Origin: an uncultured Gammaproteobacteria bacterium
GTDB taxonomy: Bacteria; Pseudomonadota; Gammaproteobacteria; CAMYKB01
DNA: 64,000 nucleotides
Direction: 5' to 3'
NCBI GenBank assembly: GCA_947258875.1
Contig: CAMYKB010000001.1
Coordinates: forward strand, 967-64,966
Shown here: positions 1-64,000 of the stretch, one piece after another
Position numbering within the stretch: the stretch's first letter is position 1
How the letters are laid out: each line of letters opens with the position of its first letter
Notes under the pieces: generated by a model
Told to the model about the DNA's origin: nothing
Seen by the model: only the letters and a program-made list of their open reading frames with translations
Database searches by the model: none
Position numbers and translations under genes: made by a program

Positions 1-80
1 CGCGCAGGCGGGTATCCAGTAAACGATTGATTTATAGCCTATTCATATTCACTGGATTTCCGCCTGCGCGGAAATGACGC
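1..80. repeat. REP/MITE-like inverted repeat
   Basis: The two ends form an inverted repeat: GCGCAGGCGGGTATCCAGT on the left and ACTGGATTTCCGCCTGCGC on the right, around an AT-rich centre. A near copy lies at 2133-2196 and a fragment at about 782-807. The left end may continue outside the window. This is the common short intergenic element of gammaproteobacteria that ends in GGAATGACG. Confidence 0.7.
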
Positions 81-120
81 GTTAGTGGGACAGCAGTGAT
101 TCCAGGGCCTTCTTGTTTTT

Positions 121-651
121 TTAGCTTACGCTGATAGATGGCGACTGGACGCGTAATACCTTGAAGCGGCGTTGTGCCAGATAAAACCCGCCAAACACCA
201 GCGCGGTAAAGAACAGGTTGCCCAGCAAGGTATTGCGGAAGAACGGGATGCCCGCCGTGTAGGCGGCCAGCAGGCCTTCCAGTGTGTGCGGGTACATGCC
301 GTGGCTTAACCAGGAACCGAAGTTGGTCACCAGGAAGAACACCACCGAACTCGCCAGTGCCGCAGCCAGTACAGACATGGCGCTGTGATGCTTCTGCAAC
401 CACATACCCATCAGCACTGTGATGGCAAAGGCCGCATACACAAAGATCATGGTGCTGTGCAGGCCCAGGATCAGATCACTCATAAGCAATGCCGCAAAAG
501 GCAGCAGCAATGCCGTACGTCGATCCATGAAGTGCGCGCCGGCGAACAGCGCCATGGCGGCAAGCGGGGTGAAATTCGGCGGGTGCGGCAGCAAGCGTGA
601 TGCAGCCAGCGCGAAGATCAGGAGGCAGAGTGTAGCGATACGTGGATTCAT
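121..651 (-). CDS. DUF6580-type integral membrane protein (possible small-molecule transporter)
   Basis: The protein has 176 residues when read from the internal ATG (MNPRIATLC), which I prefer because the upstream extension is hydrophilic and lacks hydrophobic content. It is almost entirely hydrophobic, with about five membrane segments and the family-like stretch PPNFTPLAAMALFAG near residue 28. It looks like the DUF6580 family, which has the size and feel of an ECF transporter S component, but no substrate is established. It lies at the downstream end of a block with a cobalamin riboswitch, a BtuB-type receptor and a corrinoid adenosyltransferase. A role in cobalamin or precursor uptake is therefore a reasonable guess, not a demonstrated one. 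It has a single Cys near the N-terminus, so it is not an obvious BtuM, whose key cysteine is internal. Confidence 0.7.
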   Translation of the reverse strand: MNPRIATLCLLIFALAASRLLPHPPNFTPLAAMALFAGAHFMDRRTALLLPFAALLMSDLILGLHSTMIFVYAAFAITVLMGMWLQKHHSAMSVLAAALASSVVFFLVTNFGSWLSHGMYPHTLEGLLAAYTAGIPFFRNTLLGNLFFTALVFGGFYLAQRRFKVLRVQSPSISVS

Positions 652-1001
652 GATGGTTCTCGTCATTCGTGAGGGGGTCATTGTAATGCAAAATGCCCTC
701 AGATGAGCCAATCTTGCCACAAATGATAGGTTTTCTCGTTCCCATGCTAGAGCGTGGGAACGAGAACAAATTGTCTACCGGATACCCGCCGCCTTCGCGG
801 GTATGACGAAATTATCCTGGTTAACCACGCCCGCCTACAGGGATGTAGGTGGTACGAGCCCACGGAAGGGCGAAGGTAGGACAATGCAGGAGCAATTGTC
901 GAGGGCAACGCATGGAGCAGTTGCCGAGGTATGACGACATTTTTTTCTGGTTACTACGGCCCCCGTGGGTAACCAGGACAATTTCGTGCGCATGGCGCGC
1001 G
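652..1001. other. Gene-free stretch carrying repeats
   Basis: I see no credible gene in these 350 bases. They hold a short inverted repeat around 728-765 (GTTCCCATGCTAGAGCGTGGGAAC), a fragment of the REP-like element near 782-807, and the first copy of a 93-bp repeat at 833-925. Confidence 0.6.
833..925. repeat. 93-bp direct repeat, copy A
   Basis: This stretch matches 2040-2132 over 93 bases with only about four differences, in the same orientation. Both copies sit beside REP-like ends (…CCCGC). They may be parts of a composite non-coding element flanking the ROK kinase gene. Confidence 0.85.
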
Positions 1002-1904
1002 CTACGGGCTATTCCACAACCAGGCGGCGCCGCGGACGCCACTGGAATCGCCGTATCGGGGCGGGACGAGGCGGGTATCCACGTGATCCGAGAACACGTA
1101 TTGTCCCCACAGGCGCGGCACGCGCCCATATAGGCGCTGCAGATTGGACATTCCGCCGCCCAGCACGATGACATCCGGGTCGAGGATGTTAAGGACGTGC
1201 GCCAGGCTGCGGGCCATGCGGTCTTCATAGCGTTGCAGGGTGTGCTCGGCGGACTGATCGCCCTTGGCCGCTGCCTCGACGATGTCGTGGCTCGATAAAC
1301 CCTGTTGCGTCACGGCCAGGTGGTCCCTGGACATACCAGGACCCGACAAAAAGGTCTCGATACAACCCTGCTTGCCGCAATAACAATCCGGACCGGGGCG
1401 TTCGTCGTCCCGCGGCCAGGGCAAGGGGTTATGCCCCCACTCCCCCGCGATGGCGTTTGGACCTGTGAGGACACGTCCCCGGATCACTACACCACCGCCG
1501 GTACCCGTGCCCACAATGACGCCGAACACGACTTCAGCACCGGCCGCTGCACCATCGGTTGCTTCGGAGAGCGCGAAACAGTTGGCATCATTGGTGATGC
1601 GGATCTCACGGCCCAGACTGTTTTCGAGATCTTGCTTGAAGGGTTGGCCGTTGAGACACACTGAGTTGGAATTTTTGAGTAAGCCTGTGGCCGGGGAAAT
1701 TGCACCGGGCGTGCAGATCCCCACACTACCCTGCTCTCCAAGCTCACGCTCGGCGTGCTTAAGCAAATCTGAAATGGCCTGTAAGGTACCGGGATAGTCA
1801 TCCTGCGGTGTATCAACGCGCTTGCGCAGGCGCTCCTGACCGGATGCATCCAGGGCGATGATTTCAATCTTGGTGCCGCCGAGATCGATGCCGAGTCTGA
1901 TCAC
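1002..1904 (-). CDS. ROK family sugar kinase (fructokinase/glucokinase-like)
   Basis: This 300-residue protein is a cytoplasmic sugar kinase of the ROK family, which phosphorylates a hexose at C6 with ATP. The N-terminal phosphate-binding DLGGTK lies at residues 7-12, catalytic-region NDAN at 105-108, a glycine-rich GTGTGGG at 132-138 and GEWGHNPL at 154-161. The ROK zinc site is intact: His158 with the CYCGKQGC cysteines at 174, 176 and 181. The GHNPLPW and CYCGKQGCIETF stretches are most like fructokinase (Mak/NagK group), but substrate cannot be fixed by eye. The start is GTG. It stands alone between two copies of the same intergenic repeat. Confidence 0.92.
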   Translation of the reverse strand: MIRLGIDLGGTKIEIIALDASGQERLRKRVDTPQDDYPGTLQAISDLLKHAERELGEQGSVGICTPGAISPATGLLKNSNSVCLNGQPFKQDLENSLGREIRITNDANCFALSEATDGAAAGAEVVFGVIVGTGTGGGVVIRGRVLTGPNAIAGEWGHNPLPWPRDDERPGPDCYCGKQGCIETFLSGPGMSRDHLAVTQQGLSSHDIVEAAAKGDQSAEHTLQRYEDRMARSLAHVLNILDPDVIVLGGGMSNLQRLYGRVPRLWGQYVFSDHVDTRLVPPRYGDSSGVRGAAWLWNSP

Positions 1905-2039
1905 AAGTGAGCCTTATGACTGTTGACCCATAAACTAATCATGCTATCTCGTTTCACGCTATTATTTTTGGACGTATGCTTTTCTGTGGTGTATTCATAC
2001 ATTTAATTTTAAAAAAGAGATGTCGTCATACCCGCGCAC

Positions 2040-2132
2040 GCCTACATGGATGTAGGTGGTACGAACCCACGGAAGGGCGAAGCTAGGACAATGCAGGAGC
2101 AATTGTCGAGGGCAACGCATGGAGCAGTTGCC
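2040..2132. repeat. 93-bp direct repeat, copy B
   Basis: Second copy of the repeat at 833-925, with about four mismatches. It runs directly into a REP-like inverted repeat at 2133-2196. Confidence 0.85.
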
Positions 2133-2196
2133 GGGGCGGGTATCCAGTAGACCACTGCACTCTTCTCACTAGATTCCCGCCTGCGCGGGAATGACG
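2133..2196. repeat. REP/MITE-like inverted repeat, second copy
   Basis: GGCGGGTATCCAGTAGACC pairs imperfectly with ACTAGATTCCCGCCTGCGC, and the element ends in GGAATGACG. It is the same family as the element at 1-80. Confidence 0.7.
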
Positions 2197-2219
2197 TTCT
2201 GTTATAGCTGTGGCGCCCT

Positions 2220-2783
2220 TCACCAATCTTCATCGGCCAGTTCGGGCGTATCCCAATAGGTCTCTTCTTCGCCCACTTCACGTGACAAGATTCTGCATAT
2301 TACAAAGAGCAGATCCGACAAACGATTAAGGTATTTGCGCAATTCATCATTGATGTTTTCCTCGCGCGCCAATGCCACCACGTCACGCTCGGCACGACGG
2401 CAAATGGCGCGTGCGAGGTGACATGCTGCAGCCGCTGGGCTGCCGCCGGGCAGGATAAATTCTTCCAACGGCGGCAAGGTCTCGTTAAACCTGTCAAGCC
2501 TGTTCTCCAGCCATTCAACATCTTCGTTTTTGATAAATGTCTGGTCCGGAAGGCTAAGTTCGCCACCGACATTGAACAATTGGTGTTGAACGCGCGTGAG
2601 CACCTCGCGCACCTCGTCCTTTGTACTGTTCGACAACACCATGCCGATCGCGCTGTTCAGCTCATCGATATCACCCATCGCAATGACTCTTTGCGAATCC
2701 TTTGCGACACGCGTTCCGTCACCCAGGCCGGTCTCGCCCCGGTCGCCGGTTTTGGTGTAAATTTTCGTGAGCCGCTTACCCAT
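2220..2783 (-). CDS. pduO: PduO-type cob(I)yrinic acid a,c-diamide adenosyltransferase
   Basis: This 187-residue cytoplasmic enzyme transfers the adenosyl group of ATP to the cobalt of reduced corrinoids, making adenosylcobalamin. The N-terminal KIYTKTGDRGETGLGDG (about residues 7-23) is the ATP-binding loop of the PduO family. GDIDELNSAIG (37-47), RAICRRAERD and YLNRLSDLLF are the other hallmark segments. It starts 9 bases after the stop of the BtuB-type receptor and so shares its riboswitch-controlled transcript. Together they suggest the cell takes up and adenosylates cobalamin. Confidence 0.95.
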   Translation of the reverse strand: MGKRLTKIYTKTGDRGETGLGDGTRVAKDSQRVIAMGDIDELNSAIGMVLSNSTKDEVREVLTRVQHQLFNVGGELSLPDQTFIKNEDVEWLENRLDRFNETLPPLEEFILPGGSPAAAACHLARAICRRAERDVVALAREENINDELRKYLNRLSDLLFVICRILSREVGEEETYWDTPELADEDW

Positions 2784-2792
2784 CGTTACAGG

Positions 2793-4754
2793 TTACTCAA
2801 ATGCATAACGAAGCGAAACCATAAAATTGCGCTCTGGTGCAGGATAGAAGCCGGTTTCCTCGGCGAAGAAATTGTCCTCATTGAAATCCTTGGCCGCAAA
2901 GTCGCTGTATTCCTGGTTAAACAGGTTATTCACACGTGCGCTTAGCTTCCAGGGACCGCGCGCGTAACTGGCCGCCAAATTGGCGACGCTGTATGACGGC
3001 AACTTGTCCAGCACGTTGGCGTAATCGCCGGAGGCCTGTGCATCACTACTGTATTGCCATTCAGCAAACACTTGCCAATCCGGATTAATTTCATAATCCA
3101 GTGTCGCGCGGATAACATGTTCGGACACCAACGGGATTTTGTTACCCGAAAAGACACCCTTATCAAACTCAGCATCGGTATAGGTGTATTGCAGCGCAAA
3201 CCCTAACTGCTCACCGATATCCGTTGCGCCCTCAAGAATGAATCCATTACGCCGTGTCTCATCAAGATTGGTATTGGCGCCAAACAAGCCCACGGAAGGA
3301 TCGAAATCAATCTCGTCCTCCAGATCTAGCCTGTAAATAACTGCTTTCAAACGCTGCTGACGGCCGCTCCAGTCTACGCCGACCTCATAGGAATCACCCT
3401 TCTGGACATCCAGGATCTCGATACCCGGGTTCGTGGTGAGCGTTTGCTCGTCCACCTTGGGGAAACGATACACCTGATCGTAACGTGCGAACAGGCGTGT
3501 TGCAGGCGCAAGCTCAAACGAAAGACCCGCCTCGTATGCCGTCGCATCGTCATCGGCATTAATAGTAACGGGTGTTGGCAGGAAGGAGGGAGCATCCTGA
3601 ATATCGTTCTCCAACTCGCCGCGCCTTGCGCCCAGCGTGGTTGTTAAACGTTGCGTAAACGGGTAGACAGCCTGCGCATAGACAGCGCGCGTCTCCTGAT
3701 TACTGTTGGTTACACCAAAGATAGAAGCAAGACTGTATTCGCTTTCATCCCAATCGGCGCCCAGCGTGAGTACCGCCTCGCCATACTTGTTCTCGAACAC
3801 ACCAATCAAGCGCGGGTTCGCGCTGCGCACTTCGCGATCCTGCTCAAAGTCTATCCCGGTGAGGACACCTTTTATCTCGCTGTCCCGTTGCGTCATCTCC
3901 ATTTCGACATGCCAGTTGCTGCTAATCGATTGACGCAAACCGATACGCGCGATTTGTGTGTCGGTATCATTCAGGTCATCGGCAAAACGGGTTTGTTTGC
4001 GATCTTCGTCCAGCTGATCCTGAAACAGCCCGCCCGGCAGGTTGGCCTCTTCGTTAATATCCTGATACTCGACAAAGACCTCGCCACCCTTGTAACGATA
4101 GCTCAGGTCAGCAAACAGGTTTTGATAATCATCCTCGCTGTTATCGCGATAATTATCGGCCTGACTCTTCTCTGCACTCAAGCGATAGCCGAAACCATTA
4201 TCCAGTCGCCCGGCAAGATTGGCCTTAGTTTGCTCACGCCCATCACTGCCCCCGGCAATCTCCAGCGAGTAGTTCATGCCTTGCGGGTCACGGGTAATGA
4301 TATTGATCACACCGCCAACCGCTTGATCGCCGAACAGGACACCTGCGCCACCCTGCACGATTTCAATACGCTCGACATCCTTGAGCGCAATACTGTTTAG
4401 ATCAGGCCCCGCCAGATCAGGATTATTCAAGCGTCGGCCATCAACCAGTATCAGGGTATTGGCCGCGCTATTCGCGCCGAAGCCACGCATACTGATATCG
4501 GCACGCGTGCCGTTGCCGAACAAATCCCGAACCTGCACCCCCCCCCGGCCACGCAAGACCTCTACGATATGCCGCGCCGCAGTCTTTTCGATCTCCTCAC
4601 GGGTAATGACTGTAATGCTGGCCGCTGTCGTGACCTGGCTTTGTTGGCTGCGTGCCGCCGAAACAACGATAGTTTCCAGCTCCTCGGCTGCCAAAAGCTC
4701 GGCAGATAATACACACCCAATAAGAAAACCATACAACCATGATGATTTGCGCAT
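2793..4754 (-). CDS. btuB: TonB-dependent outer-membrane vitamin B12 receptor
   Basis: This 653-residue protein is an outer-membrane TonB-dependent receptor. A signal peptide (cleavage near LLAAEELE, residue 23) is followed by a TonB-box-like ETIVVSA (about 26-32). The plug domain (about 40-150) contains GGVQVRDLFGNG and VDGRRLNNPD. A 22-strand-type barrel fills the rest and ends in the aromatic-rich ERNFMVSLRYAFE. The cobalamin riboswitch directly upstream on the same strand and the adenosyltransferase gene downstream support cobalamin as ligand. Without that context, the protein alone would only be called a BtuB/siderophore-type receptor. Confidence 0.92.
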   Translation of the reverse strand: MRKSSWLYGFLIGCVLSAELLAAEELETIVVSAARSQQSQVTTAASITVITREEIEKTAARHIVEVLRGRGGVQVRDLFGNGTRADISMRGFGANSAANTLILVDGRRLNNPDLAGPDLNSIALKDVERIEIVQGGAGVLFGDQAVGGVINIITRDPQGMNYSLEIAGGSDGREQTKANLAGRLDNGFGYRLSAEKSQADNYRDNSEDDYQNLFADLSYRYKGGEVFVEYQDINEEANLPGGLFQDQLDEDRKQTRFADDLNDTDTQIARIGLRQSISSNWHVEMEMTQRDSEIKGVLTGIDFEQDREVRSANPRLIGVFENKYGEAVLTLGADWDESEYSLASIFGVTNSNQETRAVYAQAVYPFTQRLTTTLGARRGELENDIQDAPSFLPTPVTINADDDATAYEAGLSFELAPATRLFARYDQVYRFPKVDEQTLTTNPGIEILDVQKGDSYEVGVDWSGRQQRLKAVIYRLDLEDEIDFDPSVGLFGANTNLDETRRNGFILEGATDIGEQLGFALQYTYTDAEFDKGVFSGNKIPLVSEHVIRATLDYEINPDWQVFAEWQYSSDAQASGDYANVLDKLPSYSVANLAASYARGPWKLSARVNNLFNQEYSDFAAKDFNEDNFFAEETGFYPAPERNFMVSLRYAFE

Positions 4755-4891
4755 TTGCCCTCCGCATAGCGTGTTAAGCGTTCAGGATGCAGGGGGAGAA
4801 ATGCGACAGAAATATGCTGTGAGATAAATATTCAACAGCCAGGGATAACAATCTGCCACAGGATCGCCCGCCGCAATCCGCGTCAATCACA

Positions 4892-5088
4892 CAACAGGCC
4901 GGTCTCCGGGCTTATGGGCTGCGCTGATACTCAGCACTTAGCAAATCACCTTCCCACGTTTTCACGCAGTGGCATATTGATAAGCATTTTCCCAATTACC
5001 GTTGCGGGGGCAGCGCCGGATTCGCATATAGCATGGCTCACCGGCTTCCCGTTTAACCCCTGTGAAGAACCACCAGGGGAACCTGTTG
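4892..5088 (-). promoter_or_regulatory. Cobalamin (B12/AdoCbl) riboswitch
   Basis: On the minus strand the leader of the receptor gene contains the conserved B12 box AAGCCCGGAGACCGGCC at about 4897-4913. Upstream are GCCACTGCGTGAAAACGTGG and the core segment with GCGAATCCGGCGCTGCCCC. The closing stem is CAACAGG (5082-5088) with CCTGTTG (4892-4898). These are the diagnostic pieces of the class I cobalamin riboswitch in the correct order. It should repress btuB and pduO when adenosylcobalamin is plentiful. Confidence 0.95.
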
Positions 5089-5264
5089 CAGTCTACAGGC
5101 CTTGCCTGATAAATTAGCAAAACCGCGCGAAATCATAACGCAATAAATCCGACATGTAAAAAATATCTCTAAGATGCACCACTTATAGTAATCTACATAC
5201 TGAGCATGACGGAGCTACATGCACATGGGTGCAAAAGCCATCGTTGCATAGTGGACATTAACGC

Positions 5265-6590
5265 GTGAATTATTCATTCAAAATCTGGCGCTATTTTTGC
5301 ACAGCCATCGTTAAGACATTCTATGGCCACGTGGAGATCGACGGACTGGAGAATCTGCCGGATACCGGCCCCGTCGTCCTGTGCGCCAACCATACCAATG
5401 CACTCGCCGATGCTGTGGTCATGCAGGTCTCCTGCCCAAGGCATGTCCATCCACTGGCGCGCAGCGGCCTGTTCGAGAAGCTCTGGCTCAAACCTTTTTT
5501 GAATTTCGTTGAAGGCGTACCGGTATATCGAAAGCAGGATGCGGGTAGCGATACTGCGCAAAATGAAGACATGTTCAGAAGCTGCTACGAAAAACTCGCA
5601 GAAAATGCAGTGCTGATCATCTTCCCCGAAGGGCAAAGCCACTCAGACCCACAACTTCGCGATATTAAGACAGGCGCCGCACGTATTGCAGTTGGCAATA
5701 TGAAAGAAAACGGACTTGCACCCGCTCTCATTCCTGTGGGAATGTTTTTTACTGACAAGGGCAGTTTCCGTAGTGACGTATTGGTCCAATATGGCGAGCC
5801 CGTTGATATGCAGCTCACCACCGATATCGATGACTATGAATCCGTACGTGAACTGACAAGGCGGCTTGAAGCGGCACTTAGAGGGCTGACTTTAAATGCG
5901 GACACATGGGAGGAAATCAATTTATCCGAACGGCTGACAGGCTTCTTTGAACGCAGGCGCGGAAAAAATAAATTACCATTACCAAAACGTTTTCGTGTGC
6001 TAAAACGCCTTCTTGAAATGCAAAAGCAACTCAGGGCGCAACACCCCAACGAAGTTAAACACGCCGCAAATAATCTGAAGGTCTTTGAACGCCTGTGCGA
6101 ACGCTTTGGAATCAAGGACTATCACCTTACACTCGATCACAGCCCGTTACGGGTGGCCTGGTTCATATTGCGCAGCGTTGGGCTCATGCTGATCCTGATA
6201 CCGCTGGGCTTATGGGGTGTCATTAACAGCTATATTCCCTACACTCTCAGCCGCACACTAGGCGAAAAGATATCGCACGGCCTTGACCAGTTTGACACCT
6301 CAAAAATCGCGCTTGGTTTCGTGTTTTTTGCAATATTTTGGGGCTTACAAACAATACTTGTTGCGCATTTTTTCACTATCAAGACTGCAATCATTTACGC
6401 TATCAGTTTGCCGCTCACCGCAGCACTGGCGATTGCCATGCACCGCGAGGACAGACAGATCATGGAGAACATTAGAGTGTTTTTTATTTTCCTGCGCAAG
6501 CGGGATCTGAAAGCTTACTTGAGAGCTAAACAACACAAACTTGAAGTCGAGCTTGCGAAGCTTGCTCGCATCGCCAATCGTCAGGGATAG
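5265..6590 (+). CDS. Membrane 1-acylglycerol-phosphate/glycerol-phosphate acyltransferase-like protein
   Basis: The N-terminal 220 residues form a PlsC-type acyltransferase domain. NHTNALAD at 42-49 is the histidine motif, with five rather than four residues between His and Asp, as in the NHPN-L-D subgroup of acyltransferases. FPEGQS lies at 120-125. The C-terminal half has a charged linker and about three membrane segments (roughly 297-322, 345-368, 370-390) before a basic tail. The substrate is unknown; a role in phospholipid or lipid remodelling at the inner membrane is likely. The start is GTG, and it is transcribed away from the btuB riboswitch. It is a single gene with no obvious operon partner. 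Confidence 0.8.
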   Translation: MNYSFKIWRYFCTAIVKTFYGHVEIDGLENLPDTGPVVLCANHTNALADAVVMQVSCPRHVHPLARSGLFEKLWLKPFLNFVEGVPVYRKQDAGSDTAQNEDMFRSCYEKLAENAVLIIFPEGQSHSDPQLRDIKTGAARIAVGNMKENGLAPALIPVGMFFTDKGSFRSDVLVQYGEPVDMQLTTDIDDYESVRELTRRLEAALRGLTLNADTWEEINLSERLTGFFERRRGKNKLPLPKRFRVLKRLLEMQKQLRAQHPNEVKHAANNLKVFERLCERFGIKDYHLTLDHSPLRVAWFILRSVGLMLILIPLGLWGVINSYIPYTLSRTLGEKISHGLDQFDTSKIALGFVFFAIFWGLQTILVAHFFTIKTAIIYAISLPLTAALAIAMHREDRQIMENIRVFFIFLRKRDLKAYLRAKQHKLEVELAKLARIANRQG

Positions 6591-6721
6591 TCTCTCAAGA
6601 TAGCAATATTCCCACATAAGGGATCAGTTAACCGCAGCAAACTCCCGCTGCGATCACTACAAGCACATAGTGCGTGCGTCCTCCCGGTTTAGTCTCGCTA
6701 CACCTCAACCTGGACAATAAG

Positions 6722-7099
6722 CTAACTGTCCGACCGAATCCTGTTGAGACCTTGCTGATGAATCGAATATCGAATCATTCCCATTACGTAAGTCATGTTA
6801 AACATGACCTCGTCGGAATCAAAACGCACGACGCGTAATCCCGATGATTTCAGATGCCTGTAGCGTTGGTGCAAAATAGTGCGCAGCATTTCATCATCTG
6901 CTTGAGGATTATTCACCTCAACAACAAGCTGAGCCTCCGGGGCGAAAAAGCAAATACTATCAATCTCATCAAGGGCTGGGCGGTGAAATTCAACACCCCA
7001 TAAGCGACCATCACGCAGCTGCTCCCACAGACGATCCTGGGCTCTGACGGTGTCCGCACAGTCTGGATAGGGTCTTGATAGTAGTGATTCTTCATTCAT
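6722..7099 (-). CDS. DUF559-like (endonuclease-fold) small protein
   Basis: This 125-residue soluble protein has the pattern of the DUF559 family, which shares the Vsr/PD-(D/E)XK nuclease fold. LWEQLRDGRLWGVEFHRPA (about 24-42) corresponds to the family's LW..LR…G..FRRQ region. Asp47 and Glu61 in AQLVVEVN fall where the catalytic acids would be. SGLRVVRFDSDEVMFN (about 88-103) matches the C-terminal G.RV.RF…EV. The lysine or glycine that usually follows the VVE acid is not conserved, so catalysis is uncertain. It stands alone between cysG and the acyltransferase. Confidence 0.6.
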   Translation of the reverse strand: MNEESLLSRPYPDCADTVRAQDRLWEQLRDGRLWGVEFHRPALDEIDSICFFAPEAQLVVEVNNPQADDEMLRTILHQRYRHLKSSGLRVVRFDSDEVMFNMTYVMGMIRYSIHQQGLNRIRSDS

Positions 7100-7311
7100 G
7101 CGGGCTGGTCCCTGAGCTCATCGCTGCCCCTGATATGCCCGGCATTTTATCAACCAAAACCGTTTAAAACAGCCCCCAAAACGTTAACAACTGTGAGGAA
7201 ATCTCTGATTAAGTCAGGACCCCTGCGGCACATGATATGCCGCCATTTTTCAATTACCCAGGTGATTGAAAAATGAAGGGAATCAAAAATCGTACTTTTT
7301 GGTTCTGGTCT

Positions 7312-7340
7312 CTGAAAAAAATCAGGATGACTTTTTCAGG
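7312..7340 (-). terminator. Possible terminator after cysG
   Basis: CTGAAAAA and TTTTTCAG pair around a short loop just past the cysG stop. A second perfect 10-base inverted repeat (ATTTTTCAAT/ATTGAAAAAT) lies at about 7242-7271. Neither has a textbook U-tract in the minus direction, so this is weak. Confidence 0.35.
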
Positions 7341-7347
7341 GTTTTTC

Positions 7348-8793
7348 TTAGATCGGCCCGATCTTACCGCTCGTATAAGTATCGATAGCTTGCGCTTCGA
7401 TATCGCTGCCCGGTTTAAACCAACGCAGTTTTTCATGCAGCTTCACCACGTCTCCCACGATGATTAATGTGGGCGGCTTGACGTCATTGTTTTTCACAAG
7501 ATCAGGCAGCGTGTCCAGGTCGCCGATCAACACACGCTGGTCCGGCGTAGTGCCTTTGGTGATCAATGCCGCTGCCGTCTTACTGGTGAGCCCGTGCTTG
7601 ATCAACTGCTCGCAAATCACCTTAACGCCCTGCAGGCCCATATAGAACACGATGGTTTGCTGCTGGTGCGCGAGCATGTCCCAGTTGAGATCTATGGTGT
7701 CATCTTTTAAATGACCGGTAACAAAAATGCAGGCCTGCGCATAATCCCTATGCGTCAAAGGGATACCGGAATAAGACGCGCAACCCGCAGCCGCGGTAAT
7801 GCCCGGCACTACCTGGAAAGGCACGCCCTCTTCAATCAAGGTCTCGATCTCTTCACCCCCCCTGCCAAAGATGAATGGGTCTCCCCCCTTAAGACGCAAT
7901 ACCCGTTTATCCTGTTTGGCGAGATCCGCGAGTAACTGATTGATATTTTCCTGGGGGATGGCGTGTTTGGAACGCTCCTTACCGGCGTAGATGCGTTCGG
8001 CATCACGCCGCACCAGTTCAAGGATGGGTTTTGAGACCAGTCGGTCATACACCACCACATCGGCTTGCTGCATCAGGCGCAAGGCACGGAATGACAATAG
8101 ATCAGGATCTCCCGGGCCCGCACCGACCAGGTACACCTCGCCCTTGAAGTGTGGATCGGCATCGGCATCATTGATGGCTTGTTGCAACAATGCCTCGGCC
8201 TCATCATCACGACCCGATAATACCTGCTCCGCGATGGGACCGGACAAAATGGCTTCCCAAAATTTCCTGCGCGCGGTCAGCTTTGCGAATTTGCCTTTCA
8301 CCTGCTCGCGATAAGACTCGACCAGGCTAGCAAGCCGCCCATAAGTCGAGGGTATGCAACTCTCCAGCCGCGTCTTGATCATGCGTGCCAGCATTGGCGA
8401 GGCACCGCCGGTGGTTACCGCAATCTGCACTGGAGAACGATCGATCACAGAAGGTAATATGACGGTCCCCTGTCCGGCGTTATCGGCGACATTGACGGGG
8501 ATATCCCGGCCTTTGGCCAGTGTCGCAATACGCAGATTGACCTGTTCATCGTCGGTCGCCGCCACGATCAGCAGGTGACCTTCAATATCCGTGTCCTCAA
8601 AATTACGCGCCTGATAATCGATCACGCCCTTTTCGGCAAGTGCAGCCAGTTCATCGCAAAGCGTGGCTGCAACCAGAGTAACCCGCGCACCGGCTTCACG
8701 AAGCATCGCGGCCTTGCGCGCGCCGATAGTTCCGCCCCCCACAATCAGGCAACGTCTATCGCGAATATCGTAAAAAAACGGCAAAAATTTCAT
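7348..8793 (-). CDS. cysG: Siroheme synthase (trifunctional CysG)
   Basis: This cytoplasmic enzyme turns uroporphyrinogen III into siroheme by methylation, NAD-dependent oxidation and ferrochelation. Read from the ATG of MKFLPFFYD (481 residues), the N-terminal Met8-like domain (1-205) has the dinucleotide loop [11 protein letters not shown] near residue 18. The C-terminal SUMT domain (about 213-460) has [19 protein letters not shown] and [13 protein letters not shown]. All three activities therefore appear present. Siroheme is the prosthetic group of DsrAB, which makes this gene part of the sulfur-oxidation toolkit even though it is 12 kb from the dsr operon. The four residues upstream of the chosen ATG start at GTG and are dispensable. 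Confidence 0.96.
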
Positions 8794-8846
8794 AGCCAAG
8801 ACCACAAACCTGATTGATTAAATTCTATGCTCATCAGCATACCCCA

Positions 8847-9401
8847 TCACTGCACCAGTCTCGAACTATCAATCACCAATGACCGCAAGCTCGGTGTTAA
8901 CCAGCGCATCACCAAATGTGACGCATATTGACTCATATCGCCCACGGCCTCGTGTTTCTGCATTACACCCAACCGCAGGTCGACTTTCACGGTATCCGGC
9001 GCATAGTGTGCCGCCAGTTTGATCCCCAGATTATTATCCCTGGGTCTGATCTTAGGCATCGCATAGGCGGTACTGCGAATGGCCTCCACCTTTACGCTGG
9101 AGAACACCGGGCGCAATTTAATACGGATTTCGTTCCTCACCAGCTGACCTGCCAACCAGGACAAATTACTCACCGCATCAAGCAAGGAAGCGTCAATAGC
9201 TTCATTCTCCTTAAAAAAATCCAGCGCCGGATAATACCCCAGCTTCTGTTCCCGAACATAGCGTTGTATGTCATCAGATAGCTTTTTACCTATCACCATC
9301 GGCGAGACCGGCGAATGCCGCTGCAGCTCTTCTTCTGAAAGCACAGCCGTAAAACTCAAGGCGATCCGGCAATGGTGTATTGATGACACTTCAAGCACCA
9401 C
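8847..9401 (-). CDS. Conserved hypothetical protein next to dsrS-like gene
   Basis: I do not recognise this 184-residue soluble protein. It starts at GTG inside the last codons of the DsrS-like gene (11-base overlap), so the two are probably translationally coupled. The middle is helical with conserved-looking aromatic and charged residues (LGYYPALDFFKENEAIDASLL is near residue 54). No signal peptide or membrane segment is seen. Context suggests a role tied to the DsrS candidate or to siroheme/sulfur metabolism, but nothing in the protein itself shows this. Confidence 0.55.
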   Translation of the reverse strand: MVLEVSSIHHCRIALSFTAVLSEEELQRHSPVSPMVIGKKLSDDIQRYVREQKLGYYPALDFFKENEAIDASLLDAVSNLSWLAGQLVRNEIRIKLRPVFSSVKVEAIRSTAYAMPKIRPRDNNLGIKLAAHYAPDTVKVDLRLGVMQKHEAVGDMSQYASHLVMRWLTPSLRSLVIDSSRLVQ

Positions 9402-10515
9402 GCAATATTGCGAGCTGCCCTAGCACTGGCGTAGTAACTGGCTGTAAGCGCTTACGCATGACTGATCCAATAGCGTCACTTAAACCAAAAATCGGCGCAA
9501 CCAGCTGCTCGCTCAACATGGATAACACCAGTATAGCCTGCTGTTCCGCACGCCATTCAGGCATAAGCTCCAGAATCGAAACCAACTCATCCGGCTGCTC
9601 AGCTTCGCCGTTCATAATAGCCGCAGCGTCCTGGAATACCGTTTCGATATCGCGCCGATTCAAATCATCACAGCGCACAGTTGCAAAGTAATCACCAACC
9701 GCATCCATCAAGGCGACCACCACATCCTGATTATTTGGCTTGTGCAGGACCATTTCCACAGTATTCAGATATGCCTGTCCGCGAGCCGATAACACCCTGT
9801 CCAGCAGAATCGCATAGGCATTGCCTGCAGCGATAAGTGGCTGCAGCTGGTCATGAATTTGCTGCCAGCTTGGATGTGGCAAACTCTCGATCGGTAATTC
9901 ATCTGGGATAGCCTGCAGAAAGCCGACGTAAAAGGTATTTCTGCGTTTACCCCGTGACCATAATTTTGCACGCTGTTCGTCACTGACAAGCCCCGGTTGC
10001 AGCACCAGACGAATCGTATCCATCATCGCCTGATGCTCTTCCTCGAATGGCAAATACTCGATCAAATATTCTGCCAGCACCGGCCCCATTTCACCCTCAG
10101 CAACGCACTGTCGTTCCAGCATGCGCCGGGCATTTTCCGCCGTGGGACTCGCCCACCAGGCACGCCGCGCCAGATCATCCGTCAAACCGCTGGCATGCAC
10201 CACTGCGACCACCGCCTCCGGTTCACCCAACAATAACAAACGCTCGAGACTCTCATCGCGCGCCTGCCCCATCCGCGTCCAACGTTTGAGGTACACGGGG
10301 TAACCACCCGGCGACCCGAGCACCTGTGTGGACAACAGCTGTTTTACCAACCGAATATACTGCTCATCTCGGCATGTCGGATTAAGCTGCACCTTCGCTT
10401 CACCTTTATCCGACAGTGCATACACGACCATACGTGACTCATCAATGCGCACGGCATGCAGTTGCTGGGCAAGCAATACATTCAAACGCAGGCTGTCTTC
10501 TTGAGAAAGGTTCAT
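9391..10515 (-). CDS. dsrS: DsrS-like sulfur-oxidation accessory protein
   Basis: This 374-residue soluble protein looks to me like DsrS, the cytoplasmic protein encoded at the end of the dsr cluster in Allochromatium vinosum. The N-terminal SQEDSLRLNVLLAQQL, VLGSPGGYPVYLKRWTRMG (about residues 86-104) and LERLLLLGEPEAVVAVVHA stretches drive this call, which is from memory rather than a search. No catalytic motif is visible, and the function of DsrS itself is poorly defined. Here it is not attached to the dsr operon, whose last gene is dsrR, but sits 11 kb away among VWA, MoxR and siroheme genes. If it is not DsrS it is a conserved hypothetical. Confidence 0.55.
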   Translation of the reverse strand: MNLSQEDSLRLNVLLAQQLHAVRIDESRMVVYALSDKGEAKVQLNPTCRDEQYIRLVKQLLSTQVLGSPGGYPVYLKRWTRMGQARDESLERLLLLGEPEAVVAVVHASGLTDDLARRAWWASPTAENARRMLERQCVAEGEMGPVLAEYLIEYLPFEEEHQAMMDTIRLVLQPGLVSDEQRAKLWSRGKRRNTFYVGFLQAIPDELPIESLPHPSWQQIHDQLQPLIAAGNAYAILLDRVLSARGQAYLNTVEMVLHKPNNQDVVVALMDAVGDYFATVRCDDLNRRDIETVFQDAAAIMNGEAEQPDELVSILELMPEWRAEQQAILVLSMLSEQLVAPIFGLSDAIGSVMRKRLQPVTTPVLGQLAILRGA

Positions 10516-10964
10516 TACTCTTTTGTCTTTAATCCACTACAAAAATAAAAAGCATTTACCGCAGAGGTGCAAAGGGCACCACGAAAACATAAGAGCGTTC
10601 CTAGGTATCGTATTTTTCAGCGCACCTTTTGAAAGCAGGTAACACAGAACCCATTACATTATTATCTGACATCAGCCGGTGGGTTAAGCGGCGCTAACCT
10701 ACCCTACGTTTCACTCACTTCCCTGGCAATTGCTGCGATGCTCGGCTGCGTCGAACGGCATGAAAATCAAAGTCATAACCACAAAACTCAATGCGTGGGT
10801 TTTAAATCTCCCCTTCATGCGTGCCCGAGCATCGCTAAGCTTTGGCTGGGAGCCCGAAGGGACGCATTTCTTTTGGTTCGTTTTCTTTGGGCGTTCAAAG
10901 AAAATGAACTCGGCCGTCGGGACGAACCCCGACTAAAACAATCATCGCGCCAGCGATACACAAC
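10516..10964. repeat. Gene-free stretch with two dispersed repeat types
   Basis: I see no gene in these 449 bases. A copy of the ACCGCAGAGGTGCAAAG repeat lies at about 10558-10575 (others at 20275 and 40930). A second repeat at about 10825-10930 contains CCGAGCATCG, TTGGCTGGGAGCCC and TTTCTTTGGGCG, shared with 12270-12440. Confidence 0.6.
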
Positions 10965-12218
10965 TCAATTCAACTGCACCCTCTGCCCCCACGGCACAAC
11001 ACTCTTACCTTTCACCAGCCAGATAACCGGATAATTAGGCTGCGCACTCGGAAAATCACCCTGCGCATCGGTAAAATAAACCAGCAGGTCCGGTGGCTGA
11101 TCCTGCTTATCGGCCCACTCAAACACCGGCGTAAAACTGGTTCCACCACCCCCTTTAAATTCACGCGGCAATTCAAAATCTTCCCAGGGCTCAAATACCC
11201 ACGGCCCGTCCTTGGCCAGTTCGGCATCGCAGGCATGCAAGGTCACACGCGCGCGCATCTGGCCCTTGATGGCATCGATCTCGGAGAGAAACTCACCCAT
11301 TTCCTCGTCACTCACTGAGCCACTGACATCCAGCGCTACCAGCAGGTTAACCTGCGAGCTACGCAGGCTTGGATAAACCGCCGGATCACCACGCCGGGAA
11401 GAGGGCCGCGCGTAATTATAATCATCCCGCGCGCTAGTGGTCATATAACGTGCTAGTAACATGCGCCATGGCAATTGAGGTTGCAGCAGGAAATCCACCA
11501 TGCGCGCCATGATGCCGCCCAGCTTTCCCGACTGTTGCGCCTGTTGCGCCGCACCCGCCATGCGTTGCTGCCACTGCGCGTTGAGTGCATCCTTTTCCTG
11601 CTGACTCAGCGGTGGCGGTTGTGGCGCGCCACCTGTGTTGGGATCTTGTTCATTGCTCTTGCCACCGCCCGAGGCATCATCCTTTTGTTCAGGTTGTGAA
11701 TTAGATTGCTGGCCTTGATCACGCCCGCCACTGTCCTGGTTACGGGTGCCGTCATCGGGATCGTCATCGTCATAAACGTGATCATCGAGCGTATCTTGTT
11801 CGTCGTCCAGATCATCCAGGCAGGGATAAATCTCTTCGGCGGTCATACCCTCATAACTGTCTGCAACCAAGGAACCCGGCGGCGCTATCAAGCCATCCTT
11901 GATCAGCAGCGGATTGATGGCGAAATCACAAGCGATATCCCAACGGTGTTTAAGACGATGCTGGCGGCGCGCAAAATGCGACAGTGCACAATGCAAGGCT
12001 TCATGCGCGAGCACAAACTGGGTTTCATCTGACCTCAAGGCATCGATGTATTCAGGATTGTAATAAAATTTACGCGCATCAGTCGCCGTGGTTCTACACC
12101 ATCCCGGATCAGCCGCCACCATCGGCAGCCGCAGCACCAACGCGCCCAGGAACGGCTTATCCAGGATCAGACGCGTACGGGCCGCACTGAGTTTGGTTTC
12201 GATAGCCTTGAGATCCAT
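10965..12218 (-). CDS. VWA-like domain protein with N-terminal metallopeptidase-like domain (DUF2201)
   Basis: This 417-residue soluble protein has an N-terminal putative metallopeptidase domain with HEALH at residues 72-76. An acidic, low-complexity Gln/Asp/Gly-rich linker follows (about 130-200). The C-terminal VWA-like domain carries a MIDAS-type DVSGSVS near residue 285. The same pairing with a MoxR AAA+ ATPase, encoded just upstream on the same strand, is a known chaperone-like arrangement for metal or cofactor insertion. In this sulfur-oxidiser context a target among the redox enzymes is possible but unproven. About 400 bp of repeats separate it from the ATPase gene. Confidence 0.85.
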   Translation of the reverse strand: MDLKAIETKLSAARTRLILDKPFLGALVLRLPMVAADPGWCRTTATDARKFYYNPEYIDALRSDETQFVLAHEALHCALSHFARRQHRLKHRWDIACDFAINPLLIKDGLIAPPGSLVADSYEGMTAEEIYPCLDDLDDEQDTLDDHVYDDDDPDDGTRNQDSGGRDQGQQSNSQPEQKDDASGGGKSNEQDPNTGGAPQPPPLSQQEKDALNAQWQQRMAGAAQQAQQSGKLGGIMARMVDFLLQPQLPWRMLLARYMTTSARDDYNYARPSSRRGDPAVYPSLRSSQVNLLVALDVSGSVSDEEMGEFLSEIDAIKGQMRARVTLHACDAELAKDGPWVFEPWEDFELPREFKGGGGTSFTPVFEWADKQDQPPDLLVYFTDAQGDFPSAQPNYPVIWLVKGKSVVPWGQRVQLN

Positions 12219-12261
12219 TAATTAGACCACTTAAGTAAACTTGCAGCGTTTTGTTCCCCTG

Positions 12262-12510
12262 TGGCACATGTCCGAGCATCGTAAAGTTTTGGCTGGGAGC
12301 CCTTAGGGGCGCGCGAGGGATCGCGCGCGTTGTTCGTCAGCACAGGGAAGTGCTGTCGAACAACCTCGGAGCCAAAACTGCGAAGCACAGTGGCCTTGAG
12401 TGGCCTCGGGGCGACGTTTTCTTTGGGTACTTTCATAAAAATTCTCAAAGACAAATTCGCCTGGAGCGAATTTGAACAGTCGCAGGCTGGCCCGAAGGGC
12501 GAAACCCATG
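12262..12510. repeat. Dispersed repeat in the 12219-12615 gene gap
   Basis: The 397-base gap between the VWA and MoxR genes holds no gene. TCCGAGCATCGTAAAG, TTGGCTGGGAGCCC and GTTTTCTTTGGGTAC match the repeat at 10825-10930. It also carries an inverted repeat GACAAATTCGCC…GGAGCGAATTTG and GCCCGAAGGGCG. Confidence 0.6.
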
Positions 12511-12615
12511 GATGGGTTTCGTAAAGCACTTCGCCCGCGGGTACGAATACCCGCTTAAACAATTTTAGTGACAGCCACTCAGCTATCCTTACCAAACCCA
12601 AAGAAACTCACTAAA

Positions 12616-13662
12616 TCAATTCTCGTACAACATCAAATCAGCAATACTATCAGCCCATTCTGCAAACTGCGGCACTGCAAACAGATCTTCACCGATGGCA
12701 CGATGCATATCCGACACCATCATCACACCCATTTCACGCTGCGGAAAACGGCTTGCATAGATAAGTATATTGCCATGAACGTCATTGGCCTGGGCGGTAC
12801 TCTTGGCACGGATCGCATGACCCACCAGGGCTGTGGCAACTGCGTACTGCAGGTCGATCTCCTGAGGTACCGGTACCTGTTCGCCGCGCACAATGGCCTC
12901 CAGGTCCGGCATTTGATCGAGGCTGGCGATAAAGGCATTGAGTTCAACGCCCGCGGCCGGACCAACACAGGCCTGCAATGATCCGAGCAAGAGATCGTTA
13001 CTGTCTTCGAATTTCTGCACTGCGCGGTGGGCAAATTCCCAGGAACGTGGCGACGGGAATGCGACCGGGTTATGGGCGGGATCAAAATCGAATAACAATT
13101 CTGGACGAAACCGCAGGAAAGCGATGACGCGCTCATCGATGCCGTTGGCATAGGCCCAGGCCACCCAGTCATCCACATTAACCTCGACTTCAAAATGCGA
13201 GAAGCGGTTCGCCAGTGGTGCCGGCATGGTATAGGTGACACCACGATCGCCCTGGCGGTTACCGGCAGCGAAGATCGCCCAGCCTTCAGGTACTTCATAA
13301 TTCCCCAGGCGACGGTCCAATATCAGCTGATAGGCTGCCGCCGATACGCTGGGAGCCGCCGAGGTAATTTCATCGAGAAACAGGATGCCCTCACGTCCAT
13401 GGCGCTCCGCATTCGGCAGCATCGCGGGAATCGCCCACTCAACATGCTCCTGCACCCGGAACGGAATACCGCGCAAATCGCTGGGTTCCATCTGCGACAG
13501 CCGGATATCGATCACCGGCACCTGGTGTCGCTGCGCAACCTGACAGACGATATCCGATTTGCCGACACCCGGAGGACCCCATAGCATCACTGGCGTATGG
13601 TGGCCGCTGAGCGTACCCAGGAACTCCCGGTCAAGAACTTGTGTTAAATGTGCAGGACGCAT
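12616..13662 (-). CDS. MoxR-family AAA+ ATPase
   Basis: This 348-residue cytoplasmic ATPase has Walker A GPPGVGKS at residues 29-36, Walker B ILFLDE at 93-98 and sensor-1-like FAAGNR near 139. ANRFSHFEVEVNVDDWVAWA fits the post-sensor region of MoxR proteins. MoxR ATPases work with VWA proteins to mature or activate enzyme complexes, and the downstream gene supplies such a partner. The gene starts at ATG and is the first of the MoxR-VWA-DsrS-like series on this strand. Confidence 0.93.
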   Translation of the reverse strand: MRPAHLTQVLDREFLGTLSGHHTPVMLWGPPGVGKSDIVCQVAQRHQVPVIDIRLSQMEPSDLRGIPFRVQEHVEWAIPAMLPNAERHGREGILFLDEITSAAPSVSAAAYQLILDRRLGNYEVPEGWAIFAAGNRQGDRGVTYTMPAPLANRFSHFEVEVNVDDWVAWAYANGIDERVIAFLRFRPELLFDFDPAHNPVAFPSPRSWEFAHRAVQKFEDSNDLLLGSLQACVGPAAGVELNAFIASLDQMPDLEAIVRGEQVPVPQEIDLQYAVATALVGHAIRAKSTAQANDVHGNILIYASRFPQREMGVMMVSDMHRAIGEDLFAVPQFAEWADSIADLMLYEN

Positions 13663-13725
13663 ATGTGATTCAACTCGTGAACGGGCCAGGTGTAGTCCCT
13701 GTCCGGAACCAGGGGTCGTATTGTA

Positions 13726-14157
13726 TCAGGAACCAAAACCCGCCTTGGCGTATAATTCCTTGGCTTTTTCAGGGTCGCGCTCCACTCCATTACCTTGCTC
13801 GTACATCATTGCCAGCGTGGTAAGCGAACCAACCAGTCCTTGTTCTGCGGCCTTGCTGAACCATTTGACAGCCTCAGCGCCGTTCTTTTCAACGCAATCG
13901 CCTTCCATATACATGAAACCCAAGCCATGCTGAGCCACTGCATGGCCCTGCTCGGCAGCGGCATTCATCCACTTAAACGCCATCGCCGGATTGGGCGCGA
14001 CTCCGAGCCCGTTCTGACACATGATTGCTACCCGGTGCTGGGCGTCGGCATCACCCTGCTCCGCGAACGGCGAGAGCAGTTGCATGGCGCGTGAAAATTG
14101 CTTGGACTCGAAGGCCGCCATGCCACTCATCATATTCATATCATCTTCATCAGACAT
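13726..14157 (-). CDS. Sel1-repeat (SLR/TPR-like) protein
   Basis: This 143-residue protein is built of about three Sel1-like repeats: A..G.A.AQ..L…Y..G.GV…..A..W…AAEQG. Examples are GDADAQHRVAIMCQNGLGV near 35 and GHAVAQHGLGFMYMEGDCV near 71. There is no signal peptide, so it is probably a cytoplasmic protein-interaction module. It lies 63 bases upstream of the MoxR gene on the same strand and may be co-transcribed. The partner is unknown. Confidence 0.85.
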   Translation of the reverse strand: MSDEDDMNMMSGMAAFESKQFSRAMQLLSPFAEQGDADAQHRVAIMCQNGLGVAPNPAMAFKWMNAAAEQGHAVAQHGLGFMYMEGDCVEKNGAEAVKWFSKAAEQGLVGSLTTLAMMYEQGNGVERDPEKAKELYAKAGFGS

Positions 14158-14675
14158 CCTGCTCTCCGCTTCCCCCAGACAAGGCCGAGAAAAATTCTAT
14201 AAAATGTATGATTAATGATAACGGCGCAGTCCCGCACATCGAATACCCCCGTTGGGAGCCCACCCGCCCAGCACCGACAATTCAATATATTTAATAAGGT
14301 ATTTAAAGCACCCCTCCCCTGGGCCACCTCTATCGGGATATACTGTCAAATGGGCTGTTTTTGTATGCTGCCACACCGGATTTAGACTTAATCCCCAAGG
14401 TAAAGGCGTATCTGCACAAGAAAAAATCGATCAAGATGCGTATCTCGCGATGCGCTCCTGTATTTAGAAGATCGCTACTGGCCCTGAATACAGTAAGGAT
14501 CCGCCCATTGAGGAGGCTTACTCGGCCGTGACGACACATTGCAAGCCGCAGCGGATGCGGTGCGCTTAATACTGGACTCCGGCAAGACGCACTTGCGCAC
14601 TTCCGGTGCCACTTAGGATCTACTTTTAACCTGGTTTTTAATCTATTTTGATTAGCGATACACGAGGAGACACCC
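14158..14675. other. Gene-free stretch with a possible degraded coding remnant
   Basis: No intact gene is visible in these 518 bases. On the plus strand, one frame at 14449-14610 gives protein-like text broken by stops: DALLYLEDRYWP, then GGLLGRDDTLQAAADAVRLI. This resembles a decayed gene. The last 30 bases contain GAGGAG, the ribosome-binding site of the next gene. Confidence 0.35.
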
Positions 14676-14870
14676 ATGGATCAAGCTTATAGAGACGCAA
14701 TCACCAAAATGGAATCACAGGGTGTTGACCCTGAATACGTGCTTGGCTGGCAAGGCGGTTACCTGGGCCACCCGGAACGCGAAGAACAACGCGTCACCGA
14801 CGCCTACACCGCAGGTTACGAAGACGGCCAGGCCAAAACCACTGATGGCATGGACAAGTGGAAGAAGTAA
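14676..14870 (+). CDS. Small conserved-looking soluble protein (64 aa)
   Basis: I do not recognise the family. This 64-residue, charged and soluble protein begins MDQAYRDAITKMESQGVDPE, has the central LGWQGGYLGHPEREEQR, and ends with a lysine-rich tail. A strong ribosome-binding site (CGAGGAGAC) lies 8 bases upstream and a strong terminator follows. It therefore looks like a real single-gene transcript despite its size. A role in or near sulfur metabolism is only suggested by location. Confidence 0.75.
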   Translation: MDQAYRDAITKMESQGVDPEYVLGWQGGYLGHPEREEQRVTDAYTAGYEDGQAKTTDGMDKWKK

Positions 14871-14884
14871 CACGCTTCTGACAT

Positions 14885-14920
14885 ACACAAAAAAGCGGGC
14901 TTCGGCCCGCTTTTTTGTGT
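14885..14920. terminator. Bidirectional rho-independent terminator
   Basis: A perfect palindrome AAAAAAGCGGGC-TTCG-GCCCGCTTTTTT lies between the 64-aa gene and the convergent SDR gene. The UUCG-type tetraloop and both T-tracts fit a terminator that works in both directions. Confidence 0.95.
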
Positions 14921-14962
14921 CGCATGTAAAACCGCTGAACATGGATATCGATTCTATAAGAA

Positions 14963-15709
14963 TCATCTACCACCAGATACATCAATAAACGCCCCAGTCG
15001 AATAGGATGCCTCATCGGATAGCAACCACATAATGGCGTTTGCCACTTCTTCGGCCTGTCCGCCGCGTTTCATGGGCACCGCCTCTTTGACACGATCGAC
15101 TCGAGCGGGCTCCCCGCCACTGGCATGAATATCGGTATAGATAATGCCGGGTCGTACCGCATTGACACGGATACCCTCGCTAGCGACTTCCTTGGCTAAC
15201 CCGATCGTCATGCTATCGATAGCACCTTTAGAGGCCGCATAATCCACATACTCACCAGGCGCACCAAGGCGTGCCGCGCTCGACGACACGTTAACGATCG
15301 CACCGCCCTGACCACCGTATTGAGTCGACATGCGCCGCACTGCTTCACGCGCACACAGGAAAGCGCCCGTAACATTAACGGCAAAGATTCGGTTGAGGCG
15401 CGCAGCCAGCATGCCATCCAGCCTCATTTGTCGACCCAGAATACCGGCGTTGTTGACCAATGCAGTAACGGGTCCAAGTTTCTCGTCTACTGTCTCAAAC
15501 AGGCGTACGACATCGTCTTCCGATGCAACATCAGCCGCAACCGCAACAGCCATACCCCCGCGATCTTGTATTACATCAACTACGACATCAGCCGCTGCGC
15601 GATCACGCACGTAATTTACGCACACCGCATAACCGCGTTTCGCAGCAGCATATGCAGTAGCAGCACCAATCCCGCGACCACCACCAGTAATAACAATGAT
15701 TTTACTCAT
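14963..15709 (-). CDS. Short-chain dehydrogenase/reductase (SDR)
   Basis: This 248-residue cytoplasmic oxidoreductase starts at the ATG of MSKIIVITG. The nucleotide loop TGGGRGIG is at residues 8-15, NNAG at 86-89, the catalytic Ser in NVSSSAA at about 142-144, and YxxxK as Tyr157/Lys161. YTDIHASGGEP and a C-terminal STGAFIDVSGGR place it in the FabG/YgfF-like classical SDRs. The substrate is unknown. Its start overlaps the end of the PqiA-like gene by 8 bases, which suggests coupling. Confidence 0.92.
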   Translation of the reverse strand: MSKIIVITGGGRGIGAATAYAAAKRGYAVCVNYVRDRAAADVVVDVIQDRGGMAVAVAADVASEDDVVRLFETVDEKLGPVTALVNNAGILGRQMRLDGMLAARLNRIFAVNVTGAFLCAREAVRRMSTQYGGQGGAIVNVSSSAARLGAPGEYVDYAASKGAIDSMTIGLAKEVASEGIRVNAVRPGIIYTDIHASGGEPARVDRVKEAVPMKRGGQAEEVANAIMWLLSDEASYSTGAFIDVSGGR

Positions 15710-16214
15710 CGTCCTCCGCAACCGCCTCCAGCTTATTCGTCAGACCAACGGTCTGTGCAGTGATTATCATCGTAAGTAATACCGACCCCGCAAATGCATA
15801 TAGCCCATATCGCATCTGCACATCCGCGATAGCACCTAACTTAACAGAAACCACCAGAATCGCCACGACAAACACATCCAGCATTGACCATTTGCCATAC
15901 TCATGCATCCAATGCAGGTATCTTTGGTGCTTTGCTTCCGACCTCTGTTTTCTTGAAACTAATCGATAGAGGGCGCCCAACTTTAGTACAGGCAGAACAA
16001 TACTAAACCCGGTAATAACCAAAAACAGAAAATATTTCCTCTCCAGGAATAATTCAATCACACCTGAAAATACAGAAAATGTATTGTTTATGACAATGAA
16101 TTTTTTTAGCGTGATAACTGGCGCAAACAGGCCGACAACCAATAGTAGCGCTGCTATAAGGATCAGCCACCGGAGCTGCCGCGCCTTCTCTGGAAACTGT
16201 GTAGATAAAGCCAC
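15702..16214 (-). CDS. Paraquat-inducible protein A-like membrane protein
   Basis: This 170-residue inner-membrane protein has four hydrophobic segments (about 15-35, 55-78, 108-128, 138-158). KLGALYRLV and HEYGKWSMLDVFVVAILVVSVKLG are the hallmark motif of PqiA proteins. It corresponds to one half of E. coli PqiA, a single-domain form without the zinc-ribbon cysteines. PqiA proteins act with MCE-type PqiB in envelope lipid transport, but no PqiB is seen here. It is coupled to the SDR gene downstream. Confidence 0.85.
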   Translation of the reverse strand: MALSTQFPEKARQLRWLILIAALLLVVGLFAPVITLKKFIVINNTFSVFSGVIELFLERKYFLFLVITGFSIVLPVLKLGALYRLVSRKQRSEAKHQRYLHWMHEYGKWSMLDVFVVAILVVSVKLGAIADVQMRYGLYAFAGSVLLTMIITAQTVGLTNKLEAVAEDDE

Positions 16215-16344
16215 TAATCAGGTCTGTTCGAAATCAAAAGGTGGGTAGATTATTCTTGCAGCGGCAATCGCACACACAGCTTAATCCATAGCGTTTGCAA
16301 AAACCGGCAAGGGCCTGCAGGCAGGCTCTCTTGTGCACCACACC

Positions 16345-16947
16345 CTACTCAGTAAGCTCATCAGGCTCAACACTGCCAAGTATGTCAAAACCGCCCGCAC
16401 CATCGGGTTTAAGCACCAGGAAACCACCAGGACTAACCAGTTCAAAAGTCAGGGCGTCGATATTGGGCCTGTGAGTCACCATAACCAGATTACCCTGCCC
16501 TTTATAAGCGCCTATGCGTTCTGCGACAAGCTCCGTGCGCGCCTCTTTTTGGTCATCTGGAAGCACGACAAGCAAATCCAATGCTTGCCAGCCTGTCACT
16601 AGACCAAATACTAATTTAGCAGTCTCCTGAGTCCGACAATAACGACTGGAAAACACCTTATTGACTGTGATGGAACGAGCGCGAAATACTCGACCAATAC
16701 GCTGCGCCTGTTTACGGCCCGTATCCGAAAGATTTCTCTGTGCACTGCAATCATCGAGCTGTAGTAACAGCGGATCACCCGTTTTCCCCGGTAATGCATG
16801 ACGCATTAACACAACGTTGCCACCCGTTTTCAGCTGCGCCCATATGTCCTCATCTGCATAGCCAGTGGATACACATGCGCCAACGGCCATACCACAAGTC
16901 ATTAATAAACTTATTCCGAATCGTTTCCTTTGACTTGCAACAATCAT
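16345..16947 (-). CDS. Exported histidine phosphatase family protein
   Basis: This 200-residue protein has an N-terminal signal peptide (about 1-31, ending in STGYADED). The phosphohistidine motif LMRHALPG lies at about 48-54. A second RYCRTQETA (about 103) and VMVTHRPNIDALT (about 155) complete the branch-1 histidine phosphatase active site. The fold suggests a periplasmic phosphatase; the substrate is unknown. It abuts the next upstream gene with no gap, so the two are probably co-transcribed. Confidence 0.88.
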   Translation of the reverse strand: MIVASQRKRFGISLLMTCGMAVGACVSTGYADEDIWAQLKTGGNVVLMRHALPGKTGDPLLLQLDDCSAQRNLSDTGRKQAQRIGRVFRARSITVNKVFSSRYCRTQETAKLVFGLVTGWQALDLLVVLPDDQKEARTELVAERIGAYKGQGNLVMVTHRPNIDALTFELVSPGGFLVLKPDGAGGFDILGSVEPDELTE

Positions 16948-17679
16948 TCACCATACCCCACGAGCTACGGCGACCAGCCAAATTATCGCCGTTGATAGCG
17001 CCGTTATTATCGAAAAGGATAACAGACTACGCCAGCCATTATTCATGGATTGCACAATACGGAAGTCTTCGACATATATGGTTTCGCATGCGCCATTGCC
17101 CTTGTCGTCACGTGTAATGCTTGTATCTCTGCTAAAACCCTGATCGTTACTATACTTGGCAAGCCAGCCGCTGAGTTGGACCTGATCTCCGACACGCACC
17201 TGCTCGATAGTATTACGAATAACCTCATCATCGCTGAGCAGATGATTATTGGATATCTGGTTTTCCTTGAATTGTTCCCAGGTAGCCCTGTCACGCGTTT
17301 TATAATTACAGGTGAACTGGCCGTTCCAGAATTTTAATGCATTAAGATCAGGCACATGAACGTTGACTCCCCAAATAACACATAAATCTGCCGCATTAAG
17401 ATGATCGTTCCAGATTTTATGCAGACCATAATCTGCATCGTGATATCTGGATGACACTACAACCCCGGAGAGCTCGTATTGATAGCGCGGCTCTATAGTA
17501 TAGCTCACGTTATTTTGTGAAACACTGAAGGCCCGCTTGCGCACTGATGTTTGCTTAGGTTGATTCAACACTTCCTGATCAACTGGCATGTCTGCAGGAA
17601 AATCATTCCGAAACCAGCATGATGACACCAGTGCCACGCAGCTGACATAAAAGATGACTGTGTTAATCCCTTTCAACAT
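16948..17679 (-). CDS. Putative lipoprotein with C-terminal membrane segment
   Basis: I do not recognise this 243-residue protein. A hydrophobic leader ends in a lipobox-like LVSSC with Cys21. A soluble domain follows, and a single membrane span lies near the end (about 219-238). Conserved-looking features include DLCVIWGVNV near 107 and a VRVGDQVQLSGWLAKY motif near 161. That motif resembles the OB-like domain of membrane proteins annotated only as hypothetical. It sits directly upstream of the histidine phosphatase. Confidence 0.7.
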   Translation of the reverse strand: MLKGINTVIFYVSCVALVSSCWFRNDFPADMPVDQEVLNQPKQTSVRKRAFSVSQNNVSYTIEPRYQYELSGVVVSSRYHDADYGLHKIWNDHLNAADLCVIWGVNVHVPDLNALKFWNGQFTCNYKTRDRATWEQFKENQISNNHLLSDDEVIRNTIEQVRVGDQVQLSGWLAKYSNDQGFSRDTSITRDDKGNGACETIYVEDFRIVQSMNNGWRSLLSFSIITALSTAIIWLVAVARGVW

Positions 17680-17762
17680 TCTATCAAGGATTAGTACTGG
17701 TATAAATAATTATCATAAGACCAATTTTATGTATCCGCTGACCAGGGAAAAACAAAGCAACA

Positions 17763-18332
17763 CTAATTAGACTTCTTTAAATATTTCCCCATTGCACCTT
17801 TAACAGCACGCTTCAACGTGGTCATTGCTTTGGGCACCTCAGCATCAATGACATAATCGGGAATCCATTTATTATCTTTTTCGCCCATTTTCTGCATAAC
17901 CTTATCACCCAGTATACGGCGCATGGTGAAGCTTGGGCCGTCAGCTTGCGTATAACTGCATTCGGAGTAATCTTCAACGCGGCTATTGATAACTTCGATG
18001 AACGCTTGAGTATAATCGCCCTCACCCTGGGCATCGATACGATTGCTTTGCATGGTTTCGATCAAGTGCCGAGCCAGTGCCGACACAAAAACCTGCCGCT
18101 GTTCATCGTCGAGCTTGCTGTAGGTCATGCGGTCGACAATGTGCACCAGGAATGCCACAAATTCGGCCATAACATCCAGGCGTTGCGCATGGGTCTCGGT
18201 CTCGAAACCCTCATTTTCAAGGTTGAGCAACGCTTCCCCTGCTATTTTCCAGATATTGAAGCCGACAACACCAGCATTTTCTTCCAGGCTGCGGGGACGG
18301 TCTTTTTGATTCCAACGGGCTTTAACGCGCAC
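17763..18332 (-). CDS. Hypothetical cytoplasmic protein
   Basis: This 189-residue soluble protein of unknown family starts at GTG with GGAGT nine bases upstream. It is mostly helical, with HAQRLDVMAEFVAFLVHIVDR near 50, a Cys in EDYSECSYTQADGPSF near 123, and a lysine-rich C-terminus. No catalytic or membrane feature is visible. It is divergent from the 18389-20220 gene group. Confidence 0.75.
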   Translation of the reverse strand: MRVKARWNQKDRPRSLEENAGVVGFNIWKIAGEALLNLENEGFETETHAQRLDVMAEFVAFLVHIVDRMTYSKLDDEQRQVFVSALARHLIETMQSNRIDAQGEGDYTQAFIEVINSRVEDYSECSYTQADGPSFTMRRILGDKVMQKMGEKDNKWIPDYVIDAEVPKAMTTLKRAVKGAMGKYLKKSN

Positions 18333-18388
18333 GGCGGTATTACTCCTTATACAAAGTACTGGATAAGCGCTATAGTCAGTGGAGCGCC

Positions 18389-18541
18389 ATGTTACAGAAT
18401 GCTAGCATAGGCTTGGGACCCGATCATACTCAGCAGGGCGCCCCATCGGCGCGCATCAATGAGTCTCAACATGTCCTAAGTACTGATGAACGAATTTACC
18501 TTCAGGTTTTAGAGGCTACGCCCACGCAAGAGACCATGTAA
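18389..18541 (+). CDS. Possible 50-residue small protein
   Basis: The frame ATG-TTA-CAG to TAA encodes 50 residues with no resemblance I can name. It begins MLQNASIGLGPDH and ends EATPTQETM. GGAG lies four bases before the ATG. The stop is 10 bases before the start of the next gene, which itself has only a weak ribosome-binding site. A coupled leader ORF or small gene is therefore plausible. It could also be chance. Confidence 0.35.
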   Translation: MLQNASIGLGPDHTQQGAPSARINESQHVLSTDERIYLQVLEATPTQETM

Positions 18542-18551
18542 ACGGACCATT

Positions 18552-19607
18552 ATGAGCGTATCAACCCATTCCACCGCAATCCCGCTTTGCGATATCGTGC
18601 AGAAAAACTGCCATATTACGGATGCCCACCATGCCTCCGATTTTACGTTGTGTGTCTATCTGCTCAAGATGCGCGAATACTACCGCTGGGAGATGGGCTA
18701 CACTTTTGACCACGCCATGTCCAAAGAGGAGGTGGGTAACTGGTTGGTACAACGCGAACAACTATGGGAAGAACTTGAGGATGAGTCCTATCAGCCACTA
18801 GTCATCGATGACCAGCCACACGACCCCTTTGAAACCGAAGAAATCAATCGCTCACTGCTGCCCAAGGGATTTGTCTACAGTGCCGGGCTGGGTCGGGGGT
18901 CAACACCGCACTTTTTCCTGGGCAAACTCGACAAGCATGTCGAACACCAGGATTACACAATTCTGGTTTCTGATGCCGAATGCGCACGTGACCTGTCTGC
19001 GCCCCCTGCGATGGCGCTTGGACGTAGCATTTACATCCGGCGCGAATCCTTGCGCCGCATGATCTGGGAAAAGGTGATGGAATGGCGCTGGCATCAATAT
19101 GAAAACGCCATGGGACGTGCACTGAGTGATTATGATTTTGAACATCACCTCGATACCGCACTCGACCAAATGACCGAGAATGAACTCACCGCAGTCACCT
19201 ACCACGAAATTGGGGAAATCATGGCCGGCGAGCACTTGGGTGGCGAATGGGAGACCATGCTTGCCTCCATGACACGTTCCAGAGCCGAGATCATGGCACG
19301 CGCCGTACGCGATCACCTGGCCGATTCGCTCTCTACATTGCCCAAATTAATCGAAGATGATAATCACGCGTCCTTACATTTCTATATGGGGAACCTGACC
19401 GCCATGCGTAAGGACCTGTTCCCCGGATTCGCGCAGGCCTACCAGCACTGGCATGAAAGCGGCGATATTGCCGTACTACAGCACTTCGTAGCCTTAAGTG
19501 CCAACCACTGGATTGAAGTAGGCGAACATATGCTGGACTTGTACAGCCAATATGGAGATGATTGCGCACCACAGCTTGAACAACTCATTGAAACCAGTCG
19601 ACTCTAA
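18552..19607 (+). CDS. Conserved hypothetical protein (351 aa)
   Basis: I do not recognise the family with certainty. The protein is soluble and acidic, with VYLLKMREYYRWEMGY near 30, GRGSTPHFFLGKL near 115, RSIYIRRESLRRMIWEKV near 157 and TYHEIGEIMAGE near 215. The last is an HExxx-type motif but not a full HExxH zinc site. Helices fill the C-terminal third. It ends 4 bases before the start of the 2OG oxygenase, so the two form an operon. This may point to a shared pathway. Confidence 0.75.
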   Translation: MSVSTHSTAIPLCDIVQKNCHITDAHHASDFTLCVYLLKMREYYRWEMGYTFDHAMSKEEVGNWLVQREQLWEELEDESYQPLVIDDQPHDPFETEEINRSLLPKGFVYSAGLGRGSTPHFFLGKLDKHVEHQDYTILVSDAECARDLSAPPAMALGRSIYIRRESLRRMIWEKVMEWRWHQYENAMGRALSDYDFEHHLDTALDQMTENELTAVTYHEIGEIMAGEHLGGEWETMLASMTRSRAEIMARAVRDHLADSLSTLPKLIEDDNHASLHFYMGNLTAMRKDLFPGFAQAYQHWHESGDIAVLQHFVALSANHWIEVGEHMLDLYSQYGDDCAPQLEQLIETSRL

Positions 19608-19611
19608 GACC

Positions 19612-20220
19612 ATGTCACATACTAAAGCGATATCCACACCACTGCGCACTATTAGCGAAGTAAAACCCAATAGCTTTGTCTTCGAACAGCATCATGCGTT
19701 ACCTGCCGAACTCTGCGCACAAATGATCGAGCGTTTTGAAACCGCCAAAGAAGAACACTATGAGGGCCGTATCGGCCAGATGGCCAGCAAGGACCGCAGT
19801 ATTAAGAAATCAACCGATCTGGTTGTGAGCGGCAAGGAACATTGGAAAGATGTTGATCTCGCATTGTTTCAGTCCCTCGCTACTGCCTTAAAAGAATTCC
19901 GCGAGACCTATCCCTTCTTCAAGGGACCATTCAAGGACATGGGCTACGCTATTCAACGCACCAGCCCCGGCGAGTTTTATCACTGGCATATCGACGGCGG
20001 CAGCCATGAATTCAGCCAACGTCAACTGGTCGCCATCTGGTATCTCAATGACGTCAAAGGCCCCGGCGGTACCACTGATTTTTTATTCCAGGATATCAAA
20101 ATCAAACCGAAAGCCGGCAAGCTGGTGTTGTTCCCACCCTTCTGGACACACGAACACCGCGGCGCAGCATTACAAAAGGGCGTGAAGTATATTGCGACGA
20201 CCTGGGTTGTGTTTGCTTGA
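19612..20220 (+). CDS. 2OG-Fe(II) oxygenase superfamily protein
   Basis: I read this 202-residue protein from the internal ATG of MSHTKAIST, four bases after the preceding stop. The double-stranded beta-helix signature is present. HWHIDGG gives the iron ligands His126 and Asp128, and WTHEHRG gives the third His (about 180-182) followed by a 2OG-binding arginine. The family couples 2-oxoglutarate decarboxylation to oxidation of a substrate. The substrate is unknown. It belongs with the 18552-19607 gene as a two-gene operon near dsr. Confidence 0.85.
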   Translation: MSHTKAISTPLRTISEVKPNSFVFEQHHALPAELCAQMIERFETAKEEHYEGRIGQMASKDRSIKKSTDLVVSGKEHWKDVDLALFQSLATALKEFRETYPFFKGPFKDMGYAIQRTSPGEFYHWHIDGGSHEFSQRQLVAIWYLNDVKGPGGTTDFLFQDIKIKPKAGKLVLFPPFWTHEHRGAALQKGVKYIATTWVVFA

Positions 20221-20271
20221 CCGTGTTCGCCATTTCGCTCTTATGCTGCTTCGTGGAAAAAAACCTGAGCC

Positions 20272-20385
20272 TTTCACCGCAGAGGTGCAAAGAAAGAAAA
20301 AATTCATAGGCCTGCAGTGCGCGCGCGAAATAGTACATTGATTTTCCTCTACGCCCTTTGCTCCTTTGCGGTTTAATATTTTTCC
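20272..20385. repeat. Dispersed ACCGCAGAGGTGCAAAG inverted repeat
   Basis: CACCGCAGAGGTGCAAAG (left) and CTTTGCTCCTTTGCGGTTTA (right) are inverted copies of one motif flanking about 65 bases. Single copies of the same motif lie at about 10558 and 40930. The region holds no gene. Confidence 0.7.
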
Positions 20386-20432
20386 TGGTTCCCACGACCC
20401 TCAGTAGGAACAAGAAATTGACAAACAACAGC

Positions 20433-20762
20433 TCAGCCGCCCGCCATCTCCACTTCGGTCTGATTCATATCACCCGTGGTGTCCAGCCGGATACTTTTAA
20501 TGCCTGGCATGCGCTTGAGGATATAACCCGCCATCATGCCGATCATGGGCTGGTTTTCTTGCTCAATTGCAGTAAGCAGCTTATCACCGGCAATCTGACA
20601 GCACTGGAGAACATTGGGGGACTCAACCCACTGGCGGCTCATCTGCCAGCCCTTAGCCATATCAGCATCCATTTTCTGGAAGAAATTCTCCGCCTCCGAA
20701 AGCATTGAATCAGGCACATCGATCGGAAAAGTTTGTTCATCGACAATAACATTCAGTATCAT
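20433..20762 (-). CDS. Hypothetical protein of 109 aa next to the dsr region
   Basis: This small soluble protein begins MILNVIVDEQTFPIDVPD, has a helical centre with WQMSRQWVESPNVLQCCQIAGDK and ends TGDMNQTEVEMAGG. I cannot name a family. Two adjacent cysteines (about 55-56) could bind metal or be redox-active, but no motif confirms it. It is divergent from the PKHD hydroxylase gene. Confidence 0.7.
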   Translation of the reverse strand: MILNVIVDEQTFPIDVPDSMLSEAENFFQKMDADMAKGWQMSRQWVESPNVLQCCQIAGDKLLTAIEQENQPMIGMMAGYILKRMPGIKSIRLDTTGDMNQTEVEMAGG

Positions 20763-20841
20763 TGGATTTTCCAGGGCAATAATTTATTCGTGCTCATACA
20801 GGGCAACATTATAACGTGACCAAAAGTCGAATTGTGGCTCC

Positions 20842-21516
20842 ATGCTAATACAAATCCCTCATGTTTTAGGACAGCAGCAGCTTGCCAGCGTGCGACAGTT
20901 GCTTGCGGACGCACAATTTGTTGATGGCAAGCTATCGGCCGGACAATCCGCGCAGCGTGTGAAAAACAACCTGGAATTAGCGGCTCAGTCGCAGCATATC
21001 GAGCAGCTCAATAATATCGTGATGGGCAACCTGGTGCGCCACCCTGTCTACCAGAATGCCGCATTACCGCATCGGGTTGCCGTGCCGTTTTATGCCCGCT
21101 ACACCGAAGGCATGGCCTATGGCCCACATATCGACGATCCCGTCATGGGGCCCGCGGAGCATCGCTACCGCTCGGATATCGCGATCACGGTGTTCCTAAG
21201 TGAACCCGGGGATTATGACGGCGGCGAGCTGGCCATACAGACATCATTTGGTGAACAGCGCATCAAACTGGCTGCGGGTGACGCCGTACTTTACCCCGCT
21301 TCCAGCCGTCATGAAGTCACAGAAGTGACGCGCGGCGAGCGCCTGGTAGCGGTAACCTGGGTACAAAGCCTGGTACGCGATCCCGCCCATCGCGAGCTAC
21401 TGTATCAGTTAAACCAGGCGCGCGAGAAGCTGTTAAAGAACGCACCACAAGCGGCGGAGACTAAAAATGTCGACACCGCCTATGTGAACCTGGTGCGTAT
21501 GTGGAGCGAACTATGA
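20842..21516 (+). CDS. PKHD-type Fe(II)/2OG hydroxylase (PiuC/YbiX-like)
   Basis: This 224-residue protein fits the PKHD-type hydroxylase family. RYTEGMAYGPHIDDPVMG carries iron ligands His96 and Asp98. SSRHEVTEV supplies His157, and RGERLVAVTW supplies the 2OG-binding Arg167. GDYDGGELAI is another family hallmark. PiuC proteins are often linked to iron uptake, but no receptor gene is adjacent here. Its stop is seven bases from the convergent end of dsrR, leaving no room for a separate terminator. Confidence 0.92.
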   Translation: MLIQIPHVLGQQQLASVRQLLADAQFVDGKLSAGQSAQRVKNNLELAAQSQHIEQLNNIVMGNLVRHPVYQNAALPHRVAVPFYARYTEGMAYGPHIDDPVMGPAEHRYRSDIAITVFLSEPGDYDGGELAIQTSFGEQRIKLAAGDAVLYPASSRHEVTEVTRGERLVAVTWVQSLVRDPAHRELLYQLNQAREKLLKNAPQAAETKNVDTAYVNLVRMWSEL

Positions 21517-21522
21517 ATCTTG

Positions 21523-21849
21523 TTACTCGTCTACATCCCCAACAGGAGGCTGGTAATTCGGATCATTTGGATTCAAAAAAATGAAATTGAATTGGCCAGG
21601 CTCCAGTTCGACAAAATCTATCGTCATACCCTTTAACAATTCCAGGCTACTGAGTGCAACAACGATTTCTACATCTTCAGACGTAAATCTTTCATCACCT
21701 TCCCGGCCCACATCATCAAACCCCATACCATAGTGAATACTGTTATCAGGGTTGCGGCTTGCCGCAAGCCTTAGAGGCATACCCTCCATCTGGCTCTGTT
21801 TAGCCGATTCACGCACCTGCTTCGCGGCTACTGGGGTCAGCTTGATCAT
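21523..21849 (-). CDS. dsrR: DsrR, IscA-like sulfur-oxidation protein
   Basis: This 108-residue protein has the A-type carrier (IscA/HesB) fold: MIKLTPVAAKQVRESAKQ at the N-terminus and PLRLAASRNPDNSIHYGMGFDD near 26. It has no cysteine at all, so it lacks the three residues A-type carriers use to hold iron-sulfur clusters. That is a known property of DsrR, which has been proposed to act in post-transcriptional control of dsr genes. It is the last gene of the dsr operon here. Confidence 0.93.
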   Translation of the reverse strand: MIKLTPVAAKQVRESAKQSQMEGMPLRLAASRNPDNSIHYGMGFDDVGREGDERFTSEDVEIVVALSSLELLKGMTIDFVELEPGQFNFIFLNPNDPNYQPPVGDVDE

Positions 21850-21898
21850 GGTTACTTTTCCTTGCGTTACTAATTAATTGAATCAAAATATACAGACG

Positions 21899-23299
21899 CT
21901 AAACAGCATCCGCTGTTTGTTCCACTTTTTGCCTACACGCAGCCACGAACTCCACAAATCGTGGCGCCCAGGGACTTTGTTGGGTATTGCGCAGGTGCGC
22001 ATAACAGGCCAGCAGATTTTTATAGACAATACCATCGTGCTCACCATCAATACCTGAGCCCCGTTTTACACGAAAGGCATAATCCTGGTTTTTGTCCATG
22101 TTTATCAAACTCGAATAATGAAATTCATGCGCGGCAATTTCGTTACGAGTATTACTGATATTACCCCACGGGCCGTTGCCCGTTTCTTCAAGGCGCACGT
22201 AACCACGCCCCTGCGGACGCTCGTGCATTACCGCATCTCCCGGTATAACGCCCACCATTTCATAACAACGACCTTGCCATTCGATGCTGCGCGATAAATA
22301 CATCAGCCCGCCACATTCTGCATAGACCGGCAACCCGGATTCAATCGCATTACGTACGGTACTACGCATTGCGCTGTTAGCCTCCAGCGCTTGCATCTGT
22401 GTTTCCGGAAAACCGCCGCCAATAAACAGTCCATCGATGTCAGGCAAGTCACGATCACGCAGCATGTCAACGGGCACCAATTCGGCCCCGGCCTGCTGTA
22501 ATGCCTGCAGATCACCCGGGTAATAAAAGCCAAAGGCCGCGTCACGGGCGATACCGATACGCACGCCGGAGGCTGGTGTCTGCGCAACAGGCACAGCAGC
22601 ACTTGCTTGCGGTACTGGCGCCACAACCGCAATATCCTGCAGGCGGTTAAGGTCAACCTGGGCAGCAACGAGTTCGCCTATAGTGTCGATTCTTTGCATC
22701 GCATGAGAATCTTCATTACTCGGCATCAGGCCGAGATGGCGTTCAACCAATTCAAGCCGCGGATCGCGCCGAATCGCACCCACTACCGGTATATCGGTAT
22801 AGCGTTCCACCACCGCGCGTAGTTTGCTCTCATGCCGACTGCCGCCCACCTGGTTAAGAATGACACCCGCTATATTGATTTGCGGGTCAAAGACCTGATA
22901 GCCAATCAGCAATGGCGCGATACCACGGATGGTGCCACGGGTGTCGAGCACCAGGATAACCGGCGCCTTGAGCAATTTGGCCAGTGCAGCATTGCTGTTA
23001 CCGCCCTCCACATCAAGACCGTCATACAGCCCCTTGTTGCCCTCGGTGATGGTGAGGTCGGCATCTTGCGTATAGTGCACGAATGTAGCGAGGACTTCGT
23101 CTTCACTTTGAGTGTAAAAATCGAGGTTATAACAGGCACGCCCGGCAGCCTGACCATGCCACATCGGATCGATATAATCAGGGCCCTTCTTGAAAGGCTG
23201 CACCTTCAGACCCTGACGTGAGAATGCGGCACACAGGCCGAGCGTCACCGTGGTCTTGCCGGAGGATTTATGCGCGGCAGAAATAAAAAGCTGGGACAT
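21899..23299 (-). CDS. dsrN: DsrN, siroheme amidase (CobB/CbiA-like cobyrinate a,c-diamide synthase family)
   Basis: This 466-residue glutamine-dependent amidotransferase has an N-terminal P-loop (KSSGKTTVTLG, residues 11-21), GPDYIDPMWH (about 40-49) and ITEGNKGLYDGLD near 84. A C-terminal class I-type amidase domain has the nucleophilic Cys in YAECGGLMYLS (about 330) and an AHEFHYS region. In dsr operons it makes siro(heme) amide, the form found in sulfite reductase DsrAB. The position between dsrP and dsrR is standard. Confidence 0.95.
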   Translation of the reverse strand: MSQLFISAAHKSSGKTTVTLGLCAAFSRQGLKVQPFKKGPDYIDPMWHGQAAGRACYNLDFYTQSEDEVLATFVHYTQDADLTITEGNKGLYDGLDVEGGNSNAALAKLLKAPVILVLDTRGTIRGIAPLLIGYQVFDPQINIAGVILNQVGGSRHESKLRAVVERYTDIPVVGAIRRDPRLELVERHLGLMPSNEDSHAMQRIDTIGELVAAQVDLNRLQDIAVVAPVPQASAAVPVAQTPASGVRIGIARDAAFGFYYPGDLQALQQAGAELVPVDMLRDRDLPDIDGLFIGGGFPETQMQALEANSAMRSTVRNAIESGLPVYAECGGLMYLSRSIEWQGRCYEMVGVIPGDAVMHERPQGRGYVRLEETGNGPWGNISNTRNEIAAHEFHYSSLINMDKNQDYAFRVKRGSGIDGEHDGIVYKNLLACYAHLRNTQQSPWAPRFVEFVAACRQKVEQTADAV

Positions 23300-23421
23300 A
23301 GGCCAATACTACCTGCTATGAGACCCTGGTGTTTAATCCAGAAACATTGTCAGACGCCGGAAAAGGCGCCCAGGGTTGATAATCCCCTGAAATCTCGACT
23401 GGATTAATAGGGCGTGCCCTT

Positions 23422-24657
23422 TCAGGCAGTCGCTTCTGAGCCTGAAGCAGCAGGTTTATAATGTGGGTCTGCAACGCTATCCGCCAGGGAATCTGGCAGG
23501 AAATCCAGCGCCTTGATGGCAGCCATCACCGCAGCCAACGCGATTGCCACACCGCCAAGACCCAAGAGGAATTCCGGCATACTGGGTACGTAATTTGCGA
23601 CGACACCATCATAGAAGCTGCTGCTCACCTCCATGCCGGGGAACAGTTCCAGCGGGAAGGCCTGCCCACCGATGATAATCACATACATCTGCGCCAGACC
23701 ACCAATGGTCACCAGCACGGCGCCAATGGCGGCAGCAGTGCGTGATTTGCTGAAGGCCGGCAGATAGAACAACGCCAATGGCACCAGGCTGCCCAGCAGT
23801 ATCTGCACCCACCAGAACAACTGGGTGTAGATGCCACCGTCCATGAGTATGAAACGCTCAATACCATGATGCTCGGTGGCATAGAGATTGGTCAGGTGGA
23901 AGGCGATCACGAAGTACAGTACGGCCGCGACAAATACGCCTAACAGGTTCTTCAAACGAAACACCAGCGCATCACCCAGGGGGCGTTGAGTCCATTTATA
24001 GGCCGCCATCAGCACCAGCAAAAATATGGCGAGGCCGAACGAAAACGACATGATAATAAACATGGGCGCCATCACGGCCGCGTCATAGGCCTGACGAGCG
24101 ACCAGGAAACCGAAGATTGAACCGGTACCGGTAGTGAGTATCAACCGCCAGACAAACGCGATAAAACCGACCGGTTTGGTGAAGCGATTCATCTTGCGCT
24201 CCATCATCATCCACAGATATACGCCTACGATGAGGAAAAAACCATTATAGAGGATGATGTTCCAGGCAAAGATCGACTTGAAGTTATACTTGGTCATCGC
24301 CACGATCAGGCGATCTGGGCGGCCCAGATCAAGCACCAGCACCAATAGGCCACCGAGCAGCAGGCAGAGTGACAGCAGACCGGACAGGCGTGCCAGGGGT
24401 TTATACGATATCTTGCCGAACACCGATGCGATCGACGCGACATTGAGTGCACCGGATGCCGCTACAATCAGAAATACCGCAAACACATGAGGCGTACCCC
24501 AGACGATCTGATTGGTCATACCCGTAACGACATGCCCATGACTTTCCATGTAATGCGAGGCGAGATAGCCCACCAAGGCCATCAGGCCAAACAGACCCAA
24601 CAAGCCGTAGTACCCTTTGGAGGTTCCGTCGATTGAGCTGTAACGAATGTTTTGCAT
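23422..24657 (-). CDS. dsrP: DsrP, NrfD-like membrane subunit of DsrMKJOP
   Basis: This 411-residue polytopic protein has about ten membrane segments and belongs to the NrfD/PsrC family of quinone-interacting subunits. LARLSGLLSLCLLLGGLLVLVLDLGRPDR near residue 90 is the family signature around the conserved DLGRP. I start at the ATG of MQNIRYSS; the three residues before it begin at TTG. It pairs with the ferredoxin-like DsrO in the membrane complex that exchanges electrons with the quinone pool. Confidence 0.96.
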   Translation of the reverse strand: MQNIRYSSIDGTSKGYYGLLGLFGLMALVGYLASHYMESHGHVVTGMTNQIVWGTPHVFAVFLIVAASGALNVASIASVFGKISYKPLARLSGLLSLCLLLGGLLVLVLDLGRPDRLIVAMTKYNFKSIFAWNIILYNGFFLIVGVYLWMMMERKMNRFTKPVGFIAFVWRLILTTGTGSIFGFLVARQAYDAAVMAPMFIIMSFSFGLAIFLLVLMAAYKWTQRPLGDALVFRLKNLLGVFVAAVLYFVIAFHLTNLYATEHHGIERFILMDGGIYTQLFWWVQILLGSLVPLALFYLPAFSKSRTAAAIGAVLVTIGGLAQMYVIIIGGQAFPLELFPGMEVSSSFYDGVVANYVPSMPEFLLGLGGVAIALAAVMAAIKALDFLPDSLADSVADPHYKPAASGSEATA

Positions 24658-24720
24658 AGTGTTCAACTTTTTATGTTTACTGCTACAACACCGCAGTCAT
24701 AGCAACGAATAGTCAAAAAC

Positions 24721-25497
24721 TTACAGGCCCTGATAGCGCACGCCAGTATTCAGACCCAAATCTGCGCGAATCTGCGTAGCACCGAATTTCTTAAGGCGTT
24801 GCGAGATCTCGCTATTGGGATCATTTAGGTCACCGAAGATCAGCGCGCGATGACCCGCTTTGGCGCAGGCTTCGGCGCATGCGGTGGTACCATCACCTCG
24901 ATCGACCTTGTGTACGCATAAAGTACAGCTTTCTACACAGCCCTTACCGCGCGGTGCCTCGACCTTCTGGTCCTTGATCTCTTCGTGAATAAATGAACGC
25001 GCTTTATAGGGGCAGGCCATCATGCAATAACGGCAACCAATACAGATATGTTTGTCGACCAACACAATACCGTCGGCACGCTTGAAGGATGCACCGGTGG
25101 GACAGACATCCACACAGGGAGGATGTTCGCAATGCTGACACATCATGGGCATGGATTTGCTGTTACCACTGAGCCTGTCTTTGACAGTCAGCTTACGGAT
25201 CCACTGCGCGTCGGTTTCAGGACGACCGGTATCAGTCAAGGCGTGTTCTTCATTACAGGCCGTAACACAATCGTTGCAGCCGTCTTCGCATTTGCTGGTA
25301 TCGACCAACATGCCCCAACGCACCGCATCGGTGACTGGCTGGTCAGCCGGTTTGGCATGCGAAACGCTGTATAGCAACACACCGGGCGCGATGCTCAAAC
25401 CGCCCAATGCAGCTGCAGCCGTACCCAGAAACTGGCGCCGGTTGCTGTTGGGCTGTTCCTGAGCGCCGCTTTCTTGAGTCATTTTTTCAGGGTTCAT
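24721..25497 (-). CDS. dsrO: DsrO, Tat-exported four-cluster ferredoxin subunit
   Basis: This 258-residue protein begins with a twin-arginine signal (NRRQFLG, arginines 20-21) and a hydrophobic stretch ending near SHA. Cysteine clusters for several [4Fe-4S] centres follow: CEDGCNDCVTAC, CQHCEHPPCVDVCP, CIGCRYCMMACP and CVESCTLCVHKV. It acts on the periplasmic face of DsrMKJOP and passes electrons between DsrJ/DsrP. Its ATG overlaps the DsrJ stop by four bases (ATGA). Confidence 0.97.
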   Translation of the reverse strand: MNPEKMTQESGAQEQPNSNRRQFLGTAAAALGGLSIAPGVLLYSVSHAKPADQPVTDAVRWGMLVDTSKCEDGCNDCVTACNEEHALTDTGRPETDAQWIRKLTVKDRLSGNSKSMPMMCQHCEHPPCVDVCPTGASFKRADGIVLVDKHICIGCRYCMMACPYKARSFIHEEIKDQKVEAPRGKGCVESCTLCVHKVDRGDGTTACAEACAKAGHRALIFGDLNDPNSEISQRLKKFGATQIRADLGLNTGVRYQGL

Positions 25498-26000
25498 TGT
25501 GCCGAGCCCTCCGCCTGAGCTGTTATCCCAGACCCATCGTCTTTGTATGCAAGCCTGTGTTGGGCTGTGTCGACATCAAAATTCTTGAAGCTTGCGTGGC
25601 TGTGGCCATGCGCACCCCGCTTGATCGCCTTTTCCGGGCGATCAGCATGACAGCTGAAACAGTCAACCTTAACGCTGGCATAACTATGACAGGACGCGCA
25701 GAAGTGGTCCTTCTCACTGACACGCGGGTAACTACCGTCTGCACGCGGGGTGACATGGCAATTGATGCATTCAGCAAAACTGTGCTTTGAGGTACGAATA
25801 CCGCCATATACCGTTTCATCACGCTGGTGCAGTATGAACTCCATGTGATCACGACGCATGACGTCGGTCGGCTCAACACACTTATCACCCTTGGCAGGCG
25901 CCAGTTCAGGCAATTTTACGCGGTCACCGGCATATGACGGACCGGCGATAAACACCAGGCCCAACAATAATGGCAACAGTTTGAACATTGAACGTATCAT
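25494..26000 (-). CDS. dsrJ: DsrJ, periplasmic triheme cytochrome c
   Basis: I start at MIRSMFKLL, which gives a 168-residue protein with a standard signal peptide ending near SYAGD; a longer frame begins seven codons upstream. Three heme c motifs are present: CINCH, CASCH and CFSCH. Cys41 in GDKCVEPTD lies where A. vinosum DsrJ has the cysteine that ligates one heme with unusual His/Cys coordination. DsrJ is the periplasmic redox module of DsrMKJOP. Confidence 0.97.
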   Translation of the reverse strand: MIRSMFKLLPLLLGLVFIAGPSYAGDRVKLPELAPAKGDKCVEPTDVMRRDHMEFILHQRDETVYGGIRTSKHSFAECINCHVTPRADGSYPRVSEKDHFCASCHSYASVKVDCFSCHADRPEKAIKRGAHGHSHASFKNFDVDTAQHRLAYKDDGSGITAQAEGSAQ

Positions 26001-26047
26001 GTCATACCTTTTTGCTGGCAATACCTTCTACTTGGTGGTCGCCCAAA

Positions 26048-28000
26048 TTAATGATCACCAAGCGCCATATCGATGTAACCCGTCGGGCAGACATCTGCGC
26101 AGATGTGGCAGCCGATACATTTATCATAATCGGTTGCAACATAACGGCCCATGGTCTGCTGATCTTTCTTCACACGATACACCGCGTCCTGCGGACAATA
26201 AATGACACAGTTGTCACATTCAAAGCACATGCCGCAACTCATGCAACGGTTGGCCTCTTCCGCAGCCTGCTCTTCGGTATAGCCGATCATGCGTTCCTCG
26301 AAGTGACCCAGCACCTCTTCGGAACCCGGGCCATATGACTTGCGATGCACGCGCGGTGTGAACGGGAAATGACCCAGGAACAGGCGGTCCGATGAAATAA
26401 TTTCCTGAGCAGAACGGTCTTCGTAGTTATGCACAGCGAAGCTCGCTTCGCCAGTGCCGCGCACCTCGCCGTGATCATACTCAGTGGGCGACAGCTCGGT
26501 CTCACGCAGCTTGTCCAGCAGGTCGAAGTGATGTACGTCGACCTTGGGGCGCTTGCCTATTTCTTCATTCTTGAGGAAATGATCAATACTTTCGCAAGCA
26601 ATCGAGGCCTGACCGATGGCGGTGGTCAGCAGGTGCGGACGAATAATGTCGCCAGCAACAAAATGACCCGGTTTGTTAGGTACGCCATAAAACTTGTCGG
26701 CATCCATGAGACCGCGGCCATTATCGAAATCTTCCAGGCCTTGCATATCTCCGCCCTGACCGATCGCAGAGACGACGAGGTCACATTCAATATCAAACTC
26801 GGTACCTTCAACCGCATTCGGACGGCCATCGACCATTTCACACTTGGCCATCTTGAGCGCACGCGCACGGCCTTGATCATTCAATACGACTTCAATCGGC
26901 ATTACACCATCAAGAATGGTCACGCCTTCATGGAGAGCATCTTCAACTTCGTGCTCGGTCGCGGTCATCTCAGCGCGCGGGAACAGTGAAGTCAGGGTAA
27001 CATCGGCACCCTCGCGAGCTGCAGCAAATGCAGAGTCATGGGCAACGTAACCACCAATCACCTGTTCTGGGCGCACCTCTTCATCCAGTTTCTTGACCTT
27101 GCCGAGACGACGCGCCACGGAGACCACGTCGATGGAGGTATCACCACCACCCACACAGACGACGCGATCCGTCGTCACTTGCAGGCGACCGGTGTTAAAG
27201 GCTTCAAGGAAGGCCACACCACTGACGCAGTTCAAGGCATCTGCACCAGGTACCGGTAATGCACGGCCACTCTTGCAACCCAGCGCCCACAGGATGGCGT
27301 CGTATTCTTTTTCCAGTTCTTCAACGCTGACATCTTTGCCCACGCGCGTATTCATACGGGTATCTATGCCACCCATGTCCACGATGCGCTGAATTTCAGC
27401 GTTCAGGAATTCACGCGGGGTACGGTAGTTAGGAATACCGTAGCGGAACATACCGCCCAGTTCTTCATGGTCATCGAAGATTGTGCTGGCGTGCCCCATG
27501 CGACGCAGCTGATAGGCTGCGGCCAGACCTGCCGGGCCACCACCGATAATAGCGATTTTCTTGCCCGTCATCGGTGCGCTGTTATCAAACGTATAGCCTT
27601 CGGCCTTGGCGGTATCACCGATCCACTGCTCGACGGCATTGATACCGACAAAGTCTTCCACATTGTTGCGGTTGCAACCATCCTGGCAAGGCGCCGGGCA
27701 CACACGACCCATCATGGACGGGAACGGATTGGCATCGGTGGAGCGGCGAAAGGCATATTCCGACATACTCATGTCACCGCTGGGTTTTTCGATACCGCGT
27801 ACGATGTCCAACCAACCACGAATATCCTCGCCTGAAGGGCAACTGCCCTGGCACGGCGGAGTGCGATGCACATAGGTAGGGCATTTATGCGAAGTATCGC
27901 CTTCGAAAATAGCGTCCGCAAAACTGTCCCATTTATAATCACCTTCCTCGTACTTACGGAAAGTCAGTTTTTGCGTCATGTCGTCTTTAGAAGTTGCCAT
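26048..28000 (-). CDS. dsrL: DsrL, NAD(P)H-linked iron-sulfur flavoprotein
   Basis: This 650-residue soluble protein resembles the small subunit of glutamate synthase. N-terminal cysteines CPTYVHRTPPCQGSCPSG and RVCPAPCQDGCNR bind iron-sulfur clusters. IIGGGPAGLAAAYQL (about 150-164) is the FAD loop and VCVGGGDTSIDVV the NAD(P) loop. C-terminal CMSCGMCFECDNCVIYCP and CIGCHICADVCP form two ferredoxin-type clusters. DsrL carries electrons between DsrAB and NAD(P)(H), and is essential for sulfur oxidation in A. vinosum. Its presence marks the operon as the oxidative type. Confidence 0.97.
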   Translation of the reverse strand: MATSKDDMTQKLTFRKYEEGDYKWDSFADAIFEGDTSHKCPTYVHRTPPCQGSCPSGEDIRGWLDIVRGIEKPSGDMSMSEYAFRRSTDANPFPSMMGRVCPAPCQDGCNRNNVEDFVGINAVEQWIGDTAKAEGYTFDNSAPMTGKKIAIIGGGPAGLAAAYQLRRMGHASTIFDDHEELGGMFRYGIPNYRTPREFLNAEIQRIVDMGGIDTRMNTRVGKDVSVEELEKEYDAILWALGCKSGRALPVPGADALNCVSGVAFLEAFNTGRLQVTTDRVVCVGGGDTSIDVVSVARRLGKVKKLDEEVRPEQVIGGYVAHDSAFAAAREGADVTLTSLFPRAEMTATEHEVEDALHEGVTILDGVMPIEVVLNDQGRARALKMAKCEMVDGRPNAVEGTEFDIECDLVVSAIGQGGDMQGLEDFDNGRGLMDADKFYGVPNKPGHFVAGDIIRPHLLTTAIGQASIACESIDHFLKNEEIGKRPKVDVHHFDLLDKLRETELSPTEYDHGEVRGTGEASFAVHNYEDRSAQEIISSDRLFLGHFPFTPRVHRKSYGPGSEEVLGHFEERMIGYTEEQAAEEANRCMSCGMCFECDNCVIYCPQDAVYRVKKDQQTMGRYVATDYDKCIGCHICADVCPTGYIDMALGDH

Positions 28001-28071
28001 ACCTTAAGCTCCTGTGATCTCAATCTAGGATTAAAGAATCTCTGCACAAACCTGGGCAGGGATTCCTTAAA

Positions 28072-29616
28072 TTAATTTGTTATTTCCTCGCCTTCTGTTT
28101 CCTGGCCTTCTGTTACCTGCCCGTCCAGGATAATCGCGTTACTGACCAATTGATGCAGACTGACAATTTGATCCATTTCAAAGCCGTAGTACGGCAGCAC
28201 CTTGGAAAACTGGCTCTTGCAAATGGCGCAAATCGCGGCCATGTGCGTTACGCTGTGGTTTTTAGTCACATCATTGAGCGCCTGCATACGCGGCATGGCG
28301 CCCTTGACACGAATCTCCATCAGATCATCGGTCAACAAACCGCCGCCGCCGCCGCAACAGAAAGTGCCTTCTTTAATGGTGTCGGCTGGCATATCATGGA
28401 AATTGTTGCAGGTGGCCCTGATAATCGCGCGTGGAATTTCGAACTGGCCACCGGGCTTGTCGCCCATACGCGAGGCGCGCGCCACGTTACAGGAATCGTG
28501 ATAGGTCAGCACCATGTCATCGTTGGCTGACGGATCCAGGTTTAACTTGCCCTGCTGCATCAGTTCATAGGTGAATTCGCAGATATGCTGCGGCACGGGA
28601 TAATTCGGATCGAGGAAATCAAACGGGCCAGCCAGGGTATTCAGGAAACTGTAGGCCACACGCCAGGCATGTCCACACTCACCGAACACGATACGCTTTA
28701 CGCCCAGTTCAATCGCCGCCTCGCGAATACGCAGGGACAGCTTGCGTGTGTTCTCGTAACTGCCGATGAACATACCGAAGTTAGCGGCTTCGGAGGCATA
28801 GGAGCTCATCGTCCAGCTGATACCTGCCGCATGAAATACCTTGGCGTAACCAATCAAACCATCAATATGCGGCTCGGCAAAGAAATCGGCCGACGGCGTA
28901 ATCAGAAGGACGTCGGCGCCTTTTTCATCCAGCGGCATGCGCACCTTGACGCCGGTTTCGTCTTCAATGTCTTCTTCCAGACCTTCCAACGTATTTTTCA
29001 GGGCCGGTTCCGGCAGTCCCAGGTTGTTACCAATTATTTGCGCCTTACCGATAATTTCGTTGCAATACTTTTGACCTTTACCAACGGCATCCATGATCTC
29101 GCGTGCCGCCATGGAGATTTCTGCGGTGTCGATACCATAAGGGCAATAGACTGAGCAACGACGGCACTGCGAACATTGATGGAAATAGGCATACCAGTCA
29201 TCCATCACTTCTTCAGTGAGCTCCGCAGCACCTACGAATCCAGGCATACCCAACTTGCCGAAGATTTTTCCCGGCAATGTGTAATAACGGCGATACACCT
29301 TGCGCAACAGGTCCTGACGCGCCACCGGCATGTTTTTCGGATCGCTGGTGCCCAGATAATAATGGCACTTATCGGTACAAGCACCACACTTCACGCAAGA
29401 ATCAAGAAATACCTGTAGTGAGCGATACTTGCCCGTCAGCTCTCCCAACGTGTCGATGGCCTTCTCTTTCCAATCATCGACCATTTCACCGGGGAAGCCG
29501 AGCTGTTGCTGCAATTCTGGCTTGGCAACGTACGGTGAGCTGTGCGCCATTACCCCTTCCTTGAGTTTAGGGATAATGGGGTATTCTCTCAGCTCGGGTA
29601 CTTCAAAATCTGCCAT
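28072..29616 (-). CDS. dsrK: DsrK, HdrD-like catalytic subunit of DsrMKJOP
   Basis: This 514-residue cytoplasmic iron-sulfur protein has two ferredoxin clusters (CVKCGACTDKCHYYLG near 74, CSQCRRCSVYCPYGID near 150). Heterodisulfide-reductase CCG-type cysteines follow: GECGHAWR (about 312) and FCCGGGGGLL (about 419). The special cluster it forms is thought to handle the DsrC disulfide/trisulfide. The ribosome-binding site TAGGAGAG lies upstream, and DsrM is encoded just before it. Confidence 0.97.
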   Translation of the reverse strand: MADFEVPELREYPIIPKLKEGVMAHSSPYVAKPELQQQLGFPGEMVDDWKEKAIDTLGELTGKYRSLQVFLDSCVKCGACTDKCHYYLGTSDPKNMPVARQDLLRKVYRRYYTLPGKIFGKLGMPGFVGAAELTEEVMDDWYAYFHQCSQCRRCSVYCPYGIDTAEISMAAREIMDAVGKGQKYCNEIIGKAQIIGNNLGLPEPALKNTLEGLEEDIEDETGVKVRMPLDEKGADVLLITPSADFFAEPHIDGLIGYAKVFHAAGISWTMSSYASEAANFGMFIGSYENTRKLSLRIREAAIELGVKRIVFGECGHAWRVAYSFLNTLAGPFDFLDPNYPVPQHICEFTYELMQQGKLNLDPSANDDMVLTYHDSCNVARASRMGDKPGGQFEIPRAIIRATCNNFHDMPADTIKEGTFCCGGGGGLLTDDLMEIRVKGAMPRMQALNDVTKNHSVTHMAAICAICKSQFSKVLPYYGFEMDQIVSLHQLVSNAIILDGQVTEGQETEGEEITN

Positions 29617-29665
29617 ATTCTCTCCTAAAGCCCTCTTTCTTTCACAAGCAACATCGGTTCAGCGG

Positions 29666-30400
29666 TTATTTACCACTGGTTTCCAGCTTGGCGGCCCAGG
29701 CTGCTATGTGGCGATGCTCCCGCGGGTTATCCACCTGATTACGGGTCGGACTGAAGAACACACCAGGCGCATGTAACAGCTTACTAAACGGGAAAATAAT
29801 CATCAGTAACGCAACCAGCGCCAGATGAACCAGCAAAATGAGATCCGTAGGCAACGGATTCCAATCAACAAAAATAAGCCCAAGAAGGAAGGCCTTGAGG
29901 GCAACGATATCGGTATGTTCGACAAAGGTCATCAACATGCCACTAGCTGCAATGGCGATAATCAGCACCAACATCAGATAATCAGATGGTGCGGAGATGT
30001 AACGAACGCGGTCCACGACAATGCGCCGCACTAAAAGGCCACCCAGGCCTATCACCATTGCGAACGATGCGTATTTACCGAAGGGCTGCATGAAAACCAG
30101 CAACGACCAATCTGGCAAGATGTAACGCAGGTGGCGTATGAACGCCAGCAGCAATGCGGCGTGAAACAGAATACCGAACAGCCAGATCCACTTATTGGAT
30201 TTAAACAAGCTCTCGAATACGGTGAGCTCTTTCAACATGCGAACCACAACACCTGTACGCGTGGTAGGCGCGGGCGTAGTCGGAATTTTTAGCGGTGCAG
30301 GTGATTTGGCATAGGTCCGAATACGGTACGCCAAGCCAAACACAAAAACGATGGCCGCAAAATAAAAAGTTAACGCGTATGTCACAGTCAGAAACGACAT
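29666..30400 (-). CDS. dsrM: DsrM, cytochrome b-type membrane subunit
   Basis: This 244-residue protein has about five membrane segments and is related to NarI-type diheme cytochrome b. His residues in LFGILFHAALLLAFIRHLRY and TFVEHTDIVALKAF, and one in LLVHLALVAL, are the likely heme ligands. I choose the ATG of MSFLTVTY because GGGAG lies 12 bases upstream; the GTG four codons earlier sits on top of that site. It exchanges electrons between the quinone pool and DsrK. Confidence 0.95.
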   Translation of the reverse strand: MSFLTVTYALTFYFAAIVFVFGLAYRIRTYAKSPAPLKIPTTPAPTTRTGVVVRMLKELTVFESLFKSNKWIWLFGILFHAALLLAFIRHLRYILPDWSLLVFMQPFGKYASFAMVIGLGGLLVRRIVVDRVRYISAPSDYLMLVLIIAIAASGMLMTFVEHTDIVALKAFLLGLIFVDWNPLPTDLILLVHLALVALLMIIFPFSKLLHAPGVFFSPTRNQVDNPREHRHIAAWAAKLETSGK

Positions 30401-30439
30401 GTTTCTGCACACTCCCGATAATACATGCTTGAAATATGA

Positions 30440-30470
30440 ATAACAGGGGGAAGTACCTCCCCCCTGTTAT
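30440..30470 (-). terminator. Strong hairpin between dsrC and dsrM
   Basis: ATAACAGGGGG and CCCCCCTGTTAT form a GC-rich stem immediately after the dsrC stop on the minus strand. There is no long U-tract, so it is more likely an mRNA-stabilising or partial-attenuation hairpin than a full terminator. It would raise dsrC message over that of the downstream membrane genes. Confidence 0.7.
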
Positions 30471-30485
30471 CAGCAAGTTTGCGCG

Positions 30486-30818
30486 TTACACGCAGCCCGT
30501 TGGTTTGGGCAGACCAGCGTACTTACAAGCTTGTTTAGCAGGGCCATACGGAAACAGTTCATACAAGTATTTGCTGTTACCCTTGTCCTTGCCGAGCTTC
30601 TTGCCAATCGCCTTGGTCAACACGCGAACCGCTGGAGCGATCTGATACTCTTCATAGTATTCACGCAGGAAGTTAATCACTTGCCAGTGGTTCTCGGTTA
30701 ATTCAGCGCCGTCAACCTTTGCCATAGCATTGGCCAGATCAGGCTCCCACTCATTAAGATTAGCAAGATAACCTTCCTCGTCGGTCTCGAAAGTTTTACC
30801 GTTTACTTCTAATGCCAT
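30486..30818 (-). CDS. dsrC: DsrC sulfur-carrier protein
   Basis: This 110-residue protein carries sulfur from DsrEFH to DsrAB on its C-terminal arm. Both functional cysteines are present: Cys98 in KQACKYAGL and Cys109 as the penultimate residue, eleven residues apart as in true DsrC. It begins MALEVNGKTFETDEEGYL, closely like its cysteine-less paralogue at 37004-37342. A strong hairpin follows the gene. Confidence 0.98.
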   Translation of the reverse strand: MALEVNGKTFETDEEGYLANLNEWEPDLANAMAKVDGAELTENHWQVINFLREYYEEYQIAPAVRVLTKAIGKKLGKDKGNSKYLYELFPYGPAKQACKYAGLPKPTGCV

Positions 30819-30867
30819 GTCTCAATCTCCTACATTTGAACGCCATTATTTATGGCGTCGATAGTTA

Positions 30868-31176
30868 TTAAAGCCAAGCGTGAACGCCGTCATACTCGGT
30901 CGTCAAATCAACGAAACCGTTGTAATCAACAATCTTGAAACCGTCGATAATCTTGTCTTCTTTCATGCCGCGCGCCGCAACATCCGGTCCCAACACATAA
31001 AAAGAAACATCGCTCATCGCCTGCTTGACCTTGTCGCTGATAGCGGTGCCACTCATAGCACCATAAATGCCGTCTTCAATCAGCAGCACAGCGCTACCCT
31101 TTTTCGCCAAACGCAAACAAGCCTCCAGAGCATCACGCTCAAACGGGGATTTGTTTACGGTGTGTAACTTCGCCAT
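30868..31176 (-). CDS. dsrH: DsrH subunit of the DsrEFH sulfur transferase
   Basis: This 102-residue cytoplasmic protein is of the DsrH/TusB type. It begins MAKLHTVNKSPFERDALEAC, with Cys20 at the position noted as conserved in A. vinosum DsrH, and then AVLLIEDGIYGA. It forms the hexameric DsrE2F2H2 complex with its neighbours and passes sulfane sulfur towards DsrC. Confidence 0.96.
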   Translation of the reverse strand: MAKLHTVNKSPFERDALEACLRLAKKGSAVLLIEDGIYGAMSGTAISDKVKQAMSDVSFYVLGPDVAARGMKEDKIIDGFKIVDYNGFVDLTTEYDGVHAWL

Positions 31177-31188
31177 TCGTAATTCCCC

Positions 31189-31596
31189 TTAAAAGCTCAA
31201 TACAACGTCTTGTTCGTCCATAATGTCAGCCAGTTCGTCACGGCTTACCACATGAATCGAATCCTTTTCAGCATAATCATCATCCTCGTCCTCGTATTTG
31301 AGGTCGAGCAGATCATCCAACGTCAGGCCACGCGCTTCCAAAGACTCTTTTTCGATATAAATCTTGCTCACGTCAAAGTCGCCCAGGGCAGAATATGTCG
31401 GTGAAAAGTTTTTCATGCCGATGTCTTTGGTATCCTGGCCCTTGGTCAATTCATAGACTCCATCGTCGATAAAGGCCAGACTGACATCTTGTTCAAATGC
31501 TGCGCCAATCAATACCACTTCCAACGACTCCAATGCGTAGATGGTGCCGTAGGGCGCTTTGCGATTGACGTATAAAAACTTCTTAGTTGTTGACAT
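31189..31596 (-). CDS. dsrF: DsrF subunit of the DsrEFH sulfur transferase
   Basis: This 135-residue cytoplasmic protein is of the DsrF/TusC type: FLYVNRKAPYGTIYALESLEV at the start and VSLAFIDDGVYELTKGQD near 38. It has no cysteine, which is usual for the DsrF subunit. It lies nine bases after dsrE and 12 before dsrH. Confidence 0.96.
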   Translation of the reverse strand: MSTTKKFLYVNRKAPYGTIYALESLEVVLIGAAFEQDVSLAFIDDGVYELTKGQDTKDIGMKNFSPTYSALGDFDVSKIYIEKESLEARGLTLDDLLDLKYEDEDDDYAEKDSIHVVSRDELADIMDEQDVVLSF

Positions 31597-31605
31597 TACG
31601 CCCCC

Positions 31606-31998
31606 TTAATCACCAAACAACACGAGGCGATCCGCCTGGATGCCGGCCTCGATCAACTGACCTAAACCCGAGATACGGAATCCGGGCGCGATGTTATTAG
31701 CATCTTTGCCCTGACGCTTAGCCTCGTCTTCATCAAGCAGTCCTCGGCGTTGGGCCGCAGCAATACACACCACCATATCGAGGTTGTGTTGCGCTCCCAG
31801 CTCGGACCAACGCTGCGTGATATTGCGATCGTCCTGCGGCGGCACCGCAAGACGTGTCGCGTTATTGACCCCATCGTGGTAGAAAAAAACACGAAAGATT
31901 TCGTGACCTTTTTCCAAAGCAGCCTTGGTGAATTGATACGCCGTATCGGATGCTTGATGGGTATAGGGGCCTTCGTTAACTAATATGCTGTATTTCAT
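31606..31998 (-). CDS. dsrE: DsrE subunit of the DsrEFH sulfur transferase
   Basis: This 130-residue cytoplasmic protein is of the DsrE/TusD type. Cys78 in DMVVCIAAAQRRG matches the sulfur-binding Cys78 of A. vinosum DsrE. The start YSILVNEGPYTHQASDTAYQF is typical. The active Cys shows this is the sulfur-donating form rather than only a tRNA-thiolation TusBCD relic. Confidence 0.97.
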   Translation of the reverse strand: MKYSILVNEGPYTHQASDTAYQFTKAALEKGHEIFRVFFYHDGVNNATRLAVPPQDDRNITQRWSELGAQHNLDMVVCIAAAQRRGLLDEDEAKRQGKDANNIAPGFRISGLGQLIEAGIQADRLVLFGD

Positions 31999-32036
31999 TA
32001 ATTCCTCGCTACACAGATATCCACTTAGATATACGC

Positions 32037-33110
32037 TTAGAAACGGATATGGGTTGAGGAATTCAGACTACGACGAGCACCACGCCAGTTATCGATGTGG
32101 TACTTGGTAAACGGCAGCCCGGTCAACTCAAAGAAACGCGGCCAGCCGATACGCTCGATCCAGTCGTTGATACGTTCCCAGTCCTTCGCGTCTTCCTTGT
32201 ATGCCTTCAGGATCTGCTTCACGACAGCAGTGGCCTCGGGCCAGCGCGGCGGATTGTTGGGGATGCCAGCGGCAACCAGCTTCTGGAAGGTTGGCTTGCC
32301 ACGCGCGTTGGAGTGGTTACCGCCAACCCATACAGCCAGCTTGGTATGCTCGGCGTCGTTGATCTGCATCGGCGGGCATGGCGGAAAGCAGGCGCCGCAG
32401 CAAATGCATTTTTTCTCATCAACTTCCAGAGAAGGCTTACCATTAACCAGTGCCGGACGAATCGCAGCCACCGGGCAGCGTGCTACCACGGAAGGACGTT
32501 CACATACATTGGACACCAGGTCATGATTGATCTTGGGCGGCTTGGTGTGCTGCACGTTAATAGCGATATCACCCTGCCCACCGCAGTTAATCTGGCAGCA
32601 TGAGGTGGTCATGTGTACACGATTAGGCATATTCCAGCCCTTAAACTCGTCGATCAGCTCATCCATCATTGCCTTCACCACGCCGGAGGCATCGGTGCCC
32701 GGGATGTCGCAGTGCAGCCAGCCCTGGGTGTGGGAGATCATGGTGACTGAGTTTTTGGTACCGCCGATGACGAAACCTTCAGCTTCCAGCGCCTTGATCA
32801 GCGGCTCGACTTTAGCCTCGCTGTCCACCATATACTCGATGTTGGAGCGTAAGGTGAAACGAATATAGCCATCACCGTGGGTATCGCCGATCTCACACAG
32901 CTTACGCAGCGTGAATACGTCAAGGATACGCTGGGTCCCGGCGCGCACGGTGTAGATCGCATCGCCACCACGGGCCACATGCTTCAAAACACCCGGGCGA
33001 GGATCTTCGTGATAGGCCCAATCGCCATAGTTCTTACGCATCACGGGATGCATATACTGGAAGCCGTCCGGGCAACCGGATTCAATAGGGGAACGATGTT
33101 CCTGTGCCAT
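32037..33110 (-). CDS. dsrB: DsrB, beta subunit of reverse dissimilatory sulfite reductase
   Basis: This 357-residue cytoplasmic subunit holds siroheme and [4Fe-4S] clusters. TTSCCQINCGGQGDIAI (about 165-181) and the following CERPSVVARCPVAAI carry siroheme/cluster-ligating cysteines. KKCICCGACFPPCPPMQI is a ferredoxin-type cluster inserted in the C-terminal half. With DsrA it oxidises DsrC-bound sulfur to sulfite, running in the oxidative direction. It lies 81 bases after dsrA. Confidence 0.98.
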   Translation of the reverse strand: MAQEHRSPIESGCPDGFQYMHPVMRKNYGDWAYHEDPRPGVLKHVARGGDAIYTVRAGTQRILDVFTLRKLCEIGDTHGDGYIRFTLRSNIEYMVDSEAKVEPLIKALEAEGFVIGGTKNSVTMISHTQGWLHCDIPGTDASGVVKAMMDELIDEFKGWNMPNRVHMTTSCCQINCGGQGDIAINVQHTKPPKINHDLVSNVCERPSVVARCPVAAIRPALVNGKPSLEVDEKKCICCGACFPPCPPMQINDAEHTKLAVWVGGNHSNARGKPTFQKLVAAGIPNNPPRWPEATAVVKQILKAYKEDAKDWERINDWIERIGWPRFFELTGLPFTKYHIDNWRGARRSLNSSTHIRF

Positions 33111-33191
33111 GATTAATTCTCTCCTGCTGTCAGGAAATTACTCGATAATAAATTCGGATTGATTAGTGCTGTTGATCAGTTACGCAGCGAA

Positions 33192-34460
33192 TCAGCCTGC
33201 TGCGGCCTGTTTTCCTTCAGCCTTACTCTCAAACCACTTAATGGCTTCGTCATCCCAGCCGTCCATACGAACGTAGGAACTCTGACGTGGCTCATTGACC
33301 ATATTCGGATCAACATCAACACCGATGCCTTCCAGGAAGTTGACCAGGCCGATACGCTCGATCATCTCACCACAGCGCTCGTGCTCCAAGCCGTTCTCGG
33401 CCCAGAAGTCGATGGTCTCTTCGGCGAGCTCGACCAGACGCTCGTAATCTTCCTCCGTGTCCAGCTTTATGAACGGCATGATCACGGTACCCATCAGATC
33501 GCCGATCTTCAGGGTGCGCTTGCCACCCATAAGGATGGTGGCGCCTTTGTCGTCACCCGGGCTCAATGCTTTGTTCATGACATTCAGACAGTGCATGCAA
33601 CGCACGCAGTTGCGGTTATCAACATTGAGGGTGTCATCATCATTCAATGCTAACGCCTGGGTGGGACACATATTGATGACGTATTCGGTGATGTATTCGC
33701 GGCCTTTTTTGGCAACGTATTTCTTGACCTCTTCCTGATCGACCTTCATGTCGTCACGCCAGGTGCCAATGATGGCGAAGTCGGAACGCTCGATGGCGTT
33801 CATGCAGTCGTTGCCGCAACCGGAAACCTTGAACTTGAACTTGTAAGGTAGCGCCGGGCGATGCACATCATCGGTAAAGTTATTCAGCATAACGCGATGC
33901 AACTTCATCTCATCCAGGCTGGATTGTTCGCAACGTGCCGCACCTACGCAGGACATTCCGGTACGCACACAGGGGCCAGCGCCACCGAGGTCCCAGCCGT
34001 ATTCATTGACTTCATCGAAGAAATGCTGGGTACCATCAGTAGTAGTACCGATAAACATGATATTGCCGGTCTGACCGTGGAAGGTTACCAGGCCGGAACC
34101 GTGTTTTTCCCAGCTATCACCCAGCTGACGCAACATGTCAGTGGTATAGTAATTACCTGCAGGCGGCTGTACGCGCAGGGTGTGGAATTCGCGCGACTCG
34201 GGGAACTCATCACCGACTTCAGAAAAGCGCGGGATGATGCCACTACCATAACCGAAGACACTGACGGTACCGCCTTTCCAGTATCCCTTACGGGTTTCGT
34301 AGGAGTGCTCAAGCTGGCCCAATAACGAGTTAGCCATATTATTAATGCGCTCGTCAGGATGCTCGTCTCTTAGACGCTTAAAACCTGAAATGAAACTCGG
34401 CCACGGGCCGTTTTCCAGATCATCAAGCATTGGAGTATCGTAATGTTGCTTTTTAGCCAT
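33192..34460 (-). CDS. dsrA: DsrA, alpha subunit of reverse dissimilatory sulfite reductase
   Basis: This 422-residue protein is the first gene of the operon and has an AAGGAGATT ribosome-binding site. SCVGAARCEQSS and SGCGNDCMNAIERSD form the siroheme/[4Fe-4S] cysteine set. CPTQALALND and NCVRCMHCLNVMNKAL form the ferredoxin domain. The oxidative (rDsr) assignment rests on the accompanying dsrL, dsrEFH and dsrN and on the absence of dsrD in view. The promoter must lie in 34461-35018, which it shares with the divergent TauD-like gene. Confidence 0.98.
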   Translation of the reverse strand: MAKKQHYDTPMLDDLENGPWPSFISGFKRLRDEHPDERINNMANSLLGQLEHSYETRKGYWKGGTVSVFGYGSGIIPRFSEVGDEFPESREFHTLRVQPPAGNYYTTDMLRQLGDSWEKHGSGLVTFHGQTGNIMFIGTTTDGTQHFFDEVNEYGWDLGGAGPCVRTGMSCVGAARCEQSSLDEMKLHRVMLNNFTDDVHRPALPYKFKFKVSGCGNDCMNAIERSDFAIIGTWRDDMKVDQEEVKKYVAKKGREYITEYVINMCPTQALALNDDDTLNVDNRNCVRCMHCLNVMNKALSPGDDKGATILMGGKRTLKIGDLMGTVIMPFIKLDTEEDYERLVELAEETIDFWAENGLEHERCGEMIERIGLVNFLEGIGVDVDPNMVNEPRQSSYVRMDGWDDEAIKWFESKAEGKQAAAG

Positions 34461-34660
34461 GCTTAATCTCCTTCGATCTTCAGTGAAGATTTGGTTACTC
34501 GGGTCGGCACCTTAACGTGTTTCGTCCCCCGACTCGGTGGTGTCAAAATAAAAGTAGGTCGACCACGCTGACAAAGCCAGCCCGACTGTCTAAGCGAAAG
34601 TCTAGGTTCGCAGGCGCGCCGAAAACACCCTACCTATGGGATGCCCCTACTAAAGCGAGT

Positions 34661-34676
34661 TATCCCCAAGGGGATA
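34661..34676. promoter_or_regulatory. TATCCCC-AA-GGGGATA dyad
   Basis: A perfect 7-base inverted repeat with a two-base spacer lies about 200 bases upstream of the dsrA start. It has the form of an operator for a dimeric regulator. No regulator is identified. Confidence 0.4.
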
Positions 34677-34733
34677 TATTTCTTTTGGGGGCGCGTTCCG
34701 CAGCACCTGTATCCACCGTCTGTTAAACAACGG

Positions 34734-34775
34734 ATTTTGGTAATCCTTCCTAATATAAATACGTATTTTGGTAAT
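34734..34775. promoter_or_regulatory. Tandem ATTTTGGTAAT direct repeats
   Basis: ATTTTGGTAAT occurs at 34734-34744 and again at 34765-34775. The start-to-start distance is 31 bases, close to three DNA turns, so a regulator could bind both on one face. The repeats lie between the divergent dsrA and TauD-like genes. Confidence 0.45.
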
Positions 34776-35018
34776 TTCTTCAAAAAAAACAATTCGTTAC
34801 AAAAATAGCCGCCGCCTCGGGCAATGCTTGTATTTGTGAACGACATAACAGCGGTATTAGAACCCGATAGGAGATTGTATGCAACTGCTCAGACCCTTGC
34901 CTTGGGGATAGACACTTCATCACTGTGGTGTACTAAAATTACCCTGCTGCATTACCTACCGGTTACGCACTACCCGATTGAATACCGAGATCCCCAATTG
35001 GCACAAGCAACAGCACAC

Positions 35019-35975
35019 ATGAACACTCGTTCAAAGCCAGCAACGGTCAACCCGTTTGAGCTAACGAATGAACTGGGCTACCAGGCATGGCGCGAACGCA
35101 AGCTCGATCGCTATTTGCGAACAGTGAACGAACTCCCCACCCCTATACTGAATCCCTTTAATATCAGCCACTTAGAGAGAGATTCATTGATTCGTCGCTG
35201 CCGTGACACCAACATGGCCATTTATCAGCTAAAGACTGAGATGACGGGAGAAGACCCCACTGACAAGCGCTTCATGCGCGTCCTGGGCACACAATTGGGC
35301 CTGCAGCGCCTGGACGACAACCTGTGCGCCGATAATGACAGCATTACCTCACTACAAGTGATGCAGGGCGGGCGCCACGAGGGCTACATCCCCTACAGCA
35401 ACAAGCGCCTTAACTGGCATACCGATGGCTATTATAATGAGGACGATCAATGCATCCGGGCATTTTTGATTCATTGCGTCAGAAATGCCTCTCAAGGCGG
35501 CGAGAATAGCCTGCTCGACCATGAAATGGCCTATTTATTAATGCGTGATGAAAACCCGGCCTGGGTCGAGGCCTTCATGCGACCCGATGCCATGACTATT
35601 CCGGCCAATATCGAAAACGGTGTGGAAATCCGGCCAACCAAGCACGGCCCTGTATTTTCACTTGATTCTGTGACAGGCAGCCTCCATATGCGGTATACAG
35701 CGCGCACGCGCAATATCATCTGGAAACAGGAACGTGACACTCAGGCAGCGGTAGCTTTTATGCGGGAATTGCTCTCGGACACATCGCCCTATATCGTTAC
35801 GCACCGGCTGCAACCCGGACAAGGCCTGATTTGCAATAACGTCCTGCATAGCCGTAGCGCTTTCACCGACATAGACGGGCCTGACCAGCAGCGTCTGTTG
35901 TACCGGGCGCGTTATTATGACCGAATTGTCGGTACCGGGTTAAACGAAGTGGCGCAAGCCCATGAGGAACATTAA
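35019..35975 (+). CDS. TauD/TfdA-like Fe(II)/2OG dioxygenase divergent from dsr
   Basis: I read 318 residues from the ATG of MNTRSKPAT; upstream in-frame sequence lacks protein character. NWHTDGYY gives iron ligands His134 and Asp136. CNNVLHSRSAF gives His277, and RLLYRARYYD holds the 2OG-binding arginine near 296. LRTVNELPTPILNPFNIS and SNKRLNWHTDG fit the TauD/gamma-butyrobetaine hydroxylase group. TauD enzymes release sulfite from organosulfonates, which would fit a sulfur oxidiser. The substrate cannot be read from sequence. The next gene starts directly after its stop. Confidence 0.85.
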   Translation: MNTRSKPATVNPFELTNELGYQAWRERKLDRYLRTVNELPTPILNPFNISHLERDSLIRRCRDTNMAIYQLKTEMTGEDPTDKRFMRVLGTQLGLQRLDDNLCADNDSITSLQVMQGGRHEGYIPYSNKRLNWHTDGYYNEDDQCIRAFLIHCVRNASQGGENSLLDHEMAYLLMRDENPAWVEAFMRPDAMTIPANIENGVEIRPTKHGPVFSLDSVTGSLHMRYTARTRNIIWKQERDTQAAVAFMRELLSDTSPYIVTHRLQPGQGLICNNVLHSRSAFTDIDGPDQQRLLYRARYYDRIVGTGLNEVAQAHEEH

Positions 35976-36167
35976 ATGTTGTGGCTCAGTGAAGTGCTCC
36001 TGCAGCACCGCGAGGTTGAAAATTTTGAAGACCTCAAAAACGTTATCCAACAGCGTGCGCTGCAAGGGGAAATGTTTTTCAGAATGGATGTACGTCCGCC
36101 CTACGCTGATACCCCGGAGAATTGGGAAGACCTGCTGGAAGCCGCCTTCACATCGGCGCGCAACTAA
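35976..36167 (+). CDS. Small 63-aa protein of the TauD/Cas6-like operon
   Basis: I do not recognise this family. The ATG follows the dioxygenase stop without any gap, which strongly suggests translational coupling. The protein is soluble: MLWLSEVLLQHREVENFEDL, then RALQGEMFFRMDVRPPYADT and NWEDLLEAAF. The conserved-looking tryptophan and proline pattern and the tight coupling suggest a real gene rather than a chance frame. Confidence 0.7.
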   Translation: MLWLSEVLLQHREVENFEDLKNVIQQRALQGEMFFRMDVRPPYADTPENWEDLLEAAFTSARN

Positions 36168-36204
36168 CTTACGTCATCAATCAAGGCAACATCATTAAAG
36201 CATC

Positions 36205-36894
36205 ATGAGTACATTCTGGCAGGAAGAATCTGAAGAAACCGATGTCTACACCGTTCCGGACGACATCGTGGATCTATTGTTCAAGGTCTCCTGCCGCAGT
36301 CTGCCACTGGAGCATGCTTACGCCTTGTCCACGGCATTGCATAACGTCCTGCCCTGGCTAGCAGACGAACCACGCGCCGGCGTGCACCTTATCCACGGCG
36401 CTGAATCCGGTAATGGCTGGATTCGCCCCGAGGCCCCTGATGAACTGATGTACCTGTCACGGCGCGCCCGACTGACATTACGCCTACCCAAACAACGTAT
36501 AGATGATGCCCGTCTATTGGACGGCAAAACACTGGATATCGCCGGTAATGTGCTCGGCCTGAGCGACCCCAATGTACGGCCCCTCAGCAACCTGACAACC
36601 ATTTTTACCCGTTACCTCGTTTCGGAGCACGCGGAAAACGATGAGGACTTTCTCTCGCATGCGATGGAGCTACTCCAGGAGAAACGCATACGTGTAAAGA
36701 AAATGATGAGCGGACGAATCCACACAATCACATTACCAGAAGGTAGAATAACCGCCCGCAGCCTGATGCTCGATGGCATGACCACCGAGGAATCGGTGTT
36801 ACTGCAGCAGGAGGGCCTGGGCGAAGGTCGCCGTATCGGTTGCGGCCTATTCCTACCGCATAAAGGCATTGCCCCGGTTAAATCACCAAGCTAA
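36205..36894 (+). CDS. Orphan Cas6/Cmx6-like RAMP-fold protein
   Basis: This 229-residue soluble protein matches my recollection of the type I-MYXAN Cas6/Cmx6 family. FKVSCRSLPLEHAYALSTAL (about 26-45) has the His37/Tyr39 region where this family keeps its conserved histidine. Also present are LLDGKTLDIAGNVLGLSD, VRPLSNLTTIFTRYLV, and the closing EESVLLQQEGLGEGRRIGCG. The last holds the glycine-rich loop (about 204-214) of RAMP RNA-binding proteins. Cas6 cuts CRISPR precursor RNA. Here I see no repeat array and no other cas gene in 64 kb. Instead it is encoded between a sulfonate-dioxygenase-like gene and a DsrC paralogue. It may be a repurposed RNA-binding protein; the family call is by eye. 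Confidence 0.75.
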   Translation: MSTFWQEESEETDVYTVPDDIVDLLFKVSCRSLPLEHAYALSTALHNVLPWLADEPRAGVHLIHGAESGNGWIRPEAPDELMYLSRRARLTLRLPKQRIDDARLLDGKTLDIAGNVLGLSDPNVRPLSNLTTIFTRYLVSEHAENDEDFLSHAMELLQEKRIRVKKMMSGRIHTITLPEGRITARSLMLDGMTTEESVLLQQEGLGEGRRIGCGLFLPHKGIAPVKSPS

Positions 36895-37003
36895 CCATCA
36901 TAGGATTAACCGGCATAGATTTTAATTTGGATGAAACAATCGTCATCCTATTTTTTTACAACCTTACCACTAATATGCAACTTATTTAGTTTAAGGAGTT
37001 AAC

Positions 37004-37342
37004 ATGGCACTAGAAGTTGACGGCAAAACCATTGAAACCAATCCAATGGGCTACCTGGAAAATGCGCAGGACTGGAGCGAGAAGGTCGCCGAGGTCATCG
37101 CCGAAAAAGAAGACCTCACCCTGACTGACAAGCATTGGGATCTGATCAATTACCTGCGTGATGAATTCCTCAACAACGGAGAAAACCAACCCAATACCCG
37201 CACCATGGTCAAAGATATGGGCAAGAAATGGAACGAGAAAATCAACGCCAAAAGCCTTTACGATCTGTTTCCGGGCGATCCCAGCAAGCAGGGTGGCCGT
37301 ATTGCAGGTCTACCGGAAAGCCGTCGCAAGGGTGGCTATTGA
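37004..37342 (+). CDS. Cysteine-less DsrC homologue (RspA type)
   Basis: This 112-residue protein begins MALEVDGKTIETNPMGYLEN and is clearly a DsrC/TusE homologue over its whole length. The C-terminal arm, GRIAGLPESRRKGGY, has lost both functional cysteines, and the protein has none elsewhere. DsrC-family members lacking both cysteines have been called RspA and proposed to be regulatory rather than sulfur-carrying. It has a strong ribosome-binding site (AAGGAG) and its own leader. The nearby Cas6-like gene makes a regulatory role worth considering. Confidence 0.92.
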   Translation: MALEVDGKTIETNPMGYLENAQDWSEKVAEVIAEKEDLTLTDKHWDLINYLRDEFLNNGENQPNTRTMVKDMGKKWNEKINAKSLYDLFPGDPSKQGGRIAGLPESRRKGGY

Positions 37343-37470
37343 TAAACCCCGGCATTGATTAGGGATATGTATCCAAATGGTAATAGAGACCACCAGACAC
37401 CTACTGGGCTATAGTTCCCGTAAGTCGCCTGTGGATCGGCCATTCAGCACTGTATTGAGAGGACACTGTA

Positions 37471-37674
37471 ATGAGTGACAAGCAAGCAAAAATCAAAAAA
37501 ATGCTGGAAATGCAGCATAAATTTATTGAACGTGAACACGCTGGTGGCGTGCTCATGGAAGAATATTTCACCCCCAGCGACGACAGCCCACTCAAAGGCT
37601 ATCGAGATGAATACAGGGATCTGGCTATGGGCGTGGTAGGTGATGCTCATAAAGAAAGGGGTTCGCAAGAGTAA
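37471..37674 (+). CDS. Small charged protein (67 aa) ending the DsrC-like operon
   Basis: No family recognised. The 67-residue protein is very charged and helical: KIKKMLEMQHKFIEREHAGG, then VLMEEYFTPSDDSPLKGY. GAGAGGA lies about nine bases upstream of the ATG and a strong terminator follows. It is probably expressed with the cysteine-less DsrC paralogue. Confidence 0.75.
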   Translation: MSDKQAKIKKMLEMQHKFIEREHAGGVLMEEYFTPSDDSPLKGYRDEYRDLAMGVVGDAHKERGSQE

Positions 37675-37702
37675 GGATTTCGTTGCGAGAAGCGGATACA
37701 TC

Positions 37703-37738
37703 ACGGGGCCATGAGAAAACTCATGGCCCCGTTTTTTT
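37703..37738 (+). terminator. Rho-independent terminator
   Basis: A 13-base stem ACGGGGCCATGAG / CTCATGGCCCCGT with an AAAA loop is followed by TTTTTTT. It closes the plus-strand transcript that started near the TauD-like gene or at the DsrC paralogue. Confidence 0.95.
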
Positions 37739-37921
37739 GTATCGGTACGCCCCTGATGCCATCTAAGATAGCCCGTTTATGATGCAAAAATACACGATTT
37801 GCCTCAATAATCCATAAAACCCCCCGTTTGTGGGCGCCATCCGCCACGTAGTATACTTACCCCCTCTATCTGCTGAAATTTCAAAGGCCACCAGCGGCCC
37901 GCCTGGGTGCCCGAGTCACTT

Positions 37922-39601
37922 ATGACCGCTAAATCAGAAAACGACCAGGCCTATCACTCACAAGATGTGCTTGCCAAGCTCATCTCCGGCGCACTTAAGG
38001 GTAAACCTGCCGCAAGCGGTCTGGCACGTTACCGGTTGATATTATTGTTGCTGGGAACCGCTGCGGCATTCATTGTTGCAACCGGCCTCGACCTCTTTAT
38101 CATCACGCCCGACACACCCACGCTGCTGATGCTGCGTAACGCGCTGCTGCTCACCGGCCTCGGCATGCTGGCATGGGCCATTTGGATAACCTGGCATGAC
38201 TACATACAGCCTGTTATGCACTTGCGTGAATGGGTGTTACACATGCGTGGCGGCAATCTCTCCGCGCGCATACCCGAACCCCGACATGGAGAATTCACAG
38301 ACCTTTCCAGTGACCTGAATTCACTGGGGGAAATGCTGTGGTCTCTATCGCGTGATACCGAACAGCAACTACAAAACTACACCGAGCATACGGCACAGAA
38401 AACTCGCTCTCTCACCATCCTCTACGACGTCGCCGCAAGTATCAATGTCTCACGCGATCTCAACGATTTGCTAACACGCTTTCTGCACACACTCACCGAA
38501 GTGGTAGGCGCGCGTGCAGCAGCAGTACGACTGGTAGCCCATGACGGGCAGATGCATCTTGTTGCAAGCACAGGTCTCAACAAGGACATTATTAAAAAGG
38601 AACGCGTACTGCCTGCTGAAAGCTGTCTCTGCGGAAAAATCGATACGACTGAAGGCGTATTGTTCCAGGAGGGCATGCTCCCCTGCGCACGCCGCGCCGG
38701 GCACAATTTTTTTGATGGCGAAGACCTGTCCATGATCGTGGTACCGCTACAGTATCGCGGCAAAACACTCGGCGTCTACAACCTGTTCGTCGATCAGGAA
38801 ACATTTGAGCAGCGCGAAGACCTGAGCGAATTATTCACCAGTATCGGCCGCCACCTGGGTATGGCTATAGACAAGGCCCGACTGGACGAAGAAACCACCC
38901 GCCTGTCGATCGTTGAAGAGCGCACTCGTCTTGCTCATGAACTTCATGACTCGCTGGCGCAGACCATAGCCAGTATCCGTTTTCAGGTCCGTGTGCTGGA
39001 TGAAACCCTGCATCATGATGGCGATGAGGCTACAGTGTGGCAGGAACTCGAGAAAATCGAAAACACTATTGATGAAGCCAATACCGAGTTGCGTGAATTG
39101 ATCGCGCATTTCCGCGCGCCGGTCGATAAACGTGGATTGATTCCCTCAGTTGAACAAACCGTAGAACGTTTCCGCCTGGAGTCCGGAGGCACCCTTATCT
39201 TCCTGCAAAACGAATGGCCCGAAAAACCACTGCCACCTGAATATGAAATCCAGGTACTGCGGATTATCCAGGAATCACTGGCAAACGCTCGCAAGCACGG
39301 CACAGCCGATACAGTTCGCATCCTGCTACGCGGTAATGAACAGGGACATTACAAGGTAATGGTAGAGGATGACGGCGTGGGCCTGGGTGATCGTGTACAA
39401 TCAGGCGCGCCTGGTGAACATGTCGGCCTGAGCATTATGCAGGACCGCGCGCGGCGCATTGATGGTAAGCTACGCATAGAAAGTGAACCCGGCGAGGGTG
39501 TGCGCGTTATCCTGACGTTCGAACACCCCGATAACAACACCAACCAAGATACAATTTTTTTTGCTGACACAGTCAATGAATCTACGCGTATTAGTCATTG
39601 A
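37922..39601 (+). CDS. NarX-type sensor histidine kinase
   Basis: I choose the ATG of MTAKSEND (559 residues); a GTG five codons upstream is also possible. Two membrane segments (about 45-65 and 75-95) lie close together, without the large periplasmic nitrate-binding domain of NarX. A HAMP domain (about 105-155), a GAF domain with cysteines in AESCLCGK and MLPCARRAG, a HisKA_3 domain (phospho-accepting His in AHELHDSLAQ, about 341) and an HATPase domain (VEDDGVGLG) follow. The missing sensor loop and GAF cysteines suggest it senses a cytoplasmic redox or metal signal rather than external nitrate. It overlaps the regulator gene by 26 bases. Confidence 0.92.
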   Translation: MTAKSENDQAYHSQDVLAKLISGALKGKPAASGLARYRLILLLLGTAAAFIVATGLDLFIITPDTPTLLMLRNALLLTGLGMLAWAIWITWHDYIQPVMHLREWVLHMRGGNLSARIPEPRHGEFTDLSSDLNSLGEMLWSLSRDTEQQLQNYTEHTAQKTRSLTILYDVAASINVSRDLNDLLTRFLHTLTEVVGARAAAVRLVAHDGQMHLVASTGLNKDIIKKERVLPAESCLCGKIDTTEGVLFQEGMLPCARRAGHNFFDGEDLSMIVVPLQYRGKTLGVYNLFVDQETFEQREDLSELFTSIGRHLGMAIDKARLDEETTRLSIVEERTRLAHELHDSLAQTIASIRFQVRVLDETLHHDGDEATVWQELEKIENTIDEANTELRELIAHFRAPVDKRGLIPSVEQTVERFRLESGGTLIFLQNEWPEKPLPPEYEIQVLRIIQESLANARKHGTADTVRILLRGNEQGHYKVMVEDDGVGLGDRVQSGAPGEHVGLSIMQDRARRIDGKLRIESEPGEGVRVILTFEHPDNNTNQDTIFFADTVNESTRISH

Positions 39602-40256
39602 TGACCACACACTATTCCGTGAGGGCCTGCAAGGTTTGCTGGCACGGCACGGTATTGAGGTTGTCGGCTCCCTGGGCGATGGCCATGAAGGCATCCGTCT
39701 GGCGCACCAACTGAAACCTGATATATTACTACTCGACATGCGCATGCCGGGTATCGATGGCCTCTCCATCTTGCGCCAGTTACAGCAAGAGAATTTCGAG
39801 AACCCTATCGTCATGCTGACCACCAGCAGCGATGAACGTGACCTGGTAGAAGCACTGCGCAGCGGCGCCAAAGGCTATCTGCTAAAAGATATGGAACCCG
39901 ATGATCTGGTGGTCGCGCTGCGAGAAATCGTCTCCGGTAAGACCGTCGTCGCACCCAACCTGACACAGATCCTGGCGCGCGTTGTAACGGGTGACACGCC
40001 GCCTGAACCCAAGCCCCAGCCCAGTTTGATTGATGATCTTACGCCGCGCGAGTCGGAAATCCTCAGCCTGCTCGCAGAAGGCCAAAGCAACAAGGTCATC
40101 GCGCGCAACCTCGGTATCTCCGATGGCACTGTCAAACTGCATGTGAAAGCGATCCTTCGCAAACTCGGTATTCATTCGCGCGTTGAGGCCGCAGTCATAG
40201 CCGTTGAACACGGCCTGCGAGCCAACAGGGAACTTGCGGCCCGGGGCGAAGATTAA
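39576..40256 (+). CDS. NarL/LuxR-type response regulator
   Basis: I choose the ATG of MNLRVLVID (226 residues). The receiver domain has acidic residues 9-10, phospho-accepting Asp54 in LLLDMRMPG and Lys in GYLLKDM (about 104). A C-terminal LuxR-type helix-turn-helix follows (LTPRESEILSLLAEGQSNKVIA, about 147-168, then VKLHVKAILRKLG). It forms an operon with the NarX-like kinase. Its targets are unknown; it is the only transcription regulator of this kind near dsr. Confidence 0.95.
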   Translation: MNLRVLVIDDHTLFREGLQGLLARHGIEVVGSLGDGHEGIRLAHQLKPDILLLDMRMPGIDGLSILRQLQQENFENPIVMLTTSSDERDLVEALRSGAKGYLLKDMEPDDLVVALREIVSGKTVVAPNLTQILARVVTGDTPPEPKPQPSLIDDLTPRESEILSLLAEGQSNKVIARNLGISDGTVKLHVKAILRKLGIHSRVEAAVIAVEHGLRANRELAARGED

Positions 40257-40325
40257 CGCAGCGTTATACGCAAGAATGAGCCCTGCCTAAAAAGATTTAT
40301 AATCAACACCGCCGAGAGACACCCC

Positions 40326-40802
40326 ATGAAACGTTACATAGACCTCATCAATGAATGTCTGGAAAGCGTTGAGGAACTCATGCCATGGGATCTTGAGGTG
40401 CAACTGGAATCCAGCCAGGATCTCTTGCTGCTGGATATCCGCGAACCCTACGAATTCGAGACCATGCACATCAAGGGTTCACTCAATGTACCGCGCGGTA
40501 TTCTTGAGCAGGCCTGCGAGTGGGATTTCGAGGAAACCCTGCCCGGACTGGTCGAGGCACGCGACAGGGATATCGTCATCATCTGCCGTTCCGGCAATCG
40601 CAGTGTCCTGGCCGCCTGCACCATGCAGTCAATGGGGTACCAAAGCGCAAAGTCACTGAAGACTGGGCTGAAGGGCTGGAATGACTATGAACAACCGTTG
40701 GTTGATGCGAATGATAACGAAGTCGATATCGATGATGCAGAAGAGTATTTCAAATCCACAGTTACCCTCGAGCAGACAGATCCACAGCGACGGATTGCGT
40801 AA
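40326..40802 (+). CDS. Rhodanese-like sulfurtransferase
   Basis: This 158-residue soluble protein has a single rhodanese domain. LLDIREPYEFETMHIKGSLNVP (about 35-56) and the active-site loop CRSGNRS with Cys87 are clear. An acidic C-terminal extension follows (about 125-158). Rhodaneses move sulfane sulfur and often feed DsrEFH/TusA in sulfur oxidisers, so it fits the surroundings. The six-residue loop is of the sulfur-binding type. Confidence 0.93.
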   Translation: MKRYIDLINECLESVEELMPWDLEVQLESSQDLLLLDIREPYEFETMHIKGSLNVPRGILEQACEWDFEETLPGLVEARDRDIVIICRSGNRSVLAACTMQSMGYQSAKSLKTGLKGWNDYEQPLVDANDNEVDIDDAEEYFKSTVTLEQTDPQRRIA

Positions 40803-40811
40803 TCTTTTGGC

Positions 40812-40960
40812 TATGCCGCTGCGCTAAAAATTTTCTAGCGCGGCGGCACAGTGGACAAAAAGAAAACAAAAGGCATGGATTTCGTGCTTGCCCTTATGCC
40901 GAGAAATTGACGTTAAATATGTATCTTCTTCCTTTGCGCCTCTGTGGTAAATATTCTTTT
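40812..40960. repeat. Intergenic hairpin and dispersed repeat copy
   Basis: A stem GCCGCTGCGCTA…TAGCGCGGCGGC lies at about 40813-40844, past the rhodanese stop. At about 40930-40950, CCTTTGCGCCTCTGTGGTAAAT is the inverted form of the repeat also found at 10558 and 20275. I see no gene. Confidence 0.55.
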
Positions 40961-40970
40961 CCGTGGCGAC

Positions 40971-41291
40971 TCAAAGATAGTGTTTGTGCTGGCTGCGCCG
41001 TGCACCGGCACGCTGCACAATCACACCTCGCACCACATCCATGCCTGAAACCTCGATGACTTCATAACCCTGATTAAGAGGCTTGAGGTAATAACGCCCA
41101 TCTTCAATAACAAACTGCCGAAAAATATATTCTTCCTTATGCATCGCGAGCACATAAGCGCCAGTCTTCACCACCGCCGATGAGTCGATAATAATAATGC
41201 AGCCATCCGCGAACTCTGGCTCCATACTGTCACCCATCACCCGCAATGCAAACGGCTCGCTGGAGCCACAATTTCCGGCATCAATCTCCAT
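40971..41291 (-). CDS. Stand-alone S24 (LexA/UmuD-like) domain protein, probably not catalytic
   Basis: Read from the ATG of MEIDAGNCG (106 residues), this is only the C-terminal S24 domain of LexA-like repressors, with no DNA-binding domain. MGDSMEPEFADGCIIIID holds the nucleophilic serine. Where LexA-like peptidases have the catalytic lysine (VKRL), this protein has EYIFRQF, an arginine. It therefore may bind partners or lack self-cleavage. Its role is unknown. Two extra TTG codons upstream could extend the start. Confidence 0.75.
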   Translation of the reverse strand: MEIDAGNCGSSEPFALRVMGDSMEPEFADGCIIIIDSSAVVKTGAYVLAMHKEEYIFRQFVIEDGRYYLKPLNQGYEVIEVSGMDVVRGVIVQRAGARRSQHKHYL

Positions 41292-41837
41292 CAACAACAA
41301 CCTTACTTAACTGGTAATGGCCTCATTCTACCATCGGGTCGGACTATTCCACTAGCCAGTCTGTAATCCAGCTTGCCCGAGCCGAAATTACCGATATTTG
41401 ATAGATTTAATAGTCATTAGGATCAGCTGAAAAAGCCACGGGAACAGTGTAGGTCAAGACACCACCGTTCGGTATTATTCATGTCGTATCGGTAAACCCA
41501 CTATCACCTGCGCTACCTATACTCACTGCACCGCATACTGCCCCAGCCGTGTTTACACAAGTGACTGCAGCAGAGAGCGTCAAACCTGGAGGCAGATTAT
41601 CTATAATCAGCGTACTTGCAATCGCATCATCAAAGATATAGGTCAACGCCTATGCGTCAAACGGCAAGGCTGCGCATCCTACAAACAAAAACGCACAGGA
41701 TGATTTTATTAAAATTCCCCGTAAAACAGGGCGAGATTTACCGATAGACGCATTTTTCTCCTCAGGGCATAAAATAAACGATAAAATGCAAAGATTCCGA
41801 GAATATATGCACATAACCCCAAGGCGAGCAAAGAAAG
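41292..41837. other. Gene-free stretch with a surface-protein remnant
   Basis: No intact gene is seen in these 546 bases. The middle holds the remnant described at 41407-41649 on the minus strand. The rest is AT-rich and unremarkable, and the right end must hold the promoter of the GNAT gene. Confidence 0.5.
41407..41649 (-). pseudogene. Remnant of a DUF11-like repeat surface protein
   Basis: One minus-strand frame reads LTYIFDDAIASTLIIDNLPP, GLTLSAAVTCVNTAGAVCGA, then SIGSAGDSGFTDTT, a stop codon, and IIPNGGVLTYTVPVAFSADP. This is the style of DUF11 (conserved repeat) domains of large secreted proteins, with the typical pairing of a PPGLTL and a LTYTVPVAF stretch. It has no start and contains one stop in the middle, so it is a degraded fragment. 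Confidence 0.65.
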
Positions 41838-42332
41838 ATGAGTTTCGAAATCAGGGGAATTCGGACAAGCGATAACAGCGCGATAAAACACATTATTAAA
41901 CAAGTGCTAATTGAGTTTGGTGCCAACAAACCTGGTTTTGCATGGGACGACCCGGAACTGGATTCAATGGCCGAAACCTACAGCAAGGAAGCGGCTGTTT
42001 ACCTGATCGCTGAAGTAGATAACAAAATCGTCGGCGGTGCAGGCATAGGACCATTTGATTGTGAATACCCGGCAACCTGTGAGCTGCAGAAAATGTATTT
42101 CCTGCCAACTGCCCGCGGCAAAGGTATCGGCAAAGTGATGATCGATACGCTACTAAACAAAGCAACAGAATTAGGTTACAAATATTGTTACCTGGAAACA
42201 CTCGAACACATGACCAACGCAGTCAGTCTCTATGAAAGCTCGGGTTTTACGAAACTTAACAAACCATTAGGTGACTCAGGACATAGTGGTTGCAATAACT
42301 GGTATCTGCGAAAACTGGAAGCCAAAACATAA
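41838..42332 (+). CDS. GNAT family N-acetyltransferase
   Basis: This 164-residue cytoplasmic protein has the GNAT acetyl-CoA-binding signature LPTARGKGIGKVMIDTLL (about 92-109), preceded by CELQKMYF. YLETLEHMTNAVSLYESSGF near 118-137 is the usual C-terminal motif. The substrate is unknown. Its stop is 12 bases before the CPBP protease gene, so the two are likely co-transcribed. Confidence 0.92.
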   Translation: MSFEIRGIRTSDNSAIKHIIKQVLIEFGANKPGFAWDDPELDSMAETYSKEAAVYLIAEVDNKIVGGAGIGPFDCEYPATCELQKMYFLPTARGKGIGKVMIDTLLNKATELGYKYCYLETLEHMTNAVSLYESSGFTKLNKPLGDSGHSGCNNWYLRKLEAKT

Positions 42333-42344
42333 TTCCGCAACGTT

Positions 42345-43028
42345 ATGCAGCAAGATTTTAATAACAAAGTCACGCCCAGCAGGCATTATCGCATTCTCGC
42401 ATTAGAGATTCTTTTTTTCGCACTCACTGCTCTTGGTGTCATTTCCGGCCTCATAAATTATAGCCTTATCCCCATACTATTTGTATTTGCATGGCTATCG
42501 CTGCGCCTTCGCCAGCTTGGTTGGCACGATGTAGGGCTTACAATACCTAAACATTGGTTAGTGATGCCTCTGCTCGGCATTTTTATTGGCGCGTTCTACC
42601 AATTACTGAGTATTTACTGGATTGAGCCAGCTGTAACGGAACTGACCGGGCAGACACCTGACTACAGCGTGTTTGAGGATTTGCCCGGCAACTTGAAGTT
42701 TCTTGCAGGCATGCTGGTTATATCCTGGAGCTATGCCGCGTTAGGCGAAGAACTGATCTTTCGTGGCTACCTGCTCAACCGCGTTGCCGACTTTATAAAA
42801 GGAGGTCGCGGTATATGGATCGCAGCCGCCATCCTGTCCAGCGCAGTATTCAGTCTGGGGCATGCCTACCAGGGTGTCGCTGGTATTATTAACTCAGGCC
42901 TGTTTGGCCTCGCCATGGCATTTTTGTACCTGGCTACACGCAGAAATTTATGGGCGCCGATAATTGCGCATGGCACCGCCAACACCCTGGGATTTACACT
43001 GCTTTATCTCCAGATATATCCCGCGTAA
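42345..43028 (+). CDS. CPBP family intramembrane metalloprotease (CAAX-like)
   Basis: This 227-residue protein has about seven membrane segments. The metalloprotease motifs are present: GEELIFRGYLLNR (about 133-145, the EExxxR motif), a second motif FSLGHAYQG near 175 and HGTANTLGF near 208. The family processes prenylated or other membrane peptides, and bacterial members are often linked to peptide maturation or immunity. Its partner is unknown. It follows the GNAT gene closely. Confidence 0.9.
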   Translation: MQQDFNNKVTPSRHYRILALEILFFALTALGVISGLINYSLIPILFVFAWLSLRLRQLGWHDVGLTIPKHWLVMPLLGIFIGAFYQLLSIYWIEPAVTELTGQTPDYSVFEDLPGNLKFLAGMLVISWSYAALGEELIFRGYLLNRVADFIKGGRGIWIAAAILSSAVFSLGHAYQGVAGIINSGLFGLAMAFLYLATRRNLWAPIIAHGTANTLGFTLLYLQIYPA

Positions 43029-43058
43029 CACAGATCATGAAACGAGAGGAGTCACATT

Positions 43059-43604
43059 ATGCATTGTCCATCATGTCAAAACAGTCCTCTGCAACCCACA
43101 AAACTGGAATATGGTTTCCCGGCACTTGGCTGTAAAAAGTGTGGCGGTTACCTGATCTCGATACTTAGCTATCGTCTATGGGCTGATGAGCGGGGAATCG
43201 ACACAACAACCGGTGACAGGCCTTTGGAAGTTGCTGACGACACCAAAACAGCATTACTTTGCCCAAAGTGCGAGCGCATTATGCCCAAGTTTCGTATCAG
43301 CGGAAAGACATCCAATCGTGTTGATGTCTGTTTGAGCTGCGCCGAAGTCTGGCTTGACGAAGGGGAATGGAGTTTACTAAAAAGCCTCAACTTACAGGAC
43401 AAGCTGCCGACGATTCTGTCAGAACCCTGGCAAAAAGCGATCTATAAGGAAATGTTTGGGGGAAACCAGGAATCAAAATACGAAAAACTATTCGGACCCG
43501 AGGATTACAAAACAATCAGGAGCTTCCGGGAATGGCTTACAAACCATCCTCAAAGAGCCCACATACAAGACTATATTAATCGCTTCAACACCGTAGACAA
43601 GTGA
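43059..43604 (+). CDS. TFIIB-type zinc-ribbon protein
   Basis: This 181-residue soluble protein has two zinc-ribbon modules: CPSCQNSPL…CKKCGGY at the N-terminus and CPKCERIMP…DVCLSCAEVWLDEGEW (about 70-108). The latter is the bacterial zf-TFIIB form, with a characteristic W-D-GE-. The C-terminal helical region has no known domain. It follows the CPBP gene by 30 bases. The function is unknown. Confidence 0.85.
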   Translation: MHCPSCQNSPLQPTKLEYGFPALGCKKCGGYLISILSYRLWADERGIDTTTGDRPLEVADDTKTALLCPKCERIMPKFRISGKTSNRVDVCLSCAEVWLDEGEWSLLKSLNLQDKLPTILSEPWQKAIYKEMFGGNQESKYEKLFGPEDYKTIRSFREWLTNHPQRAHIQDYINRFNTVDK

Positions 43605-43673
43605 ACCTTTCATATAAACCTACGGACAAAAGACTAGTGATTCACAGCAGAGACTGACTAAGACATACCAACC

Positions 43674-44336
43674 ATGTTGAAACTAAATAAATTATGGAAA
43701 GAATGGAAAGGCTTCATTGTATTTATTTTGATGATGATTTTCTTTCGATCCTCTATCGCGGACTGGTATACGGTGCCGACAGGCTCGATGAAACCCACCA
43801 TTATCGAGGGCGACCGTATATTTGTGAATAAACTCGCCTATGACATCAAAACACCGCTGATAAATCATAGCATCGCCAGGCGCGCTGACCCTGGGCGTGG
43901 TGATATTGTGGTTTTTAACAGTCCCGCCAACAACCAGCGACTCGTCAAGCGAGTCGTCGGTTTACCGGGCGACATTATAGAAATGCAAAATAACCGCCTC
44001 TATATCAACGGCGAACCCGCCCAGTACCTGATTTCTGACCAGTCGCCAGTTAGCGAATACTGGGGTCAAGACGAAACACACCCGGTACTGGTAAAGGAAT
44101 ATCTCGTCGACAAACAATATGCCATTGCAGTTAACCGCGGACAGTCATTTATACAGGGTAGTTTCGCCGCATTCACGGTACCAGAAGAGCATTATTTCAT
44201 GTTGGGAGATAATCGCGATAATAGTGCCGATTCCCGCTTCATAGGCCCGATACACCGCAAACAGCTGATAGGCAGGGCGAATTACGTGTTGTTCTCATTT
44301 AACCAGTCGGAACGATTTTTCGATGAGCTTGAATAG
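43674..44336 (+). CDS. lepB: Signal peptidase I
   Basis: This 220-residue inner-membrane protease removes signal peptides. One N-terminal membrane span (about 13-28) is followed by the catalytic dyad: Ser38 in PTGSMKPTI and Lys92 in RLVKRVVGLPGD. MLGDNRDNSADSRFIG near 180 is the conserved C-terminal motif. With only one membrane anchor it is shorter than E. coli LepB (324 residues). It may be a second, specialised copy, since the main lepB usually stands with lepA and rnc. Confidence 0.93.
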   Translation: MLKLNKLWKEWKGFIVFILMMIFFRSSIADWYTVPTGSMKPTIIEGDRIFVNKLAYDIKTPLINHSIARRADPGRGDIVVFNSPANNQRLVKRVVGLPGDIIEMQNNRLYINGEPAQYLISDQSPVSEYWGQDETHPVLVKEYLVDKQYAIAVNRGQSFIQGSFAAFTVPEEHYFMLGDNRDNSADSRFIGPIHRKQLIGRANYVLFSFNQSERFFDELE

Positions 44337-44411
44337 CTTCACCAGCACTGTCAATCCAATCTGAACATAAACACCCTCTAACAAATAGATCTCGTAACCA
44401 ATATCTGCTAA

Positions 44412-44615
44412 CAATTTCCAAATAATCTTACTGTTCGGATTTACCACTTCAATAAACGGCAATAGTATAGCATTACTGCAAGCTGGTTCGTTCACCAGAA
44501 TATTAACCTGTCTTTCGAGTATCTACATGCCGACTCCAAACCTGACTTCGTGTTGGATGACAATGAGCTCAAGCATCGTGATATATTTGCCGCCCGATTA
44601 TCTTCGGAGTTCTAA
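44412..44615 (+). pseudogene. C-terminal remnant of an outer-membrane beta-barrel protein
   Basis: One plus-strand frame reads NNLTVRIYHFNKRQ, a TAG stop, then YSITASWFVHQNINLSFEYL and DDNELKHRDIFAARLSSEF before a TAA. The alternating hydrophobic pattern and final Phe are those of the last strands of an outer-membrane barrel. It has no start and an internal stop. The 296 bases between lepB and the ABC gene hold nothing else I can support. Confidence 0.55.
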
Positions 44616-44632
44616 CAACAGCTACGCAGGCG

Positions 44633-46459
44633 TTAGGTAGTACCCGCTATCAGTGACTGCGCTTCATTTTCAATGGCACGTTCTTCCTGCTGTAACGTCC
44701 ACAGATGCGCATAGAGACCGTCCTGTTCCAGCAATTCGCGGTGGCTGCCACGCTCAACGATGCGCCCCTTATCCATAACCAGGATCTGGTCGGCATCGAT
44801 AATGGTCGAGAGTCGATGCGCGATTACCAGTGTCGTGGTTTTTTGTGAAACCTGTTGCAACGCGCCCAGTATGGCCTGCTCGGAGCGCGAGTCCAGGCTG
44901 GATGTGGCTTCGTCGAAGATTAAAATCTTTGGTTGTTTGAGAATGACGCGCGCAATCGCAACACGCTGCTTTTCGCCACCCGACAGTTTCAGGCCGCGTT
45001 CACCCACGACCGTGTCATAACCCTGCGGCAGGCTCTCTATAAAATCATGAATGTCAGCCAATCGCGCGGCCTTCATCACCTGCTCGCGGCTGGCCTCGGG
45101 ACTTGCGTACTGAATGTTGTAGTAAATCGTATCGTTAAATAACACGGTATCCTGCGGTACGATACCAATAGCACGCCGTAGACTTTCCTGCGTCACTGCA
45201 CGCACATCCTGACCATCGATTTTTACACTCCCTTGCGTGACATCGTAAAAGCGAAACATCAATCGCGCGAGCGTGGATTTACCGGCACCCGAAGGGCCGA
45301 CCACGGCAAGCTTTTTACCCGATGGAACCGTAAAACTGACATCGGATAAAATTTGCCGGTCACTTTGATAAGCAAAATCAACGCGTTCAAAATCGACATG
45401 TGCCTCTGTCACCTGTAATGCCACAGCATTGGGGCTGTCTTTAATTTCAGGCTCTTTATCAAGTAACTTGAGTACCAGATCCATATCCGCCATTGCATAA
45501 TTCAATGCGCGATATATCACACCAAGAAAGCCAAGCGGCAGGAAGAGTTGCAGCATCAGCGCGTTCACCAGTACCAGGTCACCGATTGTCATGGTGCCGG
45601 CAACAACGCCCTGTCCCGCAAAAATCATAATAGCCGTGACACCTAGCGCGATAATAATGCCCTGACCGAAATTAAGCGCCGACATGGTGGTTGTACTTTT
45701 TACAGCCGCATTTTCCCAGCCCCCCAAAGTGGCGTTATACCGCTGTAACTCGAAGGCTTCATTATTGAAATACTTGACAGTTTCATAGTTCAGCAAGCTG
45801 TCGATGGCCTGCCCGTTGGCCCGCGAATCCAAGGCGTTCATTTCATGACGAAAGTGCATACGCCAGTTGGTAACCAACAACGTAAACAGGATATAGAGAC
45901 CTACTGTCACGAATGTTACGGCTGCAAAACGAGTGTCATAAGAACTGAACAGAATTACACCGATCATTATGAGCTCAGCGCCTGTCGGTAGAATATTAAA
46001 TACTAGATAGTTGAGAATAGAACTGATACTTTGCGTGCCGCGTTCCAGGTCGCGCGAAATATTTCCGGTACGCCGTTCAAGGTGGTAGCGCAACGACAAC
46101 TCATGCAGATGCGAGAATACCCGGGTGGAAAGCCGATGCATGGCACGGAAACGCACGCGTGCAAAAATAGCATCGCGTAATTCATTAAACAGCGATGCCG
46201 TCAGGCGCAACACGCCGTAGGCCAGCAGCAACGCCAATGGCAGCGCCAGCACTCTGCCGCTGCTGGTATCCAAGGCATCCACTATCTGCTTGAGCACCAG
46301 CGGCACGCCCACGACGGCCATCTTGGACGCTATCAGACTTAATAGCGCAATCAACACCCTGCCCTTGTACTCCCACAGATACGGCATCATTTGCCGCAGA
46401 TTGCGTAAATCGGTACGGTTTTTATGGGGAGTAGCGGTACGGCGTGTATTCATTATCAT
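44633..46459 (-). CDS. Atm1/HMT1-like ABC exporter (fused permease and ATPase)
   Basis: This 608-residue half-transporter has six membrane segments (about 35-320) and a C-terminal ATPase domain. Walker A GPSGAGKST, signature LSGGEKQRVAI and Walker B ILIFDEATSS are intact. The NYETVKYFNNEAFELQRYN stretch (about 228-246) is the hallmark of the Atm1/HMT subgroup, which exports glutathione-linked sulfur or metal conjugates. That would fit a sulfur-oxidising cell. It works as a homodimer. Start at either of two in-frame ATGs. Confidence 0.9.
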   Translation of the reverse strand: MIMNTRRTATPHKNRTDLRNLRQMMPYLWEYKGRVLIALLSLIASKMAVVGVPLVLKQIVDALDTSSGRVLALPLALLLAYGVLRLTASLFNELRDAIFARVRFRAMHRLSTRVFSHLHELSLRYHLERRTGNISRDLERGTQSISSILNYLVFNILPTGAELIMIGVILFSSYDTRFAAVTFVTVGLYILFTLLVTNWRMHFRHEMNALDSRANGQAIDSLLNYETVKYFNNEAFELQRYNATLGGWENAAVKSTTTMSALNFGQGIIIALGVTAIMIFAGQGVVAGTMTIGDLVLVNALMLQLFLPLGFLGVIYRALNYAMADMDLVLKLLDKEPEIKDSPNAVALQVTEAHVDFERVDFAYQSDRQILSDVSFTVPSGKKLAVVGPSGAGKSTLARLMFRFYDVTQGSVKIDGQDVRAVTQESLRRAIGIVPQDTVLFNDTIYYNIQYASPEASREQVMKAARLADIHDFIESLPQGYDTVVGERGLKLSGGEKQRVAIARVILKQPKILIFDEATSSLDSRSEQAILGALQQVSQKTTTLVIAHRLSTIIDADQILVMDKGRIVERGSHRELLEQDGLYAHLWTLQQEERAIENEAQSLIAGTT

Positions 46460-46644
46460 GATTGATGATCGACCAGGTTGGTAACAGACGGATGGATACT
46501 TAGAGAGCCCCTGAACAAGCTGCGCAGGTTAATCAAGCCAGGGTGGGCCGACAAGAACCTATCACAAAACAGCGGATCACGTATCAAGACATGACACAGA
46601 CCGCAATACCATATTGGTGACCGAATCGCATTTTTGAGTTAGAA

Positions 46645-46690
46645 GACCCGGTAGGGCATTATGCCTCTACCGGGCTTTATTTTGCACCAG
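46645..46690. terminator. Hairpin after the cytochrome c peroxidase gene
   Basis: CCCGGTAG-G-GCATTATGC-CT-CTACCGGG forms a strong stem. The plus-strand tail is CTTTATTTTG and the minus-strand tail TCTTCTAACTC. As the gene ending nearby is on the minus strand, it most likely ends that transcript, although its U-tract is weak in that direction. Confidence 0.55.
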
Positions 46691-46729
46691 TTGACCGGCT
46701 AGCTGACCTTCTGTCACATCGCCTGCTGA

Positions 46730-48106
46730 TTAGTCGACCATGATCAGACCGCTGGATACACGTCGCGGCAGGTCGTTGCGCAGATCAATACTGGCTGGAT
46801 CTGTCAATGCGCGCAAGAACTCTACCAGGCGAGCCACTTGATCATCAGACAAGTTCTTGCTCCCAAGCTCATTGGCATCAGCGATCGCACCGACACGTGC
46901 GACATCATTCATGACCACGAAATCCAGCGCATCATGATCATCACGTGAAGGCAACATGGCTTGGCTTTGATCATAGGACAGCAGACTGTCTACCGGATCC
47001 AGGTGATGACGCACCACGGCTTCCAGTGTGCCGTAGGCGCCGTCATGACCATAAGGCGCTGTCAATTCAACGTTACGCAGGGTCGGTGTGCGGAAACGGA
47101 AGCGGTCTGTGGGATCACCCGTGACACGTTCACGGCCGAAGTCATCACGACCATCGCGATAACCATCCTGGTTATCGCCCTTACCCGGGCCGATCTGCGG
47201 CATGGCAATGGCATGAAACTGCATATCGGTCTGGAAGGCACCGCTATGGCAACCTGAACAACCAGCCTTCTTGCCGTAGAACAAGTGCATGCCACGTTTT
47301 GCGGCTGGGCTCATGGCCCGAGCATCACCCCGCAGGTAACGATCGAACGGACTATTATCCGCGCGCCATGCGGACGTTTCAAATGCCGCAATCGCATTGG
47401 CTGCATGCACATAAGTGATATCGCTTGCGGAAGTAAGATCAGGATAGGCCGCCATAAACATATCTACATATTCCGGAATCGCCTGCAGGCGTTGGGCCAG
47501 TTGCGCCCATACACCGGTCGGACCGGCCAAACTACCTGCCGACGCAGCATCGGCAATTGGGTTTTCACCCGACTGACCCGCCATCTCCGTACCAGAAGTC
47601 ACTGGGAACATCGCCTGAGCAGCCAGCGGGTTATCCAGCCCCAGAGGTAGGTCATCGCCTGCCGGTGACATAAACCCGGAAGGCTGCGAAGCATCTGGGG
47701 CAACACGGCCATCATGGAACATTGACACAAATTCACGAGCGCCGAGGTTGAAAACGGGCGGGCTATTGCGTGGCACACGCTCATGGATAGCACTATCGCC
47801 AACACCGGTATCACGCATGACGCCCAGACCGGAGGCGCCTTCTCCCACGGGCAATGACAAACCATCACCGGTATCCGTCATTGCATGGTGGCAGGTGCCA
47901 CAGGCAATATTCTGATTACCACTGAGTATTTTATCGAAAAACAGCATTTTACCTAATTCAACCATGGCAGGATCAGGATTTCCATTATCGTAGAAAGCAC
48001 TATCCGTGACCGGGTCTGGCAATTTAGCTGCATGGACAGCCTAAGACATCAGACCGACCAATGCGACAGTGGCTGCAACCACAGGTATAATTCTCTCCGC
48101 ATACAT
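46730..48106 (-). CDS. Di-heme cytochrome c peroxidase (MauG/CcpA family), amber codon in the signal peptide
   Basis: The mature part has two heme c motifs: CGTCH in IACGTCHHAMT and CSGCH in KAGCSGCHSGAF. TPTLRNVELTAPYGHDGAY is the hallmark of the bacterial cytochrome c peroxidase family, which reduces peroxide or oxidises other substrates in the periplasm. Upstream in the same frame an ATG (48104-48106) with GGAG gives MYAERIIPVVAATVALVGLM-S, then TAG (48041-48043), then AVHAAKLPDP. This is a complete signal peptide cut by one stop codon. Translation from the next start (TTG) would give a protein that is not exported and cannot receive heme. Confidence 0.9.
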
Positions 48107-48473
48107 AGCGCATCTCCTTTTCCATGTTTTTGACGTTGCATTCCATTACGAACTGCTGCACGCTCCGGCGCTGCAGCTTATGCCGATAGCAAATAATCTA
48201 TATCAGGCGAGCAAAAAAACTGTGAAATAGTTGTGATAGATACCTAATAATATGCACAAGACTTATCTTCCGAGGCGGCGAGCACGACATCAACTCACCG
48301 GAGTTGTCATCATTGCCCTTTATCGGCAAGGCAACTAGGCCTATCTCAAACACCCGGGCCAAGTATCAAGACAAGCCGCAGACCCAACAACTCCTTGATC
48401 AAACATAGCTTGCCTAGTGCCCACACCACAGATTAGAGTTCAACAGGCAGCCTTTACACTAAACGGTGACCCA
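48107..48473. other. Gene-free stretch between peroxidase and RND genes
   Basis: These 367 bases separate divergent genes and must hold both promoters. I see no gene or clear operator. A GTG start at 48417 could lengthen the RND fusion protein but has no ribosome-binding site. Confidence 0.5.
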
Positions 48474-49589
48474 GTGCAGTTCAAACCCAATATTCAGTAT
48501 ACCGCTCCAATATTGTTGGCCCTGTTGTTGACTACCCTGCTGGCGGCCTGCAAACCCGCAGCAGATGACAAACCGCAATCCAGGCGATTCGAGCGCCCCC
48601 CACAAATGGTCAAACTGGCCGCGGTTGAACAGCAAGCCTTGACGATTACCAGCACTGCGACGGGTACCCTGCAGGCAAAACGCGCCATCCAGGTTTTCAA
48701 CCAGCAGGAAGGCCAGATCGTTGAGCTGCCGTATTATGAGGGCGATACTGTTCAGGCAAGTGACGTTCTGGTACGGCTTGATGATAGCGTCCTCAAGGCC
48801 GAACTCAATAAAGCGACCGCCACCCGACGTCAGGCCGAAACCGATCTGCACAGACTGGAAAAGCTCATCCCCAAGAAACTGGCTTCCGCAGAACAGGTAG
48901 CGCGCGCGCGTACTGCCGTGCAAGTCGCGCGCGCAGAAGAACAACTCAAGCGCACACTGCTATCACATACAGTCATCAAGGCAGCCTTTGCCGGCGTGAT
49001 CAGTGAACGTCTCAGGGAGCCGGGAGATATCGCGAAACTTCACACACACATCCTCAGCCTGATTGATCCATCATCATTGCGTGCGGAGATTCGGGTTTCT
49101 GAACTGTTGTTAACCAGCATCAAGCAAGGCGATGCGTTGGATGTCCGCATCGATGCGCTGGGCGCCAACACCTATACCGGTCGCGTGCTACGTGTCTTCC
49201 CCACCATTGATCCACAAACCCGCCAGGGCATCGTTGAGGTCGAACTTGACCCGGTACCACCCGGCGCCCGCGCCGGACAACTTTGCCGGGTGAACTTTGC
49301 CACTCAAACCGTCACCGGCCTGGCCATACCCCAGGCCGCACTACAACGCGAAGGCGACCAAACCTACGTCTTCCAGGTTGATGACAAGAGCAAGATCAAA
49401 CGCAAAACGCTCCGCATCGGACTAAGGGCCGGCGAACTGGTGCAGGTACTCGAGGGCCTTGATGCAGGTGAACGCGTCATCGTTAGTGGGCTACTGGGAT
49501 TACGTGTCGGCAAGAAAGTCCAGGTCATTGACCCACAATCAACCGCCAAAGATACAGGCATAACGAAACACAGCAAAAAGAATAAATGA
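48474..49589 (+). CDS. RND efflux periplasmic adaptor (HlyD/AcrA-like lipoprotein)
   Basis: I prefer the GTG at 48474 (371 residues), since GGTGA lies just upstream and the N-terminus is then a lipoprotein signal with lipobox LLAACKPA. A GTG at 48417 would add 19 residues. The adaptor has a lipoyl-like region (GQIVELPYYEGDTVQASDVLVRLD), a helical hairpin (TRRQAETDLHRLEKLIPKKL) and a C-terminal barrel/MP domain. It bridges the RND pump to an outer-membrane channel, which is not encoded here. It overlaps the pump gene by four bases. Confidence 0.9.
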   Translation: MQFKPNIQYTAPILLALLLTTLLAACKPAADDKPQSRRFERPPQMVKLAAVEQQALTITSTATGTLQAKRAIQVFNQQEGQIVELPYYEGDTVQASDVLVRLDDSVLKAELNKATATRRQAETDLHRLEKLIPKKLASAEQVARARTAVQVARAEEQLKRTLLSHTVIKAAFAGVISERLREPGDIAKLHTHILSLIDPSSLRAEIRVSELLLTSIKQGDALDVRIDALGANTYTGRVLRVFPTIDPQTRQGIVEVELDPVPPGARAGQLCRVNFATQTVTGLAIPQAALQREGDQTYVFQVDDKSKIKRKTLRIGLRAGELVQVLEGLDAGERVIVSGLLGLRVGKKVQVIDPQSTAKDTGITKHSKKNK

Positions 49590-52500
49590 AACAGCGTTTT
49601 CGCACTGGAGGGATAGCCGCATGGTCGATACGCCGCCCTATTGGGGTGATCATGTTGACCCTGGCTGTGGTGGTACCCGGCCTTATCGCCTTAAAACAGC
49701 TCGGCGTCGATTTATTACCCAAGATCATTTACCCGGAGATAAACGTACGCATTTTCGACACCGGCGTTCCCGCGCGCATCATGGAAGACCAGGTCACGCG
49801 CCAGCTGGAGGAACAACTGGGGATCACCGAAGACGCCATCGCCATACAGTCACAGAGCCGCAATGGCCGCAGCTCAGTTGACCTGACATTTGCTTACGGC
49901 ACCGACATCGACAAGGCGTTGCGTGATGCCAGTACCCGACTCGACCGCGCCAAACGTTTTTTGCCCGACACGGTTGACCCTCCGATCATCTTCAAGCGTG
50001 ACCCCTCACAACTACCCGTGATGCAACTGGCGGTAAGCTCGACGCAACGCAACACTATCGACCTGCGCAACTGGGTGGATTACCGTTTCAGCAAATGGTT
50101 TATAAACCTGCCCGGCGTAGCTGCGGCGGAAATCGGCGGCGGGCTGCAACGCGAGATCGAGGTCGCCGTGGACCAGGAACGCATGGCAGCGGCAGGACTG
50201 AACTTTGCGCAACTGGCTGACAGAATCTCCGAGGAGAATCTCGATGCCAGCGGGGGACGATTATTGACGAGCCGCAGTGAGATATCGGCGCGCGTCGAAG
50301 GACGGGTGACCGACCCCGCGGAACTTGCCCTGATGACGCTGGGGATGGATGCTGGGACTGGCGACACCGCGCAGGGCGCGGGTTTGCGTCTGGGTGACAT
50401 CGCCGAGATTCGCGACACCCATGCCGATGAAATCTTGCGCATTCGCCTCAACACGGTGCCGGGCGTTAAGGTATCGATGCAGAAGCAACCGCAGGCCAAC
50501 ACAGTCGCAGTTGCCGATGCCATCAAGCAACGCCTCGACTGGTTGCGCGCTCAGAACCTGTTGCCCCCAGACATCGATGTCCACATTATCGATGATCAGT
50601 CTGTATTTGTAAGACAATCCGTGCGCAATGCCGCCATGGCCGCCATCAGTGGCGCATTACTCGCCATGATTGTAGTGTTTATTTTTCTCGGCAACCTACG
50701 CCGCACCTTGATAGTGGGTACCGCTATCCCGCTCGCGATCCTCGTGACCTTTATATTGATGCAGGTCGGCGGCCTGACGCTAAACATTATGACCCTGGGC
50801 GGCCTGGCGCTGGGCGTCGGCATCCTCGTCGATAACACCATTGTTATGTTGGAGAATATCTACCGGCATCAACGCCAGAAAGAAGCCGATGGCCTGAATG
50901 ATCAACAGGAAGCCGTAGTCGCAGCAAGCGAAGTCAACAGCGCCATTGTCGCCTCCACCTCTACCAACCTCGCCGCCATTTTACCTTTTTTGTTCATCGG
51001 CGGACTGTATGGCCTGCTGTTCCGTGAATTAATCTTTACCATCTCGGCGGGAATGATCGCTTCATTGATTGTCGCGTTAACACTAGTTCCGTCGTTATCT
51101 GCGCGTGTCACCACGACATCTACCGGAATCACGCGCCGCTTTACCGATCGCCTTGTATTGAATCTGCAAAATGGCTATGTAGGCTTCATCAAATATTTTA
51201 CTCGCCATCCCCTATTAACTATTTTGATTTTTATCCCGGCGTTTACGCTGGCAATCATATTCGCCGTGAATGCTGAGCGCACCGACCTACCGCGTTTGGA
51301 CAATGGCACAGTTAGGATCATTGTGCGTGGTGACCCCGGCATGCAACTTGAGGAAATGGACAGCACAGTGCGCAAACTTGAGTCCCTGTTCCTCGCACAA
51401 GCCGACGTCGCCAATGTGTACACCCAGGCAGGTGGTTTTGTATTTGGCCGTACCGAACGCCAGAGCAGCGACCGCAGCACCATGACCATTGAACTCAAAC
51501 CTATGGCCACACGCGGTATCAGCAGCGAAGACTGGATCAATCGCACCCAAAAACAGATCGACAAACTGGGCCTCAGTGGTTTCAGAATTATCATGCGAGT
51601 GCAGAATGTGCGCGGTCTGCGCACCAGCCGCGGTGATGACGATATCAGCATACGCGTGCAAGGGCCGGATCTCGACACGCTCGCCGCAATTGGCGACGAG
51701 ATCATCGAACGCATACGCGACCTCAAACTCATTCGTAATGCCGAACACACCTATGAAGGACGCCGCGACGAGATGCTGGTACGTATCGATCGTGAGCGCG
51801 CCGCCGACTTGCGTGTCAATGTGATCGATATCAGTCGCGCCCTGCGGGTTGCACTGGATGGTATTGTCGTTAGCGATTATCTGGAAGGCGACCGCGAATA
51901 CGACGTGCGCTTACGCCTTCCCCAGGACAGTATCACCTCGCCCGAAGATCTGGGAAATGTCATTGTCGACGTACGTCAGGGCGCAGCCATTCGTTTGCGT
52001 GACGTTACCCGCATCAGCTTTGCACAGGAACCCAACAGTATTTTACGAGACAGGCAACTACGAGCGATGGAAGTCAGTGCCAGCCTGAGTGGCAACGCCA
52101 CACTCAGTAAAGTCATGGAAGAAATTGAAACCAGGCTCCGCGACCTTGAATTACCCGCTGGCTACACTCTCTACGACGCCGGTGCCAGCGAAACACTCAA
52201 GAAGGGTCAGTCATTGATAATGTATATGCTTGCCCTGGCGGTGTTTATGGTATTCGTCGTAATGGCGGTGCAATACGAATCCTTACGTAATCCGCTGGTG
52301 ATCATGTTCAGCATTTTGTTTACTCCCATCGGGGTGGCAGCAGGATTATTTTTGCTCGAGATGCCAATATCCATGCCCGTGGGGCTGGGAATGATTATGC
52401 TTGCCGGCATTGTGGTAAATAATGCGATTGTCTATGTCGAACAAATCGGCATCGAACGTGAACACGGCCACAACGTTATTGACGCCATCACGCTTGCCGG

Positions 52501-52708
52501 CCGTGCGCGCCTGCGGCCCATACTCATGACTGCGCTCACCACCGTGATGGGCATGCTGCCCCTGGCAATTGGCCTGGGTGAAGGTTCAGAAATGTTGCAA
52601 CCCCTGGCGGTGGTGATCGTATGGGGTTTGAGTTTTTCAACATTAGTGAGCCTGGTACTTGTACCGTCGTTTTACCGACTATTTCACCACGTAACAGTGA
52701 CTGCATAA
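49586..52708 (+). CDS. RND efflux permease (AcrB/MexF-type)
   Basis: This 1040-residue inner-membrane pump has twelve predicted membrane segments and two large periplasmic loops. GGLALGVGILVDNTIVMLENI (about 404-424) holds the conserved Asp of TM4 used in proton translocation. RPILMTALTTVMGMLPLAIG near the C-terminus is the usual TM11-12 signature. It uses the proton gradient to export drugs, solvents or lipids with the adaptor encoded before it. A heavy-metal CzcA call is less likely. No outer-membrane factor gene is adjacent. Confidence 0.93.
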   Translation: MKQRFRTGGIAAWSIRRPIGVIMLTLAVVVPGLIALKQLGVDLLPKIIYPEINVRIFDTGVPARIMEDQVTRQLEEQLGITEDAIAIQSQSRNGRSSVDLTFAYGTDIDKALRDASTRLDRAKRFLPDTVDPPIIFKRDPSQLPVMQLAVSSTQRNTIDLRNWVDYRFSKWFINLPGVAAAEIGGGLQREIEVAVDQERMAAAGLNFAQLADRISEENLDASGGRLLTSRSEISARVEGRVTDPAELALMTLGMDAGTGDTAQGAGLRLGDIAEIRDTHADEILRIRLNTVPGVKVSMQKQPQANTVAVADAIKQRLDWLRAQNLLPPDIDVHIIDDQSVFVRQSVRNAAMAAISGALLAMIVVFIFLGNLRRTLIVGTAIPLAILVTFILMQVGGLTLNIMTLGGLALGVGILVDNTIVMLENIYRHQRQKEADGLNDQQEAVVAASEVNSAIVASTSTNLAAILPFLFIGGLYGLLFRELIFTISAGMIASLIVALTLVPSLSARVTTTSTGITRRFTDRLVLNLQNGYVGFIKYFTRHPLLTILIFIPAFTLAIIFAVNAERTDLPRLDNGTVRIIVRGDPGMQLEEMDSTVRKLESLFLAQADVANVYTQAGGFVFGRTERQSSDRSTMTIELKPMATRGISSEDWINRTQKQIDKLGLSGFRIIMRVQNVRGLRTSRGDDDISIRVQGPDLDTLAAIGDEIIERIRDLKLIRNAEHTYEGRRDEMLVRIDRERAADLRVNVIDISRALRVALDGIVVSDYLEGDREYDVRLRLPQDSITSPEDLGNVIVDVRQGAAIRLRDVTRISFAQEPNSILRDRQLRAMEVSASLSGNATLSKVMEEIETRLRDLELPAGYTLYDAGASETLKKGQSLIMYMLALAVFMVFVVMAVQYESLRNPLVIMFSILFTPIGVAAGLFLLEMPISMPVGLGMIMLAGIVVNNAIVYVEQIGIEREHGHNVIDAITLAGRARLRPILMTALTTVMGMLPLAIGLGEGSEMLQPLAVVIVWGLSFSTLVSLVLVPSFYRLFHHVTVTA

Positions 52709-52732
52709 AGCCAACGGGTTACACTCCGGAGT

Positions 52733-54313
52733 ATGAAACGTTATCGAATCGGCATAATGCTCGTGATCAGCCTGATCTCTGGCGGAGCGATCATCATGAC
52801 AAGCGTCGGCGGAGATACGCCCATGGTTGAACTCTCGCAGCTTGATGTAGATGCAAACGCCGTGCGTCATCACCGTGACGGCATGCGTGACATCCTGCAA
52901 TTCATGCAGCAGCACGCAGACACCTTCCCGACAGAGGCAGGCGAACGCCGCTTGCTGAGTACAGAAGAAAAAACGCTGTTGTTCGATGCCTGGAACCGCA
53001 TGCTGGATTATCAACTTGCCCTGGAACACATCAAACAAAACCACAAAGTTTTTTATAAAATCAAAAACAAGGCCACGCGGCGCACTTCTGAGGCCATCCT
53101 GTTCGCTGCCTTTCTTACCCAATATCGTTATGCACTGGAATTCATACACCGCATTGAAAACAATCCTTCGTTGGATGCCCTGCTCAATGACACGCAACCC
53201 GAGTACGGCATACCGGCTGGCACCTATGCCGATTTTAAATTCCGCTACCTAAACCTGGATCGGGCCGCAGAGTTCACAGCACTGGCAGCGGTCTATGAGG
53301 CGAGCGGCAAAAAACATGCAGGCAATTTGCGAACAGGTATTAGTGAAGACGCAAGATACTTATGGAAGGCCGGCGTGAGCCACGGGCCCAAACTCACCGC
53401 TAAAAATGGCATCGACATCGTCACCAATGCGGCGTTCTCGGTATGGTTCCCGGTGCAAACCAATGTCGCCACCTGGATGGGTGACACCAAGGTCTACCGT
53501 AAAGACGAATACCTTATCTCAGACCAGCAAATCGCCGACCTGGGTGATCGCCTGCAACCCGGCGATATTCTGTTAGAACGCCGCGAGTGGCATGTCTCCA
53601 ATGTCGGCCTGCCCGGCTTCTGGCCGCACGCCGCGTTCTTTATCGGCACTACAGAACAGCGCCGCGATTATTTTGACGATGACAGCGTACATGCATGGGT
53701 CAAGACACAGGGCCAGGGCGATGGTGACTTTGAGAACCTGCTAAAGACACGTTATCCCGAGGCCTACGCCGACAGTCTTAGCCCTCAAGAGGACGGACAC
53801 ATACCGCGCATCATCGAAGCCATTGGTGAAGGCGTTAGCTTTACCACCCTCGAACACTCTGCTTATGCGGATTCCGTCGCCGCCCTGCGCCCGCGGCTCG
53901 ACAAAGTCACCAAGGCCGCCGCGATCCTTAAAACATTTCATTACAGCGGCCGCCCCTACGATTTTAACTTTGACTTCCAGACTGACTCCTCACTAGTCTG
54001 TACTGAACTAGTGTACAAATCCTACGAACCCGACCAAGACAAACCCGGACTCACCTTCCCTGTTAAAGAAGTCATGGGTCGTCTCGTCACCGCACCCAAT
54101 GACATCGCCAGGATGTTTGACGAGCAACATGGCAGCGAGCAACAACAACTCGATCTCGTCGCCTTCCTCGACGCCGATGAATTCAACAAGCATTCCAGCG
54201 AAGCCAGCGAAGCAGAATTCCGCAACAGCTGGCAACGGCCGAAGTGGCACATCTTAAAGGGCGGCTTGAAGTCGTTGGCTATGAAAAACATTGACCCATC
54301 AGCCAACGATTAG
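52733..54313 (+). CDS. YiiX/YebB-like (NlpC/P60 superfamily) hydrolase
   Basis: This 526-residue protein has an N-terminal membrane anchor or signal (about 7-27). A helical domain follows (about 30-250). The C-terminal papain-like domain has GDILLERREWHVSNVGLPGFWPHAAFFIG, where the His of WPHAAF is catalytic, and the nucleophilic Cys in SSLVCTELVYKSY. The order His before Cys is the circularly permuted arrangement of the YiiX/YebB group. It may cut cell-wall or lipid-linked substrates. It lies 24 bases after the RND pump gene. Confidence 0.85.
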   Translation: MKRYRIGIMLVISLISGGAIIMTSVGGDTPMVELSQLDVDANAVRHHRDGMRDILQFMQQHADTFPTEAGERRLLSTEEKTLLFDAWNRMLDYQLALEHIKQNHKVFYKIKNKATRRTSEAILFAAFLTQYRYALEFIHRIENNPSLDALLNDTQPEYGIPAGTYADFKFRYLNLDRAAEFTALAAVYEASGKKHAGNLRTGISEDARYLWKAGVSHGPKLTAKNGIDIVTNAAFSVWFPVQTNVATWMGDTKVYRKDEYLISDQQIADLGDRLQPGDILLERREWHVSNVGLPGFWPHAAFFIGTTEQRRDYFDDDSVHAWVKTQGQGDGDFENLLKTRYPEAYADSLSPQEDGHIPRIIEAIGEGVSFTTLEHSAYADSVAALRPRLDKVTKAAAILKTFHYSGRPYDFNFDFQTDSSLVCTELVYKSYEPDQDKPGLTFPVKEVMGRLVTAPNDIARMFDEQHGSEQQQLDLVAFLDADEFNKHSSEASEAEFRNSWQRPKWHILKGGLKSLAMKNIDPSAND

Positions 54314-54451
54314 AAAATTCGACTTTATTCTTCTGCGACAAACCCTAACATTGCGTTAATATTGTAAATGCCTGCTTCGTCCAGGAACGATTATTCACCT
54401 AGGCCTTGCGATATTTTTAATATAGCGCAGTCCGCCAAAACATGGCATTCC
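54314..54451. other. Short gene-free stretch before the cassette region
   Basis: I see nothing I can support here. The stretch separates the YiiX-like gene from the first attC-like palindrome. Confidence 0.4.
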
Positions 54452-54515
54452 TCATAACTCCGTAATAGATGGGCGCACCGCTTCCTGCGCGCTCTTATTA
54501 CATCGCCTTATCAGG
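54452..54515 (-). mobile_element. attC-like palindrome D
   Basis: On the minus strand, immediately after the pseudogene stop, GATAAGGCGATGTAATAAGA and its partner ending GTTATGAG form an imperfect palindrome. ATAA pairs with TTAT, GTAATA with TATTAC and GCGC with GCGC. Unpaired bases on the stem are typical of attC sites. The right box GTTATGA is near the GTTRRRY core. Confidence 0.55.
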
Positions 54516-54820
54516 CTTTGCTGATCGACTTTCTATGTTGGACATATAACCCACATGCGATTACAACCCCCAAAACCACCGATCATGCAGCAAGAACACC
54601 AAGTTCAATATAACGGTCTATCCAGGAAGAAATTGGACTATTAAGGAATGTAGCGATGACCATATTTATGGTTAATATTGCTGTTCAGGCCTAACCATAC
54701 ATAGCACCAAACATCGCTCCAAATAAAAGCGATCACTGAAACCAGTATGGCTGGAGTAAAATGCGCAATACTCGGAAGGCATGCCGATACTGCCAACACC
54801 AAGCTGACTATGCTTGACAT
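54511..54820 (-). pseudogene. Degraded small membrane protein of the cassette array
   Basis: The first frame starts at ATG (54818-54820) with AGGCGGG upstream and reads MSSIVSLVLAVSACLPSIAH, then FTPAILVSVIAFI. A frame shift then leads to LLFGAMFGAMYG, two stops, INMVIATFLNSPISSWIDRY, a stop and SVVLGVVIACGLYVQHRKS. Together these give a small three- to four-span membrane protein with several disruptions. Its stop is immediately followed by an attC-like palindrome. Confidence 0.7.
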
Positions 54821-54853
54821 ACCCGCCTATCTTGTGAAAATACATTCTGAAAA

Positions 54854-54901
54854 GGCTAACTGGTTAAACTAAGTGGCACCTGAACAGCAAAGTTTTTAGG
54901 T
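54854..54901 (-). mobile_element. attC-like palindrome C
   Basis: Directly after the stop of the 54902-55696 gene on the minus strand, ACCTAAAAACTTTG and CACTTAGTTTAACCAGTTAGCC form a short imperfect palindrome. Boxes ACCTAAA (near RYYYAAC) and GTTAGCC (near GTTRRRY) flank it. It is short for attC (48 bases), so it is the weakest of the four. Confidence 0.45.
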
Positions 54902-55696
54902 TCAGTCTGAAATACTCTCGTTGTTAGTCCTGCTTGTTTGAATAAAGCCTTGCCGCTTAAACCAAAACAGTATGGCACCGAGTGGAATAGATGCGGATAT
55001 TATCCATGGAGCAAATGGCCCCGCCGCTATCGCAGAGGAAGCAAACAGCCTTATACTGAATGGCTGCACCCCGAATTGACCCGTTGTCCAGTTTACACTT
55101 ATGGAACCGAACCCGACCAACATAAAGAGAACCCAAAGCCATTTTTTCTTTGGAATAGGAGTGCGAATGCAGAAATAAACAGTTAGCAAAATGAAAAGCG
55201 GCACAGCTATCGCCATCAGTAACACGCTATATTGAATAGCGGACTTCCCAATAAGGCTGAATTTATTTATCTCCTTTTGAGATGCCCCTGTTCTATAAAC
55301 GTTGAACCCCACAACTGACAGGGCTTCGCCAGACTTATGTAGCACGACATTTGCCAGCGCCCACCCACCAGAAAATTGATACTCGAATGAGAAATTTCCT
55401 TGCCATTGCGAATTAGACACGCTTATTCGAGTACCGATCAGCTCAGTGCTTAGCAGATCGCCACCCGGAAAGTACTCGGCAATCTCTAGAAGCTTTTCGT
55501 CGGTAACCTGGTTTTCGATGCTTTGATCTATGTATTGCTTAACGTAGTCGAAGTCTCTGCCATGAAGCTCTTGCAGATAATCTCGCGCGAATTGTGATTC
55601 TTCTTTAAGAGTTAACTCATCAGTCATTTCCCCGTTGCCACACGAAGCCGCAAGCAGCAGTGTTGGGATAATGAGTATTCTTGTTAATATTTTCAT
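54902..55696 (-). CDS. Putative lipoprotein with C-terminal membrane segments
   Basis: I read 264 residues from the ATG of MKILTRIL, because it gives a lipoprotein signal with LAASC (Cys19). The frame is open a further 33 codons into the attC-like site. A soluble domain (about 25-155) contains EESQFARDYLQELHGRDFDY. The C-terminal part has three or four membrane segments. I cannot name a family. It lies between two attC-like sites and is probably a cassette gene. Confidence 0.75.
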   Translation of the reverse strand: MKILTRILIIPTLLLAASCGNGEMTDELTLKEESQFARDYLQELHGRDFDYVKQYIDQSIENQVTDEKLLEIAEYFPGGDLLSTELIGTRISVSNSQWQGNFSFEYQFSGGWALANVVLHKSGEALSVVGFNVYRTGASQKEINKFSLIGKSAIQYSVLLMAIAVPLFILLTVYFCIRTPIPKKKWLWVLFMLVGFGSISVNWTTGQFGVQPFSIRLFASSAIAAGPFAPWIISASIPLGAILFWFKRQGFIQTSRTNNESISD

Positions 55697-55708
55697 GCTC
55701 TTGGTGTG

Positions 55709-55787
55709 ACCCAACACTTGAATTACCTGGCCGTAACGGCCGACAAAAAAACGGCTTAGCGTTCCGAACGAATGAATTGTCAGGCAA
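55709..55787 (-). mobile_element. attC-like palindrome B
   Basis: The site begins at the stop of blc on the minus strand: GCCTGACAATTCATTC, then GGAACGCTAAGCCG, a T-rich loop, CGGCCGTTACGG and AATTCAAGTGTTGGGT. The right core GTTGGGT matches the consensus GTTRRRY. The ACAATTC / AATTCAAG arms are typical of gammaproteobacterial attC sites. It lies 13 bases before the next gene start. Confidence 0.7.
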
Positions 55788-56300
55788 TTACTCATGTTTT
55801 ACATATATTAGCCTTTTTGTATCAAAACCCAGCGCTGCGGCTTTTGCTATGAGCATATCTTTTATTTCCTCATCGATACCAGGGCTTCTGGACAATATCC
55901 ACAAATAGGATTTATCGGGCCCCGATACAAGTGAATACTGATAATTTTCATGGTCAAGCTCGAATACGATATACGCGCCATAAAAGGGGCCAAAGAAAGA
56001 AACCTTCAAGTAACCGATATTTGGCTCATTAACGAAATAGGCCTTTCCTTCTGCTACTTTCCAGCTATTGTTTTTTATAGAAAAACCACGGTTTATTACT
56101 TTTACACCACCATCACTACGCATACTGTAATCAGCGGTTACACTGGTCAAACCACGCTCAAATGAATGATCCAGCCTGGCGATTTCGTACCATTTTCCGA
56201 GATACTTTTCTAATTTGAAATTATCAACGGGTTTAACATTTTCAGGGACACCAACACAGCCCGTTAATAACAAAACAAACAAAATCGTTAATTTTTTCAT
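55788..56300 (-). CDS. blc: Outer-membrane lipoprotein lipocalin
   Basis: This 170-residue protein has a lipoprotein signal with lipobox LLTGC (Cys15). The lipocalin signature LEKYLGKWYEIARLDHSFERG (about 30-50) is cut here to LGKWYEIARLDHSFERG. VTADYSMRSDGGVKV and SFFGPFYGAYIVFELD complete the Blc-type beta-barrel. It binds fatty acids or lysophospholipids at the outer membrane. Blc genes are frequent integron cassettes, which fits the attC-like sites on either side. Confidence 0.95.
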   Translation of the reverse strand: MKKLTILFVLLLTGCVGVPENVKPVDNFKLEKYLGKWYEIARLDHSFERGLTSVTADYSMRSDGGVKVINRGFSIKNNSWKVAEGKAYFVNEPNIGYLKVSFFGPFYGAYIVFELDHENYQYSLVSGPDKSYLWILSRSPGIDEEIKDMLIAKAAALGFDTKRLIYVKHE

Positions 56301-56312
56301 TTACGCTTTATT

Positions 56313-56405
56313 CTCTAAAAACCGAATGCTTAGCATCAGCCGACCTGTGCCGCAGAGCGACGATAGAAGCGGCGCAGTACAGGCTCGGCTGAATGTGTGT
56401 TAACC
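56313..56405 (-). mobile_element. attC-like palindrome A
   Basis: Seven bases after the pseudogene stop on the minus strand is GGTTAAC, then ACATTCAGCCGAGCCTGT. Three blocks pair with the opposite arm: CAGCCGA with TCGGCTG, CCTGT with ACAGG, and GCCGC with GCGGC. Extra unpaired bases lie on one arm only, as in attC, around a 15-base loop. The right core (GGTTTTTAG) is poor. Confidence 0.6.
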
Positions 56406-56410
56406 ACCGA

Positions 56411-56798
56411 TCATCCTGGCCTATCTTCAATTACTTCTTTTGCAGCCCTAAATGCTTCTATGCAAGCAGGAACTCCACAATATACCGCAAACTGTAAAAG
56501 CACTTCTTGAATTTCCTCTACTGTGCATCCATTTCGCAACGCACCACGCACGTGTACTTTTAATGCTGCTGCGACTTTAAGAACTGCCAATGCAGTGATG
56601 GTAATTGGACGGCGTGTTTTTTGGAATAGCCCCACGAGTCCAGACTTCACCCCAACAGTTTTAGGTAACTGAATCCTGTAATGGCTTAGTGAAAGCTGTA
56701 GCAGCATTCAGCGCCTTGTCTACATACTCAGTTCCCGGCACCGCTCTTCTTACAGGTATTCCCTTGTCATGTTTATCACGGTTATTGTAGATATACAT
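56411..56798 (-). pseudogene. Carboxymuconolactone decarboxylase family pseudogene
   Basis: Reading from ATG at 56796-56798 gives RRAVPGTEYVDKALNAATAF and TKPLQDSVT, then TAA (56661-56663) where the family has Glu in VTEYCWG. NCWGEVWTRGAIPKN follows, and then a frame shift to RRPITITALAVLKVAAALKV and HVRGALRNGCTVEEIQEVLL through to CIEAFRAAKEV. The order and spacing are those of 4-carboxymuconolactone decarboxylase-like proteins. One stop and one shift make it non-functional. Confidence 0.85.
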
Positions 56799-56825
56799 CC
56801 TTTGTTTTGGTGGCTATCGGCTACT

Positions 56826-56930
56826 CTACGGATCCACAGCGGCACGTAGAGCAAACCCCGCGATGTGACGCGCCATCGTAGTCTTGCCACTCGCGGGCAA
56901 TCCGGAAACGAGAACAACGCTCTTCAGCAT
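56826..56930 (-). pseudogene. Truncated P-loop kinase N-terminus
   Basis: A short frame from ATG reads MLKSVVLVSGLPASGKTTMA, then RHIAGFALRAAVDP and TAG. GLPASGKTT is a Walker A motif of small kinases, here cut after about 34 residues. It is probably a leftover, possibly of an earlier cassette. The intergenic stretch 56301-57030 holds nothing else beyond the pseudogene and palindrome listed. Confidence 0.55.
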
Positions 56931-57030
56931 AGGAACATCAGAATAACACGCATCCTGATGTTCAATCCGGATTTAACTACCCGCAACACATGCTATAAAC
57001 TTCAACATCACACATATAGAGGGATCCGTC

Positions 57031-57855
57031 ATGTCAGCCATTTTCCGCAACATGAGATTCGCCTGTGTATTGCTGCCACTCATTTACGGAGCCGCTAATG
57101 CGGCTGAATTGCAATGGTTTGGACAATCCGCATTCAAGATCACCACCCAAAGCGGCAAGGTGATTCTGATTGATCCCTTTATCAGCAAGAACCCCAAGAC
57201 GCCTGCAGCGCTTAAGGATCTGAAGAAACTCGGCAAGGTGGACTTGATCCTGGTGACCCACGGGCATGGTGATCACCTGGGTGATACGGCAGAGATCTCG
57301 GCCATGACGGACGCCAAGGTGGCGCTCAATGCCGATATGGGGCATACCCTGGCCTTGAACGCGCTGGTGCCTTATGAACAACTGATTCGATTCAACAAAA
57401 GCGGGCCGATCCAGCCTTTGGTCAAAGGCATCACCATAACCATGACTCACGCCGAGCACAGCTCGGAGGTGATGATCACCGACCCCGAGAGCGGCGCCAA
57501 GTCTTTACACCCGGGGGGCGAGCCTGCCGGCTACATCATCCGGCTCGAAGATGGTTTCACGATTTACCATGCCGGCGACACCGGCGTGTTTTCCGATATG
57601 AAGCTGATCGCCGAGTTGTATAAGCCCGATCTGGCGCTGTTGCCAATCGGCGGCCATTTCACCATGGACCCGGTACACGCAGCCTATGCGACTCGCGAAT
57701 TGCTCGCGCCTGCGGCAGTGATCCCCATGCACTTCGGCACGTTTCCACCGTTGAAAGGCACCCCCGAAGAATTTGCTAATGCATTAGGCAAGACGAAAAC
57801 CAAAATCATCAACATGCAACCGGGAGACAGCATCCCGCTCAGGCGCCAAAACTGA
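57031..57855 (+). CDS. Exported metallo-beta-lactamase-fold hydrolase (UlaG-like)
   Basis: This 274-residue protein has a signal peptide ending near ANAAELQ (about 25). The metallohydrolase motif THGHGDH lies at 76-82, with further metal ligands in THAEHSS, YHAGDTGVF and PMHFGTFP. The WFGQSAFKI opening and GDTGVFSDM are typical of UlaG-like proteins (UPF0173). The usual members are cytosolic, so the signal peptide is unusual. The substrate is unknown. Confidence 0.88.
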   Translation: MSAIFRNMRFACVLLPLIYGAANAAELQWFGQSAFKITTQSGKVILIDPFISKNPKTPAALKDLKKLGKVDLILVTHGHGDHLGDTAEISAMTDAKVALNADMGHTLALNALVPYEQLIRFNKSGPIQPLVKGITITMTHAEHSSEVMITDPESGAKSLHPGGEPAGYIIRLEDGFTIYHAGDTGVFSDMKLIAELYKPDLALLPIGGHFTMDPVHAAYATRELLAPAAVIPMHFGTFPPLKGTPEEFANALGKTKTKIINMQPGDSIPLRRQN

Positions 57856-58179
57856 TGCAACTATGTGATCCCAGAGGCTCGTACAAACAAATATTTTTAT
57901 AAAACTTTTCTATCTCCAGCATCATTTCGCCGGTGATGATTACCGCCTGTCGGGCACCAGGCCTACCAAAACCCAGTAGTTATAAGGGTTGAGCGGCAGC
58001 CATTGGTTTATACCCAAGTTATGCACAGTTTTTGGGCAGCTTCTACAAAGCCTTACCCACAGCATATTGTGCTTGCGGAGTTTCGAAACACATCTTATAG
58101 TACTTTCCCATGTTTACCCCCCCAGGCAATCTGGGTGCCGTGAATAAGTATAAGACCGTGTTAAGGGAGAGAGTTTAGA
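57856..58179 (+). promoter_or_regulatory. nrdA leader region
   Basis: These 324 bases have no gene. They hold two NrdR-box-like sites (58058-58103) and a purine-rich leader (TAAGGGAGAGAG) with the ribosome-binding site of nrdA. Confidence 0.6.
58058..58103 (+). promoter_or_regulatory. Tandem NrdR boxes upstream of nrdAB
   Basis: CACAGCATATTGTGCT (58058-58073) and ACACATCTTATAGTAC (58088-58103) each resemble the NrdR consensus ACACWATATATWGTGT. They are about 30 bases apart, nearly three DNA turns. NrdR binds such pairs to repress ribonucleotide reductase genes in response to ATP/dATP. They lie directly upstream of nrdA. No nrdR gene is in the window. Confidence 0.65.
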
Positions 58180-61080
58180 ATGCAGACTGATGTAGCCAGC
58201 GCCATTACAACTGAAAACCCGAACGACCCCACCCCGACAGCAGAAAATACCCAAGCCAGTGCCGAAATTGCCGCGACCGCACCCGGCAGTTACCGGGTCA
58301 TTCGCCGTAATGGCAAGGTCACCGCATTCGACAAGGGCAAGATCAATGTCGCCATTACCAAGGCGTTTCTGGCTATTGAAGGTGGTAATGCCGCAGCATC
58401 CAGCCGCATCCACGAACAGGTTGATGAGCTGACCGGTCAGGTGATGCATGCCCTGACACGTAATCTCCCTGATGGCGGGACCTTCAATATTGAGGATATC
58501 CAGGATCAGGTGGAACTGGGACTGATGCGCAGCGGCCACCACAAGGTCGCGCGCGCCTATGTACTGTACCGCGAGCAACGCTCCCAGGCGCGTGCCGCCG
58601 AGGCACTAAAAGACAAGAAAAAACACGCCAAAGGGAAAAAAGCCGCGCAGCCAGTACTCAACGTCACCCTCGAGGACGGCAGCCGCAAGCCTCTGGATTT
58701 AGTGCGTATCAATACCCTGGTTGCCGAGGCCTGCCGTGGCACTGATGACGTCCGCCCGGAGCCGATTGTCGAGGCACTGACGCGTAACCTCTATGACGGA
58801 GTACCCGATAAAGAGGTTGGTAATGCGCTGGCAATGAGTGCGCGCACCCTGATTGAACAGGAGCCGAATTACACTTACGTTTCGGCACGCCTGTTGCTGG
58901 ATAACCTGCGGCGCGAAGGCCTCAGCTTCGTCTACAAGACGCCCACCGAAGCCACATGTGAAGAGATGGCCGAGCGTTACAGCGACTACTTCTCGAAATA
59001 TATCCGCCGCGCAGTAGAGCTCGAGCTGCTAGACCCCAAGCTGGCAAATGAGTATGACCTGGATCAGCTGGGTGCCGCGCTCGTCCCCGATCGCGACCAG
59101 CAGTTTACCTACCTGGGCCTGCAGACATTATATGACCGCTACTTTATCCACCATGACGGCACCCGTTTCGAGCTGCCGCAGGCCTTTTTCATGCGTGTGG
59201 CGATGGGCCTGGCGACCAATGAAGTTGAGCGTGAGCTGCGTACCATAGAGTTCTATAACCTGTTGTCCTCGTTTGACTTCATGAGCTCGACTCCCACCCT
59301 GTTCAACTCGGGTACCTTGCGCCCACAACTGTCATCTTGTTACCTGACAACCGTGCCGGACGACCTGCATGGCATCTTCGACTCTATTAAAGATGACGCC
59401 ATGTTGTCCAAGTTTGCCGGCGGCCTGGGTAATGACTGGACACGTGTGCGTTCCATGGGCGCTCACATCAAGGGCACCAACGGTAAGTCACAAGGTGTCG
59501 TGCCCTTCCTGAAAGTGGCCAACGACACGGCTGTGGCCGTCAACCAGGGAGGTAAGCGCAAAGGCGCCATGTGCGCTTACCTGGAAACCTGGCACCTCGA
59601 TATCGAGGAATTCGTCGAGTTGCGCAAAAACACCGGTGATGACCGCCGCCGCACGCACGACATGAATACCGCAAACTGGATTCCTGACCTTTTCATGAAA
59701 CGCGTGTCGGAAGATGCCGGGTGGACGCTGTTCTCACCCAATGAAGTGCCTGACCTGCACGACCTTTACGGCCAGGAATTTGAGCAGCGCTATTGTGAAT
59801 ATGAAGACAAGGCAGTGCGCGGCGAAATCCGCAATTTCAAGTCGATTAAGGCTGGTGATCTGTGGCGCAAAATGCTCGGCATGTTGTACGAAACCGGGCA
59901 CCCTTGGGTGACCTTCAAGGATCCTTGCAACTTGCGTTCACCGCAACAACATATCGGGGTAGTGCATTCCTCTAACCTGTGCACCGAGATTACGCTGAAC
60001 ACCTCGGATGATGAAATCGCAGTATGCAACCTTGGTTCTATCAACATGGCTGCGCACATTAACGAAAACGGTCTGCAGCTTAAAAAGCTGGAACGCACCA
60101 TCAACACCGCCATGCGTATGCTGGATAATGTTATCGAGTACAACTACTACAGCGTTTCCAAGGCGCGGCGCTCCAATCTGCGTCATCGTCCGGTTGGCCT
60201 CGGCATTATGGGTTTCCAGGACGCTCTATATAAACAGCGCATTGCGTATACCAGCGAAGACGCCGTGGAGTTTGCCGACCGTTCCATGGAAGCCATCAGT
60301 TATTACGCGATCCAGGCCTCATCCGACCTAGCCGAAGAGCGTGGCAGTTATGCGTCTTTTAAGGGTTCATTATGGAGCCAGGGCATACTGCCCATCGACT
60401 CCGTGCAAAAACTCGAAGATGCCCGCGGTGGTTATCTGCAGATGGACCGCAGTGCAACCATGGACTGGGACAGCTTGCGCGAACGCGTGAAAAAGGTCGG
60501 CATGCGCAACTCCAACACCATGGCGATCGCGCCGACAGCCACCATTTCCAATATCTGCGGTGTTACACAGAGCATTGAACCCACCTACCAGAACCTGTTT
60601 GTTAAATCTAACCTCTCGGGTGAGTTCACGGTTGCCAACCCTTACCTGATTCAAGACCTCAAGGACCGCAAACTATGGGATGAAGTGATGGCCAATGATC
60701 TCAAGTATTTCGATGGCAGCGTGCAGGCAATTGAACGCATGCCACAGGAACTCAAGCAGATCTATGCCACGGCCTTCGAGATCGACGCACGCTGGCTGGT
60801 AGAGGCTGCATCACGCCGGCAAAAATGGCTGGATCAGGCGCAGTCACTCAACCTGTATATGGCCGAACCTTCAGGCAAAAAACTCGACAACCTGTACAAA
60901 CTTGCCTGGGTGCGCGGACTCAAGACCACCTATTACCTGCGTTCCATGGGCGCCACCCATGTGGAGAAATCCACCATGGCCAACGCCGGCCGCGCCAACA
61001 AGTTGAATGCTGTCAGCAACGCCGCCGAGGTACCCCAGGCCTGCTCAATCCTAGACCCGGATTGCGAAGCCTGCCAGTAA
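58180..61080 (+). CDS. nrdA: Class Ia ribonucleoside-diphosphate reductase, alpha subunit
   Basis: This 966-residue cytoplasmic enzyme reduces ribonucleotides to deoxyribonucleotides. Two ATP-cone regions stand at the N-terminus: one beginning RVIRRNGKVTAFDKGKIN near 36 and a second near 152-240. The active-site cysteines lie in QLSSCYLTTVPD and SSNLCTEITLNT, and GSINMAAHI follows. The C-terminal redox pair is CEAC of LDPDCEACQ. Two ATP cones and the length fit the Pseudomonas-type class Ia enzymes, with dATP control by both cones possible. Confidence 0.97.
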   Translation: MQTDVASAITTENPNDPTPTAENTQASAEIAATAPGSYRVIRRNGKVTAFDKGKINVAITKAFLAIEGGNAAASSRIHEQVDELTGQVMHALTRNLPDGGTFNIEDIQDQVELGLMRSGHHKVARAYVLYREQRSQARAAEALKDKKKHAKGKKAAQPVLNVTLEDGSRKPLDLVRINTLVAEACRGTDDVRPEPIVEALTRNLYDGVPDKEVGNALAMSARTLIEQEPNYTYVSARLLLDNLRREGLSFVYKTPTEATCEEMAERYSDYFSKYIRRAVELELLDPKLANEYDLDQLGAALVPDRDQQFTYLGLQTLYDRYFIHHDGTRFELPQAFFMRVAMGLATNEVERELRTIEFYNLLSSFDFMSSTPTLFNSGTLRPQLSSCYLTTVPDDLHGIFDSIKDDAMLSKFAGGLGNDWTRVRSMGAHIKGTNGKSQGVVPFLKVANDTAVAVNQGGKRKGAMCAYLETWHLDIEEFVELRKNTGDDRRRTHDMNTANWIPDLFMKRVSEDAGWTLFSPNEVPDLHDLYGQEFEQRYCEYEDKAVRGEIRNFKSIKAGDLWRKMLGMLYETGHPWVTFKDPCNLRSPQQHIGVVHSSNLCTEITLNTSDDEIAVCNLGSINMAAHINENGLQLKKLERTINTAMRMLDNVIEYNYYSVSKARRSNLRHRPVGLGIMGFQDALYKQRIAYTSEDAVEFADRSMEAISYYAIQASSDLAEERGSYASFKGSLWSQGILPIDSVQKLEDARGGYLQMDRSATMDWDSLRERVKKVGMRNSNTMAIAPTATISNICGVTQSIEPTYQNLFVKSNLSGEFTVANPYLIQDLKDRKLWDEVMANDLKYFDGSVQAIERMPQELKQIYATAFEIDARWLVEAASRRQKWLDQAQSLNLYMAEPSGKKLDNLYKLAWVRGLKTTYYLRSMGATHVEKSTMANAGRANKLNAVSNAAEVPQACSILDPDCEACQ

Positions 61081-61143
61081 ATTGAACATATCGATTTATA
61101 AACAATAATTGCCACTGAACCTGTTACTAAGGGGAACACAAAG

Positions 61144-62358
61144 ATGTTGAACTGGGACGACCCACTTGCAGATATCACAAACAAGGCATCCGAGAATGCT
61201 GCGCCAAATTTAGCCGCCGAACTGGATGGCGACATTGAAGAGACCATTGTGTACTCGGCAGAATCGTTGCCCATGATGTCACCCACAGAGATAGTTGAGG
61301 ACACCGGTGCTACCGGCCTGGAACGTATCGAGATGGGTGCCGCCCGCATCGAAGTAGATGACAAAAAGATCATTAACTGCCGCGCCGACCTCAACCAGCT
61401 GGTACCGTTTAAATATCAGTGGGCGTGGCAGAAATACCTGGATGGCTGCGCCAACCACTGGATGCCGCAGGAGGTCAATATGACCGCCGACATCGCGCTA
61501 TGGAAAGACCCCAACGGCCTCACCGAGGACGAGCGCACCGTAGTCAAACGCAACCTCGGCTTCTTCTCCACCGCCGATTCATTGGTGGCAAATAATCTGG
61601 TGCTGGCAGTGTACAAACACATCACCAACCCGGAGTGCCGTCAATATCTGCTGCGCCAGGCCTTCGAGGAAGCGCTGCACACCCATGCATATCAATACTG
61701 CGTCGAGTCGTTAGGGTTGGATGAAGGTGAAATCTTCAACATGTACCGTGAACTGCCCGCGGTAGCGCGTAAGGCGGAATGGGCTCTCCCCTTTACCCAG
61801 CATTTGTCTGACCCCAACTTCCATACCGGCACCCCTGAAAACGATCAGAAATTGTTGCGCGAATTGATCGCTTTTTATGTGATCTTCGAAGGCATCTTCT
61901 TCTATGTCGGCTTCGTACAAATCCTCTCCATGGGACGCCGTAACAAGCTGACCGGTGTCGCCGAGCAGTTCCAGTACATCATGCGTGATGAGTCTATGCA
62001 TATGAACTTCGGCATCGACGTCATCAACCAGATCAAGCTGGAGAATCCACACCTGTGGACGGAAACCTTCAAGCAGGAAATGGTGCAGATGATCCGCGAC
62101 GCAGTCGATCTTGAAACCCAGTACGCCTTCGACACCATGCCAAACGGCATACTTGGACTGAATGCACCCATGTTCGAGGAATACCTGCAATTCATCGCCA
62201 ACCGCCGCTGCGCACAGATCGGTCTGCCCGAGCAGTATGCTGGCGTGAACAACCCCTTCCCATGGATGTCGGAAGTGCTTGATCTCAAGAAAGAGAAGAA
62301 TTTCTTCGAAACACGCGTCACCGAGTATCAAACCGGTGGCGCCCTAAGTTGGGACTAA
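61144..62358 (+). CDS. nrdB: Class Ia ribonucleoside-diphosphate reductase, beta subunit
   Basis: This 404-residue protein supplies the tyrosyl radical. Metal ligands are in [22 protein letters not shown] (Glu-x-x-His with the radical Tyr four residues after the His), [10 protein letters not shown] and [10 protein letters not shown]. An acidic N-terminal extension (about 1-70) precedes the ferritin-like core. It follows nrdA by 63 bases. Confidence 0.97.
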
Positions 62359-62410
62359 TTGGCCGGGATTTAACTCATTACTTCAATCAGTATCGGGGAG
62401 GAAACGGGAA

Positions 62411-62608
62411 ATGCATTGCAACCATTGCAAGTCAATCATGGATGAAGTTCGCAAACAAGAAAGCGAATTGAGTGTACAGGTTTGGCACAAATGCACCATG
62501 TGCGGACGGATTTCGATGTCGTCGGTGCTAACGCATCACCATGCAGAGAACGCTAATTCATCACCTGACTGGGCGGCCTACCCATTGGCCGCCCAACTTG
62601 AAGCCTGA
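62411..62608 (+). CDS. Small zinc-ribbon protein downstream of nrdB
   Basis: This 65-residue protein has two CxxC pairs, CNHCKSIM and CTMCGRIS, suited to one zinc ion, followed by a His-rich stretch (THHHAENAN). GGAGGAAACGGG lies upstream as ribosome-binding site. I cannot name a family. Its place after nrdAB and before a strong terminator suggests co-transcription with them. Confidence 0.75.
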   Translation: MHCNHCKSIMDEVRKQESELSVQVWHKCTMCGRISMSSVLTHHHAENANSSPDWAAYPLAAQLEA

Positions 62609-62655
62609 AGCGGGGACCGTGCAATAAAAATAACTAGTGGGAGGGGGTAAGATTT

Positions 62656-62679
62656 GGGCGGCCTTATGGCCGCCCTTTT
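62656..62679 (+). terminator. Rho-independent terminator after nrdAB and zinc-ribbon gene
   Basis: GGGCGGCC-TTAT-GGCCGCCC followed by TTTTG is a compact, GC-rich terminator. A second GGGCGGCC…GGCCGCCC stem lies at about 62570-62596 over the end of the preceding gene. Confidence 0.9.
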
Positions 62680-62755
62680 GTTGGTGTGACGATAGCCAGC
62701 CCATATCTGTAAAGAGTAAACTCATTCCTACAGTCACAACAAAAGCCATCACAGC

Positions 62756-63358
62756 ATGAAACTCTTCTACAGCAAGACCTCACCCTATGTCCGTCGCGTA
62801 CGGGTTGCCGCCATTGAACTGGGGCTGGCCGAGCAACTCGAGCTGATCGAGGTTAACCCGCATGAAAGCCCGGACGAGCTACTGGCGGCGAATCCACTGT
62901 CGAAGATCCCGGCACTGCAATTGGAAAATGGCCAGACTCTATGTGGCAGCGCACTAATTATCGATTATCTCGACAGCATCACCAGCGAGCCCAGCCTGAT
63001 GCCTGCTGGTAACAGCAGGTGGGAGGTTCTTGGGCTTGTAGAAATTGCCGAGGGCATCATCGATGCGGCAGTATTATTGTTCATGGAGTACCGCAAGCCG
63101 GCACAGCGCCAGCATCAGCCCTGGATTGAGCTGCAACGCAACACAATCCTGCGTGCGCTGGATACACTGGAAAACGAGCACAGCGTACTCGATGCATCGA
63201 AACCGGGTATGTACGACATCACCTTGGGCTGTGCGCTGGCGTACCTGGATTTTCGTCATACTGACTTACAATGGCGTGCAGGCCATGTCGGCCTGGCAAC
63301 ATGGTATGAGCTTATGGCACAACGGCCCGCTATGCAGATTACCCGGCCTCCTGAGTAA
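62756..63358 (+). CDS. Glutathione S-transferase family protein
   Basis: This 200-residue soluble protein has an N-terminal thioredoxin-like domain with SKTSPYVRRVRV (Ser near residue 8-9 as likely catalytic residue) and NPLSKIPALQLENGQTLCGS, where PAL and the glutathione-contacting S near 66-69 are standard. The C-terminal half is helical. The closest group is the beta/nu-like bacterial GSTs. Function is not clear. Confidence 0.9.
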   Translation: MKLFYSKTSPYVRRVRVAAIELGLAEQLELIEVNPHESPDELLAANPLSKIPALQLENGQTLCGSALIIDYLDSITSEPSLMPAGNSRWEVLGLVEIAEGIIDAAVLLFMEYRKPAQRQHQPWIELQRNTILRALDTLENEHSVLDASKPGMYDITLGCALAYLDFRHTDLQWRAGHVGLATWYELMAQRPAMQITRPPE

Positions 63359-63361
63359 GGA

Positions 63362-63943
63362 TTAGTTGGTCGGCAGTATCAGCGTGGCCGTATCACCCAG
63401 GGCAGCACGTATGTCGCGGATACTGGGTGGCTCGGCAAGATAGGGATCATCCAATCCACCCCCGCAGATCAGGGCACGCACATTGGGCTGGCTCACAGAA
63501 TACAAACCAAGTCTGACGAGTTTCATATCCGGATCGGCAGCATGGCCAAACCCAATACCGACGCCCACACCGGCAAGTCTTAGCGGCATCCGATGAGCGA
63601 AAGGATAATCTTCATACTGGACACGGTTGATCACAAACTCGTCGGCCTTGACCGTCTGCGCCGTTTCCAGAACATCATTTACCTCCAGCTCGCAGTGGGG
63701 AAGGTATTCATTGTAGCCGTAGGCCGAATACTGGCCGTCCTGAAAATGCACACGCGCGTAACCGGCGGGTATCTCGATAGCCCGATGAAGCCGCAGCAGC
63801 GACTGCTCGGGCGGCAGGTAATAGGGGGAAAATTCGTCACGCTGAGCAGGCGCAAGGCAGCCACTTGCAAGCAACGACAATATCACCACTAACCCGGTAG
63901 CAACGGAACAGTAACATCGATGATTCCTGCGTATGTCATTCAT
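63362..63943 (-). CDS. Putative lipoprotein
   Basis: I read 193 residues from the ATG of MNDIRRNHRC, which puts a membrane segment and lipobox LLASGC (Cys29) at the N-terminus. An open frame continues to the window edge but without protein character. The mature part has QSLLRLHRAIEIPAGYARVH and CELEVND. I do not recognise the family. It converges on the GST gene with four bases between stops. Confidence 0.75.
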   Translation of the reverse strand: MNDIRRNHRCYCSVATGLVVILSLLASGCLAPAQRDEFSPYYLPPEQSLLRLHRAIEIPAGYARVHFQDGQYSAYGYNEYLPHCELEVNDVLETAQTVKADEFVINRVQYEDYPFAHRMPLRLAGVGVGIGFGHAADPDMKLVRLGLYSVSQPNVRALICGGGLDDPYLAEPPSIRDIRAALGDTATLILPTN

Positions 63944-64000
63944 GGGCCACCCATACTGTTCGCTATCAAGATGCACATCATTAGATACGGTCTGCGGCAC

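Follow-up and report, generated by a model that had tools for sequence, protein, structure and literature searches.

We report that a protein of the Cas6/Cmx6 family is encoded beside the reverse dissimilatory sulfite reductase (dsr) genes of gammaproteobacterial sulfur oxidisers, where it makes up a distinct, conserved family. The gene lies at 36205-36894 on the plus strand of the stretch of DNA analysed here (64 kb from an uncultured gammaproteobacterium, hereafter the window) and encodes 229 residues. The product is a genuine Cas6/Cmx6-family protein, but it is a Cas6 by family and not by system. The reading that we favour, with moderate confidence, is that of a domesticated, CRISPR-free Cas6 that is kept as a member of the reverse-Dsr regulon and probably binds or cleaves RNA.

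The original prediction had assigned the protein to Cas6/Cmx6, noting LEHAYAL with a histidine at residue 37 and GLGEGRRIGCG close to the C-terminus. Both motifs are read in the 229-residue ORF, and the family was borne out by profile searches and by the predicted fold. The product matched Pfam PF09559 (Cas6) with an E value of 1.7e-59 and 201.4 bits against a cut-off of 26.7, NCBIfam TIGR02807 (cas6_cmx6) with an E value of 2.4e-38 and 132.1 bits against a curated cut-off of 98.85, and PADLOC Cas6 with an E value of 5.8e-58, six PADLOC Cas6 models being matched; the profile search did not point to an unrelated family. The AlphaFold2 model, based on 31 aligned sequences (pLDDT 90.5, pTM 0.85), adopts the tandem ferredoxin-like fold of Cas6. 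In a Foldseek search of the PDB, the top match was 8fcj_B (E 7e-16, TM 0.77), followed by other Cas6 structures, and a sequence profile search of the PDB returned the 8fcj chain again. This protein, the Cas6 of a type I-B CRISPR-associated transposon, is the closest solved one in both sequence and fold. It differs from the window protein in being part of Cascade-TniQ, in having Asn at the position of His37, and in lacking the SxNGWxRP motif described below.

The predicted active site is strongly conserved. His37, the predicted catalytic residue in helix 1, is kept in 110 of 111 aligned Cas6 copies, the sole exception being copy L057 with Asn instead, and it is present in all 5 cyanobacterial Cmx6 proteins compared. 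Residues Arg87, Arg93, Arg136, Trp72, Gly170, and Gly214, the last of which ends the glycine-rich loop (residues 204-214), are invariant (111/111). The copies share 37-56% sequence identity with the window protein, and close pairs gave dN/dS values of 0.03-0.21, indicating purifying selection. Type I-MYXAN Cas6/Cmx6 proteins (e.g., that of Gloeothece pP742402) belong to the same NCBIfam equivalog and share the fold core, the helix-1 His, Arg93, and the GxGxxRxxGCG loop. However, the I-MYXAN copies are found in cas6-cas3-cas8-cas7-cas5-cas1-cas2 operons with arrays, the repeats of which carry a GATGCC-N4-GGCGTT stem, whereas the dsr copies have neither cas neighbours nor arrays. The dsr copies also carry an SxNGWxRP insertion loop (in the gammaproteobacterial members) and a C-terminal PHKG motif, both absent from the five cyanobacterial proteins. 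They form a group separate from cyanobacterial Cmx6 with support of 100/99, in a tree with an arbitrary root and a small CRISPR sample, namely five proteins from cyanobacterial plasmids, among them one from Gloeobacter without annotated cas neighbours. For these three reasons the tree does not show the direction of recruitment, and we infer a move from CRISPR to dsr from the wider Cas6 family. The Gloeobacter gene, on a plasmid of Gloeobacter morelensis (L153), adjoins PAPS-reductase-family and cupin genes and is possibly another member in a non-CRISPR context. The earlier label of an orphan gene is correct in placing the window gene outside CRISPR but understates a conserved family of its own.

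Because the Cas6 fold, the helix-1 His, and the glycine-rich loop are all kept, the protein most likely binds, and probably cleaves, cellular RNA. An RNA-binding scaffold, in which Cas6 would bind RNA, or mainly partner proteins, without cutting and in which cleavage would be vestigial, is a less likely reading that still deserves weight. Certain Cas6 proteins of CRISPR systems retain the RNA that they have produced (PMC8616872), the L057 lineage has Asn at position 37, and the strong conservation of the dsr-specific SxNGWxRP loop and PHKG tail suggests new partner contacts. The near-universal conservation of His37, on the other hand, is hard to explain without catalysis.

The order of genes around cas6 is as first described, with a TauD-like gene and a coupled 63-residue protein ahead of it, a cysteine-less DsrC after it, and dsr on the opposite strand. 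The minus strand carries dsrA (33192-34460) and dsrB (32037-33110), encoding the alpha and beta subunits of a reverse-type dissimilatory sulfite reductase. On the plus strand, 35019-35975 encodes a 318-residue TauD-like Fe(II)/2-oxoglutarate dioxygenase (PF02668, E 1.2e-18; alternative in-frame upstream start at 34824). Its triad H134-x-D136...H277 is invariant in the alignment of copies, and its nearest folds are gamma-butyrobetaine hydroxylase and TmpA. The 63-residue protein (35976-36167, plus strand), which belongs to no known family, directly abuts tauD; across loci the median gap between the two genes is 7 bases. Where the genes are linked, the operon reads tauD, the 63-residue gene, an optional gene of approximately 235 codons with no clear Pfam family, and cas6, divergent from dsrAB, and the DsrC paralogue then starts approximately 90 bases after cas6. 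In the window this paralogue (37004-37342, plus strand; DsrC family, E 4e-33) has lost both sulfur-carrier cysteines, a loss that fits the RspA type, to which we take it to belong. Among the copies, 69 of 75 are without cysteine, and the protein ends in a conserved basic tail, RKGGY. Many of the loci continue downstream with a conserved 67-residue protein of no assigned family (s67; 37471-37674, plus strand). Approximately 100 bases upstream of this gene is a conserved half-palindrome, CCCATTGGGGATATAG, followed approximately 20 bases on by a -10-like CTATAGT (53 loci scanned).

The tauD/63-residue pair is conserved in gamma- and alphaproteobacterial dsr loci. In the alphaproteobacterial loci (L156-L159 and L172-L175) the pair is likewise divergent from dsrAB, and the place of Cas6 is taken by other genes. 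The pair is thus a more widespread, unexplained companion of dsr, to which Cas6 looks like a gamma/beta-specific addition. Of all pairs tested, the distances of cas6 correlated best with those of tauD (r 0.69; partial 0.64 given dsrA), which may reflect a shared rate as well as interaction. Such a correlation would suit a module that works through a sulfur-relay link on a stable RNA such as tRNA, with Cas6 presenting this RNA for modification or sensing by the dioxygenase and the DsrC/TusE-like protein. DsrEFH-DsrC has a homologue in the tRNA-thiolating system TusBCD-TusE, and the basic tail of the cysteine-less DsrC is conserved. We nevertheless regard this role as improbable. Having lost both carrier cysteines, the DsrC paralogue cannot pass sulfur itself; moreover, the enzymes closest in fold to the dioxygenase have small-molecule substrates, and Alphaproteobacteria keep tauD and the 63-residue gene without Cas6.

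A survey of the gene neighbourhood, as proposed with the original prediction, revealed a nearly exceptionless co-occurrence of Cas6 with dsr within the class. The class was sampled with one genome per family (94 genomes), a genuine dsrA being defined by an E value below 1e-90 and Cas6 by a TIGR02807 match. Cas6 was present in 32 of these genomes, always as a single copy, and reverse-type dsrA in 32; 30 genomes carry the two (Fisher p 7e-20). Four genomes break the pattern: two that have dsrA without Cas6 are incomplete (78% and 81%), and two that have Cas6 without dsrA are fragmented (500 and 430 contigs). A further sample, of 398 genomes from the phylum, contained six members of the class with dsrA; these were exactly the six with Cas6, and TIGR02807 had no match in the 33 dsrA genomes of other classes, six of which carry reverse-type operons. 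Linkage follows the same pattern. More than 500 relatives are present in GTDB genomes. Among the best 80 of these, 52 loci had enough upstream sequence, and dsrA was found at 48 and tauD with the 63-residue gene at 49; the cysteine-less DsrC gene (rspA) follows cas6 at 60 of 70 loci of the same set. Four divergent copies, called betaproteobacterial by inference and not from a taxonomy record, also lie beside dsrAB, the DsrC paralogue, and tauD. Three copies lie apart from dsrA (L032, L051, and L057); judging gene names by eye, an rRNA methyltransferase-like gene adjoins Cas6 in L032 and a YeeE-like transporter gene in L051. In L067 (Bacterium BMS3Bbin13), dsrE lies near the 63-residue and cas6 genes and dsrAB is apparently missing in between, by assembly collapse or by real loss. 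A profile search of alphaproteobacterial dsr loci with filters off found no diverged Cas6. Cas6 is not essential to reverse-Dsr chemistry, since the same pathway operates in Alphaproteobacteria, which lack the gene. Core machinery would be present in all reverse-Dsr lineages, which Cas6 is not; its co-occurrence and linkage mark it as a member of the reverse-Dsr regulon of Gammaproteobacteria.

The gene is independent of CRISPR genes. No spaced direct repeats occur in the 64-kb window, in agreement with the earlier claim that it holds no CRISPR repeats, and none of the fetched dsr loci contains a CRISPR array. Across the entire 3.01-Mb assembly, which is 98.5% complete, searches for Cas1, Cas3-HD, Cas7/DevR, Cse2 (PF09485), and a second Cas6-type protein (PF01881) found nothing, and the Csm1/Cas10 model gave only an 18-bit partial match, far under its 170-bit cut-off. 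Judged by its cas genes, the genome holds no complete I-MYXAN system that could use this Cas6, and from the missing genes we take it that no CRISPR array exists elsewhere in the genome. Viral contigs yielded no phage-borne copies of the gene. Across the 94 class genomes, Cas1 was found in 12 of 32 with Cas6 and in 19 of 62 without it (Fisher p 0.64). A Cas6 acting in trans on a CRISPR array elsewhere in the cell would fit the score above the equivalog cut-off of the CRISPR-associated cas6_cmx6 model, but it is already largely refuted and very improbable: the genome is without Cas1, Cas3, Cas7/DevR, and Cse2, 20 of the 32 Cas6-bearing genomes are without Cas1, with no association between the two, and the gene is linked to dsr and not to cas genes. 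Least probable of all, and already refuted by the data, is a neutral passenger or pseudogene left beside dsr by chance from an old CRISPR locus, since for all the divergence of the copies (37-56% identity to the window copy) their dN/dS values are low, they are full-length over approximately 32 families, and they keep invariant residues.

We searched the locus leaders and intergenic spacers for an RNA target, with coding sequences as controls and z < -2 as the threshold for structure. Hairpins in the dsrA-dsrB spacer exceeded the threshold in 44% of loci compared with 2-9% of coding controls, the signal being weak in the window. They were rejected as a Cas6 substrate, as they also occur in alphaproteobacterial operons without Cas6. 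The cas6-rspA and rspA-s67 spacers and the dsrA and tauD leaders showed no excess of structure over controls, and no Cas6-specific conserved RNA structure was found in the leaders and spacers of the locus. The only known RNA family matched in the window is a cobalamin riboswitch (4880-5101, minus strand, 118 bits). Thus, the original reading holds for the Cas6/Cmx6 family, the place outside CRISPR, and the co-occurrence with dsr, and the processing of dsr or sulfur-linked transcripts is a proposal that goes beyond these. As the leaders and spacers contain no Cas6-specific structure, the proposed RNA role and target rest on the retained active-site residues; genomic linkage alone does not prove a dsr-related target.

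A perfect palindrome, TATCCCCAAGGGGATA, lies between dsrA and tauD (34661-34676) and is a probable operator common to both promoters. The 16-bp consensus TATCCC-N4-GGGATA occurs between dsrA and tauD at 57 of 72 loci, approximately 200 bases upstream of dsrA. It is enriched in this spacer (61 sites per 33 kb compared with 7 per 310 kb of coding sequence), is specific to a spacer length of 4, and is absent from Cas6-bearing loci of the betaproteobacterial type and from alphaproteobacterial loci. As an RNA hairpin for Cas6 the palindrome was rejected: its two half-sites vary independently of each other (Fisher p 0.3-1.0), those Cas6-bearing betaproteobacterial-type loci lack it, and the CRISPR repeats of Cmx6 have a different stem. 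The independent variation of the half-sites reads as that of a DNA operator, and TATCCC-N4-GGGATA probably serves a putative dsr regulator. Domain matches identify a NarX-like sensor histidine kinase (GAF, HisKA_3, HATPase) at 37907-39601 and a NarL/LuxR-type response regulator, a candidate for palindrome binding, at 39561-40256, both on the plus strand. NarL sites have a 7-2-7 layout. Since the palindrome has this layout, the NarL-like protein is a candidate dsr regulator, and the adjacent NarX/NarL-like pair perhaps serves the palindrome, as far as sequence can tell.

In the domesticated Cas6 that we favour, the protein would bind and probably cleave a cellular RNA. Encoded in an operon with tauD and the 63-residue gene and beside a cysteine-less DsrC, it would tune the expression or processing of RNAs needed during sulfur oxidation. 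More tentatively, and with distinctly less confidence, Cas6, the 2-oxoglutarate dioxygenase, its 63-residue partner, and the cysteine-less DsrC might together form an RNA-level control device by which reverse-Dsr expression is set in response to the sulfur or redox state; a CRISPR-derived endoribonuclease would then have been recruited permanently to metabolism. That Cas proteins can take part in gene regulation without canonical interference has a precedent in DevTRS of Myxococcus xanthus (PMC8616872). DevTRS differs in lying inside a full I-C cas locus, and Cas6 activity is reported not to be required there.

A literature search, mostly outside subscription journals, found no published description of a Cas6 linked to dsr and no report of Cas6 linkage for RspA-type DsrC paralogues. 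To our knowledge, Cas6 is an RNA-cutting protein otherwise found only in CRISPR immune systems. In most of the sulfur-oxidising gammaproteobacteria sampled here, also where the genome has no CRISPR genes, it is a fixed, near-obligate companion of the sulfur-oxidation locus. Automatic annotation labels the family as type I-MYXAN CRISPR, so that surveys of CRISPR are misled and a sulfur gene is concealed. The pattern suggests that running or controlling sulfur oxidation involves an RNA-level step that is as yet unstudied. If this Cas6 acts on RNA, it would represent a Cas nuclease that has been exapted, and fixed, in central energy metabolism, and it would give access to an unexplored layer of post-transcriptional control of reverse Dsr.
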